Assembly: GCA_903915535.1 (NCBI GenBank)
Contig: CAIWTJ010000089.1
Coordinates: 1 to 64,000, forward strand
DNA: 64,000 nucleotides
Direction of reading: 5' to 3'
Source: Enhydrobacter aerosaccus
GTDB lineage: Bacteria; Pseudomonadota; Alphaproteobacteria; Reyranellales; Reyranellaceae
The notes beneath the pieces were generated by a model. The model searched no databases and was not told the DNA's origin. It worked only from the letters and a program-made list of their open reading frames with translations. Positions within the stretch are counted from its first letter, which is position 1. Each line of letters begins with the position of its first letter. The translations under genes were made by a program, and so were the position numbers. Positions 1 to 64,000 of the stretch are shown in pieces.

Positions 1-165
1 TACAAGGGCGAGCGGGTCGCCTGCCATCTGCTGGGCGGTGCCCGCGGCCGCCACACCACCGTGACCGAGCACATGCCGAGCTCGCATCGCCGCCACGCTG
101 GCTGGACCCACGAGCGCATCCAACGCGACGCCGCCACCATCCCCGACAGCCCACCCGAGGAATAA
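1..165 (+). mobile_element. IS21-family transposase IstA, 3' fragment
   Basis: Frame 1 is open from the window edge to a TAA at 163-165 and gives 54 residues. The block GRHTTVTEHMPSSHRRHAGW (residues 16-35) is the signature of the IstA C-terminal region of IS21-family transposases. In the full-length relatives I know, this block is followed by roughly 80 more residues and then by istB. Here the protein stops 19 residues later with an unrelated tail (ending DSPPEE), and no istB follows. The gene therefore looks truncated at its 3' end, probably by an internal deletion of the element. The start lies outside the window. Family call is confident; the deletion is inferred. Confidence 0.8.
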
Positions 166-173
166 ACAAGGAC

Positions 174-203
174 GCATGAAGGCCCCCGCGGGGGCCTTCA
201 TGC
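174..203 (+). terminator. Perfect 30-bp palindrome behind the istA remnant
   Basis: Positions 174-203 are a perfect inverted repeat (arms GCATGAAGGCCCCC and its complement) beginning 8 bp after the istA stop. The GC-rich stem could end transcription leaving the element, but no T-tract follows, so a simple intrinsic terminator is uncertain. Confidence 0.4.
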
Positions 204-216
204 CATCAGCCGTGAC

Positions 217-263
217 GCACTTTTACTCCGGCCAGCCGATGCATTTTTACTCCGGCGTTGACA
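217..263 (+). repeat. Terminal repeats of the IS21-type element (right end)
   Basis: The 16-mer GCACTTTTACTCCGGC at 217-232 recurs as GCATTTTTACTCCGGC at 241-256, one mismatch and a 24-bp period. IS21-family ends carry multiple short repeats of this kind. The segment finishes GTTGACA at 257-263, so the element boundary is probably at about 263. TTGACA at 258-263 is a perfect -35 hexamer facing outward, as described for the IS21 right terminus. The next TATA-like hexamer (287-292) is 23 bp away, too far for an ordinary promoter. Confidence 0.55.
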
Positions 264-298
264 GGCGCGCGTTGGCTCGCAACAGGTATATAGGGGCA

Positions 299-451
299 GG
301 CAGGAATCGGCCGCGTAGGTTTGGCGGCTGATGCAGTAAATGACCGGTGGTCTGGGCTGGAAATGGCCGACCCGGTGAATGCCGGGGCTTTATGTCGATG
401 TTTCTATCGACCTATACAGCGGCGCAGGGCTAGGCGGTCGAGCCCTTTTTT
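299..451 (+). ncRNA. Candidate small RNA ending in an intrinsic terminator
   Basis: The 499-bp gap between the IS remnant and ppx holds no credible ORF. It does hold a TATATA box at 287-292, a hairpin GTCGAT-gtttct-ATCGAC at 394-411, and a terminator: stem AGGGCT (426-431) with AGCCCT (441-446) followed by six T. A transcript from about 299 to 451 would be about 150 nt. I do not recognise it as 6S, SRP, RNase P or tmRNA. No good -35 was found, so this is a structural suggestion only. Positions 452-640 show nothing further that I can name. Confidence 0.3.
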
Positions 452-664
452 GCGGGCCAGGACTGGGCGTTTTCCCCTATCCACTCGATCTCCGGAAAAC
501 GAACATCGTGCAGGGTTTCTTGTCTGGCGAACAGGCTCATGGGTTGGAGCAATTTTGCTTTCCCTCCAGTTTCAAGCCTCTAGCGACGGAGTGTTCCTGG
601 GAGGCAAGCGGGCTCGCCTGCGGCCTTTTCCTCGGGTACGATTGCTCAAAGGAACAAGTTCGCC

Positions 665-1753
665 ATGACCGGGGATTCCACGCCACAGGCTGGACAAAGG
701 GGAGGCTGGCACAGCGGTCGCTTCGCACACACTTTCGCTGCCATCGATCTCGGCACCAACAATTGCCGGCTTCTGGTGGCGCGGGCATCGGTCTCGGGAT
801 TCGAGGTGATCGATGCCTATTCCCGGCCGGTCCGGCTGGGCGAAGGTGTGGTGCTGAACGGGACGCTGTGCGGCGATGCCATCGACCGCACTTTGGGGGC
901 TCTCGAAGTGTGCGCGGCCAAGATCGACCGCCATCGCGTCACACGCGCGCGCCATATCGCGACAGAGGCCTGCCGACGCGCCTGCAACGGCGAAGACTTC
1001 TTGGCCCTGGTGAAGGCGCGCACTGGCCTCAGCTTCGATGTGATTGCGCCGGAGGAAGAAGCGCGGCTTGCGCTCGCGAGTTGCGAGAACCTGCTCGATC
1101 CCGAAATACCCTATGCGCTGCTGGTCGATATCGGTGGCGGTTCGACCGAAGTGAGCTGGATCCGCATCGGTCGACGCGGCGATAGTACGGGAGCGGTATC
1201 GGAGCTGATCGACATGACGTCGGTTCCGTGGGGCGTGGTCACGCTCACCGAGTCCTGCGTCTCCAACCAGCCGCGCGAGACGCCGGTCGGCCGCGCGCGT
1301 TACGACGAGATGGTCGAGCGCATCCGTAGCGACCTGAGGCCGTTCTGCGCGCGCCACTCGATCGGCAGTGCGATTGAACGCGGCGACGTCCAGGTGGTCG
1401 GGGCATCGGGCACGGTGACGACCGTGAGTGCGCACCATCTCGGCCTCAAGCGCTACAATCGCACGATGGTCGACGGCACTTCGATCGGCCGCGAGCACAT
1501 CCTGCGGATCTGCGAAGAGCTTTCCGTGATGTCGGTCGCCGAGCTCACCGCCTTGCCCTGCATCGGCGACGATCGCGCCGATCTCGCACTAGCGGGCGGG
1601 GCGATCCTCGAGGCGGTGTGCCGGCAATGGCCCGCGCCGACGGTGCGCGTCGCCGATCGCGGCCTGCGCGAGGGCGTGCTGATGGACCTGATGCGCCAGG
1701 CCGACCGCGATGCCGATCCCCTCTCCCAGCCAATCTGTCGCCGCAACGATTGA
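665..1753 (+). CDS. ppx: Exopolyphosphatase / guanosine pentaphosphatase family (Ppx/GppA)
   Basis: 362 residues. Ppx/GppA enzymes release phosphate from polyphosphate or from pppGpp and belong to the ASKHA (actin/hsp70-like) fold. The phosphate-1 motif AAIDLGTNNCRLLVA is at about residues 25-39 and the phosphate-2 motif DIGGGSTEVSW at about 155-165; GASGTVTTVSA lies near residue 245. The protein is a single Ppx-GppA domain without the C-terminal HD-like domain of E. coli Ppx (513 residues), as is usual for the short alphaproteobacterial form. AAAGGA at about 646-652 is the likely ribosome site. It is followed at once by rlmE, the usual alphaproteobacterial pairing. Polyphosphate versus pppGpp preference cannot be told from sequence. 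Confidence 0.9.
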   Translation: MTGDSTPQAGQRGGWHSGRFAHTFAAIDLGTNNCRLLVARASVSGFEVIDAYSRPVRLGEGVVLNGTLCGDAIDRTLGALEVCAAKIDRHRVTRARHIATEACRRACNGEDFLALVKARTGLSFDVIAPEEEARLALASCENLLDPEIPYALLVDIGGGSTEVSWIRIGRRGDSTGAVSELIDMTSVPWGVVTLTESCVSNQPRETPVGRARYDEMVERIRSDLRPFCARHSIGSAIERGDVQVVGASGTVTTVSAHHLGLKRYNRTMVDGTSIGREHILRICEELSVMSVAELTALPCIGDDRADLALAGGAILEAVCRQWPAPTVRVADRGLREGVLMDLMRQADRDADPLSQPICRRND

Positions 1754-1757
1754 ATTC

Positions 1758-2456
1758 ATGAGCAAGGACAAGGGCAAGAAAAGCGGGCGTGGCAGCAGCG
1801 TGCCGACGGGACGGCACGCCACCGTGCGCGTGAAGACCGCGCGCGGCCGCACGGTGTCGCAGCAGCGCTGGCTGCAACGCCAGCTCAACGATCCCTATGT
1901 CGTCGAGGCCAAGAAGCGCGGCTATCGCTCGCGCGCCGCCTTCAAGCTGTTGCAGCTCGACGACCAGTTCCGCCTGCTCAAGCCCAAGGCGCGCGTGATC
2001 GATCTTGGCGCGGCACCGGGCGGCTGGACGCAGGTGTCGGTCGAGCGGACAAAGGGCGGCGTCGTGATCGGCATCGACCTGACGCCGGTCGATCCGATCG
2101 CGGGGGCCACCGTGCTGGCCAAGGATTTTTACGACGACGATGCGCCGGAGGTGCTGACCAAATTGCTCGAGGGACCGGCCGATGTCGTGCTGAGCGACAT
2201 GGCGGCGAAGGCGACCGGCGAGACGCAGGTCGACCATATTCGCATCATGGGATTGGCCGAGGCGGCGCACGACTTTGCGCGCTCCGTTTTGAAGCCGGGC
2301 GGCGCCTTCGTCGCCAAGGTTCTGCGCGGCGGCACCGAGCGCACGTTGCTCGATCGCCTGAAGAGGGACTTCGAGAAAGTCCGCCACGTGAAGCCCGAGG
2401 CGAGCCGGGCCGACAGCGCGGAAATGTATGTCGTCGCGACGGGCTTTCGCGGCTAG
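1758..2456 (+). CDS. rlmE: 23S rRNA 2'-O-ribose U2552 methyltransferase RlmE (RrmJ/FtsJ)
   Basis: 232 residues from the ATG at 1758, four bases after the ppx stop; an upstream in-frame ATG at 1710 would overlap ppx and adds nothing conserved. RlmE methylates the 2'-OH of U2552 in the peptidyl transferase A-loop of 23S rRNA, a late step of 50S assembly. The family pattern is clear: RSRAAFKLLQLD (catalytic Lys), VIDLGAAPGGWTQV (SAM site), VLSDMA (catalytic Asp), GGAFVAKVLRG (catalytic Lys), and PEASRADSAEMYVVATGF at the end. A basic N-terminal tail of about 45 residues precedes the core, common in alphaproteobacteria. It is probably co-transcribed with ppx. Confidence 0.95.
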   Translation: MSKDKGKKSGRGSSVPTGRHATVRVKTARGRTVSQQRWLQRQLNDPYVVEAKKRGYRSRAAFKLLQLDDQFRLLKPKARVIDLGAAPGGWTQVSVERTKGGVVIGIDLTPVDPIAGATVLAKDFYDDDAPEVLTKLLEGPADVVLSDMAAKATGETQVDHIRIMGLAEAAHDFARSVLKPGGAFVAKVLRGGTERTLLDRLKRDFEKVRHVKPEASRADSAEMYVVATGFRG

Positions 2457-2491
2457 ATTTCGCCTTTCAGCCCACCCCAGAGGAAATGCAA

Positions 2492-3001
2492 ATGGCTTTC
2501 GGAATGTACGCCGCGTCGGTGCCGGTCTATCAGCGCCAGCTCAACGCGATCTCCAAGGTGCTCGACAAGGCGCAGGCCTGGGCCGCCGCCAAGAAGGTCG
2601 ACGAGGCCGTGCTGGTCGGCACGCGCATGACCCCCGACATGCTGCCGTTCAGCCGCCAGGTGCAGATTGCCTGCCGCTTCGCCGAGGAAAGCACCGCGCG
2701 CCTGGCCGGCGCCGAGATCCCCAAGGCGCCCGAGAACGCCGAGAAGAACCTCGCCGAGCTCAAGGCCCGCATCGCTGCGGTCCTGGCCTACATCGGCGGC
2801 TTCAAGGCCGACCAGATCGACGGCAGCGAAGACAAGGAGACCACGATCACCATCGCCGGCAACCCGATGACCTTGAAGCGGGCCCAGTATCTCGAGCATT
2901 TCGCCAAGCCGAACTTCTATTTCCACTGCACCACCACCTACGCAATTTTGCGGCAGGCAGGCGTCGAGATCGGGAAACGCGATTTCATCGGTGGTGTGTA
3001 G
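2492..3001 (+). CDS. DUF1993 family protein (DinB-like four-helix fold)
   Basis: 169 residues from the ATG at 2492; AGAGGA at 2479-2484 is correctly spaced for this start, whereas the in-frame ATG at 2486 sits too close. Sequence features of DUF1993 are visible: YQRQLNAISKVLDKA near the N-terminus, FSRQVQIACRFAEES in the middle, and NFYFHCTTTYAILRQAG followed by GKRDFIGG at the end. DUF1993 is placed in the DinB/YfiT-like superfamily of putative metal-binding proteins; its biochemical role is not established. It follows rlmE by 35 bp and could be in the same transcript. A weak hairpin (CCAAGC/GCTTGG, about 3029-3048) follows it. Confidence 0.85.
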   Translation: MAFGMYAASVPVYQRQLNAISKVLDKAQAWAAAKKVDEAVLVGTRMTPDMLPFSRQVQIACRFAEESTARLAGAEIPKAPENAEKNLAELKARIAAVLAYIGGFKADQIDGSEDKETTITIAGNPMTLKRAQYLEHFAKPNFYFHCTTTYAILRQAGVEIGKRDFIGGV

Positions 3002-3021
3002 GGGCTTTCTGGCCCCTGTGA

Positions 3022-5620
<2,599 letters not shown>

Positions 5621-5624
<4 letters not shown>

Positions 5625-6658
5625 CTGAGCGCTCCGGCGATCGCGTCGGCAACCAGCGCATTACCCTTGTCGTTCATGTGCCACTGCGCGTAGAGGCCGA
5701 CCGGGTCGCCGCTCTTGGCGATGGCGTCGAACGTGTCGAGCACCTTGAGGCCGCGCGCGCGGGCGCAGGCGAGCAGGCGGGCGGTGAGGACGCGCTGCTC
5801 CTCGCCGAACGCGGGCGTCTTGAAGACATAGGGATCGTACTGCGCCACCAGCAGCAGGGGCACGCCGCTCGCCTGTTGCAACGCGTGCAGCCGGTCGGTG
5901 AGCAGGCAGGCGATCTTCTCGCCGGTGCCGGCGGGATGGACGCGGATATGGTCGCCGAACCAGTCCTCGAGCAGGTTGAGGCGCCGCATGATGAAGTCGA
6001 AGAGATAGGAATAGCCCAGGGTCTTCTGCGCGAAGGAGAGCGTGCGGCGCGGATCGGTGCGCGGCGGCACGGGCACGTTGCTCAGCACGAGCTTGCTGCC
6101 GTCGATATCGAAGTAGGGCTTGTCGGCGCTCCACAGCCGGCTCGACTCGGCGCGGCGCAGGTCGTCGGCGATGAAGGACACCACGACAGCCGATGGACGG
6201 AGCGCCGGCACGAGCTTCTCGGCGCGCAGCACGATCTGGTCGAAGCCGTAGCCCGCGACGCCGGCGTTGAGCACGCGCCGTCCCGTGAGCCGTTGCAGAT
6301 GCGCGGGCCAGGTCTCGGCGTCCGCCACCTCCTCGCCGTAGGTGTAGGAATCGCCCACGGCCAGGATCGGCTGGCCCGCGAGCGCCTCGCCGGTGGCGCG
6401 CAGGCCATCGGATCCTATATGCACGTCGGCCGTCGCATATCCGGGGCGGGGCACGTAGCCCAGCGTGTCGTCGTGGACATACTGGCTGGCCTGGAGGCCG
6501 GTCAGGACCGTGCGCGCGGCGAGCACGAAGTTGGGCCAGGTGCCCAGCCAGCCATTGGCCGCGCGCAGGCCCAATTCGAGGGCTATAAGACATATCGCGA
6601 GGGAAACGATCACCAGCCCGGTTTGACGGGTCCGTTCGCGAAGAGACGTTGTCGGCAC
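5621..6658 (-). CDS. SGNH/GDSL-type hydrolase, membrane-anchored (paralogue B)
   Basis: 345 residues, tandem paralogue of the gene that follows it on the minus strand. Residues 14-30 form a signal anchor. The nucleophile block is VGDSYTYGEE (Ser104), then LNAGVAGYGFDQIVLRAEKL and SFIADDLRRAESSRLW, both nearly identical to paralogue A. The C-terminal His block reads QWHMNDKGNALVADAI; as in A, the Asp expected three positions before His is absent. The pair probably arose by duplication and shares one promoter in the 53-bp space between this start and the divergent rsmB-like gene. Periplasmic location is inferred from the anchor; substrate unknown. Confidence 0.8.
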
Positions 6659-6711
6659 AGGCCCTCCAATAAGTGTATTTTGGCGGGCTTGCCAGAGAGA
6701 AGGAATTCGAC

Positions 6712-8109
6712 GTGACCCCGGGCGCCCGCATTGCCGCCACCATGGAACTGCTCGACGAGATCACCGGCCGCCAGGAGCGCCCGGCCGACCTGGTCGCCAA
6801 CGCGTTCTTCCGCGCCCGCCGCTTCATCGGCAGCGGCGACCGCCGCGCCGTGGCCGACCGCGTCTGGAGCATCCTGAGGCGCTACGGCCAGCTGAAATGG
6901 TGGCTCGAGCGCACGCGCCATCCCGAGCGCGGCGGCCGCGCCATCGTCTCGGCCGACCTGATCCTGAGCGAGGGCATGGACATCGCCGGCCTCGAGAACA
7001 TCTGCGACGGCGGCACCTATCGCCCCGGGCCGCTGCACGAGACCGAGGTCCGCGCGCTGCGCCAGATGGAAGGCCACTCGCTGCCGCATCCCGAGCAGCC
7101 CGACTGGGTCCGCCTGAACGTGCAGGAATGGGTCGCGCCGCATCTGATCGAGGCCTACGGCGACGCCTGGGGTCGCGAGATCTCCGCGATCGAGAACCCG
7201 CCGCCGGTCGACCTGCGCGTCAATCGCCTCAAGGCCACCGTCGAGCAGGCGCGCCGGGCGCTGGCCGACGAGGGCATCGACACCGAGCCGATGCGCTTCT
7301 CGCCCGATGGTCTGCGCCTGAAGCGCCGCCTCTCCGTGGTGACCGGCAATGCGTTCCAGAGCGGCCTGATCGAGATCCAGGACGAGGGCTCGCAGCTGGT
7401 GGCGGCGTTGGTAGACGCCAAGCCCGGCATGCAGATCGCCGACTATTGCGCCGGTGCGGGCGGCAAGACGCTGGCGATGGCCGCGGGCATGAACAACAAG
7501 GGCCGCGTCGTGGCCATGGACGTCTACGAGAGCCGCCTCGACCGCTCGGCGCAGCGCCTGCGCCGCGCCGGCGCGCACAATGTCGAGCGCCGCGCGCTGC
7601 CAAGTGAAAGTGGGGGCGGCGATAACGCGAAGTGGCTGAAGCGCCAGAAGGGCGCCTTCGACCGCGTGCTGGTTGACGCGCCCTGCACCGGCACCGGCAC
7701 GTGGCGGCGCAATCCCGACGGCCGCTGGACCCTGAAGCCCGAGGACCTGGCCGAGCTGGTGCCGAAGCAGGCCGCCATCCTCGACGCGGCCTCCAAGCTG
7801 GTGAAGCCGGGCGGCGGGCTGATCTACGCCACCTGCTCGGTGCTGCCGGCGGAGAACGAGCGCCAGATCGAGGCGTTCCTGGAGCGCCATCCCGAGTTCA
7901 AGGCCGTGCCCGTGCTCGACCTGTGGCAGGACGTGATCGGCACCGAGCCGCCGTCGCAGATCGGCGAGAGTCCGTACCTGCGCCTGTCGCCGCTGAAGCA
8001 CGGCACCGACGGGTTCTTTGCGGCCGCGCTGGTGCGTGAGGAGAAGAAGCCCCCGGAAAAGCCGCCGGAAGAGAAGCCCGCCGAGGCCGAAGCGGAGCCC
8101 GCCGCATGA
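6712..8109 (+). CDS. RsmB/NOP2-family rRNA (cytosine-5) methyltransferase
   Basis: 465 residues from the GTG at 6712; AAGGA at 6700-6704 is spaced seven bases from it, while the upstream ATG at 6673 lacks a ribosome site. The NOL1/NOP2/Sun methyltransferase core is clear: EIQDEGSQLVAALVD, DYCAGAGGKTLAMA (SAM binding), VDAPCTGTGTWRRNPDG with Cys325, and YATCSVLPAENE with Cys375; m5C methyltransferases use these two cysteines for catalysis and release. The N-terminal helical domain resembles the RNA-binding part of RsmB. The last 25 residues are a Pro/Glu/Lys tail with no known role. The stop overlaps the start of a GNAT gene. RsmB itself (C967 of 16S rRNA) is likely but not proven. Confidence 0.88.
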   Translation: MTPGARIAATMELLDEITGRQERPADLVANAFFRARRFIGSGDRRAVADRVWSILRRYGQLKWWLERTRHPERGGRAIVSADLILSEGMDIAGLENICDGGTYRPGPLHETEVRALRQMEGHSLPHPEQPDWVRLNVQEWVAPHLIEAYGDAWGREISAIENPPPVDLRVNRLKATVEQARRALADEGIDTEPMRFSPDGLRLKRRLSVVTGNAFQSGLIEIQDEGSQLVAALVDAKPGMQIADYCAGAGGKTLAMAAGMNNKGRVVAMDVYESRLDRSAQRLRRAGAHNVERRALPSESGGGDNAKWLKRQKGAFDRVLVDAPCTGTGTWRRNPDGRWTLKPEDLAELVPKQAAILDAASKLVKPGGGLIYATCSVLPAENERQIEAFLERHPEFKAVPVLDLWQDVIGTEPPSQIGESPYLRLSPLKHGTDGFFAAALVREEKKPPEKPPEEKPAEAEAEPAA

Positions 8110-8675
8110 TGAGGATCCGCCGCGCCGCCAAGGACGACGCCGCCATGATCGCGCGCGTGCATGTCGAGACCTGGCAGTCGGCCTATGCCGGCCTGCTGCC
8201 CGACTCGATGCTGGCCGGCATGTCGGACGTGCGGCACGCCGCGATGTGGTCGCAGACGCTCTCCGACAAGTCCGAGTCCCGCGGCGTGTTCGTGGCCGAC
8301 GACGTGGACGCGGGCGTCGTGGGCTTCGGCAGCTGCGGCCCGGTGCGCGACACGCCCGAGGGCCTCGACGGCACCGAGCAGCGGGTGGGCGAGGTCTATC
8401 TCCTCTACGTCGAGACCGACTTCCAGAACCAGGGCGTGGGCCGCCGCCTGCTCGACGCGCTGTTCCGCCAGCTCCGCGCCGACGGCTTCGACACCGCCAT
8501 CCTGTGGATGCTGGCCGACAACCCCACGCGCTTCTTCTACGAGGGGCTGGGCGGGCAGCAGGTGGGCGAGCGCACGGACACGTTTGCCGGCGCCGACGTC
8601 GACGAGGTCGCCTACGCCTGGCGCGACCTCGAGGCCCCCGTGGTCCGCCGGAAACTGGCGCCGGACGAGGCGTAG
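8106..8675 (+). CDS. GNAT family N-acetyltransferase
   Basis: 189 residues, starting in an ATGA overlap with the rsmB-like stop. The acetyl-CoA binding motif A is VETDFQNQGVGRRLLDALF (about residues 101-119), with the Q-x-x-G-x-G pyrophosphate loop; the N-terminal IRRAAKDDAAMIARVHVETW and the C-terminal NPTRFFYEGLGG are also typical. GNAT proteins acetylate small amines or protein N-termini; this branch is not diagnostic of substrate. Translational coupling to an rRNA methyltransferase might hint at a ribosomal target, but that is speculation. Confidence 0.85.
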   Translation: MMRIRRAAKDDAAMIARVHVETWQSAYAGLLPDSMLAGMSDVRHAAMWSQTLSDKSESRGVFVADDVDAGVVGFGSCGPVRDTPEGLDGTEQRVGEVYLLYVETDFQNQGVGRRLLDALFRQLRADGFDTAILWMLADNPTRFFYEGLGGQQVGERTDTFAGADVDEVAYAWRDLEAPVVRRKLAPDEA

Positions 8676-8759
8676 CCGGGCGGACGCACGCCCTGCGCCA
8701 CCCCAAGACTGTCATCCCGAGTCGGCGAATTCACATTCGCCTTAAGCGAGGGACCCTTC

Positions 8760-8809
8760 GCTTTCATGGCGCCGCAGGCAGTCATGATTGCCTGCGGCGC
8801 TATGAAAGC
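8760..8809. repeat. Large imperfect palindrome in the GNAT-guaA gap
   Basis: Arms of 21 nt (8760-8780 and 8789-8809; core GCGCCGCAGGCA) pair with one mismatch around GTCATGAT. It lies in a 306-bp gap (8676-8981) with no credible gene. Just upstream are GGCGAA/TTCGCC arms and the words TCATCCCGAG...AGCGAGGGA that mark REP-like extragenic repeats. I see no T-tract, so it is a repeat or RNA hairpin rather than a clear terminator. Confidence 0.7.
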
Positions 8810-8848
8810 CGGCTGGGGCACCCGCATCTCTTCTGCACGGCGCGGGTT

Positions 8849-8879
8849 GGCGTTTTCGCGCTGAAGCGCGAAAAGCGCC
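8849..8879. repeat. Second strong hairpin in the same gap
   Basis: GGCG-TTTTCGCGC (8849-8861) pairs with GCGCGAAAA-GCGCC (8866-8879) around TGAA, with one bulged base. It lies about 100 bp before guaA. It could be part of the guaA leader or of a REP-like element; nothing resembling a known purine riboswitch is present. Confidence 0.55.
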
Positions 8880-8981
8880 GACTCGCGCCTCTGAAGGCGC
8901 TGCCGCCCGCCGGCGATAGGCGCTACGCGCCAATCGCCCTATCCACATTGCAGCCGCCGAAAACGTCGCTTATATCCCCCC

Positions 8982-10532
8982 ATGGCAGACCGTTTGCTGA
9001 TCGTCGATTTCGGGTCCCAGGTGACCCAGCTCATCGCCCGCAGGGTGCGCGAAGCGGGGGTTTACTGCGAAGTTCACCCCTTCCAGCAGGTCGACAAAGC
9101 CGACATCGAGAAATTCGACCCCAGGGGCATCATCCTGTCCGGCGGCCCGGCTTCCGTGACAGAGGGCCAGTCGCCGTCTGCCAATCCCGCCATTTTTACC
9201 GCCAACATCCCCGTCCTGGGCATCTGCTACGGCGAGCAGACCATGGCGAAAGAACTCGGCGGCCAGGTCGAGGGCGGCCACCACCGCGAGTTCGGCCGCG
9301 CCGAGGTCGAGGTCAAGCAGACCTCCGCCCTGTTCGACGGCGTCTGGCAGCCGGGCGACCGCAAGCAGGTCTGGATGAGCCACGGCGACCGCGTGACCAA
9401 GCTGCCGTCGGGCTTCTCGGTGATCGCCGCCAGCGACAACGCCCCCTTCGCCGCGATCGCCGACGAGAGCCGCCGCTACTACGGCGTGCAGTTCCACCCC
9501 GAGGTCGTGCACACGCCCGACGGCGCCAAACTGCTGCGCAACTTCGCGCTCAACATCGCGGGCTGCAGCGGCCAGTGGACGATGGCCGCCTTCCGCGAGC
9601 GCGCGATCGCCCAGATCCGCGCCCAGGTCGGCAAAGGCAAGGTCATCTGCGGCCTGTCGGGCGGCGTCGACTCCTCGGTCGTGGCCGTGCTGCTGCACGA
9701 GGCGATCGGCGACCAGCTGCAATGCGTGTTCGTCGACCATGGGCTGATGCGCAAGGACGAAGGCGAGCAGGTCGTGCGCCTGTTCCGCGACAGCTACAAC
9801 ATCCCGCTGATCCATTCCGACGCCTCGGAGCTGTTCCTGAAGGCGCTGGCCGGCGTCACCGATCCCGAGACCAAGCGCAAGACCATCGGCAGCCTGTTCA
9901 TCGACGTGTTCGAGAAGGAAGCCAAGACGATCGGCGGCGCGCAGTTCCTGGCGCAGGGCACGCTCTATCCCGACGTGATCGAATCGGTGTCGTTCACCGG
10001 CGGCCCGTCGGTCACGATCAAGAGCCACCACAATGTCGGCGGCCTGCCCGCGCGCATGAACATGAAGCTGGTCGAGCCATTGCGCGAGCTGTTCAAGGAC
10101 GAGGTGAGGGCGCTCGGCCGCGAGCTCGGCATGCCGCCCGACCTGGTGAACCGCCATCCGTTCCCCGGCCCTGGCCTGGCCATCCGCATCCCGGGCGACA
10201 TCACGAAGGAGAAGCTCGACCTCCTGCGCGAGGTCGACGCCGTCTATCTCGACGAGATCCGCAAGTCCGGCCTCTACGACGACATCTGGCAGGCCTTCGC
10301 CGTCCTCCTGCCGGTGCGCACCGTGGGCGTGATGGGCGACGGCCGCACTTACGACCAGGCCTGCGCGCTGCGCGCCGTTACCTCGACCGACGGCATGACC
10401 GCCGACTACTTCCCCTTCGACCACGCCTTCCTCGGGCGTGTGGCGAGCCGCATCATCAACGAGGTGCGCGGGATCAACCGGGTGACGTACGACATCACGA
10501 GCAAGCCGCCGGGGACGATTGAGTGGGAGTAG
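8982..10532 (+). CDS. guaA: GMP synthase (glutamine-hydrolysing)
   Basis: 516 residues. Converts XMP to GMP using ATP and glutamine. The N-terminal class I glutaminase domain (about 1-200) has the nucleophile Cys82 in GICYGEQTM and the His-Glu pair in QFHPEVVHT. The ATP pyrophosphatase domain begins with the P-loop [12 protein letters not shown] (about 224-235), and the C-terminal dimerisation/XMP domain holds [14 protein letters not shown] and ends with GTIEWE, as in all GuaA. No Shine-Dalgarno is obvious before the ATG at 8982. Full length and intact. Confidence 0.97.
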
Positions 10533-10668
10533 TGGCAACCACTCATCTTGAAGGCGTTTGCCGCGATTGCGGCTCCGCAGTTTGTTACTAGTCGGTCAAC
10601 AACACTAGGGTCGATCTCGGGCGGGAGCGTAGCGCTACCCCGCTACCGCCTCATGCTCTTAACCGCAC

Positions 10669-10807
10669 AACCTCATCCTGAGGCGGCCCGCAGGGCAGTC
10701 CAGGCAATTTGAGCGCGCTCAAATTGCCCAGAAGGATGGGCAACAAAGAGGGTGCTCGTTCCCACTCTTCGAGACGCCCGCTGCGCTCGCTCCGCAGGGT
10801 GAGGTTA
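10669..10807. repeat. REP-like inverted-repeat element downstream of guaA
   Basis: The 295-bp gap 10533-10827 has no credible gene. AACCTCATCCTGAGG near 10669-10683 is mirrored by CTCCGCAGGGTGAGGTT at 10791-10807, the kind of palindromic extragenic unit common in alphaproteobacteria. Its centre contains a perfect 26-bp palindrome, GGCAATTTGAGCG and its complement, at 10703-10728. A short GCCGC-gatt-GCGGC hairpin near 10560 follows guaA and might help terminate it. Confidence 0.65.
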
Positions 10808-10827
10808 TTTCTGGAGCACGATGTGTG

Positions 10828-11337
10828 TCACTTCCCGCCAGGTGTCACCGTTGTTGGGACTCGATGGACGCCTGGTCCCTCGCCTGGGCATCCGGCGCCC
10901 TCAACGGTGAGGGTCCGCTCTCCGAAGAAGCTGCCGTCAGGTTTCGGGGTCAAGTAGTCCGCGCGTACCGATTTCACCGCGCTGGCCGCGTTCATGCGGT
11001 CGCAAAAGTAGGGGTAGGGTCCGCTCGTTTCCCAGCGGCCGTTTTTCCATCGGTACTCGAAAGCCGCCGGAGCGCCGGGATTGCGGGCGACGTCGCCGGA
11101 ATTGTCCATGGTCACCACACAGCCGTTTACGTCGCAGCGGGTGGTGTATTCGACAGGGAATGTCCTGGAGTCCATCGGGGTCGCCACACCGTTGAACGTC
11201 TGCTTCGAGAAGTCGACGAACAGGTTGAAGGAGCCGTTCAGCGGCGGCGGTTGGCCCCGATCCGCGCAGGCGGTCGTAGTCACAATCGACAAGGCGATTG
11301 CAGCGAAGACGGCGTGGCAGCGAGTGCTCTTGTCCAT
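10828..11337 (-). CDS. Secreted protein of unknown function
   Basis: 169 residues. Residues 1-24 are a Sec signal peptide; cleavage near TTTACADRG is likely, with Cys24 possibly a non-canonical lipobox. The mature part begins with LNGSFNLFVDFSKQTFNG and has three further Cys in the body (TTRCDVNGCVV, PYFCDRM) and one near the end (GAGCPG). The layout (LNG-x-F start, Cys pairs, a Trp-rich centre, PDGSFFGERTLTV) recalls secreted proteins of mycobacteria, which would be an unusual relative for this organism; I judge this from memory only. It lies 15 bp after the DHFR-like gene on the same strand and may be co-transcribed. Confidence 0.6.
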   Translation of the reverse strand: MDKSTRCHAVFAAIALSIVTTTACADRGQPPPLNGSFNLFVDFSKQTFNGVATPMDSRTFPVEYTTRCDVNGCVVTMDNSGDVARNPGAPAAFEYRWKNGRWETSGPYPYFCDRMNAASAVKSVRADYLTPKPDGSFFGERTLTVEGAGCPGEGPGVHRVPTTVTPGGK

Positions 11338-11352
11338 ATGTCGGCCCCCAGC

Positions 11353-12006
11353 TTACTTCGCCAGCACGATATGCGTCGCGCGCGCCGTCGGCACATGCTC
11401 GACGGTCCGGTATCCTAGCGCGCGGAGGTCGATGCCGCTGAACAGCGGCTCGCCCTGGCCGATCGCCACCGGCGCAACGGCGAGGTGGATTTCGTCGACG
11501 TGGCCGGCCTGGACGTACTGCCGCACGGTCTCGACGCCGCCCGCGATCTTGATGTCCTTCGTGCCGGCCGCGGCGCGTGCGCGCTGCAGCGCCTCCTCGA
11601 TGCCGCCGGAGACGAAGTGAAACGTCGTGCCGCCCAGCATCTCGATCGGCGGCCGCGGATGGTGCGTCAGCACGAAGGTCGGCGCGTGATAGGGCGGGTT
11701 CTCGCCCCACCAGCCTTTCCAGCTGGCGTCCGGCCCAGTGACAGGCCACGGCCCGCGCACGGGGCCGAACATGTTGCGGCCCATGATGAAGGCGCCGAAG
11801 CCCGCCATGGCGCGCGTGCCGAAGTCGTTGTCGGGGCCGGTCTCGCCGCCGTCCTTGCCGATCATCGTCTGGAAGAATTTGGTCGGGAAGAACCACTGGA
11901 ACATCTCCGGCCCGTTCACGCCCAGCGGATTGTCCAGACTCTGGTCGGCGCCCGCGCCGAAGCCGTCGAGGGAGACGCCGAAGCCGGCTACTTTTACTTT
12001 GGTCAT
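11353..12006 (-). CDS. Dihydrofolate reductase-family protein (RibD C-terminal domain type)
   Basis: 217 residues. The N-terminal VAGFGVSLDGFGAG, the central GAFIMGRNMFGPVRGPW, FVLTHHPRPPIEM and GTKDIKIAGGVETVRQYVQAGHVDEIHL are the pattern of stand-alone RibD_C/DHFR-like reductases (YyaP/YwjB type). They bind NAD(P)H; physiological substrates are mostly unknown, and this is not the housekeeping FolA. No Shine-Dalgarno precedes the ATG. A promoter fit (TTGCAC at 12036-12041 and TTTAGT at 12013-12018 on the minus strand, 17-bp spacer) puts the transcript start at or next to the ATG, so translation may be leaderless. A 26-bp operator-like palindrome overlies that promoter. Confidence 0.85.
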   Translation of the reverse strand: MTKVKVAGFGVSLDGFGAGADQSLDNPLGVNGPEMFQWFFPTKFFQTMIGKDGGETGPDNDFGTRAMAGFGAFIMGRNMFGPVRGPWPVTGPDASWKGWWGENPPYHAPTFVLTHHPRPPIEMLGGTTFHFVSGGIEEALQRARAAAGTKDIKIAGGVETVRQYVQAGHVDEIHLAVAPVAIGQGEPLFSGIDLRALGYRTVEHVPTARATHIVLAK

Positions 12007-12009
12007 GGA

Positions 12010-12035
12010 AACACTAAACTATATGGTTTAGTGTT
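12010..12035. promoter_or_regulatory. Palindromic operator before the DHFR-like gene
   Basis: AACACTAAAC (12010-12019) and GTTTAGTGTT (12026-12035) are perfect inverted repeats around TATATG. The dyad covers the -10 and spacer of the minus-strand promoter, three bases before the DHFR-like ATG, and also sits upstream of the divergent hydrolase. The AT-rich dyad is what ArsR- or HxlR-type repressors bind; no regulator gene lies alongside. Confidence 0.6.
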
Positions 12036-12068
12036 GTGCAAGGTTCGGCGCGGACGATATACGGGGGC

Positions 12069-13292
12069 ATGAAGATCATGAGTTTCCGCGCGTTTGCGTT
12101 CGCCGTTCTGGCGCTCTGCCTTTCCGTCACCGGTCCCGCCGCCGTGGCGCAGGACAAGGGGGCCGTCACCGTGGCCTCCGGCGTTCAGTACGAATTCATC
12201 GGCCGCTGGGACACCGACAAGCTCAACAAGATCCTGACCGAGGACACGCCCAGGTTCTTCGGCGTGAACGTGACCTACACGGCGGCGAAAAATGCGGTGA
12301 AGCTCTACCGCGTGACCTATTCATCGGTCGTGCCGGAGCGCGGCAACAAGCCGATCGTGGCGACGGGGCTGGTCGCCGTGCCCGATATCGCGGGCGACTC
12401 GTTTCCGACCGTGTCGTACCAGCACGGCACCGTGTACGAGAAGCAGCAGGTGCCGTCGTTCCCCGAGCAGTCGCCGGAGACGCAGCTGATGCTCGCGCAG
12501 TTCGCGGGGCAGGGCTACGTCGTGATCGGCGCCGACTATTTCGGCATGGGCGCGTCGACCGAGCCCGAGGGCTACATCGTCAAGGCGAGCCACCAGCAGG
12601 CGACCTACGACATGCTGATGGCGAGCCGTGCCGTGCTCGCCCACCTCAAGCTCGCGAGCGGCAAGCTGTTCATCGGCGGCTGGTCGCAGGGCGGCTTCGT
12701 GACCATGGCCTTCCTGGAGAAGCTCGAGAGCGCCGGCGTCAAGGTCGACGCCGCCGTGACCGCGAGCGCGCCGGTCGATGCCTTTGTCACGCTCAACGGC
12801 TTCCTGAACTTCCCGCGCAAGAACGACGCCAGCTGGATAAGCACGCTGTTCATCCTCTCGTCCTTTTCCTTCGAGAACTATTACGGCGTGCCGGGCCTCG
12901 CGCGGGCGCTGATCGCCGAGCCGTACTACGACATCGCGCGCAAGGCCTACCTGCGCGAGCCGTTCGATGCGGCGCAGGTGCCCACCGACCTGCACAAGCT
13001 CATTAAGGCCGAGTACTTCGATCCGCAGTTCTTCGCCCGGTCGGCCTACGGGCGTCTGCTAGCGGAGACGACGGCCTATCGCTGGGTGATCAAGTCGCCG
13101 GTGCGCAATTTCTACGGCGAGGCCGACGAGGCGATCTCGACCGGGCTCGGCCAGCTCGCGATGACCTACCAGCGCGCGATGGGCAACGGCAATCCGGCGG
13201 TCGAGGCGGTCTCGACCGGCCAGACCTCGCACCGGGGCACCTACGCGACCGCGGTGCCGCAGTGGAAGGCGTGGTTCGACGGGGTGCGGTGA
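12069..13292 (+). CDS. Secreted alpha/beta hydrolase, secretory-lipase-like
   Basis: 407 residues from the ATG at 12069 with GGGGG at 12063-12067 as ribosome site. Residues 1-28 form a Sec signal peptide ending AVAQ. The alpha/beta-hydrolase elbow is GGWSQGG with Ser206; YQHGTVYEKQQVPS is the oxyanion-hole side, FYGEADEAIS supplies the probable acid, and TSHRGTYATAVPQWKAW the His. Architecture resembles the fungal/bacterial secretory lipase (LIP) family, whose members hydrolyse esters outside the cytoplasm. Substrate unknown. It is divergent from the DHFR-like gene and shares the operator region, so joint control is possible. Confidence 0.8.
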   Translation: MKIMSFRAFAFAVLALCLSVTGPAAVAQDKGAVTVASGVQYEFIGRWDTDKLNKILTEDTPRFFGVNVTYTAAKNAVKLYRVTYSSVVPERGNKPIVATGLVAVPDIAGDSFPTVSYQHGTVYEKQQVPSFPEQSPETQLMLAQFAGQGYVVIGADYFGMGASTEPEGYIVKASHQQATYDMLMASRAVLAHLKLASGKLFIGGWSQGGFVTMAFLEKLESAGVKVDAAVTASAPVDAFVTLNGFLNFPRKNDASWISTLFILSSFSFENYYGVPGLARALIAEPYYDIARKAYLREPFDAAQVPTDLHKLIKAEYFDPQFFARSAYGRLLAETTAYRWVIKSPVRNFYGEADEAISTGLGQLAMTYQRAMGNGNPAVEAVSTGQTSHRGTYATAVPQWKAWFDGVR

Positions 13293-13403
13293 GGGGCGCG
13301 CGGTGAGGGCGGGCGGGGTGAGGCTCCTGGGGGACAATCGGCCGCAAGGCTGTAACCGGCCTGTCGCTTGCGTTGCGGCGTCTTTCCCTTCAGCACGTGC
13401 GCC

Positions 13404-15032
13404 ATGATTCGACTCGATAACATCAGCAAGCAGAACGGCCACCAGATCCTGTTCATCGACGCCTCGATGGGCGTCCAGAAGGGCGAGAAGGTGGGGCTGG
13501 TGGGCCCCAACGGCGCCGGCAAGACCACGATCTTCCGCATGATCGCGGGCACCGAGCAGCCCGACGACGGCGTGGTGACGATCGATCCCGGCATGACCAT
13601 CGGCTACTTCAGCCAGGACGTGGGCGAGATGTCGGGCATGAGCGCGGTCGCGGCCGTGATGGATGGCGTGGGACCCGTGAGCGCGCTCTCCGTCGAGATG
13701 GCCCAGCTCGAGGCCGCGATGGCCGACCCCGACCAGGCCGACAAGATGGAGGCGATGATCGAGCGCTACGGCGAGGTGCAGGGGCGCTTCCAGGAGCTCG
13801 ACGGCTATGCGCTCGATGCCCGCGCGCGCGAGGTGCTCGCCGGCTTGAGCTTCAGCCAGGAGCGCATGGACGGCGACGTGGGCCTGCTCTCGGGCGGCTG
13901 GAAGATGCGCGTGGCGCTGGCGCGCATTCTCCTGATGCGGCCCGACGGCATGCTGCTCGACGAGCCCTCCAACCATCTCGATCTCGAGAGCCTGATCTGG
14001 CTGGAGGAGTTCCTGAAGAAGTACGAGGGCGCGCTCTTGATGACCTCGCACGACCGCGAGTTCATGAACCGCATCATCGGCAAGGTGGTCGAGATCGACG
14101 GCGGGCAGCTCATCTCCTATTCGGGCGATCTCGATTTCTTCGACCAGCAGCGGGCGCTGAGCGAGAAGCAGCGCCAGGCGCAGTACGACCGCCAGCAGGC
14201 GATGCTGGCCAAGGAGATCAAATTCATCGAGCGCTTCAAGGCGCGCGCGTCGCATGCGGCGCAGGTGCAGAGCCGGGTGAAGAAGCTCGACAAGATCGAG
14301 AAGGTCGAGCCGCCGCGCCGCCGCCAGTCGGTGCAGTTCGAGTTCCGCACGCCGCCGCGCTCGGGCGACGACGTGGTGAGCTTCAAGGGCGTGCACAAGG
14401 GCTATGGCGCGCAGCCGATTTACTCAGGGTTGGATTTGCGCATGCGCCGGCAGGAGCGCTGGTGCGTGCTGGGCGCCAATGGCGCGGGCAAGTCGACGCT
14501 GCTGAAGCTGGTGGCAGGCGAGACCGAGCCCGACCAGGGCAGCGTGGCGTTGGGCGCCAGCGTGAAGATGGGCTACTTCGCGCAGCATTCGATGGATCTT
14601 CTGGATGGCGACGAGACGGTGTTCGAATCGCTCGATGCCTCGTTCCCGCAGGCGGGCACGGGCGCGCTGAAGTCGCTGGCCGGCTGCTTCGGTTTCTCCG
14701 GCGACGATGTCGAGAAGCCGTGCCGCGTGCTGTCGGGCGGCGAGAAGGCCCGCCTCGTCATGGCCAAGATGCTCTACGACCCGCCGAATTTCCTGGTGCT
14801 CGACGAGCCCACCAACCATCTCGACATGGCGACCAAGGAAATGCTGGTCGAGGCGCTGCAGGCGTTCGAGGGCACGATGCTGTTCGTGTCCCACGACCGC
14901 CACTTCCTGGCGCAGCTCTCGAACCGCGTGCTCGAGCTCACGCCCGAGGGCGTGCATCAGTACGGCGGCGGCTACACCGAATATGTCGAACGCACCGGCC
15001 AGGAAGCGCCGGGTCTTCACCCGGGCGGGTAA
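13404..15032 (+). CDS. ABC-F family ATPase (ribosome-associated type)
   Basis: 542 residues from the ATG at 13404 (MIRLDNISKQNG); an upstream in-frame ATG at 13368 adds a non-conserved dozen residues. Two ATPase domains: Walker A GPNGAGKTT (about 35) with signature LSGGWKMRVALARIL and LLDEPSNHLDL; then Walker A GANGAGKST (about 364) with LSGGEKARLVMAKML and VLDEPTNHLDM. The linker between them is charged, with ERFKARASHAAQVQSR matching the P-site tRNA interaction motif region of ABC-F proteins. No membrane segments: these act in translation, not transport. Uup/YheS/EttA subgroup not resolved; no evidence of an antibiotic-resistance role. Confidence 0.92.
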   Translation: MIRLDNISKQNGHQILFIDASMGVQKGEKVGLVGPNGAGKTTIFRMIAGTEQPDDGVVTIDPGMTIGYFSQDVGEMSGMSAVAAVMDGVGPVSALSVEMAQLEAAMADPDQADKMEAMIERYGEVQGRFQELDGYALDARAREVLAGLSFSQERMDGDVGLLSGGWKMRVALARILLMRPDGMLLDEPSNHLDLESLIWLEEFLKKYEGALLMTSHDREFMNRIIGKVVEIDGGQLISYSGDLDFFDQQRALSEKQRQAQYDRQQAMLAKEIKFIERFKARASHAAQVQSRVKKLDKIEKVEPPRRRQSVQFEFRTPPRSGDDVVSFKGVHKGYGAQPIYSGLDLRMRRQERWCVLGANGAGKSTLLKLVAGETEPDQGSVALGASVKMGYFAQHSMDLLDGDETVFESLDASFPQAGTGALKSLAGCFGFSGDDVEKPCRVLSGGEKARLVMAKMLYDPPNFLVLDEPTNHLDMATKEMLVEALQAFEGTMLFVSHDRHFLAQLSNRVLELTPEGVHQYGGGYTEYVERTGQEAPGLHPGG

Positions 15033-15090
15033 CGCGTATACGCTCCCCGGAACGCAGGCGATTCGACCTGCTCTCCCGGGAGGAGACACC

Positions 15091-16050
15091 ATGCGCCTGA
15101 CACGCCGCACCGCGCTCGGCCTTTTGGTTGCGTCACCTGCCTTGGCGGAAAGTCGCTGGCCGGACAGACGACTTCGCCTCGTCGTTCCGAGCGCCGCCGG
15201 TGGCTATGAGGTCTATGCCCGCATCCTCGCCCCCCGGCTTGCCGAATTGCTGGGGCAGCCCGTGATCGTCGACAACAAGCCCGGCGCCAACGGCATCATC
15301 GGCATGCAGGAAGTCCAGCGCAGCGCGCCCGACGGCTATACCTTCATGTTCGCGCATGTGGGCGCCATTTCCATCGGCAGCAGCATCTATCCCAACATGC
15401 CGCTCGATCCGGTGGACGATCTCGCGTCCATTTCGGTGGCCGTCACCTCGCCGCTGGTGTGGACGCTGAACCCGGCGCTGCCCTTCAAGACGATGCCGGA
15501 CTTCATCGCCAAGGCGCGGGCGGAACCGGGCAACTGGCGCTATGGCCTGCCGTCGTCCGGCAGCATCCCGCACCTGGTCGCGGAAGACTTCAAGATTCGC
15601 CACAAGATCGACATGCCCGCCGTGCCGTATCGCAGCACGCCGCAATCGCTCATGGCGGTGATCAGCGGCGAAGTGCCGATCACGGTGGACAGCCTGGGTG
15701 CCAGCGCCGGGCACATCGCGGGCGGGAAGTTGCGCGCGCTGGCCGTCACTTCCCGCGCGCGTTCGGACCGACTGCCCGACGTGCCGACGATGCTCGAACT
15801 CGGCCTCGATCGGCGCGAATGGGTGGCCTGGTATGCTTTCATGGCGCCCAAAGGCACGCCGGACGAGATTATCCAGAGGCTGAACGGCGCGATCAATCAG
15901 GCGCTCGGCGAAGAGGCCATCGCCCAGCGCATCCGCGAACTGGGCGCTTCGCCCCGCATCACGACGCCGGCCGAGACGCTCGCCTTCATCACGGCAGAGC
16001 GCGCCGATTTCGGGGCCATCGCGAAGGCCGGCAAGATCCGCGTGGAATAG
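15091..16050 (+). CDS. Bug-family (TctC-like) periplasmic solute receptor 1
   Basis: 319 residues from the ATG at 15091, preceded by GGGAGGAGA. The N-terminus MRLTRRTALGLLVASPALAE is a signal peptide with a paired Arg, so Tat export is possible. Mature protein follows the Bug pattern: WPDRRLRLVVPSAAGG, VIVDNKPGANGIIGMQEVQR, APDGYTFMF, and PDVPTMLELGL near the C-terminus. Bug receptors bind carboxylates or other small organic acids in the periplasm; most are orphans without tctA/tctB, as here. Ligand unknown. A second member lies at 27813-28793. Confidence 0.9.
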   Translation: MRLTRRTALGLLVASPALAESRWPDRRLRLVVPSAAGGYEVYARILAPRLAELLGQPVIVDNKPGANGIIGMQEVQRSAPDGYTFMFAHVGAISIGSSIYPNMPLDPVDDLASISVAVTSPLVWTLNPALPFKTMPDFIAKARAEPGNWRYGLPSSGSIPHLVAEDFKIRHKIDMPAVPYRSTPQSLMAVISGEVPITVDSLGASAGHIAGGKLRALAVTSRARSDRLPDVPTMLELGLDRREWVAWYAFMAPKGTPDEIIQRLNGAINQALGEEAIAQRIRELGASPRITTPAETLAFITAERADFGAIAKAGKIRVE

Positions 16051-16057
16051 CGCGCCG

Positions 16058-17407
16058 CTAAGACGTTGTGGCTGTATCCCACCGCAGCGTCGCGACATCG
16101 CCCGCGCCCAGTTCCAGCGTGGCGTGCGCGCCCCGGTGCTGGACGCGGAAGCGCTTGGCCCGGCGGCTGTCGTTCGTCAGCACCATCACGAGCCTTGAGT
16201 CGGGCGTGAGGCACACCACATTGGGAAGCCGCTCGGGCTCGCTCGAGTGAACGCGCACGGATCCCGGGCGAATGAACTTCGCCGAGTGCGCCATCAGCCA
16301 GTAGCCGGCGTTGCGGATGATCGGCTGGCGGCGCGAGGGACCGATGGTGATGCCGCCCAGCGCGCCCACGGCGCCGAGGCGGGAATGGAAGGCGTGCTCG
16401 GGGTCGGAGGCCAGGTTCCACTCCAGCGCGGTGCGGCTCCAGTTGCGGAGCGCGCCCACGATGACGTTGCGCGTATGCCAGCGCAGCGGGTGCATGAAGT
16501 CTTCGCGCGCGGAGACCCACTGCTCGGTGAAGTAGACTTTCTTGTCCGGATACTTGTCGTGCACGTACGACATCGCTTCGGGCCGGCCGTTGTAGAGATG
16601 CCAGGCGACGCCGCTGACGAAGCCGCGGGCGTCCTCGTCGGCCAGAACCGCGAGCGGGAAGTCGATGCCGTCGCAATTGTGGTCCCAGCAGTGGATCTCG
16701 GTGTCGGGCGCGGCCTTGCGCAACGCCGGCCCGAGGTGGTTCTTGATGAAGTCCGCCTGTTCGGCGGCGCTCATCTCCATGCTGGGCTCGTTGCGGGGAT
16801 TCTGCGGCTCGTTCTGCGGCGTGACGGCGCTCACATGGATGCCGTGCTCGCGCATGGTCTCGAGGTAGCGCACGAAGTAGCGCGCGTAGGCGGCGTAGCT
16901 GTCGGGCTTGAGACTGCCGCCGATGTAGCTGCCGTTGGTCTTCATCCACGGCGGCGCCGACCAGGGCGCGGCGAGGATCTTGATGGCCGGATTGACCTTC
17001 AGGATTTCCTGCAGGATCGGCACCACTTCGCGGTCGCCGGCCGAGAGATTGAACGACGCGATGTCGGGATCCTTGGTCCCGCGCCGCACGCGCCAATAAC
17101 TGAAGTCCTTGCGGCCGAGATCGGAGGCGCCGATGCTGAGACGCAGGCAACTGAGGCCGAGCGACTCCGGCGTCGGCGCGAACAGTTCCTTCAGCAGGTC
17201 GGCGCGCGCGGAGGACGCGAGTGCCGCCAGCAGGTAGGCGCTGCCGCCGGTCAGCGCGAAGCCGAAGCCCTCGATCGGCTGGAAGGTCCGGGTCTCGTCG
17301 ACCTCGATCGTGGGGAGGGTGTCGGGCTGCCTGGACGTCGTGAACGCCAGCGGCTGCAGCGGTTGCAGCGGCGCACTGGCGTCACGCGTGATCCAGCCTT
17401 CGATCAT
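16058..17407 (-). CDS. Glycoside hydrolase family 30 enzyme
   Basis: 449 residues. GH30 (glucosylceramidase/beta-glucosidase/beta-xylanase) features: [15 protein letters not shown] near residue 46, [13 protein letters not shown]-like strand at 86-99, [18 protein letters not shown] at 147-164, the acid/base Glu200 in [10 protein letters not shown], and nucleophile Glu295 in YFTEQWVS. A beta-sandwich tail with [14 protein letters not shown] follows the barrel. There is no signal peptide, so a cytoplasmic site is likely, unusual for an enzyme family that often acts on extracellular glycans. It starts four bases after the icd stop, so the two may be co-transcribed although no functional link is apparent. 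Confidence 0.88.
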
Positions 17408-17410
17408 TCC

Positions 17411-19654
<2,244 letters not shown>

Positions 19655-19709
19655 TTAGCTTGTAATTATGGCCCGTCTTGTTGCATTGGCGTGAGGGAAA
19701 GGCAATCAA

Positions 19710-20183
19710 ATGGCGGAAAAAGGAATGGCAAAAGGCCGCTGCCTGTGCGGCAAAATCCACATCGAAATCGGCGTTCCCGCCCGCTGGGCCTGGCACGATC
19801 ATTCAGGCAGGAGCCGGCATGCACATGGCGCGGCCTACGCGACCTATGTCGGCAGCTGGCGCAGCCGCTTTCGCATCGCAAAGGGGGCGGCGGCGATCAC
19901 GCATTACACGGACGCGGCGGGCGACGTCCGTGGATTTTGCAGTCGCTGCGGCACGCCCGTGTCCTATGAGCGCAAGCGCTCGCCGCAGATGGTCAACCTG
20001 CCGCGTGCGCTGTTCGAGAGCGGCACCGGGCGCGAGCCGCTCTACCACGTCTCGCTCGAGGACTCGCCGGAGTGGGCCTATCGCAACGAGAAACTGAAAC
20101 CGCTGAAGGGCTATCCCGGCGTCCTATGGACCGGCCCGAAGCGGAGCCAGAAGTCCGGGCTCGCGGCGTTGTTCGACTGCTAG
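19710..20183 (+). CDS. GFA/CENP-V-family protein with altered zinc ligands
   Basis: 157 residues. CLCGKI at 11-16 and GFCSRCGTPVSYE at 76-88 are the first and last zinc-binding pairs of the GFA (Gfa/CENP-V, Mss4-like) fold. The middle pattern, normally C-x-C-x-x-C followed by R and G, is here HDHSGRSRHAHG (29-40): His29 and His31 replace the cysteines and the third Cys is Arg34. The catalytic-type zinc site is therefore rebuilt or lost, while the structural site remains. Family members are often labelled glutathione-dependent formaldehyde-activating enzymes, mostly without proof. Function unknown. A canonical relative is at 22137-22589. Confidence 0.8.
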   Translation: MAEKGMAKGRCLCGKIHIEIGVPARWAWHDHSGRSRHAHGAAYATYVGSWRSRFRIAKGAAAITHYTDAAGDVRGFCSRCGTPVSYERKRSPQMVNLPRALFESGTGREPLYHVSLEDSPEWAYRNEKLKPLKGYPGVLWTGPKRSQKSGLAALFDC

Positions 20184-20216
20184 GATGCGGCACGTCCCGG
20201 AGGAGAGGCCCAAGTA

Positions 20217-21224
20217 ATGACCAAGACAGTGCTGTATGCCGAGAAGCTCTACGACAACGACTCAGTCGAACGCGAAGTGTTCGGGCCCGACGTGCGCGTG
20301 GTGTGGCGAAACGTTTCCAGCCTGGCGCAGCTCGAGGACAAGGATTGCCTCGACGTCGACGGGCTGATGGTGATGCGGCACGCGGTGCCGGCCGACCAGA
20401 TCGCGCGCTTTCCCAACCTCGCCTGCGTGGTGCGCATGGGGGTCGGCTACGACAAGGTCGATCGCGTGGCGGCCGCGGCGCGCAAGGTGACGGTATGCAA
20501 CGTGCCGGACTACGGCACCACCGAGGTTGCCGACCACGCGCTGGCGCTCGCTCTGTCGCTGCGCCGGGGCATCGTGCTGCACCTCGAAGCGCAGCGGAGG
20601 CCGCAGGCGGCACCCTGGGCGTATATCCGCGACCCGTTGCTGAAGCGCAATGGCGTGCAGACGTTCGGCATCGTGGGCCTCGGCCGTATCGGCACGGCGG
20701 CGGCACTGCGCGCCAAAGCCTTCCAGTTTCGCGTCGTCGTCTACGATCCCTACATGCCCAACGGTACCGAGCTCGGCGTCGGCGTCGAGCGGGTGCATTC
20801 GCTCGAGGCGCTGATGGAGCAGACCGATACTTTGTCGATCCACGCACCGCTTACGCCCGAAACGCGCGGGATGATCTCGCGCGCCATGCTGGAGCGCATG
20901 CCCAAGGGCGGCGTGCTGGTGAACACCGCGCGCGGCCCGATCGTCGACGTCGATGCCGTGGCCGAGCTCTTGAAGCGCGGGCATCTCGCGGGCGTCGGCC
21001 TCGACGTGCTGCCGGTCGAGCCGCCGGTCGAGCCGATTCCCGAGCTGCTGCGCGCTTATCGCGCGCGCGAGCCGTGGTGCGAGGGAAGACTGATCATCAC
21101 GCCACATTCCGCCTACTTCACGCCGGAGGCCTGGAACGACACAAGGCTCAAGGCGGCCGAAACCATGCGCGCGGCGCTGCTCGGGCCGAGGCCGCAGAAC
21201 GTGATTACGCCGGAGATGTTCTGA
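20217..21224 (+). CDS. D-isomer-specific 2-hydroxyacid dehydrogenase, CtBP-like
   Basis: 335 residues; GGAGGAGAGG just upstream fits the ATG at 20217. The NAD-binding Rossmann motif is FGIVGLGRIGTAAALRA (about residues 147-163). Catalytic residues of the family: Arg in VNTARGPIVDVDA, Glu in GLDVLPVEPP, His in ITPHSAYFTPEAW. Together with VPDYGTTEVADHALAL these match the C-terminal-binding-protein branch, which in bacteria are NAD(P)-dependent 2-hydroxyacid dehydrogenases of unknown substrate. It follows the GFA-type gene by 33 bp and is probably in the same transcript as the small ORF behind it. Confidence 0.87.
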   Translation: MTKTVLYAEKLYDNDSVEREVFGPDVRVVWRNVSSLAQLEDKDCLDVDGLMVMRHAVPADQIARFPNLACVVRMGVGYDKVDRVAAAARKVTVCNVPDYGTTEVADHALALALSLRRGIVLHLEAQRRPQAAPWAYIRDPLLKRNGVQTFGIVGLGRIGTAAALRAKAFQFRVVVYDPYMPNGTELGVGVERVHSLEALMEQTDTLSIHAPLTPETRGMISRAMLERMPKGGVLVNTARGPIVDVDAVAELLKRGHLAGVGLDVLPVEPPVEPIPELLRAYRAREPWCEGRLIITPHSAYFTPEAWNDTRLKAAETMRAALLGPRPQNVITPEMF

Positions 21225-21291
21225 GGGCGAGGGAACTCCAGGCGGCGCCGAGCGTAACAGGGGAAGCGAGATTTCCTGACGGAGAGATCCA

Positions 21292-21603
21292 ATGACGCTC
21301 GGCGAATTCGACGGCGCGGTCCGCAAGCTTCATAGCCTGTGCCAGGACACGCTCGGCAACACGATGCTCATGGACAAGAAGCTCGCGCTGATCGCCGAGC
21401 TGAAGCCCAGCTCGACGCCGCTCACACTGCCCACCGGCTTCGGCCCGGCGATGGATGCGCTGGTGAAGGATGCCTCGCATCACGCCCAGCGCATCGTGGG
21501 CTCGCTCACCGAAAGCCCCGCGATCTATCTCAATGAAGTGCAGTCCCTCGAAAAGAACCTGATCGCCATCGAGGGCGAAATCACTCGAGAAGACCGGGAC
21601 TGA
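21292..21603 (+). CDS. Small hypothetical protein
   Basis: 103 residues, not recognised. GGAGAGATCC directly before the ATG is a good ribosome site. The protein is soluble in appearance, without signal peptide or membrane segment, largely helical by composition (FDGAVRKLHSLCQDTL; DALVKDASHHAQRIVGSL; EVQSLEKNLIAIEGEI) with one Cys. It follows the CtBP-like gene by 67 bp. No function is proposed. Confidence 0.6.
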   Translation: MTLGEFDGAVRKLHSLCQDTLGNTMLMDKKLALIAELKPSSTPLTLPTGFGPAMDALVKDASHHAQRIVGSLTESPAIYLNEVQSLEKNLIAIEGEITREDRD

Positions 21604-21609
21604 GCCTCG

Positions 21610-22053
21610 TCACTGCTTGATGTCGGGCTCGACGAGCTTCGCCAGGTTTTCCAGCGACTGCTGCCAGCCGAGGTAACACATCTCCACGGGAATCGCGTCG
21701 GGGATGCCTTCCTGTACGACGTTCAGCTCTGTGCCGACCATGACCTTCTTCAGCGTGACGGTGACGGCCATCGTGCCCGGCAGGTTTGGATCGTCGAACT
21801 TGTCCGTGTAGCGGAGGCGTTCATTGGGAATGAGCTCGACATATTCGCCGCCGAACGAATGGCTCTGGCCTGTCGTGAAGTTGCGGAACGACGCCTTGAA
21901 GGTGCCGCCGACCTTCGCGTCCATGTGATGCATCGTGCAGGCAAAGCCGTTCGGCGGCAGCCACTTCGCCATTGCGTCGGGTTCGAGGAAGGCGCGGTAG
22001 ACCTTCTCGGGCGTCGTGCTGAGCACGCGGTGAAGTCGAACGGTGCCGGGCAA
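21610..22053 (-). CDS. SRPBCC (AHSA1-like) domain protein
   Basis: 147 residues spanning one START/Bet v1-like ligand-binding domain. Diagnostic elements: VLSTTPEKVYRAFLEPDAMAKW at the N-terminus, DAKVGGTFKASF, GEYVELIPNERLRYTDKF, LPGTMAVTVTLKKV, and the C-terminal helix CYLGWQQSLENLAKLVE. AHSA1-like proteins bind hydrophobic ligands; bacterial members commonly sit next to ArsR-type regulators and DHFR-like genes, but here neither is adjacent. Its start is 83 bp from the divergent GFA gene. Biological role unknown. Confidence 0.87.
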   Translation of the reverse strand: MPGTVRLHRVLSTTPEKVYRAFLEPDAMAKWLPPNGFACTMHHMDAKVGGTFKASFRNFTTGQSHSFGGEYVELIPNERLRYTDKFDDPNLPGTMAVTVTLKKVMVGTELNVVQEGIPDAIPVEMCYLGWQQSLENLAKLVEPDIKQ

Positions 22054-22136
22054 TTTGGTCTCCTTGTTCGGGTGGCGAGAATACCTTGCCGTCGCGTTGC
22101 GCGCCGTGCCACCGTGACCTTCTGGAGGTAGCGGTC

Positions 22137-22589
22137 ATGCTCGAAACGCGAGAAGGCGGATGCCATTGCGGGCGCGTGCGGTTTCGCGCCGAGGTCGATC
22201 TCGACCTCCTGTCCCACTGCAACTGCTCGATCTGCACCAAGAAGGGCATCGTCCATCTCGGGTGCGCAGTCTCCCAATTCCAACTGCTGCGCGGCAAGAC
22301 CGCGCTCACCTCGTACACGTTCGGCACCGGCGTGGCACAGCATACCTTCTGTTCGCACTGTGGCATGCACGCCTTCTACATCCCGCGCGCCAACCCACAC
22401 CGGCTCAGCGTCAATGCCCGGTGTCTCGACGGCATCGACGGAGCGAGCCTCAATCCCAAGGGCTTCTTCGACGGCAAGCACTGGGAGGAGGCGCAGCAGC
22501 GCCGTATCGCGGAAACCGGCCAGGCGCCGCCGCCGGGCGCGCATGGCGCCAAGACGCTACAGGCGATCCTGGATCGAGCACCGGAGTAG
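22137..22589 (+). CDS. GFA/CENP-V-family zinc protein
   Basis: 150 residues from the ATG at 22137, ten bases after GGAGG. Zinc motifs are canonical: GCHCGRVRF near residue 8, SHCNCSICTKKG near 27 and FCSHCGMHAFY near 75. This is the standard GFA fold with both the structural and the glutathione/catalytic-type zinc sites, in contrast to the relative at 19710-20183. Annotated family role is formaldehyde adduct handling, but most members are uncharacterised. Confidence 0.88.
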   Translation: MLETREGGCHCGRVRFRAEVDLDLLSHCNCSICTKKGIVHLGCAVSQFQLLRGKTALTSYTFGTGVAQHTFCSHCGMHAFYIPRANPHRLSVNARCLDGIDGASLNPKGFFDGKHWEEAQQRRIAETGQAPPPGAHGAKTLQAILDRAPE

Positions 22590-22612
22590 GCGAACGCAAA
22601 CACAAACGACAA

Positions 22613-22679
22613 TCGCCGGCGGCCTACGCTCGGGGGAGGTGAGCGCGGAACCGCCGGCGACTCGCCGCCTACTGCGGCG
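22613..22679. repeat. Paired inverted repeats between GFA gene and broken gene
   Basis: TCGCCGGCGG (22613-22622) and CCGCCGGCGA (22651-22660) are perfect arms separated by 28 bp; directly after comes a hairpin CGCCGC-ctact-GCGGCG (22663-22679). Both lie between two convergent gene ends, so a bidirectional transcription stop is possible, but no T-tract adjoins. Confidence 0.5.
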
Positions 22680-22704
22680 AACGCGGTCGTTGTGTCGTCA
22701 CCTC

Positions 22705-22986
22705 TTATTTTTTGTGGATCTCGACCCAGCCCATGTCGGGGTCACGGTCGTGCTTCCACTCGTGGTACACGGCGCCCGGATGGCTGCGGTAGACCTCGAC
22801 GTACTTGGGGCTCTCCCAAGTGTGTCAGACATGGTCGCGCGACCAGTAGCCGTCAGGGTAGCCGTACTGCACGGCGCCCGGATCGAAGGTGACGACGGCG
22901 TCGACGGCGAAAGCCGTGCCCATGCCGAGGGCGGTGGAGCCGGCGAGGGCGATCGCAAGGGCGGTGGTTTTCAGGGTCTTTTTCAT
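22705..22986 (-). pseudogene. Small exported protein gene interrupted by one in-frame TGA
   Basis: From the ATG at 22984-22986, with AGAGGA six bases upstream, codons 1-27 encode a clear signal peptide (MKKTLKTTALAIALAGSTAL, then GMGTAFA). The mature part reads VDAVVTFDPGAVQYGYPDGY, then WSRDHV, then TGA at codon 54 (22825-22827), and continues in frame as HTWESPKYVEVYRSHPGAVY and HEWKHDRDPDMGWVEIHKK to a TAA at 22705-22707. The block after the stop keeps the same style (aromatic/charged, WKHDRDPDMGW), so a single TGG-to-TGA change of a Trp codon is the simplest reading. Alternatives are a sequencing error or readthrough. The full product would be 93 residues of unknown function. Confidence 0.65.
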
Positions 22987-23122
22987 GGAGTCCTCTGGTC
23001 GGTTGGGCCGCTGGTGTCGCTGCGGGGTGCCAAGGCCAAGGGGCGATGAACCAAGGTCTGGTCTAAAAACGCCCCCCGGCCGCGAAGGGTTGCCGAGGCG
23101 GAAAAAGGGGTAAACTGCCCCG

Positions 23123-23473
23123 ATGAAACCGACCCTCTACGGCATCAAGAATTGCGACACGATGAAGAAGGCCCGCGCCTGGCTCGATGGGCACGGAAAG
23201 GCCTACGTGTTCCACGACTACAAGACAGCCGGAATCGATCGCAAACGCCTGCAGGGCTGGGTCGGCCGGGTCGGCTGGGAGACGCTGCTGAACCGGGCGG
23301 GGACGACGTTCCGTAAGCTGCCGGACGCCGACAAAGAGGGGCTGACGGAGGCGAGGGCGATCGACCTGATGCTGGCCCAGCCTTCGATGATCAAGCGCCC
23401 GGTCCTGGAACTGACTGGAGGAAAGCTGGTCGTTGGATTCAAGCCAGAAATGTATGATAAAATAACTGTTTAA
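23123..23473 (+). CDS. ArsC/Spx-family reductase (YffB-like)
   Basis: 116 residues. The N-terminus TLYGIKNCDTMKKARAWLD has the single N-C-D-T cysteine of the YffB/ArsC-like thioredoxin-fold group; FHDYKTAGID, LLNRAGTTFRKLPD and the C-terminal MIKRPVLEL are conserved in YffB proteins. Unlike Spx it lacks the C-x-x-C switch. The group is presumed to act as glutathione-dependent thiol reductases; physiological substrate unknown. It is followed by a short AT-rich segment (23450-23520) of distinctly lower GC than the rest. Confidence 0.85.
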   Translation: MKPTLYGIKNCDTMKKARAWLDGHGKAYVFHDYKTAGIDRKRLQGWVGRVGWETLLNRAGTTFRKLPDADKEGLTEARAIDLMLAQPSMIKRPVLELTGGKLVVGFKPEMYDKITV

Positions 23474-23600
23474 TATCAATTAGTTATATAACTTTCTTGA
23501 CGTTTAAAATGAAATATACGAAAGTCGTTCGGTAAGCCCCAGAGGGGCCAACAATAATTTCCTGCGGCACGTCGCCGTTACCTTTCCCCCCGAGGTCGCC

Positions 23601-23825
23601 ATGAAAATCAAGATTTTCAGCCTTCTGCTTGTTCCCCTCATGCTTTCGGTTTCCGCCTGTGGCGAGACCTGGGGCCAGCGCGCCGTCACTGGCGGCGGCA
23701 TCGGCGCTGGCACAGGCTTGGCGGTTGCTGCCCTGGCGGGCTTCCCGCTGGTCGGCTCGGCGTTGATCGGCACGGCCGTGGGCGCGGGCATTGGCGCAGC
23801 CACCGCACCGGGTGGGATCAAGTAG
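23601..23825 (+). CDS. Small glycine-zipper lipoprotein
   Basis: 74 residues. A lipoprotein signal (MKIKIFSLLLVPLMLSVSAC) places the acylated Cys at 20. The mature 55 residues are a glycine zipper: TGGGIGAGTGLAVAALAG and GTAVGAGIGAATAPGG, typical of small envelope proteins that insert in or pack against membranes. An Asp after the Cys is absent (GETW), consistent with outer-membrane sorting. CCCC-agag-GGGG at about 23537-23548 is a small leader hairpin. Function unknown. Confidence 0.75.
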   Translation: MKIKIFSLLLVPLMLSVSACGETWGQRAVTGGGIGAGTGLAVAALAGFPLVGSALIGTAVGAGIGAATAPGGIK

Positions 23826-23847
23826 GCGCCCTCGACAGGCATTCGAT

Positions 23848-24180
23848 CTAGCTCGAGAGGAGCTTGAGCTTCCTCTCGAACACGCTCAGCACATCCTCCA
23901 GCACGTCGCCGTGGGCCAGTTTCCGCGGACCGTTGTAGATCATGTAGACGCCAGCGTTACTGCTCGGCACCTTGGCGATGGCGTAGAGCGGGCTCTCGGC
24001 GGTGTGGCGGAAGATCGAGAAGATCGCCATGCCGGGCCGGAAGTCGATGGCGTAGTCCCGCCACTCTCCAGATCTCACACGCATGCTGTACAAACTGAGC
24101 AGCTGGCCCAGTTCGCGACGGTCGAACGAGATCGTCCGGCGGCGGGCTCGATGGTCTGCCAGACGGTAAAGATCGCTCAT
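23848..24180 (-). CDS. DUF2794 family protein
   Basis: 110 residues. The block LLSLYSMRVRSGEWRDYAID, followed by FRPGMAIFSIFRHTAESPLY, is the DUF2794 signature, a family essentially confined to alphaproteobacteria. The protein is small, soluble and without signal sequence; its biological role is not known. It converges with the glycine-zipper lipoprotein gene and diverges from the YfgM-like/bamB operon. Confidence 0.88.
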   Translation of the reverse strand: MSDLYRLADHRARRRTISFDRRELGQLLSLYSMRVRSGEWRDYAIDFRPGMAIFSIFRHTAESPLYAIAKVPSSNAGVYMIYNGPRKLAHGDVLEDVLSVFERKLKLLSS

Positions 24181-24235
24181 GCGGGCGGGCGTTTTGTCAT
24201 GCCGGTGAAGGGAAGTGTTGCAGAACCTTCACGGT

Positions 24236-24264
24236 TTGCCAAACCCTGCATACGCGGCTAGAAA
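24236..24264 (+). promoter_or_regulatory. Candidate promoter of the YfgM-like/bamB/der operon
   Basis: TTGCCA at 24236-24241 and TAGAAA at 24259-24264 are separated by 17 bp, about 60 bp before the GTG start. Consensus matching only. Confidence 0.35.
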
Positions 24265-24326
24265 CCGGCGCTGAAGCCGTTGATATTTCGCAATAATCCC
24301 GCCCAACAATCCCCCGGAGTGACCGC

Positions 24327-24974
24327 GTGTCGGACCAGGCTGCTTTTCAGGAAGTCGATGACGCCGTACGCCAGGACGACATCAAGCTCTGGTGGAAGCG
24401 CTGGGGCGCCTTGGCGATCACCGCCTTCGTGGTGGTGGTCGTGGCCGCGGCGGGCATGATCCAGTGGCGCAAGTACGAAGCCTCCCAGGCGGCGATTGCC
24501 GGGGCCGCCTATTCGGCTGCGATCGCCAAGATCGGGCCCGACCTCAAGGCCGCGCGGGCCGAATTGCAACAACAGGCGGCGACCGCAGCCGAGCCCTATC
24601 GCTCCCTGGCCGCCCTCGCGGACGCCCAGCTTCTCGATACGCCTGAGCAGCAGATCGCGGCCCTCATTGCGCTGGCGCCGAAGCTTCCCTCCGAGATGTC
24701 GGATCTTGCGCTCGCGATCGCGGGCTACAAGAGCGTCGATCCCGGCAAGCTCGATGCAATGGCGAGCCAACTCGAGGGCATGACGGCGCTCGACCGGCCG
24801 TTTCGCCTGAGCGCCCGCGAACTGCAGGCCCTGGCGCTGGTGAAGAAGGGTGACATCAAGGGCGCTCGCACGATTTGGGAAGCCATCAGCAAGGACGGCA
24901 GCGCACCTCCCGGCGTATCGCAACGCACCGCCGCGATGTTGGCCCTCCATCCCGCTCCGGCGGAGGCCAAGTAG
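24327..24974 (+). CDS. YfgM-like, TPR-type membrane-anchored protein
   Basis: 215 residues from a GTG at 24327, with GGAG eight bases upstream. The N-terminus (EVDDAVRQDDIKLWWKRWG) precedes one transmembrane helix at about residues 28-46, leaving a helical periplasmic domain of tetratricopeptide character. This matches YfgM (DUF2133/TPR_21), which in E. coli associates with SecYEG and periplasmic chaperones. The order YfgM-like, bamB, der is a conserved bacterial arrangement. The stop codon abuts the bamB start (24975). Confidence 0.85.
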   Translation: MSDQAAFQEVDDAVRQDDIKLWWKRWGALAITAFVVVVVAAAGMIQWRKYEASQAAIAGAAYSAAIAKIGPDLKAARAELQQQAATAAEPYRSLAALADAQLLDTPEQQIAALIALAPKLPSEMSDLALAIAGYKSVDPGKLDAMASQLEGMTALDRPFRLSARELQALALVKKGDIKGARTIWEAISKDGSAPPGVSQRTAAMLALHPAPAEAK

Positions 24975-26294
24975 ATGACGCCACGGATCGTCGTTGCGGC
25001 CGTCATGCTGGCGTTGACGCTGAGCGGGTGCGGCGTGTTCGAAAAGAAGAAGGTTCCTCTCGTAGGAGAGCGCGTCTCGGTGTTCGCCGGCCGCGGCGAA
25101 CTCGAGCCAGACAAGGACACCCAGGGCCTCGCGGTCGTCCTGCCGGCGCCGGCGGTGAACGATTCGTGGCCGCAGTCGGGCGGTTTCGCCAACTACGCCA
25201 TGCAGCATCTGGCGATCGGCGCCAGCCCGCAGATCATCTGGACCGCAAAAATCGGAAAGGGCTCGACCTCGTCGCGCATCCTCACGACTCCGCCGGTGAT
25301 CGCCGACGGCAAGGTCTTCACCAAGGACGCCGAGAGCACGGTGTCGGCCTTCGACGTCGATACCGGCAAGGTCCTGTGGAGCGTGACCCTCAAACCCGAG
25401 AAGGGCCGCGACGGCGACGAGTTCGGCGGTGGCCTCGCCTGGTATGGCGGCCGGCTGTTCGTGACCACGGGATTCGCCGAGGTGTTCTCGCTCAATCCCG
25501 CGAACGGCGAGGAAGTGTGGCACTCGAGCGTGAGTGCACCGATACGGGGCGCGCCGCTGGTGTTCGCCGATCGCGTCTATTCGACGTCGATTGACAACAA
25601 GCTCCACGCCATGGCTGCGGTCGATGGCTCCGACCTGTGGTCGTTCTCCGGCCTGTCCGAGGTCGCGGGCTATGTCGGCGGCAATAGTCCGGCCGCTTCC
25701 TCCGATTATGTCGTGGCGCCCTTCACCTCGGGCGAACTCGTTTGCCTGCGTCTCGACAATGGCCGCACGGTCTGGAACGAGTCCGTCGTCGGCAACAATC
25801 GCGGTGAACTGCGGGCCTTCGGCAACCTGGCCGACATCCGCGGCCGGCCCGTGATCGATCGCGGCCTGGTCTACGCCATGGGCTCGGCGGGCCAGGTGAG
25901 CGCGTTCGATCTGCGCACCGGCCAGCGCAAGTGGGACCGCTCGATCGGCGGCAGCCAGACGCCGTGGGCCGCCGGCGATTTCGTCTTCGTCGTCACCGGC
26001 AGTGCCGACGTGGCGGCCCTGAGCCGTGACACGGGCAAGGTCAAGTGGGCGACGCCGCTTACCCAGTATCTCGACGAAAAGCGCACCAAACCGATCCAAT
26101 GGGGCGGTCCGGTGCTGGCGGGCGACCGTCTTCTGGTCGCCGGCACGACCGGCGAGCTGCTGGCGATCTCACCCTACAACGGCGAGATCCTGGGAAAGGT
26201 CGACATGAAGGCGCCGGTGAGGCTGGCGCCGGTGGTGTCCAACGGCACCATCTATGTCCTGACCGACAATGGCGAACTCATTGTCCTCCGGTGA
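24975..26294 (+). CDS. bamB: Outer membrane protein assembly factor BamB
   Basis: 439 residues. Lipoprotein signal with lipobox LTLSGC (Cys at about 18), then a PQQ-like eight-bladed beta-propeller with repeated blades of the type GKVFTKDAESTVSAFDVDTG, NPANGEEVWHSSV and DLRTGQRKWDRSIGG. BamB is the propeller lipoprotein of the BAM complex that folds beta-barrel proteins into the outer membrane. Flanking genes (YfgM-like and der) support the assignment over other PQQ-propeller proteins. The 3' end overlaps der by 26 bp. Confidence 0.93.
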   Translation: MTPRIVVAAVMLALTLSGCGVFEKKKVPLVGERVSVFAGRGELEPDKDTQGLAVVLPAPAVNDSWPQSGGFANYAMQHLAIGASPQIIWTAKIGKGSTSSRILTTPPVIADGKVFTKDAESTVSAFDVDTGKVLWSVTLKPEKGRDGDEFGGGLAWYGGRLFVTTGFAEVFSLNPANGEEVWHSSVSAPIRGAPLVFADRVYSTSIDNKLHAMAAVDGSDLWSFSGLSEVAGYVGGNSPAASSDYVVAPFTSGELVCLRLDNGRTVWNESVVGNNRGELRAFGNLADIRGRPVIDRGLVYAMGSAGQVSAFDLRTGQRKWDRSIGGSQTPWAAGDFVFVVTGSADVAALSRDTGKVKWATPLTQYLDEKRTKPIQWGGPVLAGDRLLVAGTTGELLAISPYNGEILGKVDMKAPVRLAPVVSNGTIYVLTDNGELIVLR

Positions 26295-27711
26295 TGGCGT
26301 ACCCCGGGTCGCCATCGTTGGCCGTCCCAATGTCGGCAAGTCGACCCTCTTCAATCGCCTGGTGGGCAGCCGTCACGCGATCGTCGACGATACACCCGGT
26401 GTAACTCGCGACGTGCGCGAGAGCCCGGCGCGGCTGGGCGACCTCAAGTTTACCTTGCTCGATACCGCCGGCTGGGAAACCGCGGACGTCGCTCGCCTGG
26501 AGGGCCGCATGCGCCGCTTCACCGAGCGCGCGGTCGACACCGTCGACGCGGTGCTGTTCCTGATCGACGCGCGCGCAGGCGTCCTGCCGCTCGACGAGGC
26601 CTTTGCAAGCTGGCTGCGCAAGCGCCACGAGAAGGTGATCGTTGTCGCCAACAAATGCGAGGGCCGTGCCGGTCAGAACGGCCTGGCGGAGGCGCATGCG
26701 CTCGGCTTCGGCCAGCCGATCCCCGTTTCGGCCGAGCATGGCGAGGGCTTGAGCGATCTGCACGAGGCGATGGCGCGCCTCATTCCGGCGGTCGAGGACG
26801 AGGAAGAAGAGGACGAAGCCGACGAAGAGGTGAGCGACAAGCACGCCGAAGCAGCCGCGGCCGCCGCAGCCAAGCGTCCGCTGATGCTGGCGATCGTCGG
26901 CCGCCCCAATGTCGGCAAGTCGACGTTGCTCAATCGCCTGGTGGGCGAGGAGCGTGTGCTGACCGGTCCCGAGGCCGGCATCACCCGCGATTCGATCCGC
27001 GTCGAATGGGAGTGGCGCGGCCGCAAGATCCGACTGATCGACACCGCCGGCATGCGCCGCCGCAGCCGCATCGATCACCGGCTCGAGACGATGTCCGTCG
27101 CCGACACGCTTGATGCGATCCGTCTGGCTGACGTCGTCGTCGTGGTGCTCGATGCCGGCGACATGCTGGAGAAGCAGGATCTCACGCTCGCCGGCCGCGT
27201 GATCGACGAGGGCCGCGCCCTGGTGATCGCCGTCAACAAGACCGATCTGCTGACAGATGACCGCTCGGGCGCGAGCAAGGCATGGCGCAAGCTCAACGAC
27301 AGGCTCGAATCCTCCTTCACCCAGGTGAAGGATGTGCCGATCGTGGGCTTCTCGGCGCTGAACGGGCGCGGCGTCGAGCGGCTGATGCCGAAGGTCATGG
27401 AGACTTACGACACCTGGAATTTGCGCATCAAGACTCCGCAGCTCAATCGCTGGCTGCGCGAGATGGAAGTGCTGCATCCGCCGCCGCTGGCGAAGGGCCG
27501 TCGCATTCGCCTGCGCTTCATGAGCCAGATCAAGACGCGGCCGCCCACGTTCATCCTGTCCGCCAGCCAGGCCGACGAACTGGGCAAGGACTACATCCGC
27601 TTCCTGGTTAACCGCCTGCGCGACGACTTCGGCATGCCGGGCGTTCCGATCCGTCTCAACATGCGCAAGGCCAAGAACCCCTACGCGTCGCGCGCCAAGC
27701 CGCAGCGCTAG
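26269..27711 (+). CDS. der: GTPase Der (EngA)
   Basis: 480 residues. Two tandem GTPase domains: the first with VGRPNVGKSTLFN, DTPGVTRDV and ANKCEG (N-K-x-D variant), the second from about residue 205 with VGRPNVGKSTLLN, DTAGMRRRS and NKTD; the C-terminal KH-like domain contains RPPTFILSASQADELGKDYI. Der is needed for 50S subunit maturation. The linker between the G domains is an acidic and alanine-rich stretch (EDEEEEDEADEEV, then EAAAAAAAKRP). The ATG at 26269 lies inside bamB; a later start at TTG 26281 is possible but has no better ribosome site. Confidence 0.96.
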   Translation: MANSLSSGDGVPRVAIVGRPNVGKSTLFNRLVGSRHAIVDDTPGVTRDVRESPARLGDLKFTLLDTAGWETADVARLEGRMRRFTERAVDTVDAVLFLIDARAGVLPLDEAFASWLRKRHEKVIVVANKCEGRAGQNGLAEAHALGFGQPIPVSAEHGEGLSDLHEAMARLIPAVEDEEEEDEADEEVSDKHAEAAAAAAAKRPLMLAIVGRPNVGKSTLLNRLVGEERVLTGPEAGITRDSIRVEWEWRGRKIRLIDTAGMRRRSRIDHRLETMSVADTLDAIRLADVVVVVLDAGDMLEKQDLTLAGRVIDEGRALVIAVNKTDLLTDDRSGASKAWRKLNDRLESSFTQVKDVPIVGFSALNGRGVERLMPKVMETYDTWNLRIKTPQLNRWLREMEVLHPPPLAKGRRIRLRFMSQIKTRPPTFILSASQADELGKDYIRFLVNRLRDDFGMPGVPIRLNMRKAKNPYASRAKPQR

Positions 27712-27812
27712 AGGGTGCGCATATTGCGGGTGTATTTTCGCTCCTGATGCAGTAACATCGTTTGTGCGAATTCCCCTTGTTGCTCGCCGGTGATTAGAGA
27801 AAGACTACGGGT

Positions 27813-28793
27813 ATGAAGCGTCGCCACCTGCTGGCCTTCGGTGCCCTGGCTGCTCCCGTGATCGTGCCGTCGTTTGCCCGGGCGCAGAGCGTTCTGCCCA
27901 ACAAGTCGTTGCGCTTCCTCGTGGGCTTCGAGCCTGGTGGGGGCGGGGATCTCACTGCCCGGGCGATCGCCACGCAGGTCGAAAGACGATTGAGCCGTCA
28001 CGTAATCGTCGAGAACAAGACGGGCATGTCCGGCGCGGTTCCGGGCGAGCTGATGAAGAAGGGCCCGCCGGACGGATCGCAGCTGGCGCTCATGTCGTCG
28101 ACCACTCTCATCGCAAAGCTGACGATGAAGGATTATCCCTTCGATCCGCTGAAGGACATCGCGCCGGTCATACAGGTTGGCGATTTTCCGATCGCCTTCG
28201 CGGTATCGCGGAAGATCGGTGTGTCGACGTTCGCCGAATACCTGCAGTGGCTGAAAGAGGGCGATGCGTCTCGCCGCAAGATCGCGGTATCGTCGAACGT
28301 CGCGTTCATCCAGGTGCTCAACGTCCTGCTGGGCAAGGCGATCGGTGAAACGCTGGAAGTGGTGAGCTATCGCGGTCCCATTGCCGCCGTGTCGGACGTG
28401 GAACAGGGCCGCATTCCCGCCAGCTGCAACACCGTGACGTCGCTGCTGCCCGCGCATCGCGGCGGTCGCGTGCGCATCCTGATGACCACGGGCGCCAAGC
28501 GCCTGCAGGTCGCCAACGACATCCCGACGGCCTCTGAACTGGGCTATCCCAAGCTCGACATGCGCGAGTGGTTCGCCTTCTTCGCGCCGCCGGCGACACC
28601 GGCTCCGATCATTGCGGAATGGAACCGCCGCCTGTCGCTGGCGATCGGCGACGCCGCGGTCGGCGACGCGCTGAGGCCGCTCGGCCTCGAGCTCGAAACC
28701 TCCACGCCGACTGAATTGGCAGCCCGCGTGGCGTCCCACCAGATGGAGTGGGAAAAGCGGATGAAGACCGCGGGCATGGAGCCCGTTCTCTAG
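27813..28793 (+). CDS. Bug-family (TctC-like) periplasmic solute receptor 2
   Basis: 326 residues with a signal peptide MKRRHLLAFGALAAPVIVPS ending at ARAQ; the paired Arg suggests possible Tat export. Bug hallmarks: LRFLVGFEPGGGGDLTARAI, VIVENKTGMSGAVPGELMKK, PPDGSQLALM, and PTASELGYPKLDMREWF. It has clear divergence from the receptor at 15091-16050, including a polyglycine ligand loop. No tctA/tctB partner is nearby. Ligand unknown. It sits between der and a convergent SDR gene in its own transcription unit. Confidence 0.88.
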   Translation: MKRRHLLAFGALAAPVIVPSFARAQSVLPNKSLRFLVGFEPGGGGDLTARAIATQVERRLSRHVIVENKTGMSGAVPGELMKKGPPDGSQLALMSSTTLIAKLTMKDYPFDPLKDIAPVIQVGDFPIAFAVSRKIGVSTFAEYLQWLKEGDASRRKIAVSSNVAFIQVLNVLLGKAIGETLEVVSYRGPIAAVSDVEQGRIPASCNTVTSLLPAHRGGRVRILMTTGAKRLQVANDIPTASELGYPKLDMREWFAFFAPPATPAPIIAEWNRRLSLAIGDAAVGDALRPLGLELETSTPTELAARVASHQMEWEKRMKTAGMEPVL

Positions 28794-28797
28794 CCAA

Positions 28798-29505
28798 TCA
28801 GTGGCGGTCGCCTGCGACCCATTCGCCGTTCATCGTGCACGACGGCAGTGCGAGTTGGATCAAAGCCTCGGCATGCGCCTCCGGCGCGGACACGCTTTCG
28901 GGATTTTCGCCGGGAAAGGCCTCCTTGCGCATGGCAGTGCGGGTCGGACCGGGATTGTAGAGGTTGACCCGCACCGTGGTGTGCGCGCTTTCAGCGGCGT
29001 AGGTGCCGACCATCATGTCGAGCGCGGCCTTGCTCGCGGCATAGGCGCTCCAGTAGGGCACGACGCGGCGCGAGATACCCGACGTCACGAAGATCGCCCG
29101 CCCGGCATCCGATGCGCGCAACAGCGGGTCGAGCGAGCGGATGAGCCGCCAGTTGGCCGTCACGTTCACCGCCATGACCTTCTCGAATATCGCGGGATCG
29201 ATATGGCCGATCGGCGACAGCGTGCCGAGCAGGCCGGCATTGCCCAGCAGGACGTCGAGCTTGCCGAAGCGCTCATGAAGCGCCGCACCCAGGCGATCGA
29301 CGCCGGGGCCGTCGGTGACGTCGAGCGGAACGAGCGTGGCGCTGCCGCCGGCCTGCTTGATGCGGTCGTCGAGCGCTTCGAGGCCGCCCACAGTGCGGGC
29401 GACGGCGATCACATGGGCGCCTTCGTTGGCATAGGCCAGCGCCGCGGCCGCACCGAGGCCGCGCGAGGCGCCGGTGACCAGCGCGATGCGTCCCTTGAGT
29501 CGCAC
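28798..29505 (-). CDS. Short-chain dehydrogenase/reductase
   Basis: 235 residues, classical SDR. TGASRGLGAAAALAYANEG (residues 11-29) binds NAD(P); LLGNAGLLG is the NAG motif; the catalytic Ser is in FVTSGISRR and the Y-x-x-x-K is YAASKAALDMMVGTYAAE. C-terminal NPGPTRTAMRKEAFPGENPE resembles SDRs annotated near purF in alphaproteobacteria. Starts five bases after the purF stop, so it closes the dnaB-to-purF gene string. Substrate unknown. Confidence 0.88.
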   Translation of the reverse strand: MRLKGRIALVTGASRGLGAAAALAYANEGAHVIAVARTVGGLEALDDRIKQAGGSATLVPLDVTDGPGVDRLGAALHERFGKLDVLLGNAGLLGTLSPIGHIDPAIFEKVMAVNVTANWRLIRSLDPLLRASDAGRAIFVTSGISRRVVPYWSAYAASKAALDMMVGTYAAESAHTTVRVNLYNPGPTRTAMRKEAFPGENPESVSAPEAHAEALIQLALPSCTMNGEWVAGDRH

Positions 29506-29510
29506 GGACC

Positions 29511-30980
29511 TCAGGCCGGTGCGGCAAGGAAGGAGAGCTGCCGGTCCTCGGCGTCGCGCACGTCGTCGAGCGCGATAGGGTAGTCGCCGGTGAAGCAGGC
29601 GTCGCAGAATGCCGGCGCTGTCGGATTGCGGCCGCCCGGGAGGCCCATGGCGCGATAGAGGCCGTCGATCGAGATGAAGGCGAGCGAATCGACGCCTATG
29701 AACTTGGCCATGCCTGCCACGTCGTAGCGGGAGGCGAGCAGCTTGTCGCGTTCGGGCGTATCGATGCCGTAGAAGCAGGGGTCCGTGGTCGGCGGGGCGG
29801 CGATGCGCATATGCACCTCCTTGGCGCCGGCGCTGCGCACCATCTCGACGATCTTCATCGAGGTCGTTCCGCGCACGATCGAATCGTCGACCAGGATCAC
29901 GCGCTTGCCCTCGATCATGGCGCGGTTCGCGTTGTGCTTCAGGCGCACACCGAGATGGCGGATGTGGTCGGCCGGTTCGATGAAGGTGCGGCCGACGTAG
30001 TGATTGCGGATGATTCCCAGCTCGAACGGGATGCCCGACTGCGCGGCATAGCCGATCGCGGCCGGCACGCCCGAGTCGGGGACCGGCACGATGACGTCCG
30101 CCGCGATCGGGCTTTCCTTGGCGAGCTCGACGCCGATGCGCTTGCGCGCGTCATAGACGCCGACGCCTTCGATCTTGCTGTCGGGACGCGCGAAGTAGAT
30201 GTGCTCGAAGACGCAGAAGCGGCGCTGGTGCTTGGGGAAGGGCTTGATCGAGCGCAGGCCGGTGCCGTCGACGATGACGATCTCGCCGGGCTCGACGTCG
30301 CGCACGAAGCGCGCGCCGATGATGTCGAGCGCGCAGCTCTCGGACGTCAGGATCCAGGCATCCTCGAGGCGGCCGATGCAGAGCGGCCGCACGCCCAACG
30401 GGTCGCGCACGCCGTAGAGTGCCTGGTCGGTCAGCATCAGCAGGGAGTAGGCGCCCTTCACCTTGCCCAGCGCGTCGACGATCCGGTCGACCACCGGCGA
30501 ATATTCCGAACGCGCGATCAGATGGTTGATCACTTCGGTGTCGGTCGTCGACTGGAACAGGCAGCCCATCCGCACGAGTTCCTTGCGCAGGATATAGGCG
30601 TTGGTCAGGTTGCCGTTGTGGGCGAGCGCGAGGCCGCCGAAATCGAAATCGGCGAAGATCGGCTGGATGTTGCGGTCGGAAGAGCCGCCGGTCGTGGCGT
30701 AGCGGTTATGGCCGATCGCGCTGTAGCCCTTGAGCGTGGCGATGACCGACTGCTCGCCGAAGATGTCGCCCACCAGGCCGGCGGCGCGGTGATTGTAGAA
30801 ATGGTGGCCGTCGTAGGTGACGATGCCGGAGGCTTCCTGACCGCGATGCTGAAGCGCGTGGAGGCCGAGGGCCGTGTGAGCGGCGGCATCCGAAGTGCCG
30901 AAAATCCCGAAAAGCGCACACTCCTCATGAAACTTGTCGTCGTCGACGAAGGTTCCAGAGGGGCGGTTGGGGTTCACCAC
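29511..30980 (-). CDS. purF: Amidophosphoribosyltransferase
   Basis: 489 residues. First committed step of purine synthesis: PRPP plus glutamine to phosphoribosylamine. The N-terminal class II glutaminase follows a short propeptide, with the catalytic Cys in HEECALFGIFG (Cys21 of the precursor), RYATTGGSSDRNIQP and AHNGNLTNAYILR. The phosphoribosyltransferase domain has the PRPP loop VILVDDSIVRGTTSMKIVEM. The bacterial type-1 cysteines that would ligate an iron-sulfur cluster (C-terminal part) are suggested by CFYGIDTP and FCDACFTGDYP. It is downstream of cvpA, the common order. Confidence 0.96.
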   Translation of the reverse strand: MVNPNRPSGTFVDDDKFHEECALFGIFGTSDAAAHTALGLHALQHRGQEASGIVTYDGHHFYNHRAAGLVGDIFGEQSVIATLKGYSAIGHNRYATTGGSSDRNIQPIFADFDFGGLALAHNGNLTNAYILRKELVRMGCLFQSTTDTEVINHLIARSEYSPVVDRIVDALGKVKGAYSLLMLTDQALYGVRDPLGVRPLCIGRLEDAWILTSESCALDIIGARFVRDVEPGEIVIVDGTGLRSIKPFPKHQRRFCVFEHIYFARPDSKIEGVGVYDARKRIGVELAKESPIAADVIVPVPDSGVPAAIGYAAQSGIPFELGIIRNHYVGRTFIEPADHIRHLGVRLKHNANRAMIEGKRVILVDDSIVRGTTSMKIVEMVRSAGAKEVHMRIAAPPTTDPCFYGIDTPERDKLLASRYDVAGMAKFIGVDSLAFISIDGLYRAMGLPGGRNPTAPAFCDACFTGDYPIALDDVRDAEDRQLSFLAAPA

Positions 30981-31040
30981 GGCGGGGTTATATGTGGGAC
31001 CCGCCGTCTAGTCATCAAGGATATCTCAGTGCGGCGTTTT

Positions 31041-31655
31041 CTACTGCTTTGTGCCGGGAGACGCCGGATTCGCAGGTAGCGACAGATCCGGCGTGCCCGA
31101 GGGCATTGTCGGAGCGGGGAGGGACGGCAACGCATCGACGCCGCCCGACCTCTGCAGACGGGTCCGGAAGCCCGTGGGCAGGTAGGGCTCCACGAAATTG
31201 GCCATTTCCTTGATCGCGGGGAAGGTGGCGCCCCCCTCGACCGGCGGCGGCAGCTGCTTGGGGCCGAGATAGCTGTAGAACAGGAAAACGGTGCCCAGGG
31301 CGACCCAGGAGCAGACCACGCCGAAGCCTGCCCCCAGAATGGCGTCGGGCCGGCGGAGCGGGCTGGCCTTGACCGAGCGCGAGAGGGTGTTCGTCAGCAT
31401 CACGAGCACGATCAGCGCCGCCACGAAGACGACCAGCATGGAGCCGAACGTCGCCAGCTCGGTGTTGCCGTTCAGGAGCTTTTCGACCTCGGGCTGGATG
31501 AGCTTGGAGTAGTTCAGGGCAACATAGCCTGCTCCGATCCACGAGCCGATGAACAGGACGGCGTGGGCAAAGCCACTCGACATGCCGATGGCCGCACCAA
31601 ACACCGCTACGGCGATGACGGCCACGTCGAAAACAGTGATTCCAAGCTTCTCCAT
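31041..31655 (-). CDS. cvpA: CvpA family inner-membrane protein
   Basis: 204 residues with four predicted membrane helices (about 6-24, 28-46, 65-87, 103-124) and the family start FDVAVIAVAVFGAAIGMSSG. The last 60 residues are a hydrophilic Pro/Ser-rich tail. CvpA was first linked to colicin V production and is placed next to purF in many proteobacteria, as here; recent work ties it to envelope stress, but its molecular job is unclear. It lies 60 bp upstream of purF and 23 bp downstream of radA. Confidence 0.88.
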   Translation of the reverse strand: MEKLGITVFDVAVIAVAVFGAAIGMSSGFAHAVLFIGSWIGAGYVALNYSKLIQPEVEKLLNGNTELATFGSMLVVFVAALIVLVMLTNTLSRSVKASPLRRPDAILGAGFGVVCSWVALGTVFLFYSYLGPKQLPPPVEGGATFPAIKEMANFVEPYLPTGFRTRLQRSGGVDALPSLPAPTMPSGTPDLSLPANPASPGTKQ

Positions 31656-31678
31656 CGATCCCCTAAGCCTCTGCCTGA

Positions 31679-33118
31679 TTAGTCGCGCCGACGATCGGGA
31701 TTGCCCTCACGCCGTGGGCGCTTGACCGCGCCATCAGCCGGCTGAAAACGCGCGACAAGGTCGGATAGATGCTCAATTTCGTCAATGGCGATGCCCTCCG
31801 GCGGTCGAGGGGTTGGGCCCGAACCTGCACGTCCCTTGGGCACCAGCGCACTGCGGAAGCCGAGCTTGGCTGCTTCACGCAGTCGCGCCTCGCGCTGGCT
31901 CACCGGGCGAACCTCGCCGCCCAGGCCGATCTCGCCGAAGACGGCCATGTCGGGCGGGACCTGCTCGTTGGCCAGGGACGAGACGACGGCCGCCGCCACC
32001 GCGAGGTCGGCCGCCGGCTCGTTGATGCGCAGGCCGCCGGCCACGTTCAGGTAGACGTCGTTGGCGCCGATGTTGACGCCGCAGCGCGCCTCGAGAACGG
32101 CCAGCACCATGGCCAACCGGTTCGAGTCCCAGCCGACAACCGCGCGGCGCGGATTGCCGAGCGAGGAAGGGCTGACCAGCGCCTGGATCTCCACAAGGAG
32201 CGGCCGCGTGCCTTCGACGCCGGCAAAGACGCAAGCGCCAGCGACATGGCCCCGCCGTTCCGCGAGAAAGAGTGCCGACGGGTTGGCGACATCGCTGAGG
32301 CCGCGGTCGGACATCTCGAACACGCCGATCTCGTCGGTCGGGCCGAAGCGGTTCTTGACGGTGCGCAGGATGCGAAACTGGTGGCCGCGCTCGCCCTCGA
32401 AGTAGAGAACCGTGTCGACCATGTGCTCGAGGACGCGCGGGCCCGCGATGGCGCCGTCCTTTGTGACGTGGCCGACCATCAGAACGGCGATCCCGCGGCG
32501 CTTGGCGAGCTCGACCAGGGCCTGCGCGGACGCACGCACCTGGGTGACGGTCCCGGGTGTAGAGTCGACGGTGTCGAGCCACATGGTCTGGATCGAATCG
32601 ATCACGGCGATCTTCGGCGCGTCGGGCCGCTCCAGCGTTGCCACGATGTCGCGCACCGAGGTCGCGGCGACGAGATGGACGTCCGCGTCGGCGAGCCCCA
32701 GCCGCTCCGCACGCAGGCGGACCTGATCGACGGCCTCTTCGCCGGAGATGTAGGCGCAGGCGGTGTTCTGTTTGGCGAGTGCCGCCGCCATCTGCAGCAT
32801 CAGCGTCGACTTGCCGATGCCGGGATCGCCGCCGATCAGCAAGGCGGAGCCCACCACCAGGCCGCCGCCGCAGACGCGGTCGAACTCGTTGATGCCGCTC
32901 TTGTACCGCGGCGGCTGCGGCGTCGAGCCGGTGAGGCCGGTGAACTCGAGCAGACGGCCCTTGCCGCCGCGCACCAAGCCGCCGCCGGCGGGACCGGGCG
33001 CGGGCGCGGATTCCTCGGAGATCGTGTTCCACTCGCCGCACGATTCGCAGCGGCCGCTCCATTTGTTCGTGACCGAGCCGCACGACTGGCAGACGAAGCG
33101 CTTGATGGGGCGGGCCAT
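31679..33118 (-). CDS. radA: DNA repair protein RadA
   Basis: 479 residues starting at MARPIKRFVCQSCGS; the in-frame ATG further upstream would overlap mlaF and adds no conserved sequence. N-terminal C4 zinc finger (CQSCGS and CESCGE), RecA-like ATPase with Walker A GGDPGIGKSTL, the RadA-specific KNRFG motif in RTVKNRFGPTDEIG, and a C-terminal Lon-protease-like domain (GGLRINEPAADLAVAAAVVS). RadA promotes branch migration during recombination. The start is seven bases after the mlaF stop. Confidence 0.96.
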   Translation of the reverse strand: MARPIKRFVCQSCGSVTNKWSGRCESCGEWNTISEESAPAPGPAGGGLVRGGKGRLLEFTGLTGSTPQPPRYKSGINEFDRVCGGGLVVGSALLIGGDPGIGKSTLMLQMAAALAKQNTACAYISGEEAVDQVRLRAERLGLADADVHLVAATSVRDIVATLERPDAPKIAVIDSIQTMWLDTVDSTPGTVTQVRASAQALVELAKRRGIAVLMVGHVTKDGAIAGPRVLEHMVDTVLYFEGERGHQFRILRTVKNRFGPTDEIGVFEMSDRGLSDVANPSALFLAERRGHVAGACVFAGVEGTRPLLVEIQALVSPSSLGNPRRAVVGWDSNRLAMVLAVLEARCGVNIGANDVYLNVAGGLRINEPAADLAVAAAVVSSLANEQVPPDMAVFGEIGLGGEVRPVSQREARLREAAKLGFRSALVPKGRAGSGPTPRPPEGIAIDEIEHLSDLVARFQPADGAVKRPRREGNPDRRRD

Positions 33119-33125
33119 GGCGCGC

Positions 33126-33899
33126 CTAGAGCTTCCGGACCTGCATCTGGATCGGTCCCTCGGCGCGGCCATGGATGAACTGCTCGACGTGGGCGTTGCC
33201 GGACCGGTCGATGTCGCCGACGGGTCCCTGCCAGATCAGCTTGCCGTCGTAGAGCATGGCGATGCGATGGCCGATCTTGCGGGCGCTGGCCATGTCGTGC
33301 GTGATCGAGACGGCGGTGGCGCCAAGATCGCTGACACACTTCACGATCAGGTCGTTGATGACGTCGGCCATGATCGGGTCGAGACCCGTCGTGGGCTCGT
33401 CGAAGAAGATGATCTCGGGCTTGCGCGCGATCGCCCGGGCCAGCGCCACGCGCTTCTGCATGCCGCCCGAAAGTTCCGACGGATAAAGCTCGCCGATTTC
33501 GGGCCCGAGACCGACGTTGCCGAGCGTCGCGATGGCAATGTCCTTGGCCTTGGCGGGCGCCATGCCGTCGCTCTGGATCGGCCCGAAGGCCACGTTCTCC
33601 CAGACACGCAGCGAGTCGAACAGCGCTCCGCCCTGAAACAGCATGCCGAACTTGCGCATGATGTCGGCGCGGCCGCCGTCGCTCAGACCGACGCTTTCCT
33701 CGCCGTCGATCTTGATCGACCCCGATTCAGGTCGCATCAGGCCGAGAATACACTTCAGCAGCACCGACTTGCCGGTGCCCGAGCCGCCGATCACCACTAC
33801 CGATTCGCCGGCCGCCACATCGAGGTCGATCCCCTGCAGCACTTTCTTCGTGCCGAAGGACTTGGTGACGCCGCGCAGAGATATCTTCGGGATCTTCAT
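33126..33899 (-). CDS. mlaF: Phospholipid-transport ABC ATPase MlaF
   Basis: 257 residues from the ATG at 33897-33899, which shares one base with the mlaE stop. Walker A GGSGTGKSVLLKC (about 38-50), MLFQGGALFDSLRVWENV (Q-loop region typical of MlaF), signature LSGGMQKRVALARAIARKP, Walker B IIFFDEPTTGLDP and switch THDMASARKIG. The Mla system moves phospholipids between outer and inner membranes to keep outer-leaflet asymmetry. The MCE partner mlaD is not here but at 61073-61525. Confidence 0.93.
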   Translation of the reverse strand: MKIPKISLRGVTKSFGTKKVLQGIDLDVAAGESVVVIGGSGTGKSVLLKCILGLMRPESGSIKIDGEESVGLSDGGRADIMRKFGMLFQGGALFDSLRVWENVAFGPIQSDGMAPAKAKDIAIATLGNVGLGPEIGELYPSELSGGMQKRVALARAIARKPEIIFFDEPTTGLDPIMADVINDLIVKCVSDLGATAVSITHDMASARKIGHRIAMLYDGKLIWQGPVGDIDRSGNAHVEQFIHGRAEGPIQMQVRKL

Positions 33900-34678
33900 C
33901 AGCGCGCGAAGAAAGCTTCGGTGATGAAGTAGTTGAACGTCAGGATCAGGATCGAGGCCGAGACGACGGCGTTGGTCGTCGCCATGCCGACACCCTGTGC
34001 GCCGCCTTTGGAATTGTAGCCGTGGTAGCAGCCCATCAGTGTAATCAGGAAGCCGAACACCGCGGCTTTCACCAGGCCGGAGAAAACGTCCTGGAACTGC
34101 AGGAAGTCGAGCGTGTTGCGCAGGTAAGCCGCGTCGTTGAAGTCGAGCTTGTAGACGCCGACAACATAGCCGCCCAGCACGCCGATGATATCGGCGATCA
34201 GGACCAGGATCGGCAAAGTGAGGATTCCCGCGAGGATGCGCGGCCCCACGAGATACTTGAATGGATCGGTCGAGAGCGTGGTGAGCGCGTCGATTTGTTC
34301 GGTGACGCGCATGGTTCCGATTTCGGCAGCCATCGCGGCGCCGACACGGCCGGCGACCATGAGGCCTGCCAGAACCGGCCCCAGTTCGCGGGTCAGCGAC
34401 ACGACGACGACGTTCGGGATGGCGGCTTCGGCCGAGAAGCGCGCAAAGCCGGTGTAGCTTTGCAGTGCCAGCACCATGCCGGTGAAAATGGCCGTAAGTC
34501 CGACGACGGGCAGAGAGTAGTAGCCGATCTCCAGCATCTGGCGGAGGATCTGCTGGCGGTAGTACGGCGGCCGCGCGATCTGGCGCAGGCTGTGGCCGGC
34601 AAACATCGTGATGGCACCAGCTGCTGCCAGGAAGGCGAGCGTCATGCGGCCGAGAATCGTGACGACGGGAATGGTCAC
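33899..34678 (-). CDS. mlaE: Phospholipid-transport permease MlaE
   Basis: 259 residues from a GTG at 34676-34678 that overlaps the alr stop (GTGA); the longer open frame upstream lies over alr and is Arg/Cys-rich nonsense. MlaE/YrbE permease features: GLTAIFTGMVLALQSYTGFA, VAGRVGAAMAAEIGTMRVTE, IDALTTLSTDPFKYLVGPR and a C-terminal NAVVSASILILTFNYFITEAFF. About five membrane helices. Partner of MlaF immediately downstream. Coupled to alr by overlap. Confidence 0.92.
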   Translation of the reverse strand: MTIPVVTILGRMTLAFLAAAGAITMFAGHSLRQIARPPYYRQQILRQMLEIGYYSLPVVGLTAIFTGMVLALQSYTGFARFSAEAAIPNVVVVSLTRELGPVLAGLMVAGRVGAAMAAEIGTMRVTEQIDALTTLSTDPFKYLVGPRILAGILTLPILVLIADIIGVLGGYVVGVYKLDFNDAAYLRNTLDFLQFQDVFSGLVKAAVFGFLITLMGCYHGYNSKGGAQGVGMATTNAVVSASILILTFNYFITEAFFAR

Positions 34679-35847
34679 GCGGGCTGCTCCGCAGGTTCCG
34701 GTTCCGGTTGAAGCTCCGGGCGATCGACATAGACCCGGGCGTAGCGCCGTCCGAGCGAAGTCATGACTTCGTACGCGTTTGTGCGGGCATGCTCGGCAAG
34801 ATCGTCGGGCGTCATGTGCGCGCCCAGTACCTCGACACCGTCTCCCGGCTGGCACTGTGCTTCGGGGACGTCAGTCACGTCGATCGTCGTGAGATCCATT
34901 GAAATGCGGCCGATCACGGGCACCCGGTGCCCGGCGAGTTGCACATGCGTGCGGTTGATGAGCGTTCGAAAGTAACCGTCGGCATATCCCAGCGCAATCG
35001 TGGCCACGCGGCCCGGCCGGGCGGCCCGCCAGGCGCCGCCGTAGCCCACGGTCTGGAAGGCATCGATCTTGCGAACCTGCAGGATACGCGCATTCAGGGT
35101 GACGACCGGCAGCATCGGGTTCGATTGGTCGGGCATGGGATTGATGCCGTAGAGCGCCGCGCCCGGCCGCAGCAGATCGAAGTGATAGTCGGGGCCGAGG
35201 AACACGCCCGATGAATTTGCCAGCGACGCCGGCGCGCCAGGCATCGCCTTCACGAAGGTGCGAAAGCGTGACAGCTGCTCGCCGTTGACCGGGTTGTTCT
35301 GCTCCTCAGAGGCGATCAGGTGGCTGATGATCAACGCGAGGCGCAGTCCGCGCAGGCGACCGCGTTCGTTGACCAGGACCTGCGCCTCGTCGGGATTGAA
35401 GCCCAGGCGATTGAGGCCGGTATCGACATGGATCACCGCGTCGAGAGGCCGGCTGTAGCGTTGAGCCGCCGCGCGCCAGGCGTTGAGCTGGCCGAGATGG
35501 TTGAGCACAGGGACCAGCCGGTGCTCGACGAAGTCGCCTTCGGTACCTGGCAGCAGGCCGTTCAGGACATAGATCGGCAGTTCGGGCAACACGGCGCGGA
35601 GCGCAATGGCTTCGTCGATATGAGCCACGAAGAAGTGACGGCAGCCCTCTGCGGCAAGGCGGGGCCCGACGAGGGTGGCGCCGGTGCCGTAGGCATCAGC
35701 CTTGAGCACGGCGGCGCAGTCCACCGGACGCCCGGCGGCACGGCCTGCATCCCGCAGCCCGCGCCAGTTGGCAGCGATGGCGCCGAGATCGACCGTGAGG
35801 ACGGCGCCGGCCCGGCGCACGGCGTCGTTGTCGCCGGGGAGTGACAT
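34675..35847 (-). CDS. alr: Alanine racemase
   Basis: 390 residues. Interconverts L- and D-alanine for peptidoglycan. The PLP lysine is in CAAVLKADAYGTGA (about residue 49), substrate-side HVDTGLNRLGF follows, and the second catalytic base, a Tyr, is in QTVGYGGAWRAARPG (about residue 274). GRISMDLTTIDVTDVP and the C-terminal beta domain complete the fold. A short Pro/Glu tail ends the protein. It starts eight bases after the dnaB stop and overlaps mlaE. Confidence 0.95.
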   Translation of the reverse strand: MSLPGDNDAVRRAGAVLTVDLGAIAANWRGLRDAGRAAGRPVDCAAVLKADAYGTGATLVGPRLAAEGCRHFFVAHIDEAIALRAVLPELPIYVLNGLLPGTEGDFVEHRLVPVLNHLGQLNAWRAAAQRYSRPLDAVIHVDTGLNRLGFNPDEAQVLVNERGRLRGLRLALIISHLIASEEQNNPVNGEQLSRFRTFVKAMPGAPASLANSSGVFLGPDYHFDLLRPGAALYGINPMPDQSNPMLPVVTLNARILQVRKIDAFQTVGYGGAWRAARPGRVATIALGYADGYFRTLINRTHVQLAGHRVPVIGRISMDLTTIDVTDVPEAQCQPGDGVEVLGAHMTPDDLAEHARTNAYEVMTSLGRRYARVYVDRPELQPEPEPAEQPA

Positions 35848-35855
35848 CCTACCGG

Positions 35856-37385
35856 CTATTCGAAGATGGGTCCGACCCCATCTGCGTCGGCGGGCAGATT
35901 GTCGAACTTGGTGATGGCGCCCTCGAACGACAGGCGCACGATGCCGGTCGGACCATGGCGCTGCTTGGCCACGATCACCTCGGCCTTGCCGTAGGTCTGC
36001 TCGCAGCGTTCCTTCCAGGCTTCGTGCCGCTCGTTGAACTTCTGGTCGCTTTCCTCGGCGCGGCGGGTCGGCTCTGTGCGGGTGAGGTAGTACTCCTCGC
36101 GATAGACGAACATCACGACGTCGGCGTCCTGCTCGATCGAGCCCGATTCACGGAGATCGGCGAGCTGCGGACGCTTGTCCTCGCGTTGCTCGACGGCACG
36201 GCTGAGCTGGGAGAGGGCGATGACGGGGACGTCGAGTTCCTTGGCCAGCGTCTTGAGACCGCGGGTGATCTCGGAGACCTCCTGGACACGATTCTCCTGA
36301 CGCGACTTGCCCGACGGATTGAGGAGCTGGAGGTAGTCGACGATCAGGAGGCCGAGGCCACGCGTGCGCTTGAGGCGCCGGGCGCGGGTGCGCAGCGCCG
36401 CGATCGACAGCGCGGGCGTGTCGTCGATGTAGAGGTTCAGGTGCTCGAGCTCCTGGCTGACCGAGATAACACGGTCGAAATCGCCGCTCGACATTTCACC
36501 CTTGCGGATCTTCTCCGAGGAGATGCCAGCCTGTTCCGACAGGATGCGGTTGGCGAGCTGCTCCGCCGACATTTCGAGGGAGAAGAAGCCTACGACCGCG
36601 CCGTCGATGACCTTGGGCTTGCCGTCTTCGCCATGCTCCTCGCGATAGGCCTTCACCGCGTTGAAGGCGATGTTGGTGGCGAGGGCGGTCTTTCCCATCG
36701 AAGGACGGCCAGCCAGGATCAGCAGATCGGATTTGTGCAGGCCGCCCAGCAGCTGGTCGAGCTGGGTGAGGCCGGTGGCAACGCCCGTGAGCTGGCCCGC
36801 GCGATTGTAGGCGGCTTCGGCGGCGACCATCGCCTCGGTCAGCGCTGCACGGAACGGGCGGAAGCTGCCATCGGTCTGGCCGACGCTCGCAAGGTCGTAG
36901 AGCTTCTTTTCGGCGACCTCGATCTGCTCGATCGCCGTCTCGTCCAACGTCGGCTTGAACGCGCCGTTGACGACGTCCTGACCCAGCGTGATGAGTTCGC
37001 GCAAAAGGAAGAGATCGTGGACGAGGCGGCCGAAATCGCCGGCATCGATCACGTGCACCGAGGCGGCGGCGAGACCCGCGAGGTACGCGGCGCCGCCGGC
37101 GGCCTTCATATCCTCGTCGCTCTCGATATAGGTCTTGAGTGTGACGGCGCTCACCAGCTGGCCACGTTCGATCAGGCGAGCCAGGGAATCGAACAGCTTG
37201 CCGTGAAGCGGGTCGGCGAAGTGTTCGCCCTTGAGGAACTCGGCCACCCGATGGTAGGCCGCGTTGTTCACCAGAATCGAACCCAGCAATGCCTGTTCCG
37301 CCTCGAAGTTGTGCGGTGGCTCTCGCGCGGGAACGAGCTCTACGACTCTTGGGCTCTCGATATGTTCGTCTTTTTGGGGCTCCAT
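35856..37385 (-). CDS. dnaB: Replicative DNA helicase DnaB
   Basis: 509 residues from MEPQKDEHIESPRV; AAAAGG lies just upstream on the minus strand. N-terminal DnaB domain starts PHNFEAEQALLGSIL, the linker helix follows, then the RecA-like motor with Walker A LAGRPSMGKTALATNIA, FFSLEMSAEQLANR and IALSQLSRAVEQR. DnaB unwinds the fork ahead of the replisome. It heads the tightly packed dnaB-alr-mlaE-mlaF-radA-cvpA-purF-SDR string, 93 bp from the cfa-like stop. Confidence 0.97.
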   Translation of the reverse strand: MEPQKDEHIESPRVVELVPAREPPHNFEAEQALLGSILVNNAAYHRVAEFLKGEHFADPLHGKLFDSLARLIERGQLVSAVTLKTYIESDEDMKAAGGAAYLAGLAAASVHVIDAGDFGRLVHDLFLLRELITLGQDVVNGAFKPTLDETAIEQIEVAEKKLYDLASVGQTDGSFRPFRAALTEAMVAAEAAYNRAGQLTGVATGLTQLDQLLGGLHKSDLLILAGRPSMGKTALATNIAFNAVKAYREEHGEDGKPKVIDGAVVGFFSLEMSAEQLANRILSEQAGISSEKIRKGEMSSGDFDRVISVSQELEHLNLYIDDTPALSIAALRTRARRLKRTRGLGLLIVDYLQLLNPSGKSRQENRVQEVSEITRGLKTLAKELDVPVIALSQLSRAVEQREDKRPQLADLRESGSIEQDADVVMFVYREEYYLTRTEPTRRAEESDQKFNERHEAWKERCEQTYGKAEVIVAKQRHGPTGIVRLSFEGAITKFDNLPADADGVGPIFE

Positions 37386-37478
37386 AGAGAGCCTTTTAAC
37401 TGAGTGAGGGGGCAAGCTCTTAGAGAACGAATAGAGTACCCCATTGGCTGCCCCTCGGTATAGGGCGAATCAGGTGGG

Positions 37479-38717
37479 CTACTCCGCCGCCATGGACCTT
37501 GCGCGGGTGGCGCCCTGTTCCGCTTCCACCATGTAATCGCGCGTCAATGGCGCCGCATCCTGCCGACGCGCGATTTGGATCTGGAAAACCATCTGGTTCA
37601 TATACCGGAAGGAGATCTCGCACCCGGCGAGATAAAACTCCCACATCCTGCAGAAGCGGTCGTCGTAACCAGCCAGCGCCTTGATCTTCTCGCGATTGGC
37701 GAGGAAGCGCTCGCGCCAGAGCCGCAGCGTATCGGCATAATGCAGACGCAACACCTCGACATCGGTGACCCAGAGCCCGGCCGTCTCGATTGCCGCCATG
37801 ACTTCCGACAGGGCGGGCGAGTAGCCGCCGGGGAAGATGTATTTTCGCAGCCAGGTATTGGTGCCGCCCGGCGGCTCCATGCGGCCGATAGCATGCAACA
37901 GCATGACGCCGTCGCCGGCGAGAAGCTCCTTCACCTTCGCGAAGTACTCTCGATAGTGCGCGGCGCCGACATGCTCGAACATTCCCACGGACACGATGCG
38001 ATCGTATTTGTTCGGCTCCTGGCGGTAGTCGAGCAGCTTGAAGCGCACGCGGTCGGCGATGCCGCTTTCGAGGGCGCGCCGGCTGGAGACGGCGAGCTGC
38101 TCCTTGGAGAGTGTGACGCCCGTTACGTCGACGTCGAATTCGCGGCCGAGGAACAGGCCCATGCCGCCCCAGCCGGATCCGATATCGAGAACCTTTTGGC
38201 CCGGCTTCAGCAGGAGCTTGGCGGCGATGTGTCGCTTCTTGTTCTCCTGTGCCTGCTCCAGCGTCTCCTGGCCCGTTCTGAAATAGGCGCAGGAATACTG
38301 GCGGTCGCGATCGAGGAAGAAGTCGTAGAGCTGGTCGTTGAGGTCGTAGTGGTGTGCGACATTGCGCTGCGCCTTGCCGACTGGATTGTGCTGCTCGAGG
38401 AACCGAAGGAAGCGTTGGAAGGCATAGGACAGGCGAACCAGGGCGCTGCTGTCTATCGCGGCGATGTTGCGGCCGATGAGGTCCAGCAACCCGTAGATGT
38501 CGCCTTCTTCGACCGTAAGGGTACCGGTCATGTAGGTTTCGCCAACCGCGAGCCGGGGGCGCAGGACCAACCGGATTCCAGTCCACCATGTACGAATTCG
38601 TACAGTGACCGCGGGGCCCGGTCTGGCGCCTTGGACGCGATGCGTGCGCCCAGCCGCATCGATGATCGTCAATTGACCTTCGCCAATGAACCTGGCGAAG
38701 ACCTTCGCAAGCAACAT
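37479..38717 (-). CDS. Cyclopropane-fatty-acyl-phospholipid synthase family methyltransferase
   Basis: 412 residues from MLLAKVFARFIGEGQLTII; an in-frame ATG 33 bp upstream is also possible. The CFA/mycolic-acid methyltransferase pattern is clear: NVAHHYDLNDQLYDFFLD, YSCAYF, VLDIGSGWGGMGLFLGRE (SAM site), GVTLSKEQLAVS, SVGMFEHVG and KYIFPGGYSPALSEV. These enzymes add a methylene to unsaturated acyl chains of membrane phospholipids, usually in stationary phase or under acid stress. Whether this one is the main Cfa or a paralogue cannot be told. Confidence 0.88.
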   Translation of the reverse strand: MLLAKVFARFIGEGQLTIIDAAGRTHRVQGARPGPAVTVRIRTWWTGIRLVLRPRLAVGETYMTGTLTVEEGDIYGLLDLIGRNIAAIDSSALVRLSYAFQRFLRFLEQHNPVGKAQRNVAHHYDLNDQLYDFFLDRDRQYSCAYFRTGQETLEQAQENKKRHIAAKLLLKPGQKVLDIGSGWGGMGLFLGREFDVDVTGVTLSKEQLAVSSRRALESGIADRVRFKLLDYRQEPNKYDRIVSVGMFEHVGAAHYREYFAKVKELLAGDGVMLLHAIGRMEPPGGTNTWLRKYIFPGGYSPALSEVMAAIETAGLWVTDVEVLRLHYADTLRLWRERFLANREKIKALAGYDDRFCRMWEFYLAGCEISFRYMNQMVFQIQIARRQDAAPLTRDYMVEAEQGATRARSMAAE

Positions 38718-38837
38718 CGTCGACCCCCATTGGAAATTGGGAAACGCCAACCCTGCGGAACAGCCCTTATTTTCGCCTTAAATATTTATCTGTTTCAATG
38801 ATTCAAGCCATTGCCAGACTAGGTTTTATCTAGTGCC

Positions 38838-38866
38838 CAAAAGAAAACGCCCGCCATCGCGGGCGT
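38838..38866 (-). terminator. Intrinsic terminator of the rpsF-rpsR-rplI operon
   Basis: On the minus strand ACGCCCGC and GCGGGCGT (38847-38866) form an eight-bp stem with a four-base loop, followed by TTTTCTTTT (38838-38846). It lies 48 bp after the rplI stop. Confidence 0.85.
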
Positions 38867-38913
38867 GCGGTGGCGGGCGTCTGTAGACAGAACCGGGCAA
38901 TGCCCGGATATGC

Positions 38914-39558
38914 CTATTTCTCTTCGGCGGGTGCTTCTTCGGCGGCCGGGGCCTCAGCGGCCTCGCCCTCGACGGCTTCGGCCGACTTGGCTTCGAACAG
39001 TGCAGCGGCCTGTGCGGCGGCGCGCTGGGCGGCTTCCGCCGCTTCGAGCTGGGCACGCTCGGTCTCGGCGACCAAAGTGCCGCCCTTGGCCAGGAAGTCG
39101 GCTTCGTCGGGCGAACGCGCGACGACCACGGTGATCTCGATCGTCACTTCCGGATGGAGGTGGACCTTGATCTTGTGGGCACCCAGCAGCTTGATCGGCT
39201 TGTCCAGTTCGACCTGGCTACGCTCGACCTTGACGCCCGCCGCGGCGGCGCCATCGGCGATGTCGCGAGACGTGACCGAACCGTAAAGCTGGAGAGCTTC
39301 GGAAGCCTGGCGGATCAGGATGACCTTGAGGTCGCCGATCTTGGCGCCGACCTTTTCGGCGTCCTGACGGCGCTCGAGGTTCTGGGCCTCCAGTACCTTA
39401 CGCTGCGATTCGAAGTAGGCGATGTTGTCCTTGGTGGCGCGCAGGGCCTTCTTCTGCGGCAGCAGGTAGTTGCGGGCGAAGCCGGGCTTCACCTTCACAA
39501 CGTCGCCCATCTGACCGAGCTTCGGCACGCGTTCCAGCAGGATGAGATTCATCGGCAT
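38914..39558 (-). CDS. rplI: 50S ribosomal protein L9
   Basis: 214 residues. N-terminal domain MNLILLERVPKLGQMGDVVK with GFARNYLLPQKKALRA is the L9 rRNA-binding signature; the long connecting helix and the C-terminal domain (LYGSVTSRDIADG, VEIT-like VTIEITVVVA) follow. The bacterial L9 core is about 150 residues; about 50 extra C-terminal residues form an Ala/Glu-rich tail (AEAAQRAAAQAAALFEAKSA and beyond), a frequent alphaproteobacterial extension. The gene follows rpsR by 14 bp. Confidence 0.96.
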   Translation of the reverse strand: MPMNLILLERVPKLGQMGDVVKVKPGFARNYLLPQKKALRATKDNIAYFESQRKVLEAQNLERRQDAEKVGAKIGDLKVILIRQASEALQLYGSVTSRDIADGAAAAGVKVERSQVELDKPIKLLGAHKIKVHLHPEVTIEITVVVARSPDEADFLAKGGTLVAETERAQLEAAEAAQRAAAQAAALFEAKSAEAVEGEAAEAPAAEEAPAEEK

Positions 39559-39572
39559 GATGTAATTCCCTG

Positions 39573-39806
39573 CTAGGCGATGAGGTACGGCAGGAGCGCC
39601 AGGAAGCGGGCGCGCTTGATCGCCTGGGCGAGTTCACGCTGCTTCTTCGACGACACTGCGGAAATGCGGCTCGGCACGATCTTGCCGCGCTCGGAGACGA
39701 AGCGCTGCAGAAGGCGCACGTCCTTATAGTCGATCTTCGGCGCGTTGGTGCCCGAGAAGGGGCAGCTCTTGCGGCGGCGCGTGAAGGGACGGCGTTGCGC
39801 GCTCAT
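39573..39806 (-). CDS. rpsR: 30S ribosomal protein S18
   Basis: 77 residues. [20 protein letters not shown] and [20 protein letters not shown] are invariant S18 features. S18 binds S6 as a heterodimer on the 30S platform. The start overlaps the rpsF stop (ATGA), so stoichiometry with S6 is helped by translational coupling. Confidence 0.97.
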
Positions 39807-40249
39807 ACTTCTTCCTCCGAACCCATGACGGCAGCACCATCTTCACCGAAGCGCGGACGCTCGCGGCGCGGCGGACGATCGCCCCAGCGGTCGCCACGAT
39901 CGCCACCGGGACGATCCGACTTCTCGCTGCTGCGCTGCATGACGGCAGAGGGACCTTCCTCGAGCGCGTCGACGCGGACGGTCAGGTAGCGGATGATGTC
40001 TTCGTTGATCGACATCGTACGCTCCAGCTCCTTCACCGCCGCCGACGGGGCGTCGATGTTGAGAAGGGTGTAGTGCCCCTTGCGGTTCTTCTTGATGCGG
40101 AAATTGAGCGACCGCAGACCCCAGTACTCCTTCTTGGAGACGGTGCCGCCGAGGCCTTTGACCAGTTCTTCGAACTGGGTCGTCAGTGTCTCCACCGTCG
40201 TCGCCGGGACATCCTGGCGCGCAATGAAGACGTTTTCGTACAACGCCAT
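39803..40249 (-). CDS. rpsF: 30S ribosomal protein S6
   Basis: 148 residues. Core pattern: [54 protein letters not shown] and [20 protein letters not shown]. The last 40 residues are an Arg/Asp/Gly-rich tail ([20 protein letters not shown]), unlike the Glu tail of E. coli S6. AAGGAG precedes the ATG. First gene of rpsF-rpsR-rplI; its leader carries the hairpin described separately. Confidence 0.96.
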
Positions 40250-40272
40250 TCTGGCTCCTTATGGCTATTTGC

Positions 40273-40302
40273 GATCCGGAGTTCTCAAGAACCGCCCGGA
40301 TC
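40273..40302 (-). promoter_or_regulatory. Leader hairpin before rpsF (S6:S18 autoregulation candidate)
   Basis: On the minus strand GATCCGG (40296-40302) pairs with CCGGATC (40273-40279); an asymmetric internal loop separates this from an inner GTTC-TTGA-GAAC hairpin. The 30-nt structure ends about 24 nt before the rpsF ATG. Known rpsF leaders in many bacteria bind S6:S18 through a CCG trinucleotide next to such stems; CCG is present here. Assignment is by position and shape only. Confidence 0.45.
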
Positions 40303-40486
40303 TAGCCGACCCCCTCACAATTCCACGGGCTGCGGAATGCTAGGATCGGCAAGGAGACGAGGCCGATTTAGGCCCCGAAGAGCGGCGGTTATACAGGCTC
40401 GCCCCCTTAAATCAAGGCATTCCGGCCACCCGCCGAGTGGGGTATGAGAAGGCCGCTTCAGGCCAAAAACAGGGGGAAATCGGCCC

Positions 40487-41428
40487 ATGAGTCGCGCTTT
40501 TGTGTTTCCGGGACAGGGATCCCAGGCCGTCGGCATGGGAACCGACCTCGCCGCCGCCTTCGGGACGGCCCGCGACGTGTTCCAGGAGGTCGATGAGGCC
40601 CTGAAACAGAACCTGTCCAAATTGATGCGCGAAGGCCCTGAATCCGAGCTGGTTCTGACGGAGAACGCACAGCCGGCACTGATGGCCGTCAGCATGGCGG
40701 TGGTCCGGATCCTCGAAAAAGACGGCGGGAGGCCTCTCGCCAGTCTCGCGAGCCACGTCGCAGGCCACTCCCTGGGTGAGTATTCGGCGCTGGCGGCGGC
40801 AGGGTCGCTGAAGCTGGCTGACGCCGCGCGGCTGCTCAAGCTGCGCGGTCAGTCGATGCAGAAGGCCGTCCCGGTCGGGGTTGGTGCCATGGCGGCGCTT
40901 CTGGGCATCGAACTCGAACCCGCCCAAGAAGCCTGCAAGGAGGCGGCCCAGGGTGAGGTGGTCGCGGTCGCCAATGACAATGGTGGCGGACAGGTCGTCG
41001 TCAGCGGTCACAGGGACGCGGTTGAACGCGCAATCGAGGCGGCGAAGGCCAAAGGCTGCAAGCGCGGCATGCTGCTGCCGGTGAGCGCGCCCTTCCATTG
41101 CTCCTTGATGCAGCCCGCGGCGGACGCGATGCAGGAAGCGCTCGAACGGATATCGCTCGGCACACCCGTCGTGCCGCTGATCGCCAATGTCCTGGCGTCG
41201 GAAATCACAGAACCGGGCGCAATCAAGCAGAGGCTGGTGGAACAGGTGACCGCTCTCGTTCGTTGGCGCGAAAGCGTTCAGTACATGAAGACCAACGGCG
41301 TCGACGCGCTGATCGAATGTGGTTCCGGCAAGGTACTGTCGGGCCTAGTGAAGCGCATTGACAAGGAAATGACCGGCACGGCGCTCAACACGCCGGCCGA
41401 TATCGAAGCCTTCCTGAAGACGGCCTAG
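40487..41428 (+). CDS. fabD: Malonyl-CoA:ACP transacylase
   Basis: 313 residues. FVFPGQGSQAVGMG at the N-terminus, nucleophile Ser95 in GHSLGEYSAL, and the catalytic His near residue 204 in SAPFHCSLM identify FabD. It loads malonyl groups onto ACP (AcpP encoded downstream). Divergent from rpsF with a 237-bp shared upstream region; followed by fabG 14 bp later. Confidence 0.97.
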   Translation: MSRAFVFPGQGSQAVGMGTDLAAAFGTARDVFQEVDEALKQNLSKLMREGPESELVLTENAQPALMAVSMAVVRILEKDGGRPLASLASHVAGHSLGEYSALAAAGSLKLADAARLLKLRGQSMQKAVPVGVGAMAALLGIELEPAQEACKEAAQGEVVAVANDNGGGQVVVSGHRDAVERAIEAAKAKGCKRGMLLPVSAPFHCSLMQPAADAMQEALERISLGTPVVPLIANVLASEITEPGAIKQRLVEQVTALVRWRESVQYMKTNGVDALIECGSGKVLSGLVKRIDKEMTGTALNTPADIEAFLKTA

Positions 41429-41442
41429 TAGGGGATACGCGC

Positions 41443-42183
41443 ATGTTCGATCTCAGCGGCAAGGCCGCGCTTGTGACCGGAGCCTCTGGCGGCATCGGCG
41501 GCGCCATCGCCCGCATGCTCCACAAGCAGGGCGCCATTGTCACTCTGTCCGGCACCCGCGCCGACGCGCTGGAGCAGCTGAAGGGCACGATGGGCGAGCG
41601 CGCGCATGTCGTGGCCGCAAAGATGGACGACGCCGCCGACATCGAGCGTTTGGCCAAGGAGGCCGAGGCGGCGATGGGCGGCAAGCTCGATATCCTGGTG
41701 AACAACGCCGGCATCACGCGCGACAATATCTCGATGCGCATGAAGGACGAGGAGTGGGAGAAGGTCCTGCAGGTGAATCTTACCGGCACGTTCCGCCTGA
41801 TCCGCGCGACGATGCGCGGGATGATGAAGCGTAGGTTTGGCCGCGTGATCAACATCACCTCGATCGTGGGCGTGACGGGCAATCCGGGCCAGGCCAACTA
41901 TGCCGCCGCCAAAGCAGGCCTCATCGGCATGTCAAAGTCGCTCGCGCAGGAACTGGCTTCGCGCAACATCACGGTCAACTGCATCGCCCCGGGCTTCATC
42001 GCGACGCCTATGACCGATGTCCTGACCGACGAGCAGAAGAAGGGCATACTTGGCCGCGTTCCGGCCGATCGTCTGGGCACGCCGGAGGAGATCGCGGCAG
42101 GAGTTGTCTATCTTGCCAGCGATGAGGCGGCCTACGTGACGGGCCAGACGCTCCACATCAATGGCGGTATGGCCATGATTTAG
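41443..42183 (+). CDS. fabG: 3-oxoacyl-ACP reductase
   Basis: 246 residues, SDR fold. TGASGGIGGAIARML (NADPH site), NNAGITRDNISMRM, catalytic Ser in INITSIVGVTGN and Tyr/Lys in NYAAAKAGLIGMSKSLAQEL; APGFIATPMTDVL and the final GQTLHINGGMAMI are FabG-specific. It reduces 3-oxoacyl-ACP in each elongation cycle. Position between fabD and acpP removes doubt about function. Confidence 0.97.
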   Translation: MFDLSGKAALVTGASGGIGGAIARMLHKQGAIVTLSGTRADALEQLKGTMGERAHVVAAKMDDAADIERLAKEAEAAMGGKLDILVNNAGITRDNISMRMKDEEWEKVLQVNLTGTFRLIRATMRGMMKRRFGRVINITSIVGVTGNPGQANYAAAKAGLIGMSKSLAQELASRNITVNCIAPGFIATPMTDVLTDEQKKGILGRVPADRLGTPEEIAAGVVYLASDEAAYVTGQTLHINGGMAMI

Positions 42184-42248
42184 GCGCAAGTGCCTGATTC
42201 TGTGGGCTTTCCAGCGCTAGCCAATCGCCGGGAAGCTATGTTAGGAGA

Positions 42249-42283
42249 ACCGGAAATCGCCGTCCCCTCGGCGGACCGGAAAT
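42249..42283 (+). repeat. Direct repeat and hairpin in the acpP leader
   Basis: ACCGGAAAT occurs at 42249-42257 and 42275-42283 (26-bp period). Between them CGCCG-tcccct-CGGCG forms a small hairpin. The pair lies 26 bp before the acpP ATG and could be a regulator site or a translation-control structure; nothing known is matched. Confidence 0.4.
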
Positions 42284-42308
42284 TTGAAGATACGGGAAGG
42301 ACAAGAAA

Positions 42309-42548
42309 ATGAGCGATGTTGCCGAGCGCGTTAAGAAGATCGTTGTCGAGCATCTCGGTGTCGAAGCCGCCCAGGTGAAGGAAGACGCCAAGTTTATCGA
42401 CGATCTGGGCGCCGACTCGCTCGATACCGTCGAGCTGGTGATGGCCTTCGAAGAAGAGTTCAGCATCGAGATCCCCGACGATGCTGCCGAGAAGATCCAG
42501 ACCGTCGGCGACGCGATCAGCTTCATCACGAGCAACGCCAAGTCCTGA
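42309..42548 (+). CDS. acpP: Acyl carrier protein
   Basis: 79 residues, acidic, with the phosphopantetheine Ser37 in [36 protein letters not shown] is the standard first helix. Carries growing acyl chains for fatty-acid and lipid A synthesis. GGAAGG lies a few bases before the ATG; the separate 125-bp upstream gap suggests its own promoter, which is usual given the high ACP demand. Confidence 0.98.
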
Positions 42549-42582
42549 TCGACGTTCGCACCCGAACAAGGGAAGGCGACTC

Positions 42583-43839
42583 ATGAGGCGCGTTGTCGTA
42601 ACCGGCATGGGCATGGTCACCCCGTTGGGTGATGGAGTCGACGTCAACTGGCGCCGATTGATCGCGGCTGAGTCGGGCATTCACTCGATCCAGAGCTTCG
42701 ATACGTCGGACCTCGCGACCAAGATCGCGGGCGAGGTTCCCGTCGGAGACAAGGCCAACGGACATTTCAATGCCGACCTCTATATGCTCCCGAAAGAGCA
42801 GCGGAAGGTCGACAAGTTCATCCTGTTCGGAATGGCGGCGGCCAAGCAGGCCGTGGAAGATTCCGGCTGGATGCCCCAGGACGAAGAAAGCCTGAATCGT
42901 ACCGGTGTCCTGATGGGCGCCGGCATCGGTGGCCTTCAGACGATCTACGAGACGTCGATCACGCTGAAGGAGCGCGGTCCGCGACGGGTCAGCCCGTTCT
43001 TCGTACCGTCGGCCCTGATCAACCTCATTTCCGGCCAGGTTTCGATCGCCTATGGCTTCAAGGGACCCAACCACTCCGTCGTGACGGCGTGCGCCACCGG
43101 TGCGCATGCCATCGGCGACGCTGCGCGCCTGATCATGCTCGACGACGCCGACGTCATGGTGGCGGGTGGTGCCGAGGCCACGGTCTGCCGCATCGGAATC
43201 GCGGGCTTCAACGCCTGCAAGGCGCTGTCGACGGACTTCAACGATACGCCGACTGCGGCGTCGCGGCCGTGGGACAAGAGGCGCGACGGCTTTGTCATGG
43301 GCGAGGGCGCGGGTTGTGTCATCCTCGAAGAGTACGAGCATGCCAGGAAGCGCGGCGCCAAGATTTACGCCGAGATCCTGGGCTACGGCCTGTCGGGCGA
43401 TGCCTATCACATCACCGCTCCGTCGGAAGACGGCAGCGGCGCCCAGCGCGCCATGAAGGCCGCGTTGAAGCGGGCGGGCCTCGGTACCGACCAGATCGAC
43501 TATGTAAACGCCCACGGCACTTCGACCATGGCGGACGTGATCGAACTCGGCGCGGTGAAGCGGGTGTTCGGAGACGATGCCTACAAGCTTTCGATGTCGT
43601 CGACCAAGTCGGCGACCGGCCACTTGCTGGGCGCTGCCGGTGCGATCGAGGCGATCTACGCCATCAAGTCGGTGCAGGACCAAGTCGTGCCGCCGACCCT
43701 CAATCTCGACGAACCCGACGAAGGCTGCGACATCGACCTGGTGCCGAAGCAGGCCAAGCAGCGCAAGGTACGCTACGCGCTCAGCAATTCGTTCGGTTTC
43801 GGCGGCACCAACGCGTCGTTGATCGTCGGTCCCGTCTGA
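42583..43839 (+). CDS. fabF: 3-oxoacyl-ACP synthase II
   Basis: 418 residues from the ATG at 42583 (GGAAGG upstream); the frame is open further upstream inside acpP but begins MRRVVVTGMGMVTPLG as FabF does. Catalytic Cys170 in VTACATGAHAIGDA, His in NAHGTSTMADVIE and His in KSATGHLLGAAGA form the KAS triad. Condenses malonyl-ACP with acyl-ACP and helps control unsaturated chain length. Starts 34 bp after acpP. Confidence 0.97.
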   Translation: MRRVVVTGMGMVTPLGDGVDVNWRRLIAAESGIHSIQSFDTSDLATKIAGEVPVGDKANGHFNADLYMLPKEQRKVDKFILFGMAAAKQAVEDSGWMPQDEESLNRTGVLMGAGIGGLQTIYETSITLKERGPRRVSPFFVPSALINLISGQVSIAYGFKGPNHSVVTACATGAHAIGDAARLIMLDDADVMVAGGAEATVCRIGIAGFNACKALSTDFNDTPTAASRPWDKRRDGFVMGEGAGCVILEEYEHARKRGAKIYAEILGYGLSGDAYHITAPSEDGSGAQRAMKAALKRAGLGTDQIDYVNAHGTSTMADVIELGAVKRVFGDDAYKLSMSSTKSATGHLLGAAGAIEAIYAIKSVQDQVVPPTLNLDEPDEGCDIDLVPKQAKQRKVRYALSNSFGFGGTNASLIVGPV

Positions 43840-43855
43840 TCGCCGGCGCTGAGTA

Positions 43856-44884
43856 ATGCTCAGCTTCTTTCGTTGGACGCTCTTCTTCGTGACTCTGTTC
43901 GTCGCCGTGATCGGCGGCGCGCTGTTCGTCGGCCATGGGATGCTTGTGTCCGACGGACCGCTCAGCGTTTCCAAGCGCGTGGTCATACCGCGTGGCGCGG
44001 GGCCTGCGACCATGGCCAAGGTATTGAAGGACGAGGGCGTCCTCGATCATGCCATTTTGTTTCGGGTCGCCTTGATGGTCGACCCGTCACCCAAGCCGAT
44101 CAAGGCGGGCGAATATGAAATTCCCGCGCATGCCTCGATGCAGTCTCTGGTCGAGCTGCTGCAGTCGGGCAAGGTCGTGCAGCGCCGCCTGACGGTGCCG
44201 GAAGGCACGACGACGGCGGAGATTGTCGAACTGGTGCGCAAGACCGATACGCTGACCGGAGAAATCACTCTCGACGTCAAGGAAGGCGACCTGCTGCCGG
44301 AGACCTACTTCTATTCGCGCAACGATACCCGCGACGGCCTCCTGCTGCGCATGAAGGAGGCGATGGAGAAAACCGTCGACGAAGCCTGGCGCAAGCGTGC
44401 CGCCGGCCTGCCGATCGCCAATCGGCGCGAGGTCGTGATCCTAGCGTCGATGATCGAGAAGGAGACGGCTCTTCCCGCAGAACGGCAGAAAGTCGCCGCC
44501 GTGTTCGTCAATCGCCTGCGCATCAAGATGAAACTCGAGAGCGATCCCACAACGATTTATGGCATCACCGGCGGCAAGGGGACGCTCGGCCGCGACCTGA
44601 CGCGCGCCGATCTGCAATCGCCGTCGGGGTACAACACCTATGTCGTCCCAGGCCTGCCGTCGGGGCCGATCTGCAACCCGGGGCGCGCCTCGATCCTGGC
44701 AGCAACCAGTCCGGCGCCGCGCGATCGCTCGCTCTATTTCGTCGCCGACGGGCAGGGTGGTCACGCCTTTGCGGTCAATATCTACGAGCACAATCGCAAT
44801 GTCGCGCGCTGGAAAGAAGCGCAGAAGCAGCGCCAGGAGCAGGGACTTCCCGCATCTCCGTCGCCCGCAGCCGCCAAGCCGTGA
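43856..44884 (+). CDS. mltG: Endolytic murein transglycosylase MltG
   Basis: 342 residues. One N-terminal transmembrane helix (about 5-27), a LysM-like stretch, then the YceG/MltG domain with catalytic Glu in VILASMIEKETALPAERQ, NRLRIKMKLESDPTTIYG and SGYNTYVVPGLPSGPICNPG. MltG cuts nascent glycan strands and sets their length. Its place behind fabF is the usual alphaproteobacterial order. A Pro/Ala tail closes the protein. Confidence 0.95.
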   Translation: MLSFFRWTLFFVTLFVAVIGGALFVGHGMLVSDGPLSVSKRVVIPRGAGPATMAKVLKDEGVLDHAILFRVALMVDPSPKPIKAGEYEIPAHASMQSLVELLQSGKVVQRRLTVPEGTTTAEIVELVRKTDTLTGEITLDVKEGDLLPETYFYSRNDTRDGLLLRMKEAMEKTVDEAWRKRAAGLPIANRREVVILASMIEKETALPAERQKVAAVFVNRLRIKMKLESDPTTIYGITGGKGTLGRDLTRADLQSPSGYNTYVVPGLPSGPICNPGRASILAATSPAPRDRSLYFVADGQGGHAFAVNIYEHNRNVARWKEAQKQRQEQGLPASPSPAAAKP

Positions 44885-44887
44885 ACC

Positions 44888-45595
44888 ATGCCGATCCTTC
44901 TCGCAGCGCTCGTGTTGCTGATTGCCGTCGGATTGGGCGTCGCCTGGTTCCTGCGCGCTAATCCAACGGCGGTTGCGCGGCGCCTGCGGATGGGACTTGT
45001 CCTGCTCGGCGCGCTGGGCGTCGGCGGATTGCTGATCTTCGGTGTGCGCTTTCTGCCAAGTTTCCTGCCCGAACTTTTCGGCCTGGCGGGCGTCGTCGTA
45101 ACCGGCCTGATCGCCCGCGCCGTGCGCTACCGGCCGTCGCGTGGGTTCAGTACCCCCGACAGCGGCCAGCGCACAGAGACGCACACCGCCTACCTGCAGG
45201 CCTGGATAGATCATAGTACGGGCGATGTTGGCGGCCGTGTGATTAAGGGGCAATTTTCGGGGCGCCTACTGGAGGCGCTGGGTGATAGGGATTTACTCGC
45301 GCTGCGGAGTGAATGCGCTTCCGATCCAGATTCACTCAGGATCCTGGAGGCCTATCTTGACCGGCGGCTGGGGGCCGATTGGCGAGATAAGACCCGCCCG
45401 CCACCCGCCGGCACGAGCGCGAGCATTGGCCGTGCAGAAGCGCTGGCCATTCTCGGCCTTGCCGAGGGAGCGACGGCGGAGGAGATCAGGGCGGCTCACC
45501 GGCGACTAATCCAGCGGGTCCATCCGGACGTCGGCGGCAGCGCCGACTTGGCTGCCCGGATCAACCGTGCGAAGGACATTCTTCTGGGTGGTTGA
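44888..45595 (+). CDS. Membrane protein with C-terminal J-domain
   Basis: 235 residues. Two N-terminal hydrophobic helices (about 3-22 and 35-55, possibly a third at 60-77), a middle segment with QAWIDHSTGDVGGRVIKGQF, and a C-terminal J-domain from about residue 180 with the H-P-D tripeptide in RLIQRVHPDVGGS. The topology resembles small DjlA/TIM14-like membrane J-proteins that recruit DnaK at the membrane. Starts three bases after mltG; client unknown. Confidence 0.82.
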   Translation: MPILLAALVLLIAVGLGVAWFLRANPTAVARRLRMGLVLLGALGVGGLLIFGVRFLPSFLPELFGLAGVVVTGLIARAVRYRPSRGFSTPDSGQRTETHTAYLQAWIDHSTGDVGGRVIKGQFSGRLLEALGDRDLLALRSECASDPDSLRILEAYLDRRLGADWRDKTRPPPAGTSASIGRAEALAILGLAEGATAEEIRAAHRRLIQRVHPDVGGSADLAARINRAKDILLGG

Positions 45596-45653
45596 CCTTG
45601 CCAGAGGCGGCGCGGCTGTGGCATCTACCGCGACCGTTGCTCCAAGGGGGCAG

Positions 45654-45689
45654 ATGATTTCAGGCAAATCATTGATTTTGCAGTATAAT
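45654..45689 (+). promoter_or_regulatory. galU promoter with overlapping dyad
   Basis: A perfect TATAAT at 45684-45689 lies 28 bp before the galU ATG. No good -35 is present; instead the expected -35 place (45661-45666) is covered by an inverted repeat ATGATTT-caggc-AAATCAT (45654-45672). This suggests an activator-dependent or repressed promoter. Confidence 0.5.
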
Positions 45690-45717
45690 ATGCTTTTGGA
45701 CGACGAGGTCGATACAC

Positions 45718-46596
45718 ATGGCGCAGCGCGTCCGTAAAGCGGTTCTGCCGGTTGCCGGCCTTGGCACGAGGTTTCTGCCTGCCACCAAGGCGATGGCAAA
45801 AGAAATGCTGACGGTCGTCGACCGGCCGCTGATCCAGTACGCCATCGAGGAGTGCCTCGACGCCGGTATCGACGAATTCGTCTTCGTGACCGGTCGCAAC
45901 AAGATGGCGATCGAGGACCATTTCGATTCAGCCTACGAACTCGAGGCCACGCTCGAGCAGCGCGGTAACAAGGCAGCCGAACTCAAGCTGACACAAGCGG
46001 CGACCCTGAAGCAGGGCAATGCGATCTTCACCCGCCAGCAGAAGCCGCTCGGCCTCGGGCACGCCGTATGGTGTGCCCGGCACTGGATCGGCCGCGAGCC
46101 GTTCGCCGTGCTGCTGCCGGATGAGCTCATGGTGAGTTCGCCGACCTGCACCGCTCAACTGGTGACCGCACACGAGAAGACGGGCGGCAACATCGTGGCT
46201 GTGATGAACGTGCCGCGCGAACAGACCAAGAGTTACGGCATCGTGGCGGTAAAGCCCGAGAAAGACGGCCTCGCCGAGATGACCGGCATCGTCGAGAAGC
46301 CAAAGCCGGAAGAGGCGCCATCGACCCTGGCCTGGATCGGCCGCAGCGTCGTCCTGCCGGAGGTGTTCGATCATCTCGACAGGCACGAAAAGGGCGCAGG
46401 CGGCGAGATCCAGCTGACCGACGCGATGGCCAAGATGATCGGCAACAAGCCTTTTCATGCGATGACCTACACCGGCCAGCGCTATGATTGCGGCAGTCGA
46501 ATCGGCTTCCTCGAGGCCAATGTCGGCGTGGCGCTGAATCGCGCCGACACGGCGGCGGAAACGCGGGCGCTGCTTACGCGCATGCTGAAAGGCTGA
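45718..46596 (+). CDS. galU: UTP-glucose-1-phosphate uridylyltransferase
   Basis: 292 residues. AVLPVAGLGTRFLPATKAMA is the nucleotidyltransferase P-loop-like start; QYAIEECLDAGIDEFVFVTG, LGHAVWCARHWIG, VLLPDELM and GIVEKPKPEEAPS follow the GalU pattern, with the C-terminal GQRYDCGSRIGFLEANV. Makes UDP-glucose, the substrate of the next gene (ugd). First gene of a four-gene sugar-nucleotide unit. Confidence 0.96.
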   Translation: MAQRVRKAVLPVAGLGTRFLPATKAMAKEMLTVVDRPLIQYAIEECLDAGIDEFVFVTGRNKMAIEDHFDSAYELEATLEQRGNKAAELKLTQAATLKQGNAIFTRQQKPLGLGHAVWCARHWIGREPFAVLLPDELMVSSPTCTAQLVTAHEKTGGNIVAVMNVPREQTKSYGIVAVKPEKDGLAEMTGIVEKPKPEEAPSTLAWIGRSVVLPEVFDHLDRHEKGAGGEIQLTDAMAKMIGNKPFHAMTYTGQRYDCGSRIGFLEANVGVALNRADTAAETRALLTRMLKG

Positions 46597-46600
46597 TCGA

Positions 46601-47917
46601 ATGCGTATCGTCATGGTGGGATCGGGCTACGTCGGTCTCGTATCCGGCGCCTGTCTCGCGCAGTTCGGGCACGACGTCATCTGCATCGACAAGGATCCCG
46701 CCAAGATCGCGGCGCTGCGTGACGGCAAGATCCCGATCTACGAACCCGGCCTCGACCGCATGGTCACGGACAACGCAAAGGCCGGCCGCCTCAGCTTCGA
46801 CACCACTCTCGCCGATGCCGTAGGCAAGGCCGATGCAGTATTCATCGCGGTGGGCACGCCGACGCGGCGCGGCGACGGCCATGCAGACTTGACCTATGTC
46901 TACGCGGCCGCCGCCGAGATCGCGAAGGCGATCCGCGGCTATACCGTGATCGTCACCAAGTCGACCGTTCCCGTGGGCACTGGCCGCGAGGTCGAGCGCA
47001 TCGTCCGTGAGGCGAACCCGGACGCCCAGTTCGATGTGGCCTCGAACCCGGAATTCCTGCGCGAAGGGGCTGCGATCGAGGACTTCATGAAACCCGACCG
47101 CGTGGTGATTGGTGTCGAGAGCCAGCGGGCGCGCGACGTGATGGCAGGCGTGTATCGCCCGCTCAACCTCATTCAGACGCCGATGGTGTTCACCAACATC
47201 GAGACCGCCGAAGTGACCAAGTACGCGGGCAACGCTTTCCTGGCGACGAAGATCACCTTCATCAACGAGATCGCGGATCTCTGCGAGAAGGTCGGCGCCG
47301 ACGTACACGACGTGGCGCGCGGCATCGGGCTCGACGGCCGAATCGGCCGCAAGTTCCTGCACCCGGGTCCTGGCTTCGGCGGCTCATGCTTTCCCAAGGA
47401 CACGCTTGCTTTCGCCTACACGGCGCGCGAGGCCAATGCGCGCCAGACGATCGTCGAGCAGGTCATCGAAGTGAACAATTCGCGCAAGAAGAAGATGGCC
47501 CAGAAGGTCATCGACTTCTGTGGCGGCTCGGTTGCAGGCCTGACGATCGGCGTGCTGGGCCTCACCTTCAAGCCCAACACCGACGACATGCGCGACGCGC
47601 CCTCGCTCGATATTGTCCCGGCCCTGCAGAAGGCCGGTGGCAAGATCGTGGCCTTCGATCCCGAGGGCATGGGCGAGGCGGGCAAACTCCTGCCCGACGT
47701 CACCTTCGCCAAGACGGCCTACGATGCCGCGACCGGTGCCGACGTGCTGGTGGTGATAACGGAGTGGCACGAGTTTCGCGGCCTCGACCCGCGGCGTATC
47801 AAGGAGGCGATGCGCCAGCCCCGCATCGTCGACCTGCGCAACATTTTCAATCCCGAGGAAATGAGAGGGCTGGGGTTCGCCTACGAAGGCATCGGCCGCC
47901 CCAAGCCGCGCAGCTAG
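46601..47917 (+). CDS. ugd: UDP-glucose 6-dehydrogenase
   Basis: 438 residues. NAD-binding VGSGYVGLVSGACLAQFGHD at the start, STVPVGTGREVERI, NPEFLREGAAIEDFMKPDR, the catalytic Cys in GFGGSCFPKDTLAF, and GLTFKPNTDDMRDAPSLDIV. Oxidises UDP-glucose to UDP-glucuronate for capsule/exopolysaccharide or glycolipids. Only four bases separate it from galU, whose product it uses. Confidence 0.96.
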   Translation: MRIVMVGSGYVGLVSGACLAQFGHDVICIDKDPAKIAALRDGKIPIYEPGLDRMVTDNAKAGRLSFDTTLADAVGKADAVFIAVGTPTRRGDGHADLTYVYAAAAEIAKAIRGYTVIVTKSTVPVGTGREVERIVREANPDAQFDVASNPEFLREGAAIEDFMKPDRVVIGVESQRARDVMAGVYRPLNLIQTPMVFTNIETAEVTKYAGNAFLATKITFINEIADLCEKVGADVHDVARGIGLDGRIGRKFLHPGPGFGGSCFPKDTLAFAYTAREANARQTIVEQVIEVNNSRKKKMAQKVIDFCGGSVAGLTIGVLGLTFKPNTDDMRDAPSLDIVPALQKAGGKIVAFDPEGMGEAGKLLPDVTFAKTAYDAATGADVLVVITEWHEFRGLDPRRIKEAMRQPRIVDLRNIFNPEEMRGLGFAYEGIGRPKPRS

Positions 47918-47947
47918 GGATATTGGAAGAAAAGTCCGGAGTGATTC

Positions 47948-49351
47948 ATGAGTGAGACGGCGCACAAGTTCGATCCCTCGATTCTGCGCGAATACGACAT
48001 CCGTGGCGTCGTGGGCACCACGCTGCACGTGTCCGACGCACGCGCGATCGGGCGCACGTTCGGCACGCTGGTCCGCCGCAAGGGCGGCAAGAAGGTGGCG
48101 CTGGGCTATGACGGGCGACTGAGCTCGCCCGATCTCGCCGCAGCCTGCACCGAAGGGCTGGTTGCCGCTGGCTGCGACGTCATCCAGATCGGGTTGGCCG
48201 CCACTCCGATGCTCTACTTCTCGGTCTATCACCTCGATGCCGACGGCGGCATCATGATCACCGGTTCGCACAATCCGCCGGACTACAACGGCTTCAAGAT
48301 GATGATGGGCAAGAAGTCATTCTTCGGCGCCGACATCACCAAGCTGGGCGAGATGGCGGGCAAGGGCGATCAGGACTCGGGCAAGGGCTCGGTCGAGAAA
48401 AAGAGCATCCTGGCCGACTACGCCGTGCGACTTCTCAAGGACGTGAAGCCCGGCAAGAAGCTCAAGGTCGCGTGGGATACCGGCAACGGTGCCGTCGGCG
48501 TTTCGATTCGCGCCGTCGTCGACAAGCTCCCGGGCAAGCACTACGTGCTGAACGAGAAGGTCGACGGCACATTTCCTGCTCACCATCCCGATCCGACCGT
48601 GCCGAAGAACCTCGAGCAGCTGGTCGCCGAGGTGAAGCGCCAGGGCTGCGATCTCGGCATCGCCTTCGATGGGGATGGCGACCGTATCGGCGCGGTCGAC
48701 GGCAAGGGCCGCATCCTGTGGGGCGATCAGCTTCTGATCCTGTGGGCGCGCGACGTGCTGAAGGATCATCCTGGCGCCACGATCATTGCCGATGTGAAGG
48801 CCAGTCAGGCACTGTTCGACGAAGTGCTGCGCGCCGGCGGCACGCCGCTGATGTGGAAGACCGGCCACTCGCTCATCAAGACCAAGATGGCCGAGCTCAA
48901 GTCGCCGCTGGCTGGCGAGATGAGCGGCCACATCTTCTTTGCAGACACTTTCTACGGCTTCGACGACGCGCTTTACTGCGGTCTGCGGCTCCTGAACATC
49001 GTGGCCAACGCCACCGAGAGCCTGGCCGCGATGCGCGACAAGCTTCCGCAGCTCGTGAACACGCCGGAGCTGCGCTTCGATTGCGCCGATGACCGCAAAT
49101 TCAAGGTTGTCGAGGAAGTGAAAGCGCGGTTGAAGGCGGCGAATGCCAAGGTGAACGACATCGACGGCGTGCGTGTCAACACACCCGATGGCTGGTGGTT
49201 GCTGCGCGCCTCGAATACGCAGCCGGTGCTCGTCGCGCGCTGTGAGAGCGCGAACGAGGCGGGCCTCGAGCGGTTGAAGGGCGATCTCAGGGCGGCTCTG
49301 GCCAAGAGCGGACTCGAGCTTCCGGACGAGGCGTCCGCCGGGCATCACTGA
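47948..49351 (+). CDS. Phosphomannomutase/phosphoglucomutase
   Basis: 467 residues, alpha-D-phosphohexomutase family. N-terminal [19 protein letters not shown], the phosphoserine loop [18 protein letters not shown], metal loop [12 protein letters not shown], sugar-binding [13 protein letters not shown] and the C-terminal phosphate site [15 protein letters not shown]. Interconverts mannose-1-P/6-P or glucose-1-P/6-P, giving precursors for galU and GDP-mannose. The AlgC/ManB type is likely, but specificity is not resolved. The stop shares a base with the next start. Confidence 0.93.
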
Positions 49352-49785
49352 TGCGGTTCTTCTTCTACGGCACGCTGCTCGACCGCGACGTTACTGCCTT
49401 GGTGCTGGGCCGCCGCCTGCCGGCATCGAGCTTCCTGCCGGCAGTGCTTCCGGGCTGGTCACGCTGGCGAGTGCAGGGCGGTAGTTACCCGATCTCCATT
49501 CCCGACCGCAAAGGGAGTGTTGCCGGCGCCGTCGTGGGCGGCCTCAGCGCCCGCGATGTGGCGCGGCTGGCGGCATACGAGGGAGCCGGTTATCGGATCT
49601 CGTTGCTCAAGGTCTGGCTCGGCGGGGTGTTGACGCGGGTGTCGGTCTTCGAACCGATCGTGAGCAAGCTCAAACCCACTGCAAGGTCCTGGGACCTGAT
49701 GCTCTGGCAGCGTCAGGACAAGAAGATTTTCGTCGCGCGCCTCCGGAGGGCGCTCAGCGGGCGCCAGGGGTATTCCAGGCCGTAA
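49351..49785 (+). CDS. Gamma-glutamylcyclotransferase-like (AIG2) protein
   Basis: 144 residues beginning RFFFYGTLLDRDVTALVLGR, the BtrG/GGCT motif with the Y-G-T-L substrate loop; a probable catalytic Glu is in AAYEGAGYRISLLKVW. AIG2-like enzymes act on gamma-glutamyl amides; no target can be assigned. Overlaps the phosphomutase by one base at its start and, at its 3' end, the convergent carboxypeptidase gene by 32 bp. Confidence 0.82.
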   Translation: MRFFFYGTLLDRDVTALVLGRRLPASSFLPAVLPGWSRWRVQGGSYPISIPDRKGSVAGAVVGGLSARDVARLAAYEGAGYRISLLKVWLGGVLTRVSVFEPIVSKLKPTARSWDLMLWQRQDKKIFVARLRRALSGRQGYSRP

Positions 49786-51160
49786 CCTGCAGCGCAGAGC
49801 AAAAGATCTTGCGCGCCGACAGCTTCTTGCAGCCATCGATCGCTTCGGCCTGCGACAGGTTGGTCAGCCGGGCACGATGAAACGTGCGCTGTGCCATCTG
49901 GACTTCGTCGATCGTCGCCGCGCCGTGTGAGCGGATCGCATCGGGCAGAGCCGAAGTGGCGCGCTCGAGTGCAAGTTCGGCCGCCTGGCTCTCGTTGAAG
50001 GAACCGACCTGGATCACCCAACTGCCGATTGTCGGCGCACCCGAGGCGATTGGCGCAGCGGAAGCGGTCGTGGCGAGCTGGATGGGAGCAGGGGCGGCTG
50101 CCGCAGTTGGGGCCGACGGTGCTGGCTCGGCTTTTGCCACCTGGCCGATGCGCGGGAGATCAGGGAAGCCCGCGCCGGGTACGAAATTGGCGGCGGCGTA
50201 GCGCGCCGACGGCGGTATGCGGGGCGACGTCCAGGCCGAGAGCGACTGGGCCTGTGCCGTGGCGAAGCCGCGATCCATCAGTTCGGCCATCAGCCTGTCG
50301 CGCGAGTAACCGCTATCGCCGCCCATTACGACGCCGATCAGGCGGCGATTGTCACGCACCGCCGACATCACAAGGTTGAATCCCGACGCTGCCGTGTAGC
50401 CCGTCTTCAGCCCGTCGGCCCCGGCGTAGGTCTGGAGCATCTGGTTATGATTCCCCAACATCCGGCCGCGGTAGTTATAGCTCTGCACCGAGAACACCGG
50501 ATAGTAATGCGGGAAGTCGCGGAGCAGGGCGTGGGCAAGCTTGGCGAGATCGCGCGCCGTCGTCACCTGTTCGCGATTTGGCAGGCCCGAGGCGTTGCGG
50601 AACACCGTCGACATCATGCCGAGCTGGCGCGCCTTCAGTGTCATCTGGCGGGCGAAGTTCTCCTCGTCGCCGCCCAATGCTTCACCCAGCACGATTGCTG
50701 CATCGTTCGCCGAACGCGTCACCAGGCCCATGACGGCGTCCCGCACGTTCACAGATCCACCTACCATGCCCATCTTGGTCGGCGAGGCATTGAGCGCCGC
50801 CAGCGACACCGGCAGTGAGTCGCCCAGCGACAGCTGGCCGGAATCGAGTGCCGAGAAGGTGAGGTAGAGCGTCATCAGCTTGGTCAGCGATGCGGGATGG
50901 CGCAGTTCGTCGGGGCGATCGGAGGCCAGCTCCCGGCCGCTGGTGGCATCTACGATAAGATACGAATCCTTAGAATTGACCGCCGGATTGGGCACCCAGG
51001 GCGAGGCGGCCCGCTGGACGGCCTTTGCCGCGTGCACTTTCGACGGCGGCGCAGCGCGCGTCTGCGCGATCGCTGCCGACAGCGCGAGGGTGGAAGCAAT
51101 GAAACTGCAGGCGGCAATCCAGCAAAGGCTTGCCGCACAGCGCTTGATGAGGAGGGTCAT
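49754..51160 (-). CDS. D-alanyl-D-alanine carboxypeptidase (PBP5/6-like) with SPOR domain
   Basis: 468 residues. Signal peptide residues 1-33 (ending AIAQT). Peptidase S11 motifs: S-x-x-K in HPASLTKLMTLYL, S-x-N in TRSANDAAIVLGEAL, and K-T-G in GADGLKTGYTAASGFN. After an Ala/Pro linker the C-terminal 80 residues are a SPOR domain (GSWVIQVGSFNESQAAELAL to SALQVTAW), which binds denuded glycan at division septa. The pairing is typical of alphaproteobacterial DacF-like enzymes. It trims terminal D-Ala from peptidoglycan stem peptides. Confidence 0.93.
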   Translation of the reverse strand: MTLLIKRCAASLCWIAACSFIASTLALSAAIAQTRAAPPSKVHAAKAVQRAASPWVPNPAVNSKDSYLIVDATSGRELASDRPDELRHPASLTKLMTLYLTFSALDSGQLSLGDSLPVSLAALNASPTKMGMVGGSVNVRDAVMGLVTRSANDAAIVLGEALGGDEENFARQMTLKARQLGMMSTVFRNASGLPNREQVTTARDLAKLAHALLRDFPHYYPVFSVQSYNYRGRMLGNHNQMLQTYAGADGLKTGYTAASGFNLVMSAVRDNRRLIGVVMGGDSGYSRDRLMAELMDRGFATAQAQSLSAWTSPRIPPSARYAAANFVPGAGFPDLPRIGQVAKAEPAPSAPTAAAAPAPIQLATTASAAPIASGAPTIGSWVIQVGSFNESQAAELALERATSALPDAIRSHGAATIDEVQMAQRTFHRARLTNLSQAEAIDGCKKLSARKIFCSALQVTAWNTPGAR

Positions 51161-51228
51161 CTCAAAACGCCACTACGCTGGAGTTGTTTTTCTTGAGCCC
51201 GCGCAACAGGTTACGGACTATTTCTAGA

Positions 51229-51257
51229 ATCTTACTAAAGTTTGTGTGGTTGTGCAA
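51229..51257 (-). promoter_or_regulatory. Candidate promoter of the carboxypeptidase gene
   Basis: On the minus strand TTGCAC (51252-51257) and TAAGAT (51229-51234) are spaced by 17 bp, about 70 bp before the ATG at 51160. Consensus matching only. Confidence 0.35.
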
Positions 51258-51325
51258 CGTTTGCCGCCGCTGTCGTGACAAAGTTGGTTCGGAAACTGCT
51301 TCGGCCCTTGGTGCAGGAGACAACA

Positions 51326-52042
51326 ATGAGATCGCTGTCGGCCGTGGTCTTCGCCTTCGCTTTGGCCTGCGCGGCTATAGTTCCAGCGTCGGCGCAGCGG
51401 GCCGATCGAAATGTCGATCTCCCCGTCGTCCGCAGCCTCTCCTGGTTCGGCTATGTGGGCGGCGACGACGTCCGCGCGGCCTGCCAGCCCGGAACGCGCA
51501 GCCACATAAGATTGATCTACAACGCCCTGTGGGAAGAACAGGTGCGGTCCTACGATCTCTTCCCGCAGCCGGACGGCACGGCCAGCCTGAATGTCGGCGT
51601 GCTGGCGGACCAAGGCAATGTCGCCTCCCTTTCCATCGGCAGCGCTCTCGACATCACAAATCCGTGGCGCATGAAGAAGGGCCAACGCCTGCTGAACGGG
51701 GACGAGACGCGCGAATTGATGGCCGCATTGCTGGCCAGTGCGGCATTCGGTCCGCCACGCGATGGCCTCCGCCTGCCGGACAACGATTTCTGGTGGGCGG
51801 TTTCATCCTGCCGTGACGGCGCCTGGGGCTTTCAGGCCTATCATTATCCGACCGACGGCTTCGCCAATGTGAAGTTCGCGGACCGGCTCTGGACCTTCGA
51901 CGAGGTGCGTGTGCCGGTCAACAAGCCACGCACCCTCGAACCGGCTGAATTCCGCCGCGGCTTCGACAGCCACGCCGCCCAGCGAGGGCGGGGAGACCGC
52001 TGGATGGTGGTTGTGGGAAAGGATGGGCTGCGGCCGAGGTAG
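51326..52042 (+). CDS. Secreted protein of unknown function
   Basis: 238 residues from the ATG at 51326; the frame is open back to 51242 but lacks a ribosome site there. Residues 1-23 are a signal peptide (MRSLSAVVFAFALACAAIVP, cleavage near ASAQ). The mature protein has two Cys (AACQPGT, SSCRDGAWGF) that could pair in the periplasm, with aromatic-rich DNDFWWAVSS and FQAYHYPTDGFANVKFADRL. I do not recognise the family. Divergent from the carboxypeptidase and 63 bp upstream of clpS, without evident link to either. Confidence 0.7.
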   Translation: MRSLSAVVFAFALACAAIVPASAQRADRNVDLPVVRSLSWFGYVGGDDVRAACQPGTRSHIRLIYNALWEEQVRSYDLFPQPDGTASLNVGVLADQGNVASLSIGSALDITNPWRMKKGQRLLNGDETRELMAALLASAAFGPPRDGLRLPDNDFWWAVSSCRDGAWGFQAYHYPTDGFANVKFADRLWTFDEVRVPVNKPRTLEPAEFRRGFDSHAAQRGRGDRWMVVVGKDGLRPR

Positions 52043-52105
52043 CGGAAACGCTTTCAGTGACTATATAATTCAGGAGCTTCGGCAAGAGAGGGCTGTTCCA
52101 AGACG

Positions 52106-52540
52106 ATGTTGTTCCTGCGTTCCGCAAACGATTGGCGCCTCGAGGGCGAACGGCTGGGTGGCCCGAAAGAGCCGCCCGGTGGCCCGCCGCAGCAGCCGCC
52201 GTCGCGCCGGGACGGCGGAAACGGCAACGACGACGACAAGGACGGCGGCCGCACGGGCGCGCTGACGCTCACGCGCACCCGGACGAAGAAGCCTTCCATG
52301 TACAAGGTGCTGATGCTGAACGACGACTACACGCCGATGGAGTTCGTGGTCGACGTTCTGCAGAACATCTTCCAGAAAAACCGTGAGGAGGCGACGGAGA
52401 TCATGCTGCACGTCCATCAGAAGGGCGTGGGGGTCTGCGGCGTTTATACGTATGAGGTTGCCGAGACAAAGGTGACCCAGACGGTCGACTATGCACGCAA
52501 GAATCAGCATCCTCTGCAGTGCACGTTGGAGAAAGAATAG
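52106..52540 (+). CDS. clpS: ATP-dependent Clp protease adaptor ClpS
   Basis: 144 residues as called. The ClpS core begins near residue 61: [20 protein letters not shown], then [29 protein letters not shown] and the end [11 protein letters not shown]; the binding-pocket Asn-Asp-Asp and His residues for N-degron recognition are present. The first 60 residues are a Pro/Gly- and Asp-rich tail of low complexity. ClpS N-tails normally act in ClpA engagement, and this one is long; a later start at codon 65 (ATG 52298) would delete most of it. clpA follows 33 bp downstream. Confidence 0.93.
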
Positions 52541-52573
52541 TTAGTTCGCTTTTTTTTCAGTCGAGGTGGTTCG

Positions 52574-54898
52574 ATGTCCATGTTGTCCAAGAACCTCGAG
52601 AAATCCCTTCACCGAGCGTTCGCGCTGGCCGGGGAACGTCGCCACGAATATGCAACGCTCGAGCACCTGCTCCTGGCGATGACCGAGGATGAGGACGCGA
52701 CGCCCGTCCTCAAGGCCTGCGGCGTTGACATAGACCGGCTGCGGCACGATCTCGAGACCTTCGTCGACAACCGGCTGAAGGGCATCGTGACGCAAACGCC
52801 GAACGAGCCGCTGCCGACCGCTGGGTTCCAGCGCGTCGTCCAGCGCGCGGCGGTGCATGTCCAGTCGTCGGGCCGCAAGGAAGTCACCGGTGCCAACGTG
52901 CTGGTCGCTCTCTTTTCGGAACGCGACAGCCACGCCGTCTCGTTCCTCGAGAACCAGGGCATGTCCCGCCTCGATGCGGTCGACTACATCAGCCACGGCA
53001 AGGCCAAGGTGCCGGGCCGTGCCCGTGCGCGCCGCGCCACCGGCTCCGAGGAAGAGAACGGCGGCGAGCCCGCAGCCAAGCAGGGCAACGAGGCGCTGAC
53101 GGCCTATTGCGTCGACCTCAACCAGAAGGCCCGCGATGGCAAGGTCGATCCGCTGATCGGCCGTGAATACGAGGTCGAGCGTACGATCCAGGTCCTTTGC
53201 CGCCGTACCAAGAACAACCCGCTCTATGTCGGTGAGCCGGGCGTCGGCAAGACCGCGATCGCCGAGGGCCTCGCGCGCAAGATCGTCGACGGCGAAGTGC
53301 CGGACGTGCTGAAGGAATCCACCATCTACTCGCTCGACATGGGCGCGTTGCTGGCCGGCACGCGCTATCGCGGCGACTTCGAGGAGCGGCTGAAGGCCGT
53401 CCTGACCGAGCTCAAGAAGAAGCCGAACTCGGTCCTGTTCATCGACGAGATCCACACCATCATCGGCGCCGGCGCCACGTCGGGCGGTTCGATGGATGCA
53501 TCGAACTTGCTCAAGCCCTCGCTGCAGTCGGGCGAACTGCGCTGCATCGGCTCGACCACCTACAAGGAATACCGCAACTACTTCGAGAAGGACCGCGCGC
53601 TGGTGCGGCGCTTCCAGAAGATCGACGTGGCGGAGCCTTCGATCAGCGATGCAATCGAGATCATGAAGGGGCTCAAGACCGTTTATGAAAAGCACCATCA
53701 CGTGAGCTTCACGGACGATGCCATAAAGGCGTCGGTTGAGCTGTCGGCGCGCTACATCCACGACCGCAAGCTGCCCGACAAGGCGATCGACGTGATCGAC
53801 GAGGTCGGTGCCGCCCAGATGCTGCGCAAGCCGGACGAGCGCAAGACGACCATCGACGTGCCGGATATCGAGGAGATCGTGGCCAAGATCGCCCGTATCC
53901 CACCGAAGTCGGTGTCGAAGGACGACACCGAGATGCTGCGGGTGATAGACCAGGACCTGAAGCGTGTCGTTTTCGGCCAGGACAAGGCGATCGACCAGCT
54001 GAGTGCGGCGATCAAGCTCGCGCGTGCGGGCCTGCGCTCGCCAGAAAAGCCGATCGGATCGTACCTGCTGGCCGGCCCCACGGGCGTCGGCAAGACCGAG
54101 GTGACGCGCCAGCTCGCGCGCCTGCTCGGCCTCGAGCTGATTCGCTTCGACATGTCGGAGTACATGGAGCGTCACAGCGTGAGCCGATTGATCGGCGCGC
54201 CGCCGGGCTACGTCGGCTTCGACCAGGGCGGCATGCTGACAGACAAGGTGAACCAGCATCCACACTGCGTGATCCTGCTCGACGAGATCGAGAAGGCGCA
54301 TCCGGACGTGTTCAACATCCTGCTGCAGGTGATGGACTACGGAAAGCTGACCGACCACAACGGCCGGACGGTCGACTTCCGCAACGTCATCCTGTGCATG
54401 ACGACGAACGCCGGCGCCGCCGACATCGCCAAGCCTGCGCTCGGTTTCGGCCGCGAGGCGCGCCACGACGAGGATGACGAGGCGATCAACCGCCTGTTCG
54501 CGCCTGAGTTCCGCAACCGCCTCGACGCGATCATCAAGTTCAACAGCCTGGGTCCCGAGAGCATGGGACACGTGGTGGACAAGTTCGTGGCTGAGCTGGA
54601 AGTGCAGCTTGCCGACCGCAAGGTCTTCATCGAGCTGTCGGAGAGCGCGCGGCGCTGGCTGGCGACCAAGGGCTACGACCGCCTTTACGGCGCGCGTCCC
54701 CTGGCCCGCATCATCCAGGAGCACCTCAAGAAGCCGCTGGCCGAGGAAGTGCTGTTCGGCAAGCTGGCCAACGGCGGCGGCACGGTCCGTGTCGACACCG
54801 ATTTGCCGGGCGAGGCGGGTAAGCTCGTCTTCACCTTCCTGCCGCCCGAGCCGCGGGCGCTTCCGCCCGCCAACCAAGAGCCTGTGCTGGCTGAGTGA
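52574..54898 (+). CDS. clpA: ATP-dependent Clp protease ATPase subunit ClpA
   Basis: 774 residues. N-terminal Clp-N repeats ([20 protein letters not shown]), first AAA+ with Walker [14 protein letters not shown], second AAA+ with [15 protein letters not shown], and pore/loop features [13 protein letters not shown] and the ClpP-docking-type KPALGFGRE. Unfolds substrates for ClpP, with N-degron substrates delivered by ClpS from the gene immediately upstream. The stop codon overlaps the start of a 62-codon membrane ORF. Confidence 0.97.
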
Positions 54899-55083
54899 AG
54901 ACGCTTCGTCCGCTCTGGATTGCTTTGAGGGCCGCGGTGCTAGCCACCGCGGTCTTTGCTGTTTCTATCAACATCATCGATCACGCCGGATGGAAGGGGT
55001 TGATGCTCGTTGGCATCGACTTCACCAACTACGTCGTCTTTTGCGTGATCTTCTTTCTGGGCGTTCTAACCGTAAAGACCTGA
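54895..55083 (+). CDS. Small membrane protein overlapping the clpA stop
   Basis: 62 residues from a GTG at 54895 that forms a GTGA overlap with the clpA stop. Two hydrophobic helices, ALRAAVLATAVFAVSINII and TNYVVFCVIFFLGVLTV, separated by a short DHAGWKGLM loop, with a basic N-terminus ([12 protein letters not shown], as fMet for GTG). The overlap and frame suggest real coupled translation. No family recognised. A REP-like element begins 11 bp after the stop. Confidence 0.55.
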   Translation: MKTLRPLWIALRAAVLATAVFAVSINIIDHAGWKGLMLVGIDFTNYVVFCVIFFLGVLTVKT

Positions 55084-55093
55084 CAGGTTTTCC

Positions 55094-55183
55094 TGTCATC
55101 CTAAGCGCAGCGAAGGATCTTGCGCGTTAGCAAACGCTTCGTTCGCAATGATCGCTAGGTCCTTCGCTTCGCTCAGGACGACA
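55094..55183. repeat. REP-like inverted repeat between convergent genes
   Basis: Two 27-nt arms (55094-55120 and 55157-55183; core words GTCATCCTAAGCG and AGCGAAGGA) pair with four mismatches across a 36-bp spacer. The right arm ends exactly at the stop codon of the minus-strand FemAB-like gene. TCATCCT...AGCGAAGGA is the widespread REP-type word; related words occur at 8710-8760 and 10669-10807. Confidence 0.75.
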
Positions 55184-56380
55184 TTATCCTTCGTTCTCTT
55201 TCTTGAACGGCGAATACTGCATCAGCCCTTCAATCTCCTGCTCGACAGCGGGGCGTTCGCGCTTCAGGTAATCGTCGATGGCGCGGCGGAAGGCGGGATC
55301 GACGATCCAGTGCGCCGAGTAGGTCTTTACCGGCAGGTAGCCGCGCTGGATTTTGTGATCGCCCTGTGCACCGGCCTCGACCCGGGCCAAGCCGTGCTCG
55401 ATCGCGTGGTCGATCGCCTGGTAGTAGCAGGCCTCGAAATGCAGGAACGCGTGGCTTTCGAGGCAGCCCCAGTAGCGGCCGTAGAGGGTGTCGTCGCCCT
55501 TGAGGTTGAGCGCGCCGCCGACCGGGCGGCCGTCGGCCTCGGCCATCACCAGCACGACCTTGTCGGCCATCGTGCTTCCCAGGATGTCGAAGAAGGCACG
55601 CGTCAGGTAGGGCGTGCCCCACTTGCGACCGCCGGTATCCATATAGAAGGCGAAGAAGGCGTCCCAGTGCTCGGGCTTGATATCGTCGCCGGTGAGTTGG
55701 CGGATGACGAGCCCTTCCTGTCGCACCTGCTCGCGCTCCTTGCGGATCGCCTTGCGCTTGCGCGAGGAGAGGGCCCCCAGAAAGTCGTCGAAGCTTTTGT
55801 AGCCCTGATTGCTCCAGTGATACTGCTGCCCGAGCCGCAGCAGCCACCCGCGCTCACCGAAGCGCTTCCAGTCGTCCTCGCTGCAGAAGGTGGCGTGGAC
55901 CGAGCTGATATTGTTGTCGCCAGCGATCGTCGCCAGCATGTCGATAAGGGCATCGCGAACCGCCGACGCGAGAGGTCCCGGTCTGGCGAACAGGCGCGGG
56001 CCGGGAACGGGCGTGAAAGGGATCGCGACCTGGAGCTTCGGGTAATAGCGGCCGCCAGCGCGTTCGAGCGCCTGCGCCCAGCCATGGTCGAAGATGTATT
56101 CGCCCTGGCTGTGGCTCTTTACGTACATCGGCGTGGCGCCCTGCAAGGTGCCGTCCGACGTTTCGGCCAGGAGATACTGCGGCTGCCACCCGGTGCGCCG
56201 GCCGACCGACTTGGAATCCTCGAGCGCCTTCAGGAAGCCGTGGCTCAGGAACGGGTTTCCGCCCGAGCCGGGCGCGAGCGCGCACGCGTCCCATTGGTCC
56301 GCATCGACGGCGGCGAGGCTTTCGACGACGCGCAGCCCGATCGTCGGGGAGTCATCCGGCATGCCGCCAGCATAGCGCAA
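55184..56380 (-). CDS. FemAB-like / GNAT-type acyltransferase (PF04339-like)
   Basis: 398 residues from the first ATG; a start at residue 7 (MPDDSPTIGLRVVESL) is as plausible. Family features: NPFLSHGFLKALEDSKSVG, GWQPQYLLAE, YIFDHGWAQALERAGGRYYP, KLQVAIPFTPVPGPRLF, the basic SSRKRKAIRKEREQVRQEGL, and HFEACYYQAIDHAIEHGLAR. The PF04339 FemAB_like family shares the GNAT fold of FemX and leucyl-tRNA transferases and is presumed to act in peptidoglycan or cell-envelope biosynthesis; substrate unknown. Monocistronic by context. Confidence 0.85.
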   Translation of the reverse strand: MRYAGGMPDDSPTIGLRVVESLAAVDADQWDACALAPGSGGNPFLSHGFLKALEDSKSVGRRTGWQPQYLLAETSDGTLQGATPMYVKSHSQGEYIFDHGWAQALERAGGRYYPKLQVAIPFTPVPGPRLFARPGPLASAVRDALIDMLATIAGDNNISSVHATFCSEDDWKRFGERGWLLRLGQQYHWSNQGYKSFDDFLGALSSRKRKAIRKEREQVRQEGLVIRQLTGDDIKPEHWDAFFAFYMDTGGRKWGTPYLTRAFFDILGSTMADKVVLVMAEADGRPVGGALNLKGDDTLYGRYWGCLESHAFLHFEACYYQAIDHAIEHGLARVEAGAQGDHKIQRGYLPVKTYSAHWIVDPAFRRAIDDYLKRERPAVEQEIEGLMQYSPFKKENEG

Positions 56381-56403
56381 ATCGTGCCATCAAGAGGGCA
56401 GAC

Positions 56404-56434
56404 AAAAAAAGTCCGGCAGACCGAAGTCGCCGGA
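56404..56434 (-). terminator. Intrinsic terminator upstream of the FemAB-like gene
   Basis: On the minus strand TCCGGC (56429-56434) and GCCGGA (56412-56417) pair around an 11-base loop, followed by C and TTTTTTT (56404-56410). It would stop transcripts arriving from the micro-ORF/nrdJ direction before the FemAB-like gene. Confidence 0.7.
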
Positions 56435-56571
56435 TCTTTGGCTAGTTTCGCCTTTCCGCTCTCCGTGAGGAGGGCGTTGCATTGGCTTTAATGCATTATC
56501 GTTGAAGGTGGCTTCCGGGGGGGGCCCGTGAGGGCACCCGACCGGAAACCGAAAGGCGTTTTAGGTAGAGG

Positions 56572-56595
56572 GGCCAGGGTCCGAAGACCCTGGCC
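56572..56595 (-). terminator. UUCG-loop hairpin behind the Lys/Ala micro-ORF
   Basis: GGCCAGGGTC (56586-56595 read on the minus strand) and GACCCTGGCC (56572-56581) form a perfect 10-bp stem closed by TTCG, a very stable tetraloop on the minus-strand RNA. It starts 15 bp after the micro-ORF stop. The run after it is C-rich rather than T-rich, so it may be a 3' stabiliser as much as a terminator. Confidence 0.65.
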
Positions 56596-56610
56596 AACGC
56601 CCTGTCCTAA

Positions 56611-56667
56611 TTAGGACTTCTTCTTCTTAGCAGCCTTCTTCTTAGCAGCCTTTTTCTTAGCAGCCAT
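56611..56667 (-). CDS. 18-residue Lys/Ala-rich micro-protein
   Basis: An 18-codon ORF, MAAKKKAAKKKAAKKKKS, made only of Ala and Lys apart from the ends, in three AA-KKK units. AGGAG precedes the ATG by six bases, and a strong UUCG-loop hairpin follows the stop, so it looks like an independent transcript of about 100 nt. The composition resembles the basic tails of histone H1-like bacterial proteins; short Lys/Ala-rich peptides of this type occur elsewhere in alphaproteobacteria, as far as I recall. Ten Lys in 18 residues suggests nucleic-acid or polyphosphate binding, but no function is shown. It may alternatively be a repetitive remnant of a longer basic protein. Confidence 0.5.
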   Translation of the reverse strand: MAAKKKAAKKKAAKKKKS

Positions 56668-56746
56668 AACTGTCTCCTATGGTTAGCATTGAAGTTCCCA
56701 ACCGCGGGTTCCTCGCCTTACGCAGGGTACGCTCGTCACGCATGCG

Positions 56747-59700
56747 TCAACTGCAGCCGGTGGTGCCGCCGCAGGTCGTGCATTTGAGGCACGTCCCGTT
56801 GCGAACCATGGTGAAGTTGCCACACTCCGGACACGCATCCCCCTCGAAGCCTTTCAGCTTCGCGGTGAATGCCTCTCCGCGCGTGACTCCGACGACGGCC
56901 GCCTGGGCAAAGCCCGTAGCGACGGTTGGGCCGTCCGTCAGTCCAGTAGGCTCGGGGCTGGCAGCGATCGCCTCGGCGACCGCGGTGTTGCCAGCCATCC
57001 GGCCGTTCAAAACATAAAGATTGCTGCGCATGTAGCCGACGCTGGCGATGCGGCTCACGGCGTCGGCAGCTTCCTGCGCGACCTCCGTGCCGGTCACCGG
57101 CAGTCCATCGGCGACCAGGCCGCGCCCGACGCTGTCGGGGCGAAGATCGGATTGCTCGACATGCGCGAGATCGTTGCGCCCGAGATAGGAGATCGCGAGC
57201 TCGCGGAAGATGTAGTCGAGGATCGACGTCGACATCTTGATCGCGTCGTTGCCCTCGACCATGCCCGACGGCTCGAAGCGCGTGAAGGTATAGGCCTCGA
57301 CGAACTCCTCGATCGGCACGCCGTACTGCAGACCGATCGAAATCGCGATGGCGAAGTTGTTCATCAAGCTGCGGAAGGCCGCGCCTTCCTTGTGCATGTC
57401 GACAAAGATTTCGCCGACGCGTCCGTCTTCGTATTCGCCGGTGCGAAGGTAGACTTTATGCCCGCCAACAACGGCTTTTTGCGTGTATCCCTTGCGTCGC
57501 TGCGGCAAGCGCTCGCGGCCGGCGCGCACTTCGCGCTCGACGATCCGTTCCACGATGCGCTCGGCAATGATGGGCGCGCGGGCGGCGGGGTTCATATCGG
57601 CGAGGTCGTCATTGGCGGCGCGGTCTTCAGTCTCGTCGCCGATTGCCATCGCCGACAACGGCTGCGACAGCTTCGAGCCGTCGCGATAGAGAGCGTTGGC
57701 CTTGAGACCAAGTCTCCAGGACATCTCATAAGCCTTGCGGCAGTCTTCGACCGATGCGGCGTTTGGCATATTGATCGTTTTTGAGATCGCGCCTGAAATG
57801 AACGGTTGTGCTGCAGCCATCATGCGGATGTGACTCTCCGCAGACAAGCTGCGTGTGCCATCTCGTCCACAGGGATTCGCACAATCGAACACAGAAAGAT
57901 GTTCGCTCTTGAGAGCCGGTGCACCTTCGAGAGACATCGTCCCGCACGCGAAGATGTTCGCCGCTGCGATGTCGCTTCGGGAAAATCCGAGACGCGCAAG
58001 CACGTCGAGCTCGGGATCGGCGAGCGCCGTGTCGTCGAAGGCGAGCACGTTTCGGCAGAAGGCCTCGCCCAGGGTGTAGCGCGAGAAGGCAAAGCGGATG
58101 TCGAAGGCGGTTGGCAACGCCTTCTCGATGCGCTCGAGTGTCAACGCATCGAAGCCGCGCGCCGCCAGCGTTTCGTGATTGATCGCCGGAGCGCCGCGCA
58201 AGGTGCCGTGGCCCGTTGCATAAGCAATGATCTTCTCTGACGTGGCCGTGTCGTAGCCCAAGGTCTTCAGCGCCAGCGGTACCGTCTGGTTAATAATCTT
58301 GAAGTAGCCGCCGCCAGCCAGCTTCTTGAATTTTACAAGTGCGAAGTCGGGTTCGATGCCGGTGGTGTCGCAATCCATCACCAGTCCGATCGTGCCGGTG
58401 GGGGCAATGACCGAGACCTGGGCGTTGCGAAAGCCGTGTTGCTGGCCAAGCGACAGGGCGCGGTCCCAGGCCTGTCGCGCCGCAGCAATCAACGTGCTGT
58501 CAGGGCAGTTGGCGGCATCGAGGGCCACCGGATGGATGGCGAGACCCTCATAGTCGGCGCCGGAGCCGTAGGCGCCCCGGAGATGATTGCGGATCACTCG
58601 CAGCATGCCGTCACGATTGTCGGCGTAACCGGGGAAGGGGCCCATGAGACCGGCCATCTCGGCCGACGTCGCATAGGCAGTGCCCGTCATGACGGCGGCA
58701 ACAGCGCCGGCGATCGCCCGGCCGGCAGCACTGTCGTAGCCCAGGCCCGACGCCATCAGTAGCGCGCCGAGATTGGCATAGCCCAGGCCCAGGGTGCGGT
58801 AGCGGTAGGACAGTTCGGCGATGGTGCGCGAGGGATATTGCGCCATCATGACCGAGATCTCGAGCACGACGGTCCACAAACGGGTCGCATGCTCGAGAGC
58901 CGCGACGTTGATATGGCCATCTTCCTGGCGGAAGCGCATCAGGTTCAGCGACGCCAGATTGCACGCCGTGTCGTCCAGGAACATGTATTCCGAGCACGGG
59001 TTCGACGCGTTGATGCGGCCGGACGTGGGGCAGGTGTGCCAGTCGTTGATCGTGGTGTCGAACTGCACGCCCGGATCGGCCGAATGCCATGCAGCCTCGG
59101 CGACGCGATCCCAGAGTTGGGCAGCGTTCAAGGTCTTGGAGACGTTACCGGTCGTGCGTTCGGTCAGTGCCCAGTCGCGGTCGGCCTCGACCGCGCGCAT
59201 GAAGGCGTCGGTGACCCGCACCGAGTTGTTGGCGTTCTGGCCCGCGACCGTCGCATAGGCTTCCGACTGCCAATCGACATCGAAGGCGGGAAATTCGATG
59301 TGGCGATAGCCCTGGCGCGCGAACTGGACGACGCGCTGGATGTAATTCTCGGGCAGCTCGGCCCGGCGGGCTGCCACGATCTCTCGGCGCAGCCGGGGAT
59401 TTTCTTTCGGGTCGAAGCCATCGGCGCAGGCGGCCATGATGGCGTTGAGGTGCCGGTTGGCCAGGCGCGAGCCGGTGACGAGGGCCGCCACCTTCTGCTC
59501 TTCCATCATCTTCCAGGAGATGAACTCCTCGATATCCGGATGGTCGATGTCGACCGTGACCATCTTAGCCGCGCGGCGCGTCGTGCCCCCCGACTTGATG
59601 GCGCCCGCAGCGCGATCGCCGATCTTGAGGAAGGACATCAGACCCGACGACTTGCCGCCGCCCGACAGCTTCTCGTTCGCGCCGCGCACGGCCGAGAAAT

Positions 59701-60400
59701 TGGAGCCCGTACCCGAGCCGTACTTGAAGAGGCGCGCCTCGCGGACCCAGAGATCCATGATGCCGCCTTCGCCGACCAGATCGTCCGAGACGCTCTGGAT
59801 GAAGCAGGCGTGCGGCTGTGGCCGCTCATAGGAAGAAGCGGACGGGTGAGAGGCGCCGTCGCGATGGTCGACGTACCAGTGACCCTGTCCGGCACCATCG
59901 ATGCCGTAGGCCCAGTGCAGGCCGGTATTGAACCATTGCGGCGAGTTCGGCGCGCACATCTGAGCCGCCAGCATAAAGCAATGTTCGGCATAGAACGTCC
60001 GGGCGTCGTCTTCGCTGTCGAAGTAGCCGCCCTTCCAGCCCCAATAGGTCCACGCTCCGGCCATGCGATGGAAAACCTGCCGGGCGCTGGTCTCGCCGCC
60101 GAAGCGCTTGTCTTCCGGCAAGTCAGCCAAGGCCGCTTCATCCGGCACCGAGCGCCACAGCCACTCCGGCATATCGGCCTCGGCGACCTTGATCAGGCGT
60201 CGAGGGACGCCGGCGCGGCGGAAATACTTCTGGGCGAGCACGTCGGCCGCCACCTGGCTCCAGTCGGCCGGCACGTCGATACCGGTCTGGCGGAAGACTA
60301 TCGTTCCGTCGGGATTGCGGATTTCGGAATCGGCAGCACGGAACGCGACCCGGTCGAAGGGCGATTCTCCTGCTTGCGTAAACCGACGCTCGAAGCGCAT
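56747..60400 (-). CDS. nrdJ: Adenosylcobalamin-dependent ribonucleoside-diphosphate reductase (class II)
   Basis: 1217 residues from [18 protein letters not shown]; the frame is open 24 codons further upstream, over the promoter. Class II features: active-site [19 protein letters not shown] (Cys/Glu), [32 protein letters not shown] and a C-terminal zinc-ribbon-like [18 protein letters not shown] ending CGGTTGCS, which supplies redox cysteines. Makes deoxyribonucleotides without oxygen using vitamin B12, so this cell must make or import cobalamin. No class I genes lie in the window. The upstream region has a promoter with NrdR-like boxes but no cobalamin riboswitch. Confidence 0.96.
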
Positions 60401-60492
60401 TAACTTGATCCCCTGCGCCCATCTCCCGTCATTTCTTCCCGTCGCGGGATGTGCTCGTCGTATTTCGAGCACGCAGATATGGGCACCAAAAG

Positions 60493-60537
60493 ATAATAAA
60501 TTACAAAATCTTGTGTGCGCAACTACATTTTGTAGAG
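60493..60537 (-). promoter_or_regulatory. nrdJ promoter with two NrdR-box-like dyads
   Basis: Minus strand: -35 TTGCGC (60517-60522), 18-bp spacer, -10 TATTAT (60493-60498). A dyad with ACAA-aatc-TTGT (60503-60514) sits in the spacer, extended as ACACAAGATTTTGT on the minus strand, close to the NrdR box consensus. A second dyad CTACA-ttt-TGTAG (60523-60535) abuts the -35. Their centres are about 20.5 bp apart, two helical turns, as tandem NrdR boxes are. The rest of the 303-bp gap to NDUFA12 shows nothing I can name. Confidence 0.5.
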
Positions 60538-60703
60538 CAGCATGTTGATGGTACTAGATGATGCAAAGGGGCAACACCGTCTTTTCAAGCGCGAATCGCA
60601 TGACGACGAACGATGGGAAGTGCTGTGATCAGCGCGTCGCGTTGCCAGTTACGGAGCGCACGCGTACAAGCGGCCCGACACATTTTGAGCGAGTGGTTGG
60701 TTC

Positions 60704-61057
60704 ATGATTCTCGGCACGTGGCTCTTCACCAAGATGCGCGGCGAACTCGTCGGCACCGACGCCGAAGGCAATCGCTACTTCCAGGACAAACGCATTATCG
60801 CTGGCCGCCGGCGCAAGCGTTGGGTCATGTACAACGGCGAAGCCGAAGCCTCGCGGGTGCCGCCGGACTGGCACGGCTGGCTCCATCACACGAACGACAC
60901 TGTCCCGCCGCAGGGTGGCCAGCCACGCAAGGCTTGGCAGAAGGATCATATGCGTAATCTGAGCGGAACCGATCTGGCCTATCGGCCTCCGGGCTCGACG
61001 CTCGTCAACGGCGGCGACAAGCCGAAGCCGGCGTATGAGGCGTGGCGTCCGAGCTGA
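60704..61057 (+). CDS. NDUFA12-family NADH:ubiquinone oxidoreductase subunit
   Basis: 117 residues. TWLFTKMRGELVGTDAEGNR, YFQDKR and RKRWVMYNGEAEASRVPPDW followed by HGWLHHTNDTVPP are the NDUFA12/B17.2 signature, a complex I supernumerary subunit shared by mitochondria and alphaproteobacteria. The C-terminal half is basic and Pro-rich. Stands apart from the nuo operon, next to mlaD, a common alphaproteobacterial location. Confidence 0.92.
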   Translation: MILGTWLFTKMRGELVGTDAEGNRYFQDKRIIAGRRRKRWVMYNGEAEASRVPPDWHGWLHHTNDTVPPQGGQPRKAWQKDHMRNLSGTDLAYRPPGSTLVNGGDKPKPAYEAWRPS

Positions 61058-61072
61058 AACGAATAGGAGATA

Positions 61073-61525
61073 ATGGGCGTGGGTCGCAATGTCGTTGAGA
61101 CGATCGTGGGCGGATTGGTCCTCGTGGTCGCTGCCCTCTTTGTATTCTATGCCTTTGGCAAATCGGATCGCGCCGGCCCCGACGGATATGAAGTGATCGC
61201 TCGGTTCGGCCGTATCGACGGATTGAAGCGCGGTTCCGATGTGACGTTGAGCGGCGTGAAGGTCGGTACCGTCACGGGTTTCGACCTCGACGGCAAAACC
61301 TATCAGGCCGTGGTCCACCTTTCGCTGACATCGAAAGTCCAGCTGCCGACCGATACCAACGCCAAGATCGTAAGCGAATCGCTGCTGGGCGGCATGGGCA
61401 TCGTGCTCGAGCCGGGCGCCGACAAGAAGATGATCGCTGCGGGCGGCGAGATCGCCAACACCCAGGATTCCATCCCGCTCACTGAATTGATCGCCAAATT
61501 CGTGTTCGGGGGAACGAAGCAATGA
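61073..61525 (+). CDS. mlaD: Phospholipid-binding MCE-domain protein MlaD
   Basis: 150 residues with AGGAG five bases before the ATG. One transmembrane helix (about 8-28) anchors a single MCE domain: GYEVIARFGRIDGLKRGSDV, TLSGVKVGTVTGFDLDGKTY, and TNAKIVSESLLGGMGIVLEPG. MlaD forms the hexameric lipid-binding ring of the Mla pathway; its permease and ATPase partners MlaE/MlaF lie 27 kb away. The last four bases overlap the next small ORF. Confidence 0.93.
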   Translation: MGVGRNVVETIVGGLVLVVAALFVFYAFGKSDRAGPDGYEVIARFGRIDGLKRGSDVTLSGVKVGTVTGFDLDGKTYQAVVHLSLTSKVQLPTDTNAKIVSESLLGGMGIVLEPGADKKMIAAGGEIANTQDSIPLTELIAKFVFGGTKQ

Positions 61526-61752
61526 ACTCCCGCCAGCCCAAGGAGGCGCCGGTGTGGCGGCAGCCCGACGGCAAGCCGGTGTCCTGCCTCGAAAAGATCA
61601 AAGTCCTGAACGAAAACATCCAGGAAATCGAAACCCTCTGCGCCGATGCGCTGGAGGACGGAGTCCTGATGGGATGCAATGCCGACCAGATCAAGGAAGC
61701 CCTGCACGCGCTGATCGACGGGCTTGCGGCACCTCACGCCAAGAAGGGCTGA
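61522..61752 (+). CDS. Small conserved-looking hypothetical protein
   Basis: 76 residues, starting in an ATGA overlap with the mlaD stop. Sequence begins PKEAPVWRQPDGKPVSCLEK, then a helical KVLNENIQEIETLCADALED, and MGCNADQIKEALHALIDGL; three Cys. No signal peptide or membrane segment. Tight coupling to mlaD and to the DUF2155 gene two bases later argues that it is real. Function not recognised. Confidence 0.7.
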   Translation: MNSRQPKEAPVWRQPDGKPVSCLEKIKVLNENIQEIETLCADALEDGVLMGCNADQIKEALHALIDGLAAPHAKKG

Positions 61753-61754
61753 GA

Positions 61755-62210
61755 ATGCGCACCGTGGCGGCTGTTGCCGCTCTCGTGTTCGTCGCCGTAG
61801 CAGCGGCGGCACAAACGCCGCCTCCCGCCAATCAGGCCGCGCCCTCCGGCAATCCTTCGTTGCGTGCGCTTCCCGACGGGCCGGGCCAGCCGATGGCCGA
61901 ACTGCAGGGTCTCGACAAGGTGACAGCGCGGACCCAGCGCTTCTCCGCGCCGGTCGGCAAGTCGACGTCGTTCGGCACACTCGCGATCACGGTCGGCGAT
62001 TGCCTGGTCAACACGCCCGACGCGCCGGCGGATTCCGTGGCCTATCTCACGATCATCGACCACAAGCCCGGCCAGGCCGAGCAGAAGCTGTTCGCGGGTT
62101 GGATGTTTGCTTCCACGCCCTCGATCTCCGCGCTCGACGACGGCGTCTACGACGTGCGCGTGTTGTCCTGCACCAGGACGCAGGGATCGACGGCACCTAG
62201 CTCGCGCTGA
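61755..62210 (+). CDS. DUF2155 family periplasmic protein
   Basis: 151 residues from the ATG at 61755, two bases after the preceding stop; an upstream open frame lies over the small ORF and is not used. Signal peptide residues 1-20 (ending AAAAQ). The DUF2155 core is [33 protein letters not shown], and the C-terminal [20 protein letters not shown] with YDVRVLSC; two Cys could pair. Alphaproteobacterial family of unknown role, regularly found beside aat/accC. Its 3' end overlaps the convergent aat gene by 64 bp. Confidence 0.9.
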
Positions 62211-62797
62211 AAACTGGCGCTGGCCTCGACGGCTTCGCCGAGTAGGCCCTTGAACGTCTCGCGCGCGATCTCGATCGCGCCAAAGCTCCGCAGATGCTCG
62301 GTCATGAACTGGCAGTCGAGCAGTCGGAACCCTCCCTTGATCAGCCGCGCCACGAGATGGACCAGCGCCACCTTAGAGGCGTCGCGCACGCGGCTGAACA
62401 TGCTTTCGCCAAAGAACGCTGCGCCGACCGACACACCATAAAGTCCGCCGACGAGTACTCCGTTGGCCCGGCATTCGATGCTGTGGGCGTGGCCGCGGCG
62501 GTGAAGCTCGCCGTACAGCGCCAGGATCGGGTCGTTGATCCAGCTCTCGGGATGGCCGGGGCGCGGTTCGGCGCAGGCGCGCATGACATCGAGGAACGCC
62601 GTGTCGGCGCTGACCTCGAAATGACCGCTGCGCACGGTGCGGGCAAGGCGCTTGGACAGGTGGAAGGCATCGAGCGGCAGCACGGCGCGCAGCCGGGGAT
62701 CGAGCCAGTAGAGCTTGGGATCGTCGCGGCGCTCGCCCATGGGGAACACGCCGATGCGGTACGCTTGCAGCAGGAGGTCGGGCGTGATCTCCAGCAT
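62147..62797 (-). CDS. aat: Leucyl/phenylalanyl-tRNA-protein transferase
   Basis: 216 residues. [80 protein letters not shown] and [20 protein letters not shown] are the invariant Aat blocks. Adds Leu or Phe to N-terminal Lys/Arg, making N-degrons that ClpS-ClpA (encoded at 52-55 kb) would deliver for destruction. The final 20 residues read through the end of the DUF2155 gene. Starts seven bases after the accC stop. Confidence 0.95.
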
Positions 62798-62804
62798 CGA
62801 TCCG

Positions 62805-64000
<1,196 letters not shown>

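Follow-up and report, generated by a model that had tools for sequence, protein, structure and literature searches.

Behind nrdJ in the window (the whole stretch of 64,000 nucleotides analysed here), we found an open reading frame of 18 sense codons that, judged from its relatives, appears to be a genuine micro-gene. Its start codon, ribosome site and reading frame are conserved, its codons change in the manner of a coding sequence, and the RNA behind it has two covarying hairpins and a distal terminator-like hairpin. The best explanation, to which we assign a probability of about 0.6, is that the ORF is translated into a stand-alone polycation resembling the tail of histone H1, which would bind nucleic acid or polyphosphate. 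The features are listed in Table 1.

Table 1. Features of the micro-ORF region and its neighbours, with positions in the window.
Feature	Position	Strand	Basis or occurrence in relatives
nrdJ, B12-dependent ribonucleotide reductase, upstream neighbour	56747..60472	minus	NF005736, 2094 bits
Remainder of the 79-nt spacer from the nrdJ stop to the micro-ORF	56686..56746	minus	78 nt in 53/60 units, range 76-79
Near-invariant initiation block TAACCATAGGAGACAGTT, with Shine-Dalgarno AGGAGA at 56678-56673	56668..56685	minus	comparison of relatives
Micro-ORF, ATG to TAA, MAAKKKAAKKKAAKKKKS	56667-56611	minus	18 sense codons; ORF and translation
Palindrome GTCCTAATTAGGAC around the stop codon	56604..56617	minus	Ser-ending lineage: L003; variants in L004, L005
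P1 5' strand AGGGCG	56598..56603	minus	identical in 47/47 alignment rows; present in 59/60 units
P2 hairpin GGCCAGGGTC-TTCG-GACCCTGGCC	56572..56595	minus	8 consensus pairs, 6 changed on both sides
Joining motif CCCUCUACC, in relatives mostly CCCUCUAACC	56564..56572	minus	kept with small changes in sister genera
P1 3' strand CGCCTT	56553..56558	minus	ACGCCTTTC in 59/60 units
P3 hairpin GGTTTCCGG...CCGGAAGCC	56510..56550	minus	15 consensus pairs, 6 changed on both sides; also in sister genera
GAAAGGCG, alternative partner of the P1 3' strand	56449..56456	minus	long-range helix of the full-length consensus fold
Intrinsic terminator, UUCG-capped, TCCGGCGAC-TTCG-GTCTGCCGGA-C-TTTTTTT	56404..56434	minus	sequence and fold
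FemAB_like gene, downstream neighbour, variable among relatives	55184..56380	minus	PF04339, 8.6e-164

The micro-ORF and its conservation

Besides its initiator Met, the micro-ORF encodes 10 Lys, 6 Ala and, as the last residue, Ser. AGGAGA is found five nucleotides ahead of its ATG in the window. The first-pass annotation had described an 18-codon ORF of Lys and Ala only, with 55 percent Lys and a ribosome site, between nrdJ and a FemAB-like gene. The ribosome site, the Lys share (56% of the 18 residues) and both neighbours agree with our results, and the composition was nearly right, needing only the addition of Met and Ser. The same annotation had called the ORF an independent transcription unit, a claim that found no support when the window was scanned, as no sigma-70-type promoter was found for the micro-ORF. 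No other ATG ORF in the window that is 10-60 codons long reaches 45% Lys, and none occurred in 30 first-order Markov simulations, each 64 kb long. The 18-mer itself is below the scannable length. Five relatives of 21-36 aa were searched against Pfam and NCBIfam, and no model matched up to E = 1; low-complexity peptides of such length seldom score against family models. Among the matches listed by a literature search, no paper on this ORF was found.

A scan of named genomes revealed 49 loci, many of them titled Reyranella and the rest mostly Alphaproteobacteria or Rhodospirillales MAGs, some with other names. Records of Reyranella aquatilis and Reyranella soli are among these loci, and therefore testable strains seem to exist. 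When a Lys-rich ORF was sought behind the nrdJ C-terminus, 44 of the 49 loci entered the search and all 44 carried the ORF, with TAACCATAGGAGACAGTT or a version differing by a few letters as ribosome site; no such ORF was found in the other five loci (L045, L047 and L049-L051). We also collected 84 distinct nrdJ ends, selected by the nrdJ C-terminus alone. Within 135 nt past nrdJ, 69 of these ends have a Lys-rich ATG ORF in an 18-aa or a 20-22-aa form, always starting MAAKKK and in one case with MI- ahead. The 15 ends that have no micro-ORF, which comprise 12 'same class' genomes (L095-L106) and three loci of the named scan (L047, L049 and L050), all lie outside the order as far as the labels tell, and this complete lack behind nrdJ outside the order (0/15) counts against the best explanation.

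For comparison within the genus, 60 distinct units were gathered by the ribosome site and the first six codons; one of them, L030 (the same stretch as L157), is also among the 59 rows used below, yet it belongs to the neighbouring genus g280. The first-pass annotation had proposed to look in relatives for the same MAAKKK ORF with its hairpin and to count the length of the repeat between strains. The ORF was recovered behind the nrdJ ends described above, and the hairpin with the RNA model described below. Within the genus the repeat proved constant: each of the 60 units has 18 aa, as do the genus-level rows. It varies between genera, the ORF having 20, 21 and 22 codons in the sister genera g278, g279 and g26, respectively. 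These length differences are in frame, and Pro occurs among the micro-ORFs after nrdJ only in g26. In a second family of the order (f2, represented by G037), MAAKKKAAKKKATKKAAKKKKM follows nrdJ and the 3' region differs. One contig of genus g278 (L152:1-151, minus; G420:C474) has a second ORF rich in Lys, Ala and Pro behind the first micro-ORF, with its own ribosome site; it is at least 50 aa long, unfinished at the contig end, and looks like a tandem expansion towards an H1-like protein.

The manner in which the ORF changes was analysed in 59 position-aligned genus-level rows, whose selection used only the nrdJ C-terminus. Across codons 2-17 the changes number at least 0, 3 and 11 for codon positions 1, 2 and 3, respectively (binomial p = 7e-4, treating sites as independent), and this concentration at third positions shows the frame to be under coding selection. 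A further count over 27 ORFs including another genus gave 0, 4 and 15 changes (p = 6e-5); the search pattern of that set had fixed positions 1 and 2 of codons 2-6, and the fair test is the 59-row set. AGGAGA and ATG are unchanged in 59/59 rows. Mean identity in these rows is 98.4% over the 21 nt before the ATG, 97.1% over codons 1-17 and 89.0% over the remaining spacer. Behind the ORF it is 87.9% over the first 105 nt and 78.7% over the remainder, in a set chosen by ribosome site, and the four-fold sites in the last 60 codons of nrdJ reach 84% (15 sites). The start, the Shine-Dalgarno sequence, the frame and the third-position bias are thus as expected of a protein-coding micro-gene. A lack of conservation of start codon, ribosome site or frame in relatives would have spoken against the first-pass annotation, and all three turned out to be strongly conserved.

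These results bear directly on another reading of the region, namely that it is an ordinary 3'-UTR of nrdJ with a terminator, in which the ORF is a chance purine-rich repeat. Such a reading would fit the near-fixed spacing of the unit to nrdJ and the promoter scan that found none, but it is contradicted by the third-position bias and the coding-selection pattern, by the invariance of AGGAGA and ATG, by the in-frame length changes between genera and by the 30 simulated sequences lacking such an ORF. We consider it barely credible.

The RNA behind the ORF

The first-pass annotation had given the micro-ORF a UUCG terminator. The inverted repeat in question, at 56595-56572, is real, but it is followed in the window by CCTCTACC rather than by a U-run, it is absent from the terminator scan, and none of the 60 units has a U-run after it. 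It forms arm P2 of a conserved RNA fold and is distinct from the terminator; a UUCG loop caps it in 4 of 47 rows (L003, L004, L005 and L034). A GC-rich stem followed directly by a U-run, as in an intrinsic terminator, was found at 56434-56404, where TCCGGC-GAC-TTCG-GTC-T-GCCGGA precedes C and seven T; the terminator scan reports an overlapping 5-pair register at 56425-56412. The pattern TCCGG...CCGGA-T(n) is present in 58/60 units, mostly about 180 nt past codon 15, and the two units outside this count (L038 and L062) have the terminator with small differences. By pattern, CTTCGG occupies the terminator loop in 32/60 units.

The fold was examined in an alignment (A1) of 47 distinct sequences, from which the truncated L025, L033 and L077 and the window copies L001, L052 and L053 were excluded. 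Twelve of the 29 pairs changed on both sides, and 98.5% of the cells pair. Shuffled alignments gave a mean of 4.3 such pairs, none of 500 shuffles reached 12, and slid versions gave 1-5 pairs, which shows that P2 and P3 covary. P1 is invariant in the 47 rows, so covariation is uninformative on it. Covariation is weak in nine sister-genus sequences, with one pair changed on both sides (shuffled mean 1.7) and a covariation score of 0.089 vs 0.058, reached by 4 of 500 shuffles. We also considered a pairing of the 5' GGUUGGGG with the joining motif CCCUCUAACC, which looks good by eye in some rows; it was rejected, as it fails in the window and in L007.

A model of the region behind the ORF (R1) was built from genus-level sequences, which match it by construction. 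R1 matched 72 of the 76 genomes of the order, including all 51 of good quality. The four genomes in which it had no match are G027, G432, G443 and G037; in G027 (L077) the contig stops just past the ORF. G032 is counted among the 72 despite a defective stretch, L164 (G032:C51:50500-52500), in which nrdJ has no C-terminus, the micro-ORF is missing along with the 5' portion of the fold, and the nrdJ frame is joined to the 3' fold across a single gap. This gap may be a true deletion or an assembly fault (contamination 8%). Outside the order, R1 gave 7 weak matches in 385 class genomes, the best with E = 5.6e-4 (G217), which were taken as chance. A search of the 385 class genomes for the sister-genus core ATTGGCCCCTCTAACTGATGCCAAT, allowing 3 mismatches, gave one match, in a genome of the own family. 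A search of the window at 56000-57200 against Rfam 15 found nothing at threshold; the sole match up to E = 1 was Scr2736 on the other strand, with 22.3 bits against a threshold of 43. A tmRNA/tRNA search at 55500-57500 found none.

Within the genus, the ORF is conserved beyond what the peptide would need. At codons 2 and 12, Ala is encoded by GCT in 60/60 units, while the GCT share of Ala codons is 8% in a ribosomal-protein region (a sample of 20 mechanically called ORFs, some of them non-ribosomal), 9% in five genes of the window and 13% in nrdJ. Such retention of rare GCT codons suggests an additional, RNA-level constraint on the sequence within the genus; in the sister genera the Ala codons are variable. 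We considered whether the GCT codons keep the ORF unpaired and rejected this idea, as in 5 of 6 sequences more pairing is predicted for the native ORF than for its synonymous re-draws. This pairing, together with the unusual codon choice, counts against the best explanation. A candidate partner was found at the end of the ORF: GCTGCT of codons 12-13 could base-pair with the AGCAGT that spans the Lys-Gln-stop junction, in place of which the Ser-ending lineage of the window has GTCCTAATTAGGAC or a variant.

The main rival of the translated polycation is a dual-function or regulatory RNA, in which mainly the RNA would be conserved, the ORF would be translated to remodel the 3' fold, and the RNA or its 3' fragment would act on other transcripts or on nrdJ. 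As one step of this scheme, a ribosome positioned on the stop codon would mask the first part of the P1 5' strand and leave CGCCUUUC free to pair with the distal GAAAGGCG. In the window, AGGGCG of P1 begins 7 nt past the stop codon, and the argument from the ribosome footprint follows from general ribosome geometry. The full-length consensus fold favours the pairing of the P1 3' strand with GAAAGGCG, and AAAGGCG is found at this site in 51/60 units. A regulatory role would account for a nearly invariant strand with two mutually exclusive partners, for the covariation of P2 and P3 (12/29 pairs), for the unusually fixed synonymous positions of the ORF and for the fold of the full transcript (z = -5.15). 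However, the distal partner is absent by exact pattern in 9/60 units, neither alternative helix varies enough for covariation, and the covariation is weak in the nine sister-genus sequences. The second family f2 also keeps the ORF where R1 finds nothing, and similar ORFs stand at other loci in genomes that have no reported R1 match. Weighing both sides, we regard the dual-function RNA as rather unlikely.

The gene that follows the unit differs among relatives. By matching of start motifs it is TetR-like in 36, FemAB-like in 17 and of another kind in 7 of the 60 units, and two of these last seven appear FemAB-like by eye; the TetR label is a tentative one, given on the appearance of the protein in L009. 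A palindrome, ACTGACCGGTCAGT or a variant, overlaps the start of the TetR-like gene downstream of the unit (L009, L012 and others) and is perhaps the operator of that gene itself. Between the terminator and the FemAB-like gene (window 56404-56340, minus), several relatives share TGGCACGATTYGCGCTATGCT or close variants, which we take to resemble a sigma-54 (GG-N10-GC) or sigma-70 -10 element.

A short ORF rich in one residue and followed by hairpins and a terminator also resembles the leader peptides of amino-acid operons. In a lysine attenuator, a shortage of lysyl-tRNA would stall ribosomes on the Lys codons and alter termination before the downstream gene. The run of codons is suitable, as 10 of the 18 are Lys, and a Sinorhizobium sORF in a 5'-UTR, with six Thr and three Lys codons, is described as a proposed leader peptide in PMC10117765. 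Unlike such leaders, however, the micro-ORF has no constant, lysine-linked gene downstream, and its terminator lies outside the alternative pairing: the terminator stem has no bases in common with P1 or with the alternative helix, and no antiterminator overlapping that stem was found. The constraint on Ala positions is also about equal to that on Lys positions. Because the downstream gene changes and the terminator stem stands apart from the alternative helices, a lysine attenuator is very unlikely.

Similar peptides and known polycations

A pattern combining the ribosome site and the ORF matched 10 of 142 class genomes, and its reversed control matched 0 of 142. Two of the ten matching genomes belong to the own genus, four have free-standing ORFs, and in four the match is the start of a protein of 76-302 aa. 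The free-standing Lys/Ala ORFs lie behind GGAG in four other families (L176, 16 aa; L179, 21 aa; L185, 22 aa; L182, 27 aa), and the nrdJ C-terminus is absent from the 400 nt preceding each of them. With a stricter pattern, 8 of 385 genomes matched (3 of the own genus and 5 others), including a 36-aa form. R1 is silent in f2 and these ORFs are at other loci, so the peptide recurs where the RNA was not found. Lys/Ala peptides of this kind therefore recur at unrelated loci in Alphaproteobacteria, presumably by convergence. Longer Lys/Ala ORFs of the class (L083, 87 aa; L178, 76 aa; L181, 140 aa; and the second ORF of L152) have a similar repeat style, are Lys/Ala-rich from the start and, in three of the four (not L083), have GGAG just ahead of the ATG like the micro-ORF. 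They are several times longer, though, and adjacency to nrdJ or the RNA fold was seen for L152 alone.

In composition, AlgP and PhaF come closest among studied proteins; their C-terminal KPAA-repeat (histone H1-like) domains are Lys/Ala-rich, of low complexity and polycationic like the micro-ORF peptide. With 10 K and 6 A in 18 residues, the peptide has the Lys/Ala(/Pro)-rich, low-complexity composition of this group, although its five longer relatives fit no curated family model of it. AlgP has 352 aa with an N-terminal domain and a repeat region of 154 aa, whereas the micro-ORF peptide has 18 aa and neither Pro nor another domain. According to PMC9239181, AlgP is found in association with polyP granules, whose even spacing depends on it; the same source says that DNA is bound in vitro by KPAA peptides and that polyP and polycationic peptides together form condensates. 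With AlgP as a precedent, it is reasonable to suppose that the micro-ORF peptide may bind nucleic acid or polyphosphate. DUF1127 small proteins are likewise very short and come from the same bacterial class (PMC12501420), but DUF1127 is a defined domain, whereas the longer relatives of the micro-ORF peptide match no Pfam or NCBIfam model.

The translated polycation, our preferred reading, would work as follows. The micro-ORF would lie on a short mRNA or at the end of the nrdJ mRNA, and the strong ribosome site would direct its translation into a free-standing 18-residue polycation with 10 Lys, which resembles a fragment of a Lys/Ala tail of the histone-H1 type. The peptide would most likely act by electrostatic binding to a polyanion, i.e., DNA, RNA/ribosomes or polyphosphate, and P1-P3 together with the distal terminator would most likely determine the form of the transcript's 3' end and shield it. 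Translation in the cell, the abundance of the peptide, its polyanion binding and the 3'-end protection are inferences. A wider proposal joins the two functions: the family would have a dual-function module, a gene for a mini-H1 peptide, the translation of which would toggle a new structured RNA between two alternative folds, and stand-alone 16-27-aa Lys/Ala 'mini-histone' genes would form an overlooked, recurrent alphaproteobacterial class that compacts or condenses nucleic acid or polyphosphate. We regard this combination as possible but less likely than not.

ORFs of such length are usually skipped by annotation, and the family libraries also had no match to the longer relatives. The micro-gene would belong with the H1-like Lys/Ala polycations, a kind already known, and has an unlisted RNA fold attached. 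The comparison points to a selected micro-gene after nrdJ in two families of one order, accompanied in one of them by an RNA fold unmatched by Rfam 15. If translated, its product would be a very small selected polycation and, as a minimal natural case, would test whether 18 residues of mostly Lys and Ala suffice to organise nucleic acid or polyphosphate. The retention of the peptide gene and the folded RNA across the family suggests that the peptide does real work in these bacteria, probably by clinging to DNA, RNA or polyphosphate.
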